NCBI GenBank assembly: GCA_945947155.1 | Contig: CAMEXM010000015.1 | Location: 1-34,817, forward strand | DNA from: Polynucleobacter meluiroseus | GTDB lineage: Bacteria > Pseudomonadota > Gammaproteobacteria > Burkholderiales > Burkholderiaceae | Direction of reading: 5' to 3' | DNA length: 34,817 nt | Part shown: in pieces, positions 1-34,817 of the stretch | How the letters are laid out: each line of letters begins with the position of its first letter | Numbering within the stretch: position 1 is the first letter of the stretch | Position numbers and translations under genes: made by a program | The notes under the pieces: generated by a model | What the model was told of the DNA's origin: nothing | Databases searched by the model: none | Seen by the model: only the letters and a program-made list of their open reading frames with translations

Positions 1-420
1 GGCGACGGGATTAAATCCCTTGGGCTTTTCTCTGGCTGGGGCTCGTGGCTGAACAGCCCACTCTGACTGAGGTAGGGCGGGCTTTAAGCTAACTTTTATC
101 GCAGTGCAATTCAGACCACTCTTACCTAACTCATTGATTAAGCTAGGTAAAGATTGCTGTAAGCGGGCGGCGATGGTGGCATTAGGTACCATGAGCAAAA
201 GCTCTGTGGGCTTGCCAGAGGCCCAAACCGGCTCTACTTTAGAGCCAAAGTGAGCTAATTCAAGGGTTTTTAGGCAGTGTTGCAGGGAGGCCTTGAGTTT
301 GGTCAAATCTTCCGTGCGCGCCAAAATTCCATTGATTCCCTCTGGCCCGCGCAAGCAGTCTAACCACTCTCGGGCTATCTTTGGCTTGGCAGAATAAGGG
401 GTTTTTGGCTTTAGATTCAT
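1..420 (-). CDS. dciA: DciA-like (DUF721) replicative helicase loader, 3' end cut by the window edge
   Basis: Reading the minus strand from an ATG at 420 gives 140 uninterrupted codons that run off the left edge of the window. The protein begins MNLKPKTPYSAK. Its central part (residues about 60-110: VEPVW, LLLMVPNATIAARLQQSLPS, LINELGKSGLNC) has the short KH-like alpha/beta pattern of the DUF721/DciA family, which loads the DnaB helicase at the replication origin in bacteria without DnaC. It diverges from secA across 55 bases, and a DUF721 gene beside secA at the end of the cell-division cluster is common in betaproteobacteria. The C-terminus is missing, so its length cannot be judged. Family assignment is from fold pattern plus position and is fairly but not fully certain. 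Confidence 0.75.
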   Translation of the reverse strand, partial: MNLKPKTPYSAKPKIAREWLDCLRGPEGINGILARTEDLTKLKASLQHCLKTLELAHFGSKVEPVWASGKPTELLLMVPNATIAARLQQSLPSLINELGKSGLNCTAIKVSLKPALPQSEWAVQPRAPAREKPKGFNPVA

Positions 421-475
421 GGGGAAAAAGGGATTCGGGTGATAAACTCAAAGGCTTAATTTTGGTCAAAATCCC

Positions 476-3229
476 ATGGCAATCGGCATTCTAAAAACTC
501 TATTTGGTAGTCGAAATGATCGACTCTTAAAGCAATACCGCAAAGTAGTGCTTAAGGTTAATGCACTTGAGCCCAGCTTGCAATCACTCGATGATGCCGC
601 GCTTCAAGCAAAAACCGCAGAATTTAAATCACGCCTTACTGCTGGCGAATCCTTGGATGATCTCACTCCAGAGGCGTTTGCCGTAGTCCGTGAATCCAGC
701 CGCCGCGTCATGAAAATGCGCCATTTCGATGCACAGATTATGGGCGCCTTAGCCCTGCACCAAGGCAAGATTGCTGAAATGGGTACAGGCGAGGGTAAAA
801 CCCTGACTGCAACCTTGGCCGTTTACCTCAATGCGATTGCGGGTAAGGGCGTCCATGTTGTTACGGTCAACGATTACCTGGCGCAGCGCGATGCCGAGTG
901 GATGGCTAAGCTCTATAACTTCTTGGGTCTTCAGGTTGGGATCAATTTATCCCAAATGGATCACGAGGCAAAGCAAGCAGCCTACGCAGCCGACATTACT
1001 TACGGCACCAACAATGAATTTGGCTTTGATTATTTACGCGACAACATGGTGCAAGACGTTGCGCAGCGGGTTCAGCGCGGCTTGGCATATGCCATCGTTG
1101 ATGAGGTCGACTCGATCTTAATTGACGAGGCGCGGACACCGCTGATTATTTCAGGGCAGGCAGAGGACCATACTGACCTTTATCTAAAAATGAATCAGTT
1201 GCCCTCGCACTTAGAGCGACAAATTGGTGAGGAAAAATCAGATGGTACCGGCGTTGAAAAGCCAGGGGATTACTGGGTTGATGAAAAAACCCAACAGGTT
1301 TATTTAACCGAGACTGGTCATGAAAAAGCCGAGAGTATCTTGGCGCAAATCGGCGTTTTAAATCCAGGTGATTCGCTTTACGCACCTCAAAATATTACTT
1401 TGATGCACCACGTTTATGCTGCCTTGCGCGCACATTGCTTGCAACACCGCGATCAACAATACGTGGTTCAAAACCAAGAAGTAATCATTGTGGATGAGTT
1501 CACGGGCCGTTTAATGACGGGCCGTCGTTGGTCAGATGGGCTGCACCAGGCAGTAGAGGCAAAAGAAGGGGTGCCGATTCAAAGCGAGAATCGCACCTTG
1601 GCTACCATCACATTTCAGAATTATTTCCGGATGTACGGCAAGTTGGCTGGCATGACTGGTACTGCTGATACTGAAGCCTATGAGTTCAAGGAAATCTACA
1701 ACCTCGAAACCGTCGTTATTCCACCGAACCGCATGAGCCAGCGGACGGATCGCCAAGATCAAATCTATAAAACATCCGCAGAGCGTTACGCTGCAGTAGT
1801 AAAAGACATTGAAGAATGCTACGGCCGAGGTCAGCCTGTATTGGTAGGCACTACTTCGATTGAAAACTCCGAGCTGATTTCGCGCTTATTGGATCAGAAG
1901 AAGCTGCCACATCAGGTTTTGAATGCAAAGCAGCACGCAAAAGAGGCCGAGATCATTGCACAGGCGGGTCGCCCAAAAATGATTACGATTGCGACTAATA
2001 TGGCCGGTCGTGGTACTGACATCGTGCTCGGTGGTAATGTGGAGAAACAAGCGTCGCTCATGGAGGCCGATGGCAATCTAGCGGCTACTGATATAGAGGC
2101 ACGCATTTCGATCTTGCACGACGAGTGGCAGGGTTTGCATGACCAAGTATTGGCTTCGGGTGGATTGCATATTATTGGTACCGAGCGCCACGAGAGTCGC
2201 CGTATTGATAACCAATTGCGCGGTCGATCCGGTCGTCAAGGTGATCCAGGATCATCGCGTTTTTACTTGTCTTTAGATGACCCACTGTTGCGTATTTTTG
2301 CAGGTGATCGCTTGCGTACAGTGATGGATCGCTTAAAGATGCCAGAGGGCGAGCCAATTGAAGCCGGGATGGTAACGCGCTCAATCGAGTCTGCGCAGCG
2401 CAAAGTCGAGGCCCGTAACTTTGATATTCGCAAGCAGCTGTTGCAATACGATGATGTTGCCAATGACCAGCGCAAAGAGACCTACCGCTTACGCAATGAA
2501 GTGCTGGAGAGCAAAGACATTGGTGACCTCATTACCAACTTGCGCGACGATGCACTGAGTAGCTTTTGTCATTTATATGTTCCTGCTGAATCGATGGAAG
2601 AGCAGTGGGATTTGCCAGGACTAGAAAACAGTTTGGCTAATGAATGGGGCCTCGGTGTTGACTTAACTGGCCTAGTTCAGTCGGCCGACTCAATCGAGGC
2701 AGAGGAAGTAGTCGAACATATCTTGGCTGCTGCAAAAGTAGCGTATGACGGCAAAGTAGAGCTATCGGGGCGCGAGTCATTTGCTGGCTATGAGCGTTCA
2801 GTCATGCTCTACAGCTTAGATAGCCACTGGCGTGAGCATTTGGCCGCTTTAGATCATTTGCGCCAAGGTATTCATTTACGGGGTTATGCACAAAAAGATC
2901 CAAAACAGGAATACCGCCGTGAGGCATTTGAGATGTATGGCGAACTCTTAGATGTAATTAAGAACGATGTGGTGAAGAGCATCATGGCAGTCAAAATTCG
3001 GACGGCCGATGAATTGGATGCCGCCTCGGAATCCATTAACGAGGACATGAGTCAAATCAAGGAAGTGCAGTATCAGCACGCTGACATTGCTACCGATTCT
3101 GCTGAGACTGAAAAGCCCGCTGATATCGCAGTTGCCCCTGTTCGATCTGGGCCTAAAGTTGGCCGCAACGATCCCTGCCCTTGTGGCAGTGGTAAAAAAT
3201 ACAAAGCCTGCTGTGGCGCTCTGAGTTAA
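476..3229 (+). CDS. secA: Preprotein translocase ATPase SecA
   Basis: SecA is the ATP-driven motor that pushes unfolded preproteins through the SecYEG channel of the inner membrane. The 917-residue product matches the usual length of about 900. Walker A is G103-T109 (GTGEGKT), and the DEAD-type Walker B is around D209-E210 ([14 protein letters not shown]). The second helicase half has [12 protein letters not shown] and [19 protein letters not shown]. The C-terminus carries the zinc-binding SecB/lipid tail with C901, C903, C912 and C913. No strong Shine-Dalgarno precedes the ATG, but this start gives the normal N-terminus [16 protein letters not shown]. It is followed after 2 bases by argJ, which implies co-transcription. 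Nothing looks broken. Confidence 0.99.
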
Positions 3230-3231
3230 GC

Positions 3232-4470
3232 ATGCCAGTCAATTTACCTTTGCCAGAACGCGCTGCGCTTAGTCCAGTTGCTGGAGTGCAATTAGGCATT
3301 GCCGAGGCGGGTATAAAAAAAGCCAATCGCAAAGATCTTTTAGTGATCACGCTCAGCCCTGGCACTCAAGTGGCTGGTGTTTTTACCTTAAATCGATTTT
3401 GTGCAGCTCCTGTGCAGCTCTGTAGAGCCCATTTGGATTGGGTTGCCCAAACTAATAGCGGAATTCGTGCATTGGTAGTGAATACCGGTAATGCCAATGC
3501 GGGAACTGGCGAACAAGGCATGCGCGATGCCCTAGAGACCTGCTGCGCCTTGGCAGCAGCCTTGAATATTCAGCCAGAGCAGGTATTGCCCTTTTCAACG
3601 GGCGTCATCTTAGAACCCTTACCCATTGCAAAGCTAACTGCTGCTCTTCCACGCGCCGTTGCTAATTTAACCGACGACGCCTGGTTTGATGCAGCGGAAG
3701 CGATCATGACTACGGACATTCAGCCCAAAGCCCTGTCGCAAGTGGTGATTACGCCGGATGGGCTCATCACGCTCACGGGTATTTGCAAGGGCGCTGGCAT
3801 GATTCATCCAAACATGGCCACGATGTTGGGCTTCATTGCAACAGATGCTGGCTTTGCGCCAGAGGTATTGCAAGACCTAACCAAGGAAGTGGCCGATCTT
3901 TCGTTTAATGCCATCACGATCGATGGCGACACCAGCACCAATGATTCATTCATTGTGATGGCGACGGGTGTATCCCCAGTAAAGATCAATAGCACGGCAG
4001 ATGCCGGCTACTCGATTGTGCGGACTGCGCTCATTGCATTTGCTCGCCGACTAGCGCAAATGATTGTGCGAGATGGCGAAGGTGCTACGAAATTCATTTC
4101 GATTGAAGTCATTGGTGGCAAGACCAATGAAGAGTGCCGCTTAGTGGCAGAAGCAGTAGCCCACTCTCCTTTGGTAAAGACTGCTTTTTTTGCCAGTGAC
4201 CCCAATTTAGGCCGTATTCTGGCTGCCATTGGGTATGCCGGGATTGCCGATCTTGATGTGAACCGAGTGCAGCTTTGGCTGGGCGATGTTTGGGTTGCAA
4301 AAGACGGCGGTCGCAATCCGAGCTACCACGAGGCCGACGGGAAACGCGTGATGCAGGCTAGCGAGATTGCGGTCAAGATTGACTTAGGCCGCGGCGCTGC
4401 CGAGCAGACCATGTGGACGTGTGATTTATCGCATGAATACGTTTCGATCAACGCCGATTACCGCTCTTAA
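3232..4470 (+). CDS. argJ: Bifunctional ornithine acetyltransferase / N-acetylglutamate synthase ArgJ
   Basis: ArgJ moves the acetyl group from N-acetylornithine to glutamate, making ornithine and recycling N-acetylglutamate in cytoplasmic arginine synthesis. It is made as one 412-residue chain that cuts itself into alpha and beta subunits. The cleavage and nucleophile motif is visible as [10 protein letters not shown], with A196/T197 as the expected scissile bond and T197 as the nucleophile. Other family blocks are [15 protein letters not shown] near residue 84, [11 protein letters not shown], and [10 protein letters not shown] near residue 225. The ATG lies 2 bases after the secA stop, so translation is probably coupled. 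Length and motifs are normal. Whether it also uses acetyl-CoA (the bifunctional type) cannot be read directly. Confidence 0.97.
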
Positions 4471-4474
4471 TCCT

Positions 4475-5332
4475 ATGAATGAAAAACTAGATCGATTGTT
4501 GAGTCACCTCGAAACGTTTCTTCCAAAACCCTTGGATGAGGCGCAATGGAAATCATCAACCGCTTTTCGCTGGCGTCGTCGCGACAGCATCTTTGGCAGT
4601 ATTGGAATTTTACAGCCCGTAAAACATGTTGCTGATATTGCTTACGAAGATCTGCAACACATTGATCGTCAACGCGATGCAATTAAAGACAATACCCGGA
4701 ACTTTGTACAAAAAAAACCTGCCAATAATATTCTGCTCACCGGTGCACGTGGTACAGGTAAGTCTTCATTAATAAAGGCCAGCCTGCATGCTTTTGCTAA
4801 AGATGGTCTGCGTTTGGTTGAGGTTGAGAAAGAGCACTTAGCGGATTTAGCAGACATAACGGATTTACTAGCCGATCGTCCGGAGCGTTTTATTGTTTTT
4901 TGCGATGACCTTTCTTTTGAGGAAGGCGAGTCCGGCTACAAAGCAATGAAGTCAGCCTTGGATGGTTCGATTTCCGCTCAGGTCGATAATATTTTGATTT
5001 ATGCCACATCGAATCGCCGGCATTTATTGCCCGAGTATATGAAAGACAACCAAAGTTATCACCACGATGACGATGGCGAAATTCATCCGGGTGAAGTGGT
5101 AGAAGAGAAGATTTCTTTATCAGAGCGCTTTGGTCTGTGGCTTTCCTTTTACCCACCCAAGCAAGATGAATACTTAGCCATCGTGGCCCATTGGCTGCGG
5201 CATTTCGGTTTGAGTGATGCGCAAATTGAGGCCGCTCGATCCGAGGCTCTCGTTTGGGCCTTGGAGCGCGGATCCCGTTCTGGCCGGGTTGCATGGCAGT
5301 TTGCAAAACACTGGACTGGCACGCACGCCTAA
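4475..5332 (+). CDS. DUF815-family AAA+ ATPase
   Basis: A predicted cytoplasmic P-loop ATPase of the DUF815 family, 285 residues from the chosen start. Walker A is G90-S97 (GARGTGKS) and Walker B is FIVFCDDLSF, with acidic residues D144 and D145. A conserved stretch follows, ending SALDGSI, then IYATSNRRHLLP (a sensor-1-like asparagine) and an SLSERFGLWLSFYPP block. The frame is open 18 codons upstream, but that stretch lies inside argJ. The ATG at 4475 is 4 bases after the argJ stop and gives MNEKLDRLLSHLE, so I use it. The biological role of the family is poorly defined. Its place between argJ and mutT is shared by many betaproteobacteria as I recall. Confidence 0.93.
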   Translation: MNEKLDRLLSHLETFLPKPLDEAQWKSSTAFRWRRRDSIFGSIGILQPVKHVADIAYEDLQHIDRQRDAIKDNTRNFVQKKPANNILLTGARGTGKSSLIKASLHAFAKDGLRLVEVEKEHLADLADITDLLADRPERFIVFCDDLSFEEGESGYKAMKSALDGSISAQVDNILIYATSNRRHLLPEYMKDNQSYHHDDDGEIHPGEVVEEKISLSERFGLWLSFYPPKQDEYLAIVAHWLRHFGLSDAQIEAARSEALVWALERGSRSGRVAWQFAKHWTGTHA

Positions 5333-5338
5333 GCCCCC

Positions 5339-5782
5339 ATGAGTGATGCTCGGCGCCCAGTAACCGAGGTAGCAGCTGGTATCTTGCTCGATGCGCAGCA
5401 GCGCTTTTTGATGGGTCAGCGACCCCGAGGCAAGCCCTATGAGGGCTATTGGGAATTTCCAGGCGGCAAAGTTGAGGCAGATGAAACACTTTTTCAGGCT
5501 CTGCAGCGCGAGCTCCAGGAAGAGCTCGGAATCACCATTCATGGCAGCGTCGACTTAATGACGATTGAACATGACTATCCGCATGCCTATGTGCGCATTC
5601 ACGTTAGCATCATTCGCGACTGGAGTGGTGAGCCTGCTGGGTGTGAAAATCAAGCCCTCTCATGGCAATATTTAAATAGTGACCAGTTAACTGTGGATCC
5701 GCTGCTACCAGCCGCGTTACCAATGATTCAAGAGCTGAAACGGTTTTATGCCGAGATTAAAACTGACACAAGGTTAACTTGA
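5339..5782 (+). CDS. mutT: MutT-type Nudix hydrolase (8-oxo-dGTP diphosphatase)
   Basis: MutT removes oxidised dGTP from the nucleotide pool and so prevents A:T to C:G changes. The 147-residue protein has a complete Nudix box at residues 43-65 (G-x5-E-x7-REL-x-EE-x-GI) preceded by YEGYWEFPGGK, the typical MutT approach to the box. It starts 6 bases after the ATPase stop, in the same run as secA and argJ. Its last 26 bases overlap the end of zapD, which comes from the other strand. Some betaproteobacterial MutT proteins are about twice this length because of an added thiamine-phosphate-synthase-like domain; this one is the simple form. Confidence 0.93.
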   Translation: MSDARRPVTEVAAGILLDAQQRFLMGQRPRGKPYEGYWEFPGGKVEADETLFQALQRELQEELGITIHGSVDLMTIEHDYPHAYVRIHVSIIRDWSGEPAGCENQALSWQYLNSDQLTVDPLLPAALPMIQELKRFYAEIKTDTRLT

Positions 5783-6509
5783 ATCGGATATCTTCCTGAA
5801 TGGGGAGAGGCTTTTTGTCCCGTTCGCTTTTTAAGAAACGCACAGATAATAAGTATTTATTTGCACTGATTTCGGAAAAGATAGAATCATCTTCAACCTC
5901 AATTCGCATGAGTTGGTAAACTTTTCCAGATGGGGCTTGCTGAAATGCACCTTGATGGGCGACTGCATCGCGGGACTCACCCGACTGACGTAATAACTTC
6001 AAAAATAATTGGGATGATTCATTCCAGGGAATCAGGGGTGCAATGAAATTCTTTAGTAACTCACGCCGATCACTGGACGCGCTGCATTTCCATGCATGAA
6101 AATTAGGAAGGTCAATGGGGCTAGTGCCTCCTGGTATCGAAAGTCGCGTACGAATACCATTGAGCCATTCATTTTCGGTAATCGCTGAATTCGGTTTACC
6201 AAGCGATTGATTAAGGTGGGTGGATGCACCATCGATCTCGGCGAGGGCTTGGCTTAATACCACTTGATCTACCTTTGTCGATGATTTGAGGCCATGCAGC
6301 GCTTGCTTTTGACGTTCAAACTCTTTTAATAGCAGTGATTTGATATCACCCCGTGCGCCAATATCACCTAACTCAAATAAGGTTGCAATGGCACATTGGT
6401 GTAGTTCGGGGTCATCTGATTTCGCAAAATGGGTATAGCGCCCAAACAAATACTCCAAGCGGAGCATGTTGCGGACCAACTCATTGAAGGGATATTCATA
6501 AACAATCAC
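5757..6509 (-). CDS. zapD: Cell division protein ZapD (DUF1342)
   Basis: ZapD is a cytoplasmic FtsZ-binding protein that cross-links FtsZ filaments at the division ring. The 250-residue product has the family's N-terminal signature MIVYEYPFNELVRNMLRLEYLF and the later blocks GDIGARGDIKSLLLKEFERQ and WNESSQLFLKLLRQSGE. The C-terminus is a beta-rich segment ending FKLTLCQF, as in the E. coli protein (formerly YacF). It is the last gene of the minus-strand run pilB-pilC-pilD-coaE-zapD, 10 bases after coaE. It meets mutT tail to tail with a 26-base overlap, leaving no room for a terminator or for yacG. Confidence 0.95.
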   Translation of the reverse strand: MIVYEYPFNELVRNMLRLEYLFGRYTHFAKSDDPELHQCAIATLFELGDIGARGDIKSLLLKEFERQKQALHGLKSSTKVDQVVLSQALAEIDGASTHLNQSLGKPNSAITENEWLNGIRTRLSIPGGTSPIDLPNFHAWKCSASSDRRELLKNFIAPLIPWNESSQLFLKLLRQSGESRDAVAHQGAFQQAPSGKVYQLMRIEVEDDSIFSEISANKYLLSVRFLKSERDKKPLPIQEDIRFKLTLCQF

Positions 6510-6519
6510 GGGGTCTATT

Positions 6520-7191
6520 TTATGCGGAATTACTGGGCTTAGACCTATTTTTAAGAATCAATTGATGCAAGACGTCGATTTGGGGAGTTAGCTTGTCAAG
6601 GCTGCCATCATTGAGAAGAATCGTATCCGCCGTCGCTAGCCGATCTTCGCGCAATGCTTGTTTGCGCATAATCTGCTCAATTTCGCTACGGTCTAAATTA
6701 CTGCGCTGCATGACCCGTGTAATTTGTAGCTCCGGAGGGCAGTCAACCACGACCAGATGATCGATTACCTGAGGCCAATAGCCCGATTCAACCAAGAGGG
6801 GCACCATAAATACTAGGTACAGGGCGCCGTCTTGATGAGCTACGCAGGCTTGCCGCAGCGTTTCAGCGTGAATGAGGGGGTGGGTAATGGCTTCCAGCGA
6901 TTGAAGCGCGTTTGGATCATTAAATACAAGGTGCCGCATTTTGGCTCGGTTCAAGGAGCCATCTGCCGCCAAGAATTCAGGGCCAAAACGAGCCTGAATT
7001 GCGGTAATGGCAGCCCCATGCGGGGCAGTAATATCATGGGCAATCTGATCCGAATCGATTACAGTTGCGCCGAGCTCGGCCAAGCGCTTAGCTACCGCTG
7101 ACTTGCCAGATCCAATCCCGCCCGTTAATCCAATGAGCGGAATTTGCCCTTTTAGTGCAGTGAGAGCGGGATACGCAGGAGTTGAGGCCAT
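6520..7191 (-). CDS. coaE: Dephospho-CoA kinase
   Basis: CoaE phosphorylates the ribose 3'-hydroxyl of dephospho-CoA, the last step of coenzyme A synthesis. The P-loop is at residues 24-31 (GGIGSGKS), within IGLTGGIGSGKSAVAKRLAELG, and the LID/CoA-binding blocks HPLIHAE and VMVVDCPPELQ-like sequence (here LVVVDCPPELQITRVMQR) are present. I start at the ATG at 7191, giving 223 residues, close to the usual length of about 205. The frame is open farther upstream, but that adds 52 residues without family character that lie inside pilD. With this start coaE overlaps pilD by 40 bases in the same direction. The pil-coaE-zapD order matches the E. coli hofB-hofC...coaE-zapD neighbourhood. Confidence 0.95.
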   Translation of the reverse strand: MASTPAYPALTALKGQIPLIGLTGGIGSGKSAVAKRLAELGATVIDSDQIAHDITAPHGAAITAIQARFGPEFLAADGSLNRAKMRHLVFNDPNALQSLEAITHPLIHAETLRQACVAHQDGALYLVFMVPLLVESGYWPQVIDHLVVVDCPPELQITRVMQRSNLDRSEIEQIMRKQALREDRLATADTILLNDGSLDKLTPQIDVLHQLILKNRSKPSNSA

Positions 7192-7649
7192 ATTAAGTAA
7201 ATAATGCCAGCAAACGCCAAAAAGGGCCCAAATGGAAAGGCTTGCGCGCGCCCTTGTTTTTGCCAGTAAAGCCACAGTAAGCCACCAAGTAAGCCACTCA
7301 GGGCCGACAGGAGCACAATTCCCGGCAAGGCTTGCCAGCCCAACCAAGCGCCTAAAGCGGCCAGCAGTTTTGCATCCCCCATTCCCAAGCCATCACGGCC
7401 TTTGAGTGAGCGATAAAGCCAATTCAATCCCCAAAAGAATCCAAATCCAACTGTCGCACCGAGGATGGCCTCTTGGGGACTACAAAAGCGCATATCTAAA
7501 AAGAGATTAAACAGTAAGCCGCCGGCAATCAGCCGAAAGGTGATGGCATCCGGAATCCGAAACGTTCGAAAATCCACATAGGCCACATAGGCCAAGGGCA
7601 GAATTAAGCCATAGCGAATCACATCAGAAAGTAAGGCGAGATCAGTCAA
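7152..7649 (-). CDS. pilD: Short A24-family prepilin peptidase, without the N-methylase domain
   Basis: A polytopic inner-membrane aspartic protease that removes the leader from type IV prepilins or pseudopilins. Both catalytic aspartates are in place: D26 in AYVDFRTFRIPD and D92 in the GxGD motif (GLGMGDAKLLAALGAWLG). At 165 residues it is much shorter than the usual 250-290. The N-terminal domain that normally carries paired zinc-binding cysteines and methylates the new pilin N-terminus is absent. The start codon overlaps the pilC stop by 4 bases (ATGA type), so the domain is not hidden upstream in the same frame. Whether a separate methylase exists elsewhere is unknown. Confidence 0.88.
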   Translation of the reverse strand: MTDLALLSDVIRYGLILPLAYVAYVDFRTFRIPDAITFRLIAGGLLFNLFLDMRFCSPQEAILGATVGFGFFWGLNWLYRSLKGRDGLGMGDAKLLAALGAWLGWQALPGIVLLSALSGLLGGLLWLYWQKQGRAQAFPFGPFLAFAGIIYLIWPQLLRIPLSLH

Positions 7650-8692
7650 ACAATTTGCCCCAAGTTAAAGATTGGTAAGTAGAGGATTATCACCAATCCA
7701 CCAATCAAAAGTCCTACGAAAACAACGAGTATAGGTTCTAGGCTATGACTCAATAAGGTAAGTCGGCTTGTTAGCTGCTTTTCGAGGGCGTCGGCGCAAT
7801 TGCTGAGCATGCTTGCTAAAGCGCCGCTAGCGCTACCAATCTGGAGTAGTTGGGCTGTCTCATGATCAAAAAAATGCTGCTTGGGATCGGCTCTTTTCAA
7901 GGCTTCGCCAAAAGACCATCCTTGCGCAAGCGATTTAAAGATGTGCGCACTCAGATCATGGCAAAACCACTGATTCGAGGTTTGCGCTGTAATCCGTATA
8001 GCCTCTAATGCAGGCAAGCCAGCTTCCATCAAGTAACCTAAACTTCGACACCAGCAGGCTAAGGCCGACTGGCGAAACAGATCCCCTATCACCGGAATTT
8101 GGAATAGACATTGATCACAGCGCTTCTGAAATCCCGGATGTCGCAGCCATAGCAGTGAGCTGCTAATTGCAACTAGTGCAAGCCCGCCTCCAATTGCTGG
8201 GAAGTAGAGCGTGAACTGCTGTGATGCGTTGAGAAGCAATTGAGTTGACCAAGGTAAGCGCGCATTGAAGTGACTAAATACGTCACTGAATACAGGGATA
8301 ACCCAGACGATCATCGCAACCATGAGTAAGCATGCCGAGCCTAAGGTAATTACAGGGTAGGCTAGAGCCTGTTGTACCCGACGATGCAACTCTATTTGTG
8401 TATGCAATTGCTGTTGGATGGTACGCAGTGCAAGGCTAATTTCGCCGGATTCTTCGCTGACACGGATTAAGCCGATAAAGGCTGGATCAAAAATGGCATG
8501 TTGCATCGATAGGCACTGTGAGAAACGCTCACCCTGACTCAGATGGTGCGCAATCAATCCCATCACTTTTTGCCACTCAGGTGAAGCCGATTGATGCATG
8601 AGCGTAATGCTATCCAATAAGGGCAATCCGGCATCCAGCAATACCAGCATGCGCTGGGCAAAATACAGCTGCTCTTGTTTTCTGAGGGCCAT
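7646..8692 (-). CDS. pilC: Type IV pilus / type II secretion inner-membrane platform protein PilC
   Basis: PilC/GspF forms the inner-membrane platform on which the PilB ATPase acts. The protein has the duplicated GspF layout: a first cytoplasmic half (FAQRMLVLLDAGLPLLDSI, GLIRVSEESGEISLAL), a hydrophobic segment around VITLGSACLLMVAMIVWVIP, a second similar half (SLGYLMEAGLPALEAI, LLQIGSASGALASML), and a final hydrophobic helix (ILVVFVGLLIGGLVIILYLP). I choose the ATG at 8692, 2 bases after the pilB stop, giving 348 residues. A TTG at 8704 in the same frame would add four residues and overlap pilB. The 3' end overlaps pilD by 4 bases. Pilus, competence pilus or pseudopilus use cannot be told from this gene alone. 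Confidence 0.92.
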   Translation of the reverse strand: MALRKQEQLYFAQRMLVLLDAGLPLLDSITLMHQSASPEWQKVMGLIAHHLSQGERFSQCLSMQHAIFDPAFIGLIRVSEESGEISLALRTIQQQLHTQIELHRRVQQALAYPVITLGSACLLMVAMIVWVIPVFSDVFSHFNARLPWSTQLLLNASQQFTLYFPAIGGGLALVAISSSLLWLRHPGFQKRCDQCLFQIPVIGDLFRQSALACWCRSLGYLMEAGLPALEAIRITAQTSNQWFCHDLSAHIFKSLAQGWSFGEALKRADPKQHFFDHETAQLLQIGSASGALASMLSNCADALEKQLTSRLTLLSHSLEPILVVFVGLLIGGLVIILYLPIFNLGQIV

Positions 8693-8694
8693 GA

Positions 8695-9861
8695 CTAATG
8701 CCAAGAGCCTAGCTGTGCATTCAGCTCAGCAAGAGTGATGCATCGATTATCAACATGGACCATGCCAGCAGAGCGCATGTCCTGAAAGCCGCAGCGCTGA
8801 ACTTGGCATGTTAATTCAGCAAAATTTGCATTACTCTCAAATGCGCTGGCAATGGCATTTGTGAATGGTAAAACTTCATGGATGCCAATCCGATCAAATA
8901 GGCCTGTTCCGCCACACAGCAGGCAGTCATCCTTTGACTGGTTAGCATGGCATGCAGAACAGATTTGACGTGCTAGGCGCTGTGAGCTAACGCAGCGCAG
9001 GCAAGCCCTCAGGACATCATTGGCTATACCTAAGCTACGTAGCCGTTGAATGCTGGCCAGAGCGCCCCGTGTGTGTAAGGTACTCAATACCAAGTGCCCG
9101 GTTTGCGCAGCCTGCATGGCAAGCTCAGCAGTCACCGCATCCCGAATTTCACCAATCATGATGACATCGGGATCTTGCCGAAGCAGTGCCCGAATAATGC
9201 CATTGAAATCCAAACCTGCTTTTGGGTGGTAGGCAATCTGATTGATACCCGCAAGACGGATCTCGATCGGATCTTCGATGGTGCATACATTTCGGCCGCC
9301 GGTATTTAACTGGTTTAAGCAGCTGTAGAGTGTGCGAGTTTTGCCGCTGCCAGTCGGCCCTGTAACGAGTATCAGGCCATCAGGCTGAGCAATGGCATCT
9401 GTGAAGTGGGCCAATTGCTGTGCATGTAGGCCAAGCAAACCTAAATCCAAAGCTGTGCTGGGAGGTGGCAATAAACGCAGCACGGCTTTTTCCCCATGCA
9501 GTGTGGGCATGATGGATACGCGGCAATCGATATTGGGGCGCGTGTAATTGAGCCCCACTGATAGTCTGCCATCCTGGGGAATGCGTTGCTCGGCAATATC
9601 CAATCTGGCCAGTATTTTGATGCGGGCAATGATGCGCTCGTGCTCGACCACTATGGGGACTTGAAGTATTTGTAATAGGCCATCAACGCGGATACGAATG
9701 ACTGTTTTGTATTCAAATGCTTCGACATGAATATCGCTGGCGCGCGCCTGAATCGCTCGGGTAACGATAGCTTGCCAAGCCCGAATAACCATAAAGTCAT
9801 CATTTTGTGTGGTCAAATTAATAGAGTACCTTGAATAATGTTGAAGTAAGAGACTATGCAT
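8695..9861 (-). CDS. pilB: Short type IV pilus assembly ATPase PilB/GspE
   Basis: A hexameric cytoplasmic ATPase that powers pilus or pseudopilus assembly. Walker A is G168-T175 (GPTGSGKT). The Asp box is CTIEDPIEI, Walker B is DPDVIMIGEIRD, and the His box is QTGHLVLSTLHT. A zinc motif follows with two Cys-x-x-Cys pairs (CSAC, then CLLC). At 388 residues it lacks the roughly 150-residue N-terminal MshEN/GspE-N region of full PilB proteins and starts close to the secretion-domain motif (ASDIHVE at residues 41-47). It is the first gene of the minus-strand run. No recognisable -10/-35 pair stands out in the 95 bases before ogt. Confidence 0.92.
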   Translation of the reverse strand: MHSLLLQHYSRYSINLTTQNDDFMVIRAWQAIVTRAIQARASDIHVEAFEYKTVIRIRVDGLLQILQVPIVVEHERIIARIKILARLDIAEQRIPQDGRLSVGLNYTRPNIDCRVSIMPTLHGEKAVLRLLPPPSTALDLGLLGLHAQQLAHFTDAIAQPDGLILVTGPTGSGKTRTLYSCLNQLNTGGRNVCTIEDPIEIRLAGINQIAYHPKAGLDFNGIIRALLRQDPDVIMIGEIRDAVTAELAMQAAQTGHLVLSTLHTRGALASIQRLRSLGIANDVLRACLRCVSSQRLARQICSACHANQSKDDCLLCGGTGLFDRIGIHEVLPFTNAIASAFESNANFAELTCQVQRCGFQDMRSAGMVHVDNRCITLAELNAQLGSWH

Positions 9862-9956
9862 TTAGCGCTCTGAAGCGCTTGGTCTTACTGTAGTGATTGC
9901 TCGTCTTAAGTACTATCGGGTGCAATTGAATTGCCTGTCGGATACCATAGATCCCA

Positions 9957-10475
9957 ATGATGACTTCAACTTCCGCTCGTCCGCAACCAAATCACAAGAG
10001 CAATGATTGTGTGATAGCGGCGCCGTTTGGATGCATTGGAATCACTACGGAAATAGTGGATGGCAGTTTGATGCTTGCGCGCATCCGCTATCTGCCTGAA
10101 TCAACAAAGCATAAAGCGCCAGGCAATGCTTTAGCAGCCTTGGCAGAGCAACAATGCCGTAGGTATTTTGCAGACCCTAAGGCAGTATTTGATTTACCCC
10201 TTAAGCCCCAAGGTACTCCGTTTCAACAGCGGGTATGGCAGGCGATTGCTCAACTGCAATCGGGCGAACAAATCACCTATGGGGCGATTGCAGCTCGCCT
10301 ACATTCTGGTGCGCGCGCAGTCGGCGGTGCTTGCGGCGTCAATCATTTTCCATTAGTGATTCCCTGCCACCGGGTTATTGCGAAAACTAATTTAGGTGGC
10401 TTTATGGGGCAGGATGCTCCCGGCCTCTATCGGGACATTAAGGTATGGCTTCTCAACCGCGAAGCGCGTGCTTGA
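9957..10475 (+). CDS. ogt: Methylated-DNA--[protein]-cysteine S-methyltransferase (Ogt/MGMT type)
   Basis: A suicide repair protein that moves the alkyl group from O6-alkylguanine to its own cysteine. The active site VIPCHRVI is present, followed by LGGFMGQ, a normal variant of the GGF block, and preceded by TPFQQRVWQAI and ITYGAIAARLH, the DNA-binding helix-turn-helix region. At 172 residues it is a single-domain Ogt type without an Ada regulatory part. ATG is doubled at the start (9957 and 9960). No good Shine-Dalgarno is visible. Its last 23 bases overlap the convergent squalene-synthase-like gene. Confidence 0.95.
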   Translation: MMTSTSARPQPNHKSNDCVIAAPFGCIGITTEIVDGSLMLARIRYLPESTKHKAPGNALAALAEQQCRRYFADPKAVFDLPLKPQGTPFQQRVWQAIAQLQSGEQITYGAIAARLHSGARAVGGACGVNHFPLVIPCHRVIAKTNLGGFMGQDAPGLYRDIKVWLLNREARA

Positions 10476-11427
10476 TCGGTCGTCCTGCAATGCTACAAAA
10501 TTGCTGCATCACGTAATCGGAGCGTGCGGCAATGTATGTGAAGTAATAAAAAAGCCAGACTGTTCTGCGAGGCAGTTTGACCTCATTTCCTCGGGAAAAA
10601 TGGCTTCGATCCGCAATCTGACTTAAGGTGAGCACGGCTAAGCCGAGGGCTAAAAAACAAAATCGCCGAATGCCCACCTCATGACCTGGAATCAGGCGTA
10701 TGTAATCCATTGCTTCCGCTAACTTCTGGTCGGCAATGGCCAGTAAAGCCAATTGGCTATAGCCTTGGGGTTTCCAAGAGACGCCCCGAGCACTGTCTTC
10801 AGGAGAGTCTTTTAAAATATTGGTCATCTGCAAGGCTTGACCAAAACCAATTGCCAGGTGTTCGCGGCCAGTAATGGCCCGAGCAAAGGCGGGTGAGTGC
10901 ATGGCAAAGACGCTGGTGAGCATTTCGCCAACGACGCCTGCCACCACATAGCAGTACTCTTCAAATTCAGCGAGATCGCGTAAACCCGCTAAGGTTTGCT
11001 TGTCATGAAAGCGCAGCATGCCGTTCGACATGATTTCAACGCAGCGGCTAATTACAGCCTGCTCGTTTGCATTAAAGCCATGAAAAATACGCAGTACCGT
11101 CGGGGTATTCGCAATCAAATCACGCTCGTCTGCGTTGCAATGTCCTTCGAGCGCGCGTAGGCAAGGAGTTACAAATGCATCAACCGATTGCTTGCCTAAA
11201 ACAGCATCCAGAAACAGGGAAGATAAATCTTGCTTGGCTGCAATGCTGAGGGTGGGCGCGTCTTCGATTGTGTCGATGATGCGGCAAAGTAAATAGGTAT
11301 TCCCGATGACGGTTTCGAGCGCCTTGGGCAACAGGGGAATGGTGAGGGCAAAAGTTCTGGAGACCGCCCCCAAAATGGACTGCTGGTAAGCCATATCAGC
11401 CATTGATTGTGCATGCGCCTTGGTCAT
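10453..11427 (-). CDS. Squalene/phytoene synthase family protein
   Basis: A head-to-head prenyl transferase of the SQS/PSY family, 324 residues. The two aspartate-rich substrate-binding motifs are both present: D52-TIE-D56 in LCRIIDTIEDAP, and N203-ILK-D207-SPE-D211 in GQALQMTNILKDSPED. The SQS-type blocks SRTFALTIPLLPKAL and EYCYVVAGVVGEML are also clear. The reaction would be condensation of two C15 or C20 prenyl diphosphates. The segment around YCYVVAGVVG favours squalene-type over phytoene-type, but the product is not certain. No hopanoid cyclase, HpnC/HpnE or carotenoid gene is nearby. It diverges from the symporter gene and overlaps the end of ogt by 23 bases on the opposite strand. Confidence 0.88.
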   Translation of the reverse strand: MTKAHAQSMADMAYQQSILGAVSRTFALTIPLLPKALETVIGNTYLLCRIIDTIEDAPTLSIAAKQDLSSLFLDAVLGKQSVDAFVTPCLRALEGHCNADERDLIANTPTVLRIFHGFNANEQAVISRCVEIMSNGMLRFHDKQTLAGLRDLAEFEEYCYVVAGVVGEMLTSVFAMHSPAFARAITGREHLAIGFGQALQMTNILKDSPEDSARGVSWKPQGYSQLALLAIADQKLAEAMDYIRLIPGHEVGIRRFCFLALGLAVLTLSQIADRSHFSRGNEVKLPRRTVWLFYYFTYIAARSDYVMQQFCSIAGRPIKHALRG

Positions 11428-11519
11428 GCTGGAATTATGTCAGAGCGGTGTGGGCTAGGGCTGTCAAAAAACATATTTGCCATAAGTAACAAGGTCATAT
11501 AATTTGTGCAAATGATTAA

Positions 11520-12947
11520 ATGGGGCGGTTTGCCGTGCTGATTTGGTTTGTTGTCATCTATTGGGTAATCTCGGTTGGCATCGGCCTGTGGGCTGCTATG
11601 CGCGTCAAAAATACGGCCGATTTTGCAGCAGCAGGTCATAGCCTCCCCCTGCCGATTGTGACCGCCATGGTTTTTGCCACCTGGTTTGGTTCGGAGGCAG
11701 TTTTAGGTATTCCGGCTGAGTTTATTAAAGAAGGTTTGGGTGGCGTCGTTGCCGACCCATTTGGCACAGCCCTGTGCCTGATTCTAGTCGGCCTCTTTTT
11801 TGCTAAGCACCTTTATAACCGCCGGATGTTAACCATTGGCGATTTCTTTCGTGAAAAGTATGGCCGCACAGTCGAGGTGCTGGTCACTTTATGCATCGTA
11901 GCTTCCTATTTGGGCTGGGTTGCTGCGCAGATCAAAGCGCTGGGTCTGGTCTTTCATGTGGTATCGGATGGCGCCATCTCAGAAGACCTCGGAATGATTG
12001 TTGGCGCATGCAGCGTGTTGGTTTACACCCTCTTTGGCGGTATGTGGTCGGTGGCGATTACTGACTTTGTGCAAATGATCGTGATTGTGATTGGAATGCT
12101 CTACATCAGCGGTGAAATGACGGCCCTGACGGGGGGATTTACCGTGGTGATTGAGCATGCTGCGGCCGCGGGAAAGTTCTCTTTTTGGCCTGACATGAAT
12201 TTAGTATCGATTTTGGGATTCACGGCAGCCCTGTGCACCATGATGCTAGGCTCGATCCCGCAGCAAGACGTCTTTCAGCGGATTAGCTCATCCAAGAATG
12301 TCAATATTGCCGTACAGGCATCGATTTTGGGCGGCATTTTGTATTTTGTATTTGCATTTGTTCCCATGTACTTAACCTATTCGGCAACCTTGATTGATCC
12401 CGCCTTAGTCGACCGCTATATCAATACCGATTCCCAAATGATTTTGCCCAAATTGATACTGGAGCACGCGCCGGTATTTGCGCAAATCATGTTCTTTGGC
12501 GCTTTGCTCTCCGCCATTAAAAGTTGTGCAAGTGCAACATTATTAGCACCTTCAGTCAGCTTTGCCGAAAATATCGTGCGCGGGTTTTATAAGCACTTAA
12601 GCGATCAGGAGATATTGAAAATCATGCGCGTTACGGTGCTGTTTTTTACAATAGCCGTCACTTTGTTTGCAATGAATTCCGAGCTTTCTATCTTTCACAT
12701 GGTCGAAAGTGCCTATAAAGTGACCTTAGTTGCTGCGTTTGTTCCCCTAGCCTTCGGAATTTACTGGTCGAAGGCCAATTCCTTGGGCGGCCTACTTGCC
12801 GTGGTTTTTGGCTTGACAGTTTGGATTGGGGCTGAGATATTAGCCCCTGAAGCTACTTTACCGCCGCAATTGGCAGGACTCTTAGCAAGTATCGCTGGGA
12901 TGCTGCTGGGCGGTCTAGTCCCCCGTTCTGCACTGCGTTCGACGTAA
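11520..12947 (+). CDS. Sodium:solute symporter family (SSS) transporter
   Basis: A polytopic inner-membrane protein of 475 residues with about 13 hydrophobic segments, in the sodium:solute symporter family that includes PutP and PanF. Family features are the first-helix block VIYWVISVGIGLWAAMRVKNTADFAAAGHSLPL split over TM1, then MVFATWFGSEAVLGIP, and YTLFGGMWSVAITDFVQM. The latter is the typical core around TM5-6. PQQDVFQRISSSK and SCASATLLAPSV follow later. Substrate cannot be assigned. The first ATG at 11520 has no Shine-Dalgarno; a GTG at 11535 preceded by GGGGCGG is an alternative. It is followed 114 bases later by the ketopantoate-reductase-like gene on the same strand, so they may share a pathway. 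Confidence 0.9.
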   Translation: MGRFAVLIWFVVIYWVISVGIGLWAAMRVKNTADFAAAGHSLPLPIVTAMVFATWFGSEAVLGIPAEFIKEGLGGVVADPFGTALCLILVGLFFAKHLYNRRMLTIGDFFREKYGRTVEVLVTLCIVASYLGWVAAQIKALGLVFHVVSDGAISEDLGMIVGACSVLVYTLFGGMWSVAITDFVQMIVIVIGMLYISGEMTALTGGFTVVIEHAAAAGKFSFWPDMNLVSILGFTAALCTMMLGSIPQQDVFQRISSSKNVNIAVQASILGGILYFVFAFVPMYLTYSATLIDPALVDRYINTDSQMILPKLILEHAPVFAQIMFFGALLSAIKSCASATLLAPSVSFAENIVRGFYKHLSDQEILKIMRVTVLFFTIAVTLFAMNSELSIFHMVESAYKVTLVAAFVPLAFGIYWSKANSLGGLLAVVFGLTVWIGAEILAPEATLPPQLAGLLASIAGMLLGGLVPRSALRST

Positions 12948-13061
12948 GTGCGGTTTTGAATAATGTGTGTATTGCTGTGATTGATTCGCTGTGCGAGATT
13001 TCACGGCATAAGTAGCCTACGCTGGGTGCAATGAAAAATTTCTTGTTCTTATGGAGTTGTT

Positions 13062-14081
13062 ATGAAAATCTGTGTGATCGGCGGGGGCGGAGCCATTGGC
13101 GGCTACCTAGCTGTCATGTTAGCGAGAGCTGGCAATGATGTAACCGTGGTCGCCCGAGGGGCCACATTAAAAGCAATTCAGGAAAGAGGACTGGCTCTCA
13201 TTACAAATGAAGAGCCCGAGCCTCTGCATGCCACGGTTACTGCGGTTGAAAAGATTGCCGATGCCGGTAAGCCCGACATCATTATTTTGGCGGTGAAGGC
13301 CCATCAAGTGGAGCCGGTCGTCCACGACATGGCAGCCATCATGGGTCCCGACACGATCTTGATTCCGATGCAAAACGGCATTCCGTGGTGGTACTTTCAA
13401 AAGTTACCTGGTGAATATCAAGACCACTTGGTTGAGACAGTGGATGCGGGCGGTCTCATCATGCGCACGATTAATCCCAACAATATTTTGGGTTGCGTGG
13501 TGTATCCCGCTACATTTACGCAAGCGCCTGGCGTGATTCGTCATGTGGAAGGTACGCGCTTCCCGATTGGTGAGCTTGATGGCTCGGTATCCGATCGGGC
13601 GAAGATGGTTTCAGAGTTAATGGCTGTTGCTGGCTTTAAGTCTCCGATCCTAGAAGACATCCGCGCCGAGATTTGGCTCAAACTCTGGGGCAATATGACC
13701 TTCAATCCGATCAGTGCCTTAACGCATGGCCACCTCGAGGGAATCTGTCGCCATCCGCTAACCAAAGATCTAGCGCGTAACATGATGGCCGAGGCACAAA
13801 CCATTGGAGAGAAGCTGGGTGTAACTTTCCGGGTTGATATCGAGCGCCGCATTGGTGGTGCTGAAAAAGTCGGTAAGCACAAAACATCCATGCTGCAGGA
13901 CTTAGAGGCGGGACGTTCGCTCGAGATTGACGCTTTGCTCGGTTCGGTTATCGAGCTCGGTCAGATCACCAAGACCCCTACGCCATGCCTCAGTACGGTT
14001 TTTGCACTAACCAAAGTGCTAGATGAAAACGTCCAAGCATCCAATGGCAGTTTGGCTTTGCCATTTGCGGCGGGATACTAA
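13062..14081 (+). CDS. 2-dehydropantoate 2-reductase (ApbA/PanE) family protein
   Basis: An NAD(P)-dependent dehydrogenase of 339 residues. The N-terminal Rossmann fold shows GxGxxG at G8, G10 and G13 (CVIGGGGAIGGYLA), then VTVVARG. LAVKAHQV and PMQNGIPWW supply the family's lysine and asparagine blocks. In the C-terminal domain EIWLKLWGNMTFNPISALT has the catalytic-type lysine and the N-x-x-T/S region. A good GGAG ribosome site lies 6 bases before the ATG. PanE of pantothenate synthesis is usually nearer 300 residues. The setting beside a transporter and a fumarylacetoacetase-family hydrolase suggests a catabolic 2-hydroxyacid/2-oxoacid role instead, so I give no symbol. Confidence 0.88.
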   Translation: MKICVIGGGGAIGGYLAVMLARAGNDVTVVARGATLKAIQERGLALITNEEPEPLHATVTAVEKIADAGKPDIIILAVKAHQVEPVVHDMAAIMGPDTILIPMQNGIPWWYFQKLPGEYQDHLVETVDAGGLIMRTINPNNILGCVVYPATFTQAPGVIRHVEGTRFPIGELDGSVSDRAKMVSELMAVAGFKSPILEDIRAEIWLKLWGNMTFNPISALTHGHLEGICRHPLTKDLARNMMAEAQTIGEKLGVTFRVDIERRIGGAEKVGKHKTSMLQDLEAGRSLEIDALLGSVIELGQITKTPTPCLSTVFALTKVLDENVQASNGSLALPFAAGY

Positions 14082-14145
14082 GCCTGCTGCTTCAGTAATA
14101 TAGATTGTTAGAGCGGTACAGAGTTACAGAGTTAGTTTGATATGG

Positions 14146-14183
14146 AAAAAAACCTCAAAGCAGCGATGCCTTGAGGTTTTTTT
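14146..14183. terminator. Bidirectional rho-independent terminator
   Basis: Seven A, then CCTCAA, a 12-base loop, TTGAGG, then seven T: a perfect 13-base inverted repeat between two convergent genes. It can end transcripts of the reductase-like gene (plus) and of the fumarylacetoacetase-family gene (minus). Confidence 0.9.
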
Positions 14184-14198
14184 GTGAGCTCTACGTGT

Positions 14199-14966
14199 TT
14201 ACTCGAATGCGTTATCGAGTTGCCCTACGCCATCAATCACGATACTAACCTTGCTGCCAGGCTTCATCGAGCCAACGCCAATCGAAGTGCCGCAGGCAAT
14301 GATGTCTCCGACTTCTAGGGTAATGTCTTGTGAAATCAAACTCAGCAATTTGGCGGGTTGGAAAATCATATCGGCAACCGGATAATTCTGGCGCTCCTGA
14401 TCGTTCAAGACAGTTTTAATGTGTAACTGCTTGGGGTCGATACCAGTTGTGATGTAGGGGCCGAAGACACCAAAGGTATCGAAGCTCTTCGAGCGCGTCC
14501 ATTGGGCGTAGCCAGGATCACGATTGAGGATTTCAATCGCGGTGACGTCATTAATGCAGGTGTAGCCAAAAATAGCTGAGGCGGCTTCGGCCTCGCTAAT
14601 GCCTTGGCAACGCCGCCCAATCACAATACCGAGCTCGCCTTCGTAGACCACTTTGCCAGAGTAGGACTTGGGCATGCGAATGGTTTGATTGGCAGCTAGA
14701 AATGAGGTGTTGGATTTTAAGAAATACAGTGGCTCTGCTGGCACTGCATGCTCAAGCTTAGTCACAAGGGCATGGAAGTTATCAACCAGCGCAACCATCT
14801 TGGTTGGCACGCAGGGAATATCAATCACGACATCGGATAACTTGAGCGTGGCGCCGGTTGGGCTGGGATTGCAAAACAAATCACCGCTGTACACCGTAAT
14901 TTGATCGTTTTGAACTTGCCCAAAGCCAATCTGACCTTGGTGCTGATAGCGTACCCATTGCGTCAT
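14199..14966 (-). CDS. Fumarylacetoacetate hydrolase (FAH) family protein
   Basis: A cytoplasmic FAH-fold enzyme of 255 residues. The metal site is visible as E109 and E111 in VVYEGELGIVIGRR, with an aspartate in GYTCINDVTA (D140), followed by RSKSFDTFGVFGP and, near the end, GDIIACGTSIGVGSMKPGS. Members cleave C-C bonds, hydrate or decarboxylate 2-oxo acids in degradation of aromatic and other compounds. The exact substrate cannot be told. It diverges from the GrdB-like gene across 56 bases and may share a control region with it. The start at 14966 gives the normal family N-terminus (MTQWVRYQHQGQIGFGQ). Confidence 0.92.
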   Translation of the reverse strand: MTQWVRYQHQGQIGFGQVQNDQITVYSGDLFCNPSPTGATLKLSDVVIDIPCVPTKMVALVDNFHALVTKLEHAVPAEPLYFLKSNTSFLAANQTIRMPKSYSGKVVYEGELGIVIGRRCQGISEAEAASAIFGYTCINDVTAIEILNRDPGYAQWTRSKSFDTFGVFGPYITTGIDPKQLHIKTVLNDQERQNYPVADMIFQPAKLLSLISQDITLEVGDIIACGTSIGVGSMKPGSKVSIVIDGVGQLDNAFE

Positions 14967-15022
14967 AATGAATTCCTTTTGTTTTCAATATTGAATGCGT
15001 TCTATCTTATCAAGGATCGGTT

Positions 15023-15967
15023 ATGTCCCAGTCTGCGGCTCCAGTTGAAATCGATTTTGCACCGGAATTCGATCAACCGGTGCGCTACATGATGCGTACG
15101 CGAAGCTACTACTTGGGCTTGGGCTATGAAAATCCCTATGTCTGGGCGCATTACATCGATGTACCATTTACACCGCTCAAGAAACCGCTGAGCGCATCCA
15201 GGCTGGCCTTAGTGACAACCGCGGCACCCTATCAAACAGATAAGGGTCCGCAAGGCGCAGGTGCAGCATATAACGCGAGTGCAAAGTTTTATCAGCCTTA
15301 CGCAGGCGCAATGAGCAGTAAGCCGGATTTACGCATTGCGCACGTTGGGATTGACCGCAAGCACGCCAATATGAGCGATAGCGAATGCTGGTTTCCGTAT
15401 GAGGCGGCGCAGGCCGCACAGCAATCCGGCCGAATTGGATCGCTCTCATCCCGCTTTTATGGATTACCCAGCAATCGCAGTCAACGCCATACCCTCGAGA
15501 CCGATGCGCCTGCAATCATTGCCATGTGCCAAGCAGATGCAGTGGATGTGGCGGTATTAATTCCCAATTGCCCAATTTGTCACCAATCCCAAAGTCTACT
15601 GGCCAGGACCTTAGAGTCTGCAGGCATATCCACCGTCGTGATGGCCAGTGCGAAAGACATTGTTGAGTATTGTGGTGTGCCGCGCTTGCTGTTTAGTGAT
15701 TTTCCTTTGGGTAATGCGGCTGCAAGGCCAAATGATGCAGAATCCCGCACCCTCAATTTTGAGTTGGCATTGCGTTTATTGGAGTCGGCACCTGGGCCCC
15801 GAACCAGTATGCAGTCCCCCTTAATCTGGAGCGCCGATCCGAGTTGGAAGTTGGATTATTCCAACATTGAACGCTTGTCGTCAGAAGAGGTGGCGCACTT
15901 GAAAGCCGAGGCGGAGGCGGTGCGCGAAACGGCCAAAGCCTTGCGAATAAAGACGGTGGGCAAGTAA
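15023..15967 (+). CDS. GrdB/PrdB-like (glycine/betaine/D-proline reductase subunit B family) protein with cysteine in place of selenocysteine
   Basis: A 314-residue protein that I place in the family of the selenoprotein B subunit of glycine/betaine/D-proline reductases. Its segment [19 protein letters not shown] can be aligned with the UxxC region of GrdB. C183 falls at the selenocysteine position and C186 at the following cysteine; the codon is TGC, so no recoding is needed. A start-proximal [20 protein letters not shown] block precedes it. A strong Shine-Dalgarno (AAGGAT) lies just upstream of the ATG. It diverges from the FAH-family gene. No GrdA, GrdC/D or thioredoxin gene is nearby, so glycine reduction is unlikely and the real substrate is unknown. 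The assignment rests on recalled motif similarity. Confidence 0.7.
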
Positions 15968-15984
15968 ATCAATCAATGGGGGTG

Positions 15985-16061
15985 TGGTCGGAATGAGAGG
16001 ATTCGAACCTCCGACCCCCTCGTCCCGAACGAGGTGCGCTACCAGGCTGCGCTACATTCCG
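15985..16061 (-). tRNA. tRNA-Pro (anticodon CGG), CCA encoded
   Basis: The minus strand from 16061 folds as a tRNA. The acceptor arms are CGGAATG and CATTCCG, and the D-arm follows (GCGC AGCCTGGTA GCGC). The anticodon stem is CCTCG/CGAGG with loop TTCGGGA, giving anticodon CGG. The T-arm contains GGTTCGAATCC. Discriminator A (15988) and CCA (15987-15985) are encoded. It lies alone between the GrdB-like gene and the ispB terminator. Confidence 0.97.
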
Positions 16062-16134
16062 TGTGGCATTGCTTTTTGCCGATACTGACTACTGGCATTG
16101 CCAGCAGACCTATTTTATCTGACTATCGTTACTC

Positions 16135-16156
16135 AAAAAGGAGCCAGGGCAGGCTC
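16135..16156 (-). terminator. Rho-independent terminator of ispB
   Basis: Directly after the ispB stop on the minus strand: GAGCC, a 6-base loop, GGCTC, then C and five T. Short but well placed, and it separates ispB from the downstream tRNA-Pro gene. Confidence 0.7.
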
Positions 16157-17161
16157 TTAGGTTTGCCTTATTAGCGAGTATTCGCACAGTGCAATCAAGG
16201 AATCCGTAGCCGCATTCTTTGGAAATCCTTTGATATTACTGAGCGCCAGATCTGCTTCGCGTTTGGCAGCCTGCTGGGTATATTCCAGTGCGCCGGAGCG
16301 CTGGACTGCAGTCAGAATTTGCTCAAACACATCCTCCGGAAGATCAGTGTTCTGCGTAATGGCTGAGCGCACTAACAGTTGCTCTTCGGCGCTGCCCTTT
16401 TCCAATAAATAAATTAAAGGGAGCGTTGGCTTTCCCTCGCGCAGATCATCTCCGGCATTTTTGCCCATTTGAGTGGAAGTAGCCGTGTAGTCGAGTAAAT
16501 CATCCATCAGCTGAAATGCCGTGCCAATGTGGCGACCAAATGCTGCGGCGAGTTCACGCTCGCTATTGCTCGTGCTGGCCAAAATAGCGCCCAGCTCACT
16601 GGAGGCCTCAAACAACTTAGCCGTTTTATAGCGAATGACTTGAAGGTAGCTAGACTCATCGACCTCAGGATCATTCATATTGAGAAGCTGCAATACCTCC
16701 CCTTCGGCGATCGTATTGGTGGCGTCGGACAGAATCTGCATGATCCGAATGTCATTGGGGGCCACCATCATTTGGAATGCCCTGGAATACAAGAAATCTC
16801 CTACCAACACGCTGGCGGCATTGCCAAAGGAGGCATTGGCAGTCTCCCGCCCCCGGCGCAGAGTCGACTCGTCAACCACATCGTCGTGTAAGAGGGTCGC
16901 GGTATGAATAAACTCGACGACGGCAGCTAAATCCAGTACGTGGGGGATTTCTCTGCTACTAGAGAGGGCTTTTGCGACCAAAATCAGCAAGGCTGGGCGT
17001 ACCCGTTTTCCCCCAGATTGGATGATATAGCCCGAAATCTGGTCAATTAAGGCCACTTCAGAGGCTAAACGGCGCTTAATAACGTCGTCCAAAGCCTTTA
17101 ATTCAGGGGCTATGGGGGCCAAAATGGCAGCCAGATCAGGGGTTTTGACAGTGGTACTCAT
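16157..17161 (-). CDS. ispB: Octaprenyl diphosphate synthase (long-chain polyprenyl synthase)
   Basis: An isoprenoid chain-lengthening enzyme that makes the side chain of ubiquinone by adding isopentenyl diphosphate to farnesyl diphosphate. Both aspartate-rich motifs are intact: D93-D94-x-x-D97 in LLHDDVVDESTLRRG and D220-D221-x-x-D224 in QLMDDLLDYTA. Residues just before the first motif are small (A88, T89), which fits a long-chain product. The length of 334 is close to the usual 320-330. It diverges from rplU, and its first codons contain the -35 box of the rplU promoter. Chain length C40 is inferred from the usual betaproteobacterial ubiquinone-8. Confidence 0.95.
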   Translation of the reverse strand: MSTTVKTPDLAAILAPIAPELKALDDVIKRRLASEVALIDQISGYIIQSGGKRVRPALLILVAKALSSSREIPHVLDLAAVVEFIHTATLLHDDVVDESTLRRGRETANASFGNAASVLVGDFLYSRAFQMMVAPNDIRIMQILSDATNTIAEGEVLQLLNMNDPEVDESSYLQVIRYKTAKLFEASSELGAILASTSNSERELAAAFGRHIGTAFQLMDDLLDYTATSTQMGKNAGDDLREGKPTLPLIYLLEKGSAEEQLLVRSAITQNTDLPEDVFEQILTAVQRSGALEYTQQAAKREADLALSNIKGFPKNAATDSLIALCEYSLIRQT

Positions 17162-17173
17162 GCAAGATATAAT
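17145..17173 (+). promoter_or_regulatory. Consensus sigma-70 promoter of rplU-rpmA
   Basis: TTGACA at 17145-17150 and TATAAT at 17168-17173 are separated by exactly 17 bases, so both hexamers match the consensus fully. The -35 box lies inside the first codons of ispB on the opposite strand. Transcription would start near 17180, giving a leader of about 55 bases before the rplU ATG. Confidence 0.9.
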
Positions 17174-17235
17174 AATCGGCTCAGCTAGTCCGTGTGGATT
17201 AGCTTCAATGTTTCATAAATTTGAGGTTTCAAACC

Positions 17236-17547
17236 ATGTACGCGGTCATAAAAACCGGTGGCAAACAGTATAAAGTTGCTGCTGGTGAAAAATTGAAAAT
17301 AGAACAGATACCAGCGGATATCGGCAGCGAAATTACCTTAGACCAAGTTCTTGCCGTAGGCGAGGGCGCTTCACTCAAGCTGGGTGATCCATTGGTTAAT
17401 GGTGCCGCTGTGATGGCCACTGTCATCTCCCAAGGACGTCACGACAAAGTAAAAATCTTTAAGATGCGCCGGCGCAAGCACTATCAAAAGCACCAAGGCC
17501 ATCGTCAGAACTACACTGAAATTTTGATAAATACGATCAAGGCCTAA
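17236..17547 (+). CDS. rplU: 50S ribosomal protein L21
   Basis: A 103-residue ribosomal protein that binds 23S rRNA near L20. The start [14 protein letters not shown] and the basic stretch [19 protein letters not shown] are diagnostic. The frame is open from a TTG 15 bases upstream, but the ATG at 17236 follows a GAGG ribosome site at 10-11 bases and gives the normal N-terminus and length. It is the first gene of a plus-strand run with rpmA and probably obgE. Confidence 0.99.
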
Positions 17548-17580
17548 TCAGGCACACGCTGAAATAGCAGGAGAAGAACA

Positions 17581-17841
17581 ATGGCACAGAAAAAAGGCGG
17601 CGGCTCGACACGAAATGGCCGCGACTCAGAATCGAAACGCTTAGGCGTTAAGGTATTTGGCGGCGAGCACATTAATGCTGGCAGCATCATCATTCGTCAA
17701 CGTGGCACCAAGGTTCATCCTGGCGCAAACGTGGGCATTGGTAAAGACCACACTTTATTTGCATTAATCGATGGTCAAGTGCAGTTTGGTATTAAAGGCG
17801 CCTTGAATAAGGCCCAAGTTTCGGTATTGCCTCGTTCATAA
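17581..17841 (+). CDS. rpmA: 50S ribosomal protein L27
   Basis: An 86-residue protein of the large subunit whose N-terminus reaches the peptidyl transferase centre. The diagnostic beginning [20 protein letters not shown] is intact with no N-terminal extension to be trimmed (unlike Firmicutes). [19 protein letters not shown] follows. A good AGGAG ribosome site lies upstream, and the gene is 33 bases after rplU. Confidence 0.99.
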
Positions 17842-17903
17842 GGCAGCCTGACTGAGACCGTTTTATTTCCAAACGCAACACTGAAATTAAACTCTTAGGA
17901 ACA

Positions 17904-17928
17904 GGCCTCGCACAGCGAGGCCTTTTTT
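17904..17928 (+). terminator. Terminator-like hairpin touching the obgE start
   Basis: GGCCTCG, loop CACAG, CGAGGCC, then six T: a canonical intrinsic terminator for rplU-rpmA. It ends only 4 bases before the obgE ATG at 17933. The only Shine-Dalgarno-like GAGG near obgE (17917-17920) is in its 3' arm. It could attenuate both transcription and translation of obgE. Confidence 0.8.
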
Positions 17929-17932
17929 ATTC

Positions 17933-19039
17933 ATGAAATTTATTGATGAAGCTCGAATCGAAGTAATCGCTGGCGACGGTGGCGCCGGCAGTGCTTCCAT
18001 GCGCCGAGAAAAATTCATCGAGTTTGGTGGACCCGATGGTGGCGATGGTGGGCGCGGCGGCAGTGTCTATGCCGTTGCCGATCGCAACATCAATACATTG
18101 ATTGACTACCGCTATGCTAAAACCCATACCGCCAAAAATGGTGAGCCAGGACGGGGTGCCGACTGTTACGGTAGAGCGGGTATCGATATTGAATTGCGGA
18201 TGCCGGTAGGTACTATCATTTCTAATTTTGAAACCGGCGATCTGATTGCTGATCTTACAACGCACGGTGAGCGCCTATGCTTGGCTGAAGGCGGTGTCGG
18301 CGGCTGGGGCAACATTCACTTTAAGAGCAGTACCAATCGGGCGCCACGGCAAAAGACCAATGGAAAACCAGGGGACCGTCACAAGCTCAAACTCGAGCTA
18401 AAGGTACTGGCCGATGTTGGTCTGCTAGGTATGCCCAATGCTGGTAAATCTACTTTAATTACTGCAGTATCAAATGCCAGGCCCAAAATTGCGGATTACC
18501 CTTTTACTACCTTGCATCCCAATTTAGGAGTGGTGCGTGTTGGGCAAGAGCGCAGTTTTGTGATTGCCGACATTCCAGGTTTGATTGAGGGTGCGGCAGA
18601 AGGTGCTGGTTTAGGACATCGATTCTTGCGCCACTTACAGCGCACCGGTGTTTTGTTACACATGGTTGACCTGGCGCCTTTTGATGAGGGCGTTGATAAC
18701 GTCGCCGATGCAAAAGCGATCGTCAATGAATTGCATAAATACGATGAGGCTTTGGCAGAAAAGCCGCGCTGGTTAGTGCTCAACAAAATCGACATGATCC
18801 CAGAGGATGAGCGCGCCGCAAAGGTAAAAGACTTCATAAAGCGCTTTAAATGGAAGGGCCCCGTGTTTGAGATTTCGGCTTTGACGGGCTTGGGTTGTGA
18901 AAAGCTCTGCTATGCATTGCAAGACTACTTAGACTCGGTACGCCGGGAGCACGATGCGGCTGAGGAGCGCGCAATTGATCCACGTTATCAAGGCAACGAT
19001 GATGAACGCGCACGCAAGGTAATGGACGGCGAAGATTAA
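17933..19039 (+). CDS. obgE: Obg-family GTPase (ribosome assembly)
   Basis: A GTPase that binds the 50S subunit during its assembly and links it to stress and growth control. The glycine-rich Obg domain covers residues 1-159 ([29 protein letters not shown]). The G domain has G1 at 166-173 (GMPNAGKS), G2/switch [14 protein letters not shown]3 [12 protein letters not shown] and G4 NKID. The length of 368 is normal and there is no long C-terminal extension. A hairpin with a T run ends 4 bases before the ATG, so the usual ribosome site is missing or sequestered. The order rplU-rpmA-obgE-proB is common in betaproteobacteria. Confidence 0.98.
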
Positions 19040-19062
19040 CCTGAATTAAAAATACGATTGAG

Positions 19063-19851
19063 ATGTACATGGGAATACAGAACGCAAAACGGATTGTGGT
19101 GAAGGTGGGTTCTAGCTTGGTTACCAATAATGGTGAGGGCCTAGATCACGCGGCCATCGCCAATTGGGCAGAACAAGTTGCCGGTTTACAAAAATCAGGC
19201 TGTGAGGTCTTGATGGTCAGTTCTGGCGCAATTGCTGAAGGAATGCAGCGCCTGGCGTGGGCGCAACGCCCGACTGAAATACACCAGTTGCAAGCCGCTG
19301 CGGCAGTGGGTCAAATGGGCTTAGTGCAAGTGTATGAAAGTTCCTTTGCGCGTTTTGGTTTGCGTAGCGCCCAAGTCTTACTCACCAATGCCGATTTAGC
19401 GAATAGCGAACGGAACGCCAACGCCAAGGCAACGCTCACCACCTTGCTGCAATTGGGTGTGGTACCCATCATTAATGAAAACGATACGGTTGTGACCGAT
19501 GAAATTAAGTTTGGTGACAACGATCACCTTGCAGCTTTAGTAGCCAACTTAGTGAGTGCAGATGCGCTAGTGATTTTGACGGATCAAGGTGGGCTCTATA
19601 CGGCTGACCCCAGAAAAGATAGCAGTGCAAGCTTGGTTGCCAATGCAATTGCTGGCGATTCTAATTTAGAAACGATGGCAGGCGGGGCTGGAAGTACACT
19701 CAGTAAAGGTGGTATGTTGACTAAGGTTTTGGCTGCTAAAACGGCCGCTACTACTGGCGCAAGCACAGTGATTGCATCCGGCCATGAAGCGGGGGTTCTA
19801 ACCCGACTGCTTGCTGGCGAACAAATTGGTTCTTGCCTCAGTCCAGGTTAA
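19063..19851 (+). CDS. proB: Glutamate 5-kinase without a PUA domain
   Basis: ProB phosphorylates the gamma-carboxyl of glutamate, the first step of proline synthesis and the point of feedback control. The amino-acid-kinase domain is complete: [55 protein letters not shown] and [18 protein letters not shown]. The protein stops at residue 262, after [14 protein letters not shown]. Usual proteobacterial ProB is about 370 residues with a C-terminal PUA domain of about 100. There is no PUA remnant in the 18 bases before the next gene, so the domain is truly gone here. A later start (M3) is possible. It follows obgE by 23 bases. Confidence 0.95.
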
Positions 19852-19869
19852 TGGACAAAATAATCAGCG

Positions 19870-20439
19870 TCAATTGGTATACCCTGGTATTTGGTTGCCG
19901 CCAATAAAGCTATTGGGGTTGAGTGACCTGATTACTGTATTCAGGCTCTTTTCTTGACTAGACAAGTTACAAATTGCACCTTGCGCTAAAGCCGCTTGAT
20001 AGCGATTTGGAATATTGTCTTTGATCCCAGACCAGCCGCCTAAGGGATTTTCTCGCCAACTGGAGTTGGCTTCATACGTGCCATAAAGACGGACTTGATA
20101 GGAATCGCAGCGAATGCCTTCGTATTGGGTTTGCTTTGATCCGCTCGGGCTGGTGATTTGCACCATATAGCGCGTTACACCATCATTACCAATTAAGATC
20201 GATTGGGTATCGATTGCAAACTTGAAGATGGTGGTTTCAGACACATAAAAAGGTAGCAGGGTTTTGGGGTTTGGTGCAACCAGCGGCATGCTGGTGTTAC
20301 CTTCCTTAAAAACTGTAGGAGCATAGGGGTCAACGCCGCTGATCATGGGGTCGCCATAGCAGCCAATTAAGCTTGCAGAAACGAGCAAGCAGCTCGCATA
20401 GGCAAACAAGCGGGAGCGCAAAAAAGAAGGTGTGTGCAT
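19870..20439 (-). CDS. CNP1-like family lipoprotein
   Basis: A 189-residue predicted lipoprotein. The N-terminus has basic residues, a hydrophobic stretch and a lipobox ending SASLIGC, so cleavage would leave an acylated cysteine at about residue 27. The body resembles the CNP1-like family (PF08750) of betaproteobacteria: LPFYVSETTIFKFAIDTQSI, VRYMVQITSPSGSKQ-like sequence (here TRYMVQITSPSGSKQ) and YEGIRCDSYQVRLYGTY. The function of the family is unknown. It lies 27 bases after rppH on the same strand and is probably co-transcribed, as in many Burkholderiales. It meets proB tail to tail. Confidence 0.85.
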   Translation of the reverse strand: MHTPSFLRSRLFAYASCLLVSASLIGCYGDPMISGVDPYAPTVFKEGNTSMPLVAPNPKTLLPFYVSETTIFKFAIDTQSILIGNDGVTRYMVQITSPSGSKQTQYEGIRCDSYQVRLYGTYEANSSWRENPLGGWSGIKDNIPNRYQAALAQGAICNLSSQEKSLNTVIRSLNPNSFIGGNQIPGYTN

Positions 20440-20466
20440 GGGGTTGCCTAAACGGTAGGTACTGTT

Positions 20467-21042
20467 TTAATTGGGCGGAGCGTCGGAGTCATGGCGCCGA
20501 ACATGTTGCGTGAGCTCGAGCGGTGTACCCCAAACCAGTTGCTGCAATTTAAGATTGCGAGTCAGGTAGCGTGCCAGTTCCGATAAGGCTAATTCATACA
20601 CCTCGCGCTTAAAATCTACTACGGAATCGAGCTCAATCCAATAGGAGTGCCAGCGCCAGGCATCGAATTCAGGGTGCTCGGTTGCGCGCAGGTGAATGTC
20701 GCTATCGTGCCCAGTCAGGCGTAGTAAAAACCAAATCTGCTTTTGCCCCCGGTAGCTGGCACGTTGCATCCGGCTAGCGGTTTGACGGCGCAAGAACTCC
20801 TCCGGGACATCATAGCGGAGCCAGTCCCTGGTGCGTCCAATGATCTGGACATGTTCCGGTAGCAAGCCAACCTCTTCGTGCAATTCGCGGTACATGGCCT
20901 CTTCTGGGCTTTCACCATGCTGAATCCCGCCTTGCGGGAACTGCCACGAATGCTGCCCAACGCGTTTTCCCCAGAAAACCTCGTTAGAGCCGTTAAGGAG
21001 GACAATGCCGACATTGGGTCGATACCCCTCGCGGTCGAGCAT
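20467..21042 (-). CDS. rppH: RNA pyrophosphohydrolase RppH
   Basis: RppH removes pyrophosphate from the 5' end of mRNAs, opening them to RNase E decay. The Nudix box is complete at residues 38-60 (G-x5-E-x7-REL-x-EE-x-GL) and the start [17 protein letters not shown] with [17 protein letters not shown] is diagnostic for this subfamily. The length of 191 includes a C-terminal tail beyond the 176-residue E. coli enzyme. It diverges from proS across 48 bases and is followed by the CNP1-like gene. Confidence 0.97.
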
Positions 21043-21090
21043 AATCGCGCTCCAAATCCATTAAGATCAATGATTTGATTATATCTATAC

Positions 21091-22836
21091 ATGAAAGCCA
21101 CACAAACCTTTCTCGCGACCCTCAAGGAAGCCCCCTCTGACGCAGAGGTGGTTTCGCATCAACTCATGGTGCGTGCTGGCTTAATCCGTAAGTTAAGTGC
21201 CGGAATTTATAACTATTTGCCACTGGGTTTGAAGGTGATTCGCAAGGTGGAAAATATCATTCGAGAGGAGATGAATCGGGCGGGTGCGATTGAACTCCTC
21301 ATGCCTATGATTCAGCCGGCAGAGCTGTGGCAAGAAACTGGCCGCTGGGAGAAGATGGGGCCTGAGCTGCTCCGTATTAAAGACCGACATGAGCGTGATT
21401 TTTTAATTCAGCCCACCTCCGAAGAGGTGGTGACCGATTTAGCGCGGAATGAGATCAGAAGTTATAAGCAGTTGCCAGTGAACTTCTATCAAATTCAGAC
21501 CAAGTTTCGCGATGAGCGCCGCCCCCGTTTTGGCATTATGCGTGGCCGTGAGTTCAGCATGAAGGATGCTTACTCGTTTGATCGGGATACTGCTGGCCTC
21601 AAGCGGTCTTATCAGTTGATGTTTGATGCCTACACCCGTATTTTTGAGCGCATGGGTTTGGTGTTTAGGGCCGTTACCGCCGATAACGGCGCGATTGGCG
21701 GTTCTGGCAGCCAAGAATTTCATGTGATTGCCGATACCGGCGAAGATGCAATTGTGTATTGCCCCAACTCCGATTACGCAGCCAATTTAGAGGCTGCGGA
21801 GTCGCTTTCATTGATACCCGTTCGTGCCGCACCAACGGTTGCAATGCAAAAGGTGGCAACACCCGATCAAACCCGCTGCGATCAAGTGGCGCAGTTCTTG
21901 TCACTTCCGCTTGAGCAAACTGTGAAGACCCTGGTTTTTGCGGTAGACCAAGAGAATGGCCCGGCTAAGCTCTTCATGCTTTTGCTCCGCGGCGATCACG
22001 AGTTAAATGAAGTCAAGCTCAGCAAAATTCCTGGCCTAGCCGAATCCCGTTTCGCAAGCGAGGCAGAAATTGCCGCTGCATGCAATGCGAGCCCAGGCTC
22101 CTTAGGGCCGGCGGGTGTTAGCGACGATGTCGTTGTAATCGCCGATCGTACGGTTGCCAATATGAGCGATTTTGTTTGCGGCGCCAATGCGACTGGATTT
22201 CATTTGACTGGCGTGAACTGGGAGCGTGACTTGCCCTTGCCGCAGATTGCTGACATCCGCAATGCGGTCGCAGGCGATCCGTCGCCGGACGGTAAGGGCT
22301 CTGTTGAAATTTGCCGCGGCATTGAGGTAGGGCATGTGTTTCAGCTGGGTACGCGGTACTCGGAAGCAATGCGTTGCACCTATTTGGATGAGAACGGCAA
22401 AGCACAACCAATGGTGATGGGTTGTTATGGCATTGGCGTGACCCGCTTACTTGGGGCAGCGATTGAGCAGGGCCATGATGATCGGGGTATTGTGTGGCCG
22501 ATTTCGATGGCACCATTTGAAGTAGTGATTTGCCCCGTGGGCTACGATAAGTCGGAATCTGTCAAGGCAGAAGCCGATGCCTTACACGATGCACTGCTGG
22601 CTGCGGGCATTGATGTGGTGCTGGATAACCGTGGCGAGCGCCCGGGCGCCATGTTTGCCGACTGGGAATTAATCGGCGTACCCTACCGTGTGGTGATTGG
22701 TGAACGGGGACTCAAAGACGGTCAGGTCGAGTTTCAGGGCCGGATTGAAAGTGCGGCGCAGAATATCCCGCTTGCAAATATCAAAGACCACGTCATCGCC
22801 GCAGTTCAGGCGGCCAAGCAACAGATCGTTTTATGA
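21091..22836 (+). CDS. proS: Prolyl-tRNA synthetase (bacterial type with editing domain)
   Basis: A class II synthetase that charges tRNA-Pro, 581 residues, close to the 572 of E. coli. Motif 2 is visible around [30 protein letters not shown] (split by known residues R and E). Motif 3 is [18 protein letters not shown]. Between motifs 2 and 3 lies the INS (YbaK-like) editing domain, with [23 protein letters not shown] and [10 protein letters not shown]. The C-terminal anticodon-binding domain has [17 protein letters not shown]. No Shine-Dalgarno precedes the ATG; an A/T-rich stretch (TATATCTATAC) ends right at it, so a very short leader is possible. A tRNA-Pro gene lies about 5 kb away. Confidence 0.98.
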
Positions 22837-22860
22837 AATAAAAAAATTAGGTAAGGCGGC

Positions 22861-24243
22861 TTATTTTTTAAATAGGCCGCCAAGCCCCTTAGCCGCGCCG
22901 CGCGTTGCCATAGAGCCCATCATGCGGGCCATCTTGCCACCCTTAAATTGCTTCATCATGCTTTGCATTTGCTCAAACTGCGCGAGCATGCGATTGACTT
23001 CTTGTACTTGGACTCCGGCACCTGCTGCAATGCGGCGTTTACGACTTGCTTTTAGGAGTTCAGGCTTACTACGCTCTTGCGCGGTCATGCTATCGATGAT
23101 GCCGCGCATGCGTTTAATTTGCAGATCCGCTTGACTCATATTGACCTTGCCCGCGTTTTGCGTCATGTGGCTGGGTAATTTATCCAGCATATTGGCCATG
23201 CCGCCCATTTGCTGCATCTGGGTAATTTGATCCCGAAAATCCGCCAAATCAAACCCGCCTTTTTGCATTTTGACAGCCAACTTCTCGGCCTTAGCAACAT
23301 CGATGTTTTGATGGGCTTGTTCAACCAAGGCAAGAATATCGCCCATGCCTAAAATGCGGTTGGCCATGCGTTCCGCATTAAACGGCTCAAGGCCATCCAT
23401 TTTCTCGGCCACGCCGATGAATTTCAGCGGTACGCCTGTGACGTGGCGCACCGATAGGGCAGCGCCGCCGCGGGAATCGCCATCGAGTTTAGTTAATACA
23501 ACCCCGCTCAAAGGCAGCGCCTCATGGAATGCTTTGGCAGTATTGATGGCGTCTTGACCCAGCATCGCATCAACCACAAAAAGGGTCTCGATCGGTTTGA
23601 CGGCGCTGTGCAACTCGGCAATCTCTCGCATCAGCACTTCATCAATGCCCAAACGACCTGCCGTATCGACAATCAGTACATCAAAGTAGTGACGGCGTGC
23701 CCAGTCCAATGCATTGGCGGCAATTTCCACTGGCTTTTGATTGGTATTACTGGGAAAGCACTCCACCCCAACCAATTGGCTGACGGTTTCTAGCTGCTCG
23801 ATCGCGGCAGGGCGATAGACGTCGCAGGAGACGGTTAATACTTTTTTCTTTTTTGTTTCACGCAGCCATTTAGCAAGCTTGCCGACCGAGGTGGTTTTGC
23901 CTGCGCCTTGTAAGCCCGCCATCAAAATCACGGCGGGGGGTTGGGTGGCCAAGTTGAGTTCACTGCTCTGACTGCCATCGCCCGCCATGACGCTGGTTAA
24001 TTCCCGTTGCACCACCCCAACCAGGGATTGCCCTGGACTGAGGCTACCAACCACTTCCTCACCAAGGGCTTTGAATTTAACCTGCTCGAGTAGGGATTTA
24101 ACTACCGGGAGGGCCACGTCGGCTTCGAGTAAGGCCAAACGGATCTCGCGCAGCATGTCTGCGGTATTACTTTCAGTGAGACGAGCCTCACCGCGCATTG
24201 TTTTAACAACACGAGAAAGGCGGTCTGTGAGGTTCTCTAGCAT
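22861..24243 (-). CDS. ffh: Signal recognition particle protein Ffh
   Basis: Ffh binds 4.5S RNA and signal sequences of nascent inner-membrane proteins and delivers them to FtsY. The N domain starts MLENLTDRLSRVVKTMRGEARL. The G domain has G1 GLQGAGKTTS, DTAGR, TKLDGDSRGGAAL and the closing loop GVAEKMDGLEPF. The C-terminal M domain is methionine-rich (FEQMQSMMKQFKGGKMARMM) and holds the RNA-binding SKPELLKASRKRRIAAGAG. Length of 460 is normal. It diverges from the CcsA-like gene across only 20 bases and meets proS tail to tail. No 4.5S RNA gene was recognised in the window. Confidence 0.98.
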   Translation of the reverse strand: MLENLTDRLSRVVKTMRGEARLTESNTADMLREIRLALLEADVALPVVKSLLEQVKFKALGEEVVGSLSPGQSLVGVVQRELTSVMAGDGSQSSELNLATQPPAVILMAGLQGAGKTTSVGKLAKWLRETKKKKVLTVSCDVYRPAAIEQLETVSQLVGVECFPSNTNQKPVEIAANALDWARRHYFDVLIVDTAGRLGIDEVLMREIAELHSAVKPIETLFVVDAMLGQDAINTAKAFHEALPLSGVVLTKLDGDSRGGAALSVRHVTGVPLKFIGVAEKMDGLEPFNAERMANRILGMGDILALVEQAHQNIDVAKAEKLAVKMQKGGFDLADFRDQITQMQQMGGMANMLDKLPSHMTQNAGKVNMSQADLQIKRMRGIIDSMTAQERSKPELLKASRKRRIAAGAGVQVQEVNRMLAQFEQMQSMMKQFKGGKMARMMGSMATRGAAKGLGGLFKK

Positions 24244-24263
24244 TTATCGATTAGACTTTCCAA

Positions 24264-25112
24264 ATGACAATTTTAGGTTACTCCAGCTTCAACTGGCTTC
24301 CCTCCGCACTTTATCTGCTTTTGCTGATCGCCTTAAGTGTGCGGCCGCGCAATCGGCCTGAGACCAAACCCTTCATTTTTCTGGTGCAAGGCCTCATTTT
24401 CCTTATTCTATTGGTGCATGGCGCGGTCTTGCATGACTCCATCTTTACGCCCGAAGGCTTTGTCTTTGGGTTTGCGCAAAACCTCTCTTTAATCGCCTGG
24501 GTTGGATTGGCGTTTTATTGGTTTCAGAGCTGGATGTTGCCGATCTCCAGCATGCGCTTAATGGCCCTTGCCTTAGCAATGGCGTGCGCAATTCTGCCCG
24601 ATATTTTCTCTGGGACCCTGCTCTCGGCCAGAACGGTTTCGGATGCGTGGTTTAAGGGGCACTTTATTGTGGCAACCAGCGCCGTTGGCTTATTAAGCCT
24701 GGCAGTGATGCATGCCATTTTGATGAGCATTCAGGACCGGGCATTGCGCCGTCAATTTACCTATACTCAAGAAAGCCGCATTGGCCACTGGCTAGAGTCC
24801 TTACCACCCTTGATGGCAATGGAAAGTCTACTCTTTAGTTTTATTTACGTCGGCTTTGCATTACTGAGCTTGACGGTTTTTTCTGGACTCTTCTTTTCGC
24901 AGGCGCTATTTGGTCGGCCGCTGGTTTTTGATCATAAAACCATCTTTGCCTTGATCTCCTGGTTCTTATTTGCCGGACTGATTGTGGCGCGTTGGCGCGT
25001 GGGCTTGCGTGGCTTAGTGGCCATTCGCTGGGTCTTGGGCGCCTATGTCGCACTTATTTTGGCCTATGTTGGTAGCCGCTTTGTGCTTGAAGTTATTTTG
25101 CAGCGAACCTAA
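24264..25112 (+). CDS. CcsA/YpjD-like cytochrome c assembly family membrane protein
   Basis: A 282-residue inner-membrane protein with about eight hydrophobic segments. It resembles the CcsA/CcmC haem-handling family in its YpjD-like branch. The supporting features are conserved histidines in or next to helices (LLVHGAVLHDS, KGHFIVATSAVGLLSLAVMHAI, FDHKTIFALISWFLF) and the shared position next to ffh. Proven haem delivery is not known for this branch in betaproteobacteria. It is followed 2 bases later by the AmpD fusion, so the two are probably co-translated. Confidence 0.85.
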   Translation: MTILGYSSFNWLPSALYLLLLIALSVRPRNRPETKPFIFLVQGLIFLILLVHGAVLHDSIFTPEGFVFGFAQNLSLIAWVGLAFYWFQSWMLPISSMRLMALALAMACAILPDIFSGTLLSARTVSDAWFKGHFIVATSAVGLLSLAVMHAILMSIQDRALRRQFTYTQESRIGHWLESLPPLMAMESLLFSFIYVGFALLSLTVFSGLFFSQALFGRPLVFDHKTIFALISWFLFAGLIVARWRVGLRGLVAIRWVLGAYVALILAYVGSRFVLEVILQRT

Positions 25113-25114
25113 TT

Positions 25115-25924
25115 GTGCTGAAATGGATTTTGCTGCTTGTCGGCGTTGGCCTCATTTACTTTTGGATTAAAAACAAGGGCCGCGCTGCTCAAGTAGAAAA
25201 AGCGAAAGCCCAAGCCCCCGCGCCAGTAATCGCAGAGCCAGAAGAAATCAGACCTTGCCGTCATTGCGGAGTGCATTTGCCCAGTAAGGAGGGGGTAATG
25301 TACGAAGACCGTTTTTACTGCTCTAGCGCACACCGCGATGCGATTGATTCAAAGGGCTGGCTGGGATCAGCAGCATGGCGGGTCTCCCCTAATTTTGATG
25401 CGCGACCCAGTGAAGCCGCGACGGATTTGGTGGTGTTGCACCACATTAGTCTGCCACCCGGGCAATTTAAAACCCAGAACAGTACGCAATACATCGTTGA
25501 TTTTTTTCAGAACCAACTGGATCCGCAGGCGCACCCCTATTTTGCCGACATTGCAGAGCGACAAGTCTCAAGCCACTTTTTGATCGCCCGCTCCGGACGC
25601 GTTATTCAATTTGTTTCGACGCAGAATCGGGCTTGGCATGCCGGCGAATCCGAATTTGAGGGACGTGCACGTTGCAACGATTTTTCAATTGGGATTGAGC
25701 TCGAAGGCGACGGTGATACCTTTTTTGAAGAAACGCAGTACCAGGCTTTGCAGCAACTCATTACGCAGTTGCATTCTCAGAATCCCCATTTCCGTTTTGC
25801 TGGCCATAGTGATATTGCGCCAGAACGAAAAACCGATCCTGGCGCTCAGTTTGATTGGGCGCGGTTTCAAAAAGACAACAGATTGCCCCTGGATAAATTG
25901 CCATTTGGCCTAGATTCACGCTAG
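25115..25924 (+). CDS. ampD: Membrane-anchored AmpD: PP0621-type zinc-ribbon fused to 1,6-anhydro-N-acetylmuramyl-L-alanine amidase
   Basis: A 269-residue fusion with a GTG start 2 bases after the previous stop. Residues 4-18 form one transmembrane helix followed by K19, K21 and R23, so the rest should face the cytoplasm. A small zinc-ribbon of the PP0621 type follows (C48, C51, C69, H73). From about residue 81 it is AmpD: zinc ligands H109, H231 and D241, with E195 and K239 matching the E. coli catalytic residues (SIGIELEG, GHSDIAPERKTDPG). AmpD cleaves the peptide from anhydromuropeptides during wall recycling. I see no usable internal start for AmpD alone. In most Burkholderiales the two parts are, as I recall, separate neighbouring genes. 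Confidence 0.93.
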   Translation: MLKWILLLVGVGLIYFWIKNKGRAAQVEKAKAQAPAPVIAEPEEIRPCRHCGVHLPSKEGVMYEDRFYCSSAHRDAIDSKGWLGSAAWRVSPNFDARPSEAATDLVVLHHISLPPGQFKTQNSTQYIVDFFQNQLDPQAHPYFADIAERQVSSHFLIARSGRVIQFVSTQNRAWHAGESEFEGRARCNDFSIGIELEGDGDTFFEETQYQALQQLITQLHSQNPHFRFAGHSDIAPERKTDPGAQFDWARFQKDNRLPLDKLPFGLDSR

Positions 25925-26089
25925 CCCATTTAACCTTTTTTAAAAGTATGTAAGTGTTCGCTTACATTGGATACCAATACCGACATAGCCTCTGAATTTG
26001 CACCAATATTGACCCTCAGTTTGCGATAAAAAATAAGGGCAAATCCTAGGTAATTTTTGTAATAAAAAACATACGCAACTCGCAATAAT
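25925..26089. other. Non-coding stretch upstream of the nrdA control region
   Basis: About 165 A/T-rich bases. The weak minus-strand reading frame here lacks family character. No terminator for the AmpD gene and no RNA gene was recognised. Confidence 0.5.
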
Positions 26090-26136
26090 TCCCTATACTT
26101 AGTACCTTGATGCAATAAAAACACTAGATGTAGTGT
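26090..26136 (+). promoter_or_regulatory. Pair of NrdR boxes in front of nrdA
   Basis: The box at 26121-26136 reads ACACTAGATGTAGTGT, a near-perfect palindrome fitting the NrdR consensus (ACACTATATATAGTGT). A weaker copy at 26090-26105 (TCCCTATACTTAGTAC, 10 of 16 matches) starts exactly 31 bases earlier, three helical turns, the usual spacing of NrdR pairs. A -10-like TATACT (26094-26099) overlaps the weaker box, though no good -35 is seen. Confidence 0.8.
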
Positions 26137-26227
26137 TTTTTGCCGTAAAACACCATAACAAAATAAGGTTAAATCCTTGTTTTAAAACGACATTTCTTAT
26201 ACCAACTTAGGTAAACGCAGGGGCGCT

Positions 26228-29188
26228 ATGACATATACCAACCAATCGGCAGCAGAGGCACAGTTAGGGCAACCATCTGGTGGCAACCCCACCGCGAATA
26301 TGACCCAAAGTCCATCTGCTGGATTTGTTGCTGGCGGTGTCGGCGGCACCCAAGCAACCCAGTTATCCGATTACAAAATTATTCGGCGTAACGGTTCGGT
26401 GGTGGCATTTGAGCCATCCAAAATTGCGATTGCAGTTACTAAAGCATTTTTAGCAGTAAACGGCGGACAGGGCGCTGCCTCTGCTCGCGTACGTGAGCAG
26501 GTCGAGCAATTGACCCATGCAGTCGTTCGTGCCTTACTGCGTAGTCGCCCAAATGGCGGCACCTTTCACATTGAAGATATTCAAGATCAGGTTGAATTAG
26601 CGCTCATGCGCAGTGGCGAGCACAACGTCGCCCGCGCCTATGTCTTGTACCGCGAAAAGCGCAATCAAGAACGCGCAAGCCAGCAAGCGGCTGCACCAGA
26701 GACGCAAACCGCTGCACAGCAGGCAGAGTCTGGTATCACCGTGATCGACAACGGTGTAAGCAAGCCCCTCGATATGGTTGCATTGCGTACGGTGATTCAG
26801 GCGGCATGTGAAGGTTTAGGTAATGCCATTGACGCCGCCCCCATACTGACTGAAACCATCAAGAATTTGTACGACGGCGTACCTATGGCCCAGGTGTATG
26901 ACTCTGCGATCTTGGCCTCCCGTACCTTAATTGAAAAAGACCCCGCCTATAGCCAGGCAACCGCACGAATCCTGATGCACGTGATCCGCAAAGAGATTTT
27001 GGGTTATGAGGTTTTGCAGGGCAATATGCAAGCTGAGTACAGCACGTACTTTGCGAAATACATTAATGAGGGTATCGGTGCGGAGTTGCTAGATCCCCGC
27101 ATGCGTGAATTTGATTTGGCGCGCCTGGCTGCTGCCCTTAATGCAGATCGAGATTTGCAGTTCAATTACCTCGGTCTGCAAACCCTGTATGACCGTTATT
27201 TCTTGCACATTGAAGAACGCCGCATTGAAATGCCACAGGCTTTCTTCATGCGCGTGGCGATGGGCCTTTCTCTCAATGAGCTTGACCGTGAAGCCCGTGC
27301 CATTGAGTTCTATGAAGTACTTTCGACATTTGACTTTATGTCCAGTACGCCAACCCTCTTTAATTCAGCAACAACGCGTCCACAGCTATCCAGTTGCTAC
27401 TTGACTACCGTGGCGGATGACCTCGATGGCATTTATGAGGCCTTGAAAGAAAATGCATTGCTTTCGAAGTTCGCAGGTGGCCTTGGCAATGACTGGACCA
27501 ATGTGCGTGCCCTCGGCAGCCACATAAAAGGTACAAATGGCAAATCACAGGGCGTAGTGCCATTCTTAAAAGTAGTGAATGACACTGCCGTTGCAGTAAA
27601 CCAAGGCGGTAAGCGCAAGGGTGCGGTTTGCGCGTATTTAGAAACCTGGCACTTGGATATCGAAGAATTCTTGGAGCTGCGTAAGAATACCGGCGATGAC
27701 CGCCGCCGTACGCATGATATGAATACCTCGAACTGGATTCCAGACCTGTTCATGAAGCGCGTGATGGAAAACGGGGACTGGACCTTATTCTCCCCATCCA
27801 ATACGCCTGATTTGCACGATAAATTCGGTAAGGCGTTTGAAGAGGCCTATGTTGCCTATGAAAAGCAGGCTGAAAGTGGTGCCTTGAAGCCATCCCGCAC
27901 CATTCCTGCACAACAGCTGTGGCGCAAGATGCTGGGCATGCTGTTTGAAACTGGTCATCCTTGGATCACGTTTAAAGACCCTTGCAACATTCGCAGCCCA
28001 CAACAGCACGTTGGCGTAGTCCACTCATCCAATCTGTGTACCGAGATTACCCTCAACACCAATGATGACGAAATCGCGGTCTGTAACTTGGGTTCGGTGA
28101 ACTTAACTGCCCACATGACAACCGATGCAAATGGCCGCATGGTGCTCGATCACGACAAATTGCAAAAGACCATCGGCACTGCAATGCGCATGCTCGATAA
28201 CGTGATTGACATCAACTACTATGCAGTTGCTAAGGCGCGCAATTCAAACCTTAAGCATCGCCCAGTAGGTCTTGGCATCATGGGCTTCCAGGATTGCTTG
28301 CACATGCAACGCATTCCCTACGCAAGCGATGAAGCGGTTCAGTTTGCAGATGCATCGATGGAAGCGGTTTGCTATTACGCCTACCAGGCTTCGAATGCCC
28401 TCGCAGAAGAGCGTGGGACCTACAGCAGCTACAAGGGTTCGCTGTGGGATCGCGGCATTCTCCCGCAAGACTCCGTGCGTTTGCTAGCGGAAGAGCGCGG
28501 CGGTTATTTGGAAGTCAATATGTCCTCCACGTTGGATTGGGATAGCTTGCGCACGCGCATTAAGCAGTTCGGTATGCGTAATTCCAATTGCGTAGCCATT
28601 GCGCCGACTGCAACGATTTCCAATATTATTGGCGTATCGGCGTGCATCGAGCCTACCTTCCAGAACCTGTTTGTGAAATCCAATTTATCAGGCGAGTTCA
28701 CAGTAGTGAATGAGTATTTGGTGCGCGACCTCAAGGACCGCGGCCTCTGGGATGAAGTGATGATTGCCGATTTGAAGTACTTTGACGGTACCTTATCGAA
28801 GATTGATCGCGTACCACAGGATTTGCGTGATATTTACGCTACCGCCTTTGAAGTAGAGCCAAGTTGGCTGGTGGAAGCAGCATCGCGGCGTCAGAAATGG
28901 ATCGATCAAGCACAGTCTTTGAATATCTACATGGGTGGCGCCTCCGGTAAGAAGCTCGATGACACCTATAAGTTGGCTTGGTTGCGTGGATTAAAAACCA
29001 CGTATTACCTGCGGACGATGGCAGCAACCCACGTGGAGAAGTCGACTGTAGCAAGCGGTCAACTTAACTCGGTGTCCAGCGGCGGTGGCGTGAACGGTAC
29101 CGACGCAGCAGCACTAGCGGCAGATGGCCCTGTTTGTACGATGCGCCCAGGCGATGCTGGGTTTGATGAATGCGAAGCGTGCCAGTAA
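26228..29188 (+). CDS. nrdA: Class Ia-type ribonucleotide reductase large subunit with two ATP-cone regions
   Basis: NrdA reduces ribonucleoside diphosphates to deoxyribonucleotides. It has 986 residues, longer than the 761 of E. coli NrdA because of its N-terminus. An ATP-cone lies at about residues 48-147 (IIRRNGSVVAFEPSKIAIAVTKAF), and a second cone-like segment at about 173-262 (ITVIDNGVSKPLDMVALRTV). The catalytic barrel has C390 (SSCYL), the N602-C604-E606 triad (NLCTEI), C788 (NSNCVAIAPTATISNI), and a tyrosine pair in TYYLRT. The C-terminal C982-x-x-C985 accepts electrons from thioredoxin or glutaredoxin. NrdR boxes upstream predict repression when dNTPs suffice. nrdB follows 46 bases later. 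Confidence 0.97.
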   Translation: MTYTNQSAAEAQLGQPSGGNPTANMTQSPSAGFVAGGVGGTQATQLSDYKIIRRNGSVVAFEPSKIAIAVTKAFLAVNGGQGAASARVREQVEQLTHAVVRALLRSRPNGGTFHIEDIQDQVELALMRSGEHNVARAYVLYREKRNQERASQQAAAPETQTAAQQAESGITVIDNGVSKPLDMVALRTVIQAACEGLGNAIDAAPILTETIKNLYDGVPMAQVYDSAILASRTLIEKDPAYSQATARILMHVIRKEILGYEVLQGNMQAEYSTYFAKYINEGIGAELLDPRMREFDLARLAAALNADRDLQFNYLGLQTLYDRYFLHIEERRIEMPQAFFMRVAMGLSLNELDREARAIEFYEVLSTFDFMSSTPTLFNSATTRPQLSSCYLTTVADDLDGIYEALKENALLSKFAGGLGNDWTNVRALGSHIKGTNGKSQGVVPFLKVVNDTAVAVNQGGKRKGAVCAYLETWHLDIEEFLELRKNTGDDRRRTHDMNTSNWIPDLFMKRVMENGDWTLFSPSNTPDLHDKFGKAFEEAYVAYEKQAESGALKPSRTIPAQQLWRKMLGMLFETGHPWITFKDPCNIRSPQQHVGVVHSSNLCTEITLNTNDDEIAVCNLGSVNLTAHMTTDANGRMVLDHDKLQKTIGTAMRMLDNVIDINYYAVAKARNSNLKHRPVGLGIMGFQDCLHMQRIPYASDEAVQFADASMEAVCYYAYQASNALAEERGTYSSYKGSLWDRGILPQDSVRLLAEERGGYLEVNMSSTLDWDSLRTRIKQFGMRNSNCVAIAPTATISNIIGVSACIEPTFQNLFVKSNLSGEFTVVNEYLVRDLKDRGLWDEVMIADLKYFDGTLSKIDRVPQDLRDIYATAFEVEPSWLVEAASRRQKWIDQAQSLNIYMGGASGKKLDDTYKLAWLRGLKTTYYLRTMAATHVEKSTVASGQLNSVSSGGGVNGTDAAALAADGPVCTMRPGDAGFDECEACQ

Positions 29189-29234
29189 GCCATTTACTTA
29201 CTGGTAGTGAAACGATGGAATTTTGGAGAATACT

Positions 29235-30419
29235 ATGTTGAATTGGGAAGAAGAAGTCGCGCCAGCAATGGCTAAGGTCGGTTTAGCGCCGCAGCCAGCA
29301 GTTCAGCCACATAAAGCGCCGCAGCCAGATCAAGTGGCAATCGCACCCCAAACTGCTACACCTGTGCCAGTAGAGGCTGCTAATTTATCTGGTGGCGCAG
29401 CCTTGCGTGTCAATGCCGCTGATAAGCGCGTGATTAATGCGAAGACTGACGTAAATCAGCTGGTTCCATTTAAATATAAGTGGGCTTGGGAGAAGTATTT
29501 GGCGGGTTGTGCAAACCACTGGATGCCACAAGAGATCAATATGAACCGCGATATCGCGCTTTGGAAAGATCCAAATGGCTTGACAGAAGATGAGCGCCGC
29601 ATCATTAAGCGCAACCTTGGCTTCTTCACAACTGCAGATTCGTTGGCCGCAAACAATATTGTTTTGGGTACTTATCGTCACATTACCGCTCCAGAATGCC
29701 GCCAATACCTATTGCGTCAGGCTTTCGAGGAGGCAATTCATACCCACGCCTACCAATATATTGTGGAATCGTTAGGTTTAGACCAGTCTGAAATCTTTAA
29801 TGCATACAACGAGATTGAGTCCATTCGCAATAAAGACCAGTTCTTAATTCCGTACATTGATGTGCTAACGGACCCTAACTTTAAGACCGGCACATTAGAA
29901 AACGATCAAAAGTTACTGCGTTCGCTGATTGTTTTTGCCTGCGTAATGGAAGGTTTGTTCTTTTATGTTGGTTTTACGCAAATCCTTGCAATGGGTCGTC
30001 AGAACAAAATGACAGGCGCTGCTGAGCAGTATCAATACATCTTGCGTGATGAGTCTATGCACTGCAATTTTGGCATCGATTTGATTAATCAAATCAAGCT
30101 GGAGAACCCGCAGTTATGGACTTCCGCGTTCAAAGAAGAGATCCGCGGCATCTTCGAACAAGCAGTCGAATTAGAGTACCGTTATGCCGAAGATACGATG
30201 CCTCGGGGTGTGCTCGGATTGAATGCGCCGATGTTCAAAGGCTACCTCCGATACATCTGTAATCGTCGGTGTATGCAAATAGGACTTGACGCAATGTTCC
30301 CAAATGAAGAGAATCCATTTCCATGGATGTCAGAAATGATCGATCTGAAAAAAGAACGAAACTTTTTTGAGACACGCGTTATTGAGTATCAAACTGGTGG
30401 TGCGCTGAACTGGGAGTAA
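29235..30419 (+). CDS. nrdB: Ribonucleotide reductase small subunit (chlamydial-like clade, with radical tyrosine)
   Basis: NrdB holds the dimetal cofactor that starts the radical chain in NrdA. I start at the ATG at 29235, which follows GGAG by 6 bases, giving 394 residues; the frame is open from a TTG 12 bases earlier. The first 65 or so residues are rich in Pro, Ala and Gln. The core ([65 protein letters not shown]) closely resembles Chlamydia R2. Metal ligands include D135, E166 and H169. The position that is Phe in Chlamydia is Y173 here, and the first ligand is Asp as in class Ia. The C-terminal tail ends GGALNWE. Confidence 0.97.
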
Positions 30420-30504
30420 TGGTTTACCTAATAAGCGCCTCACTGGTTCACAGGAGAGTAAACGGTTGGATAGTTTTAGTAATCTAAAGCAGACACAGTT
30501 TAAA

Positions 30505-30526
30505 AAACCCCTCAAACGAGGCGTTT
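30505..30526 (+). terminator. Weak first terminator after nrdB
   Basis: AAAC-c-CCTC, loop AAAC, GAGG-c-GTTT forms an 8-pair stem with one C-C mismatch, about 85 bases after nrdB. A T/C-rich tract follows rather than an immediate T run, so it is less certain than the next hairpin. Confidence 0.45.
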
Positions 30527-30561
30527 GCTCTTTATTCTCCTTTTTTTCCAGTATTTTTAAG

Positions 30562-30594
30562 AAGCCGTCACCCCTTGGGGTCGCGGCTTTTTTT
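30562..30594 (+). terminator. Rho-independent terminator of nrdA-nrdB
   Basis: AAGCCG and CGGCTT flank an inner ACCCC-TT-GGGGT stem, followed directly by a run of seven T. A strong, canonical terminator about 140 bases after the nrdB stop. Confidence 0.9.
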
Positions 30595-30749
30595 CCAGGA
30601 TTCATTAGCGTGCAGCACTTAGCATCAAGCCGCGCGCCGATGAATGGCTCGCTCGCTCGGTCCGTCAGGCCTTATGGCACGGCAGATCTGAATGGTCGGG
30701 TCTTCTTAATCGGTAGTTCGTTCTAATCCTCACGTGAAGGAGTATCACT

Positions 30750-30935
30750 ATGGCAATCGCCAAAAAGAAACCAGCTGCAAAGAAACCTGCTGCAAAGAAA
30801 AAAGTAGCTGCTAAGAAGCCTGCTGCAAAGAAAAAAGTAGCTGCTAAGAAGCCTGCTGCAAAGAAAGTAGCAAAGAAGAAGCCTGCTGCTAAAAAAGCTG
30901 CTGCTAAGCGCAAGCCTGCTGAAAAAAAAAAGTAA
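30750..30935 (+). CDS. Histone H1-like Lys/Ala/Pro-rich DNA-binding protein, zero-frame product
   Basis: The zero-frame product is 61 residues, almost only Lys, Ala and Pro (MAIAKKKPAAKKPAAKKK), like the C-terminal-domain-type histone H1 proteins of betaproteobacteria, which bind and compact DNA. An ideal AAGGAG lies 7 bases before the ATG. The frame ends at TAA (30933-30935), right after a run of ten A. The codons GAA AAA AAA AAG TAA contain the heptamer A_AAA_AAG in register. The remaining 44 codons of a plausible H1 protein continue in the -1 frame to 31066 (next entry), which would give 105 residues. Either this is a regulated or slippery gene, or a one-base loss in the A run has cut it. 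Confidence 0.8.
   Translation: MAIAKKKPAAKKPAAKKKVAAKKPAAKKKVAAKKPAAKKVAKKKPAAKKAAAKRKPAEKKK
30783..30848 (+). repeat. 33-base tandem repeat within the H1-like gene
   Basis: Two adjacent copies of a 33-base unit encoding KPAAKKKVAAK differ by one base (AAA versus AAG in the first codon). A third, partial copy follows. The repeat explains the 11-residue period of the protein and could change copy number by slippage. Confidence 0.85.
30926..30932 (+). promoter_or_regulatory. Candidate -1 frameshift heptamer A_AAA_AAG
   Basis: The last seven bases before the zero-frame TAA read A AAA AAG in the correct register, the same heptamer as in E. coli dnaX. A possible 7-pair stem (30939-30945 with 30959-30965, one G-U) begins 6 bases downstream. 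The site lies at the end of ten consecutive A, so RNA polymerase slippage is also possible. Confidence 0.5.
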
Positions 30936-31066
30936 GTAAGCCTGCTGCCAAGAAGAAAGCGGGCTCTGCTGTAAAAAAGCCCGCGGCTAAGAAGCCTGCT
31001 GCTACAACGCAAACTGCGTTGAATCCAGCTGCTGCTTGGCCTTTCCCAACAGGCACACGCCCATAA
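30932..31066 (+). other. -1 frame continuation of the H1-like protein (44 codons)
   Basis: Entered by a -1 shift at the A run, this frame reads VSKPAAKKKAGSAVKKPAAK, more Lys/Ala repeats, then ALNPAAAWPFPTGTRP and a TAA. It has the same composition as the zero frame. It ends in a non-basic proline/aromatic tail of the kind I recall for complete betaproteobacterial H1-like proteins. It has no start codon or ribosome site of its own. That marks it as the missing C-terminus, not as a separate gene. Confidence 0.75.
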
Positions 31067-31094
31067 GCGCAAGCTTATAGGTCAGGTAGTAATG

Positions 31095-31122
31095 AAATGG
31101 GGTCCCTCGGGACCCCATTTTT
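31095..31122. terminator. Bidirectional terminator between the H1-like gene and the PfkB kinase gene
   Basis: AAATGGGGTCCC, loop TC, GGGACCCCATTT with a further TT: a perfect 12-pair stem just after the H1-like frame. It also lies 55 bases after the stop of the convergent kinase gene, so it can serve both. Confidence 0.9.
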
Positions 31123-31176
31123 ATGGTCAATTACCAAGCGCCGTCGTCAGCGCGCTTGTTATTGGGTTGGGCCACC

Positions 31177-32136
31177 TTAAAACCCAAATCCAAAAGCGGT
31201 TTTGAATTGATCTTTAATGTGATCCAGGTTCAATTGGTGGTTTTGTGGACCTTGATGGGCAATTTTGATCGAGCCCATCAGGCTAGCAAGGCGACCAGTC
31301 GTCTCCCAGTCCATGCCATTTTCCAAGCCAAACAGGAGTCCACCCCGAAAGGCGTCGCCACACCCGGTTGGATCAATCAGCTGTGCGGCTTTGACCGGTG
31401 GAATGGCAATCGATTTACCGCCCGTATAAATCTGGGCACCTTCTGCACCTTTGGTAACAATCAGCGCTTTAACGCGCTCACCCAATTGCGTAAGCGATAA
31501 GCCTGTCCGCTTGGAGAGCATTTCACCCTCATAGTCATTGACGACCAGGTAGCTTGCTAGTTCAGTAAGTTCTAAGAGCTCAGGACCATCGAACATGGGT
31601 AAACCCTGACCTGGATCAAAAATGAACGGAATTTGCGCCTCTTCTAATTGATGGCAATGTTCCCACATACCAGCACGACCATCGGGCGCAACAATCGCTA
31701 AGGCAATAGGCGTACTTTTCTTCTGGGTACGCGCAGCCGTGACATCGCTGACCTGATTCAGGTGTGATTCATTCATGGCGCCGGGATGAAAGGCCGTAAT
31801 CTGATTGTTCGAGAGATCGGTGGTGATCATCGCCTGTGCTGTAAATGCACTCTCCATGGTTCGAATGTGTGCCGTATCAATTTGCAAGTCCCTGAGGCGA
31901 TCAAGGTAAGGTGCGGCATCACCGCCCACGGTTGCCATGATGACTGGCTCACCGCGGAGTAACTTGAGGTTGTAAGCAATATTGCCAGCACAGCCACCGA
32001 ATTCACGGCGCATGCTCGGCACTAAAAAAGCAACATTCAGAATATGAATTTGGTCTGGCAGGATTTGATCCTGAAAGCGGCCTTCAAAGTTCATGATGGT
32101 GTCGTAGGCGATGGAACCGCAAATAAGGCTAGCCAT
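31177..32136 (-). CDS. PfkB/ribokinase-family carbohydrate (adenosine-like) kinase
   Basis: A cytoplasmic sugar or nucleoside kinase of 319 residues. The N-terminal PfkB signature is near residue 46 (FGGCAGNIAYNLKLL). The C-terminal signature is D255-PTGCGDAFRGG with D261 as the catalytic base, and VTKGAEGA precedes it. PfkB proteins in this gene position in Burkholderiales are usually annotated as carbohydrate or adenosine kinases; the substrate cannot be read from the sequence. The start MASLICGSIAYDTIM is normal. It lies 26 bases after the PrmA-DUF3426 gene on the same strand, at the end of the accC-prmA run. Confidence 0.9.
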   Translation of the reverse strand: MASLICGSIAYDTIMNFEGRFQDQILPDQIHILNVAFLVPSMRREFGGCAGNIAYNLKLLRGEPVIMATVGGDAAPYLDRLRDLQIDTAHIRTMESAFTAQAMITTDLSNNQITAFHPGAMNESHLNQVSDVTAARTQKKSTPIALAIVAPDGRAGMWEHCHQLEEAQIPFIFDPGQGLPMFDGPELLELTELASYLVVNDYEGEMLSKRTGLSLTQLGERVKALIVTKGAEGAQIYTGGKSIAIPPVKAAQLIDPTGCGDAFRGGLLFGLENGMDWETTGRLASLMGSIKIAHQGPQNHQLNLDHIKDQFKTAFGFGF

Positions 32137-32162
32137 AAAGTACTTTCGTAATGATTAAGGGA

Positions 32163-33749
32163 TCAGGGATAAAAAAGCCGCACACGATACCCAGCAGCGT
32201 TGCTGGGTAACTGAAGTGGAATGAGGGCGCGAATACGTTCGCCGCCGGGAGCGCCGTTGCTGGCAAATTGGGTATGGGATTCGCGCCAAGATGCGGGTAA
32301 CCACTCTTCTGGAGTAAACACAACCAATTGCACGGTGGATTCATCGGTATCGGTGAGGGTTAATTCCAAATGCGGTAGTGCAATTGGCATCATTAATCGA
32401 TTTTGTATCTCTACTTCAAGCAGGGATGGATTTGCAGGCGCTTTAGAGGCTTGCTGCGCTGTTTGCATGCCAAGCGCGCTTAATGTAATCTTCCATGCAG
32501 AAAAATCGTTTATAGCCCCTTCTGTGCAGCCAAATGACGCACACAGCATTTGATCAGCGCGCAGTAATGCAGCAAACATTTCCAAATGGAATGCCGATGG
32601 TGTGTGATCTACCCGCGGCGCAGCATATGGCAGCAAGCGATCACGTGCAACGTGCATAGCAAAAAGACCGCATGTGCCCACCAATATCAAAACGAGAATT
32701 AATTTACCGAGCCTACCGAAAGCCAGGCCCTTATTTGCGGCGGATGCGCTTAATTCTTCAGTGACGTCACTATTGTTTTTTTTTACTTCAGTTGCAATGG
32801 GCGGGGCGGACGGGGAAGAATCTTCTAGCTTGCCAGAAAGACAGACCCAGCCCTCACTTTCTTTCCAAACGGAGAGCTTTAGCCACTGGCTATAGGTGGC
32901 AATCACTTCATCGGCCTGACGGCTCAATACCCCAGAGAGTACGATCTGACCCCCAGGGCGGATGCGCTGCACTAAAGCCGGCGCTAATACTTGCAAAGGG
33001 TTTGCCAAAATATTGGCCATGACAATGCCATAGCGTGCATCTGCATCCAGCATCGGCACCGCATCGTCAGGCAGAGCAAAGGTGATATCGACTGCATTGA
33101 TTTCGGCATTGCTACGCGCAGCTACCATGGCTTGGGGATCAATGTCGGTGCCTACTACGGGGTTGCAACCTAATTTCTTGGCGGCGATGGCCAAAATGCC
33201 GGAGCCGCAGCCGTAATCGAGCAGGCTTATATTTTGCAACTGGGTTTGTTGCTCTAGCCATAAGAGGCAAAGGTGGGTAGTCGGGTGACTGCCAGTTCCA
33301 AATGCCAACCCCGGATCGACTGCTAAACAAATGGCGTTTGGATCGGTGGGGGTTTCGTGCCAAGAGGGCACCACCCAAATGCGCTCACCAATCTGAATCG
33401 GGGCAAATTGGCTTTGCGTTAAACGGACCCAATCTTGCTCGGCCACGATTTTTTCTTCAGGGTGCGCTAGGCTAAAGCCGGCATCGCCTAAGGATTGCAA
33501 AAGACCTGGAATGAAGCTCGCATCATCCGAATGATCTACGTCGGGATTAAACAGGGCGGTTACGGTCGAGCGATCCCATGCTTGAACCTCGGGAGAAAGC
33601 CCGGGCTCACCGTAAAGGGGGTTTTCATCATAGCCGCCAGCAGCGGCATCTTCCACCGTAATCGACAGGGCGCCGAGCTCCATCAGCGCATCGCCTAAGG
33701 GTTCGGCTATTTCAGCATGAACCGTAAAAATCAGTTCACGGTACGGCAT
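32163..33749 (-). CDS. prmA: Ribosomal protein L11 methyltransferase fused to a membrane-bound DUF3426 domain
   Basis: A 528-residue two-part protein. Residues 1 to about 307 are PrmA, which methylates lysines and the N-terminus of L11. It has the N-terminal recognition domain, DPGLAFGTGSHPTT, AdoMet motif I at 176-184 (LLDYGCGSG), and NILANP at 246-251. After a polar linker rich in Ser, Pro and Glu comes a single transmembrane helix (about 347-366). A DUF3426 domain follows (LCASFGCTEG, PHLELTLTDTDE, EEWLPASW) and ends GYRVRLFYP. The zinc-ribbon that normally begins DUF3426 proteins is absent. In other Burkholderiales prmA and DUF3426 are, as I recall, adjacent separate genes. No stop or frameshift separates the parts here. 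Confidence 0.93.
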   Translation of the reverse strand: MPYRELIFTVHAEIAEPLGDALMELGALSITVEDAAAGGYDENPLYGEPGLSPEVQAWDRSTVTALFNPDVDHSDDASFIPGLLQSLGDAGFSLAHPEEKIVAEQDWVRLTQSQFAPIQIGERIWVVPSWHETPTDPNAICLAVDPGLAFGTGSHPTTHLCLLWLEQQTQLQNISLLDYGCGSGILAIAAKKLGCNPVVGTDIDPQAMVAARSNAEINAVDITFALPDDAVPMLDADARYGIVMANILANPLQVLAPALVQRIRPGGQIVLSGVLSRQADEVIATYSQWLKLSVWKESEGWVCLSGKLEDSSPSAPPIATEVKKNNSDVTEELSASAANKGLAFGRLGKLILVLILVGTCGLFAMHVARDRLLPYAAPRVDHTPSAFHLEMFAALLRADQMLCASFGCTEGAINDFSAWKITLSALGMQTAQQASKAPANPSLLEVEIQNRLMMPIALPHLELTLTDTDESTVQLVVFTPEEWLPASWRESHTQFASNGAPGGERIRALIPLQLPSNAAGYRVRLFYP

Positions 33750-33771
33750 GGCCCTGCGCTTTCAAGAAAAA

Positions 33772-34817
33772 CTACCCCTTCACTCGGCTGGCAGCTTGCT
33801 CTTCCAGGCGATGTTCGAGGTAATGAATGCTGGTACCACCTTCTTCAAAGTTGAGGTCAAGCATGAGTTCACGGTGCAGCGGAATATTGGTCGTGATGCC
33901 ATCGATGACGATTTCCGAGAGGGCAATGCGCATGCGACGGATTGCCTGTTCGCGGGTCTTGCCATAGGAAATCAATTTACCAATCATGGAATCGTAGTTT
34001 GGAGGCACCATGTAGCCACCATAGGCATGGGAATCCACTCGAATACCAGGGCCGCCTGGCATATGCCATGACAGAATACGGCCTGGACTGGGCGTAAATT
34101 TGAAGGGATCTTCGGCATTGATGCGGCATTCGATGGCATGCCCTTGGAATACGATGTCTTTTTGGCGAAATCCCAGCTTGAGTCCAGCCGCAATTCGAAT
34201 TTGCTCTTGCACAATATCGACGCCGGTAATCATTTCAGTGACCGGGTGCTCGACTTGAACTCGGGTATTCATCTCAATGAAGAAAAACTCACCATCTTCG
34301 AAGAGAAATTCAAAGGTGCCGGCGCCGCGATAGCCCATTTTGCAGCAGGCTTCTGCGCAGCGCTCACCAATTTTGGCAATCGCACGACGATCGATGCCCG
34401 GTGCTGGCGCTTCTTCGATGATCTTTTGGTGGCGGCGCTGCATTGAGCAGTCGCGTTCACCCAGCCAGACGGCATTGCCATGGGTATCGGCTAGAACCTG
34501 GATTTCCACATGGCGGGGTTTTTCTAAAAACTTCTCCATGTAGACCTCGGGGTTACCGAAAGCACGGCCTGCCTCTTCTCGTGTCATATTGACTGCGTTG
34601 ACTAAAGCCGCTTCGGTATGAACGACGCGCATGCCGCGACCTCCACCACCACCAGTTGCCTTGATGATGACCGGGTAACCTACTTTTTTGGCTATCGCAA
34701 TAATTTCTTTGGGGTTTTCTGGCAGTGCACCGTCGGATCCGGGAACACAAGGTACGCCCGCTTTAATCATGGCACGCTTGGCAGATACTTTGTCACCCAT
34801 CAGGCGAATAGTTTCTG
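33772..34817 (-). CDS. accC: Biotin carboxylase subunit of acetyl-CoA carboxylase, 5' end beyond the window
   Basis: AccC carboxylates the biotin of AccB with ATP and bicarbonate, starting fatty-acid synthesis. The visible part covers about 348 codons, roughly the last three quarters of the usual 450 residues. It begins inside [16 protein letters not shown] and has the ATP-grasp glycine loop [12 protein letters not shown], the metal and catalytic block [20 protein letters not shown], and the C-terminal lid ending [12 protein letters not shown]. The frame continues off the right edge, so the internal ATG at 34800 is not the start. It precedes prmA by 22 bases on the same strand, the usual accB-accC-prmA order. 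Confidence 0.98.

Follow-up and report, generated by a model that had tools for sequence, protein, structure and literature searches.

A histone H1-like gene of Polynucleobacter keeps its C-terminal tail out of frame, probably for programmed -1 ribosomal frameshifting

The histone H1-like gene of the DNA analyzed here, a window of 34,817 nucleotides that is contig 15 of a draft genome of Polynucleobacter meluiroseus (1.87 Mb in 107 contigs), stops directly after a run of adenines, and its Lys/Ala repeat continues in the -1 frame. Is such a gene damaged or misread, or does the cell make two proteins from it? An earlier note, made from the letters of the window, proposed two H1 forms produced by ribosomal frameshifting or by RNA polymerase slippage, and gave an indel mutation or a sequencing error as alternatives. 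Conserved programmed frameshifts are few in non-mobile bacterial genes, dnaX, prfB and chlD being the usual examples. From the comparison of sequences described below, we consider it very likely that the gene is expressed through a frame change of some kind and, with clearly less confidence, probable that this is a conserved programmed -1 ribosomal frameshift in the gene of an H1-like nucleoid protein.

The gene lies between nrdB, which encodes the ribonucleotide reductase beta subunit and served as upstream anchor (29223-30419, plus strand; NCBIfam NF005550, E 3.3e-210), and a convergent gene for a PfkB-family kinase (31177-32136, minus strand; Pfam PF00294, E 2.7e-38), a fragment of which was used for the tree. 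Its zero-frame ORF (30750-30935, plus strand) runs from the ATG at 30750 to the TAA at 30933-30935 and encodes 61 residues of a Lys/Ala-rich, H1-like and tail-less sequence. The reading of this site in the earlier note holds in the sequence: the zero frame ends GAA AAA AAA AAG TAA, and the slippery heptamer A_AAA_AAG (30926-30932, plus strand) sits in the zero-frame register within an A10 run (30922-30931, plus strand). Through this run a second in-register heptamer, A_AAA_AAA (30923-30929, plus strand), overlaps the first. The stop codon and a short spacer, TAAGTA, follow at 30933-30938 on the same strand. The 44-codon continuation that the note had described begins in the -1 frame with GTA at 30932, reads VSKPAAKKK...LNPAAAWPFPTGTRP and ends with a stop codon at 31064-31066 (30932-31066 in all, plus strand).

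The layout of the family NF038053 (hist_H1_lk_Burk), a Lys/Ala repeat with a conserved C-terminal tail, is present in the window. The zero-frame ORF matches positions 25-81 of this model (E 3.3e-5) as well as Pfam HC2 (E 3.4e-6), below the cut-off in both cases, and the -1 frame tail matches positions 151-195 (E 3.2e-10). Since they match different parts of NF038053, the short ORF and the tail look like two pieces of one protein. Scored separately, the pieces give 24.2 and 40.6 bits against a cut-off of 80 bits, and because each falls below it, the tail may go unannotated by automatic pipelines in most of these species. In the gap between the H1 gene and the kinase, a GC-rich inverted repeat followed by T's (31097-31118) was noticed by eye; it looks like a terminator shared by the two convergent genes, and is absent from the output of the scan that gave the hairpin at 30959-30984 discussed below. 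Elsewhere, on contig 46 of genome G000 (9495-9649; L002, 1400-1645), the end of a second Lys/Ala-rich ORF lies, as judged by eye, directly 5' of a polyphosphate kinase 2-like gene; AlgP, another H1-like protein, has been linked to polyphosphate granules in Pseudomonas.

We then read the same locus across the genus. Among 186 genomes searched, 167 had an nrdB match and 150 were read 3' of nrdB; the tail was readable in 143 of these, the contig ending too early in the other seven (L012, L153, L186, L192, L213, L221 and L222). A sequence pattern found 142 of the tails, and the remaining one (G032, with WPSPTG) was found by inspection. The tail lies in the -1 frame after a run, G and TAA in 115 of the 143 genomes, with A9 in 109, A8 in four, A10 in the window and an interrupted A6 in G032; counted by the pattern, [A8-10]G-TAA with a -1 tail occurs in 114 of 142. 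Among the single-contig assemblies, 51 of 62 carry the out-of-frame site. The usual site is thus A9, GCA AAA AAA AAG TAA, and the A10 of the window is unusual; in the window, GAA takes the place of the GCA or GTA of its nearest relatives, and the frame relation is unchanged. The tail is in frame in 24 of the 143 genomes. Two others (G018, L147; G050, L216) have A8, and their tail, apart from lying in the +1 frame, is intact; they stand in different places of the tree and could be recent losses, errors, or cases of slippage in another direction. The last two, the drafts G053 and G056, have a -1 tail with the run elsewhere and then TAG, and were set apart as unclear. In G056 (L167), whose tree neighbors include in-frame genomes, a different A_AAA_AAG precedes the TAG and would be either a new shift site or an assembly error. 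The comparison of run length and frame that the earlier note had put forward as a check therefore gave, in place of relatives with the tail always in the zero frame and no slippery run, a site that is out of frame in most of the genus genomes read.

Outside the genus the arrangement is different. We read 62 loci (L048 to L113 without the genus members L048, L049, L053 and L068, the last placed inside the genus by the nrdB tree) and found the tail in frame at 52. At the other ten it was not found in the stretch 3' of nrdB: the Lys/Ala-rich ORF is cut by the contig end in L073, L087 and L105; L100 has masked bases, and in another reading its tail is in an open frame; and no Lys/Ala-rich ORF was found in the stretch after nrdB in L050, L051, L052, L061, L086 and L101. 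Three of these six loci are from Cupriavidus (L050, L052, L101) and two from Ralstonia (L061, L086); many other Burkholderiales have the gene there. An order-wide search for the tail in 399 sampled genomes matched 44, seven of them in the genus; seven of the 37 non-genus matches were read and all seven have the tail in frame, and a few of the remaining 30 have short open frames. Over the 143 readable genus genomes and the 62 outside loci, the frame shift was seen only inside Polynucleobacter, and the predicted tail-less form appears to be peculiar to this genus among the genomes examined.

The site itself is highly uniform. An in-register A_AAA_AAG followed by a stop ends the zero frame in 116 of 116 genomes with a -1 tail, and the heptamer with its stop was no criterion for finding them. 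In G032 (L271, ~688-705), the run is broken to AGA AAA AAG (A6), and both the heptamer and the -1 tail are kept; the four out-of-frame A8 genomes also retain the heptamer. Since it is kept with A8 and with A6, the heptamer, not the length of the run, is the invariant part. The A at -9 to -2 and the G at -1 in the 113 tree genomes follow from the selection criterion (A8 or longer plus G) and are no evidence of conservation. The A at -10, which lies outside A_AAA_AAG, is kept in 110 of 114 genomes; the tree shows a single change at it, from GCA to GCT in the A8 clade, and 14 and 18 changes at the third positions one and two codons further upstream. The TAA is kept in 114 of 114 genomes, and the bases 3' of it change little.

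Elsewhere in the gene, in-register A_AAA_AAR heptamers are depleted. Neither AAAAAAAAG nor AAAAAAAAA occurs among the 357 upstream Lys-Lys-Lys triplets of the 114 genes, and the longest A run upstream of the site is at most 7. With the site excluded, an AAA-Lys is preceded by an A-ending codon in 39 of 1057 cases, and an AAG-Lys in 279 of 1111 (Fisher p 9e-50, a value that is too small because related genomes and repeats were taken as independent); at the shift site itself the preceding codon ends in A in 110 of 114. At least one further in-register heptamer is present elsewhere in 32 of the 114 genes. An upstream Shine-Dalgarno-like stimulator is an optional feature of programmed -1 frameshift genes, and no Shine-Dalgarno-like 4-mer was found at -30 to -10 in any of the 114.

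For the tail, selection was assessed by counting parsimony changes on the kinase-fragment tree of 113 genomes; G089 (kinase fragment shorter than 300 bases) and G032 lie outside these counts. The last 15 codons of the tail (32-46) have 5, 2 and 103 changes at codon positions 1, 2 and 3, a strong signature of protein-level purifying selection in the -1 frame, and on account of this pattern the out-of-frame tail is very probably translated. Its family sequence is AAWPFPTGxRP, with WPFPT in all 114 canonical tails; G032 has WPSPTG instead of WPFPTG, and its tail may be decaying. Two loci, L266 (G377) and L264 (G284), keep a WPFPTGxRP tail with almost no Lys/Ala repeat. Because the tail is present there nearly without the repeat, it probably has a function of its own, and no other part of the family may be as well conserved.

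A 3' stimulatory structure 5-8 nt downstream is often, not always, present at bacterial frameshift sites, and E. coli dnaX also has a downstream stem-loop. In the window, the stem that the earlier note had placed 6 nt 3' of the heptamer can indeed form, with 8 pairs between AGCCTGCT (30939-30946) and AGCGGGCT (30958-30965), making the hairpin at 30939-30965 (plus strand) a candidate 3' stimulator. For the 48 nt that follow the AAG, the folding energy is -16.1 kcal/mol (z -2.23), and 5 of 200 shuffles were as good. In the main clade, a stable hairpin begins 6-7 nt 3' of the heptamer; in 66 of the 99 genomes of this clade no window of the gene is more stable than the 45-mer after the site, and this 45-mer is among the lowest 5% of windows in 80 of the 99, as against 3 of 11 in an early-branching clade and 0 of 4 in another. 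Set against 200 synonymous recodings, 45 distinct regions have a mean z of -1.77 under the codon usage of the kinase and of -1.34 under that of the gene itself. The seven inner pairs can all form in 75 of the 91 genomes whose loop has no indel, and in 8 of 8 whose loop is longer by 3 nt. In a search for covariation, the stem showed only one-sided changes, which either preserve or break a pair, and no double compensatory ones. RNAalifold, run on 78 distinct rows, gave a weak consensus (-2.8 kcal/mol); in Rfam, two matches stayed under the threshold and no frameshift element was found.

Third positions change 24 times in codons 1-11 and 28 times in codons 15-22, as against 101 times in codons 24-31 and 103 times in codons 32-46; the low synonymous change in codons 15-22 reaches beyond the hairpin. 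At tail column 10, all 93 of 93 Ala codons are GCG, a codon that makes up 0.5% of Ala codons upstream, 15.9% in the later tail and 15.1% in the kinase fragments. An alternative hairpin, GCGGGC...GCCCGC (30959-30984), came out of the scan as terminator-like on the minus strand; it and the shift-site stem have one arm in common and are mutually exclusive. It could have been kept for another reason, such as minus-strand termination, and this would also constrain synonymous change.

The frame arrangement, its conservation, the selection in the tail frame and the scarcity of synonymous changes just 3' of the site are direct observations. In the mechanism that we favor, ribosomes in the zero frame would translate the Lys/Ala repeat and terminate at the TAA, so that a short, purely basic H1 is made. 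Some would move back by one base at A_AAA_AAG. The overlapping A_AAA_AAA and a tRNA-Lys(UUU) able to decode AAA as well as AAG would promote this, as would, within the main clade, the hairpin 6-7 nt downstream; the shifted ribosomes would continue through VSKPAAKK... to AAWPFPTGxRP and give a longer, tailed H1. The two-form proposal of the earlier note, open as it was to ribosome or polymerase, thus gains support from the 115 of 143 out-of-frame sites and from the selection on the tail, the two proteins themselves being predicted products. Presumably both accumulate and their ratio matters. As for the tRNA, ARAGORN was applied to 30 of the 38 tRNA loci of the nearest single-contig genome (G013), and the sole tRNA-Lys among them is UUU; the other eight loci are 82-92 nt long, the size of Leu, Ser and Tyr tRNAs. 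Likewise, a scan of 30 of the 35 tRNA loci of the A10 genome G041 gave tRNA-Lys(UUU) as the only Lys tRNA, and one of its five remaining loci is of ordinary tRNA size. A search of the 186 genomes with an anticodon-arm pattern pointed, among the matches listed, to a second tRNA-Lys (CUU) in G099, G108 and G112; we rejected these candidates, as ARAGORN found no tRNA at the three loci. Candidate locus L303, which was inspected, has no tRNA-like look.

The main rival to ribosomal slipping is that RNA polymerase adds an A on the A9 run, so that A10 mRNA would give the tailed protein and A9 mRNA the short one. The run is of the slippage type (about 9 or more A/T) in nearly all genomes, being A9 or A10 in 110 of 115, A8 in four and A6 in G032, and it is A9 in 109 although the heptamer needs only A6, the A at -10 having changed a single time against the 14 and 18 changes at the upstream third positions. 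The excess over what the ribosome needs, however, also creates the second in-register heptamer. The in-frame genomes with A10 fit polymerase slippage as well, since in 12 of 12 GTAGTT follows the run and both other frames stop at once, and the A8 genomes with a +1 tail could be served by slips in either direction. Yet the out-of-frame tail is kept by four A8 genomes and by the A6 genome G032, the latter of limited weight since its tail may be decaying; the 3' hairpin is still unmade while polymerase sits on the run; and a sole tRNA-Lys(UUU) favors ribosomal slipping at AAG. The depletion of A_AAA_AAR elsewhere in the gene follows the register, a property expected of slippage by the ribosome and not of slippage by the polymerase. 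From these points together we infer that most of the slipping is ribosomal. We regard the transcriptional reading as unlikely, and the others below differ widely in their standing.

One of them concerns function rather than mechanism and overlaps both the ribosome and the polymerase readings: under a tolerated 'savior' shift, a fixed one-base change at the run would be made good by slippage, which yields tailed protein in sufficient amount, and the short form would have no role of its own. This is conceivable, if doubtful, and is somewhat more plausible to us than transcriptional slippage. It agrees with the in-frame tail at 52 of 62 outside loci and with the several in-frame lineages within the genus (the A10 genomes, G030, G033, G119, G182 and the G049 group), and, if the change ran in that direction, the A10 clade could itself have come back into frame by one A. 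However, no genome of the GTAA[GCT]T type is in frame by an added A (G033 has A7, and G182 an extra base upstream), and the little change in the site, in the TAA (114 of 114) and in the bases that follow suggests selection for the shift itself. Phase variation, in which the length of the DNA run would vary between cells and switch the tail on and off, is very improbable: a homopolymer is there, and two A8 genomes (G018, G050) stand apart in the tree, yet a mixture of frames between species would be expected where exactly A9 is found in 109, and every in-frame A10 genome carries a different downstream sequence, GTAGTT. A sequencing error, private mutation or pseudogene, the alternative that the earlier note had kept open, can be given up almost entirely. 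The window does come from a draft of 107 contigs, and G018, G050, G053 and G056 could be errors, but the same site recurs in 115 of 143 genomes, 51 of them single-contig, and the tail is under purifying selection. Hardly more credible is a tail made as a separate small protein by reinitiation after the TAA, for which GTG in 46 of 114 tails and TTG in 89 could serve as starts: an ATG in the tail frame was found in none of the 114 genomes, 20 of the 114 tails have no ATG, GTG or TTG, and the tail is fused to the repeat in the in-frame relatives. A frame change at the A run is the simplest route to the tail.

How the two arrangements are related within the genus can be followed in part. In-frame A10 and out-of-frame A9 genomes differ by one A at the same site, and GTAGTT follows the run in each of the 12 in-frame A10 genomes; the other in-frame members include G033 (A7), G182 (a base upstream) and G030 and G119 (run gone). 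G052, an in-frame A10 genome, sits on a long branch among A9 genomes in the kinase-fragment tree, which was rooted on eight A10 genomes and cannot show A10 to be ancestral. In the nrdB tree of 110 loci, rooted on outside genera, three A10 genomes and two early A9 genomes group together (support 0.87), and the in-frame, run-less G047, G054 and G126-G128 are placed next to the main A9 clade (0.92). The shift may thus have a single origin and have been lost repeatedly, or it may have had more than one origin. Tentatively, and with the odds against it, one genus might hold both layouts of a single recoding switch, in which a one-base change flips the default H1 form. With A10, the tailed H1 would be made by default and a slip on the run would give the tail-less one; with one A fewer, the tail-less H1 would be the default, and the tailed one would need a -1 shift, with the stem-loop in the main clade. 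The A run would then set the ratio of the two forms.

If ribosomal frameshifting is indeed the mechanism, a genus-wide frameshift in a nucleoid H1-like protein would be a natural system for the origin of frameshift sites, one that offers in-frame relatives, run-length variants and clades with and without the hairpin. It would allow the question of how a frameshift site arises from a homopolymer and then acquires stimulators to be approached. Programmed frameshifts are known from few other bacterial genes, and for the putative one described here our search of the open-licence literature, supplementary files aside, turned up no paper on frameshifting in a bacterial gene of the histone-like kind. 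In the available portions of the main texts, the word 'histone' is absent from PMC3711429 and PMC4066793, and the single passage with it in PMC5009743 is unrelated.

Some known systems resemble this gene most closely. With E. coli dnaX it shares an in-register A_AAA_AAG and tRNA-Lys(UUU) as the Lys tRNA found, and it would also share a short and a long product (PMC5009743, PMC3711429). Unlike that gene, where the shift gives the short product (PMC5009743), the H1-like gene would give its long product by the shift, and it has no upstream Shine-Dalgarno-like element and mostly an A9 run. By description it can be likened to the reversed dnaX of the Chlorobium type, in which a stop directly follows the site and the long product arises by the shift (PMC5009743); in reversed-type dnaX the poly-A is 7-10 long and polymerase slippage has been suggested (PMC3711429), and one candidate has E. 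coli-like stimulators (PMC5009743). The A9 run is shared with Thermus thermophilus dnaX, where slippage is transcriptional. The T. thermophilus layout, with both other frames stopping at once (PMC5009743), is that of the in-frame A10 genomes, but T. thermophilus has two Lys tRNAs (PMC5009743), whereas tRNA-Lys(UUU) was the only one among 30 of 35 loci in the A10 genome G041. Relative to its own family, NF038053, in which the tail is in frame at 52 of the 62 outside loci, the gene of the window is split into pieces that each score below 80 bits. Finally, chlD of Mg-chelatase, different in gene and function, is likewise a chromosomal, non-mobile gene with a poly-A site; -1 frameshift efficiencies of the chlD type are 10, 40 and 63% for A7, A9 and A11 (PMC3711429), and Polynucleobacter duraquae is an example organism in the work on chlD frameshifting (PMC9227772).
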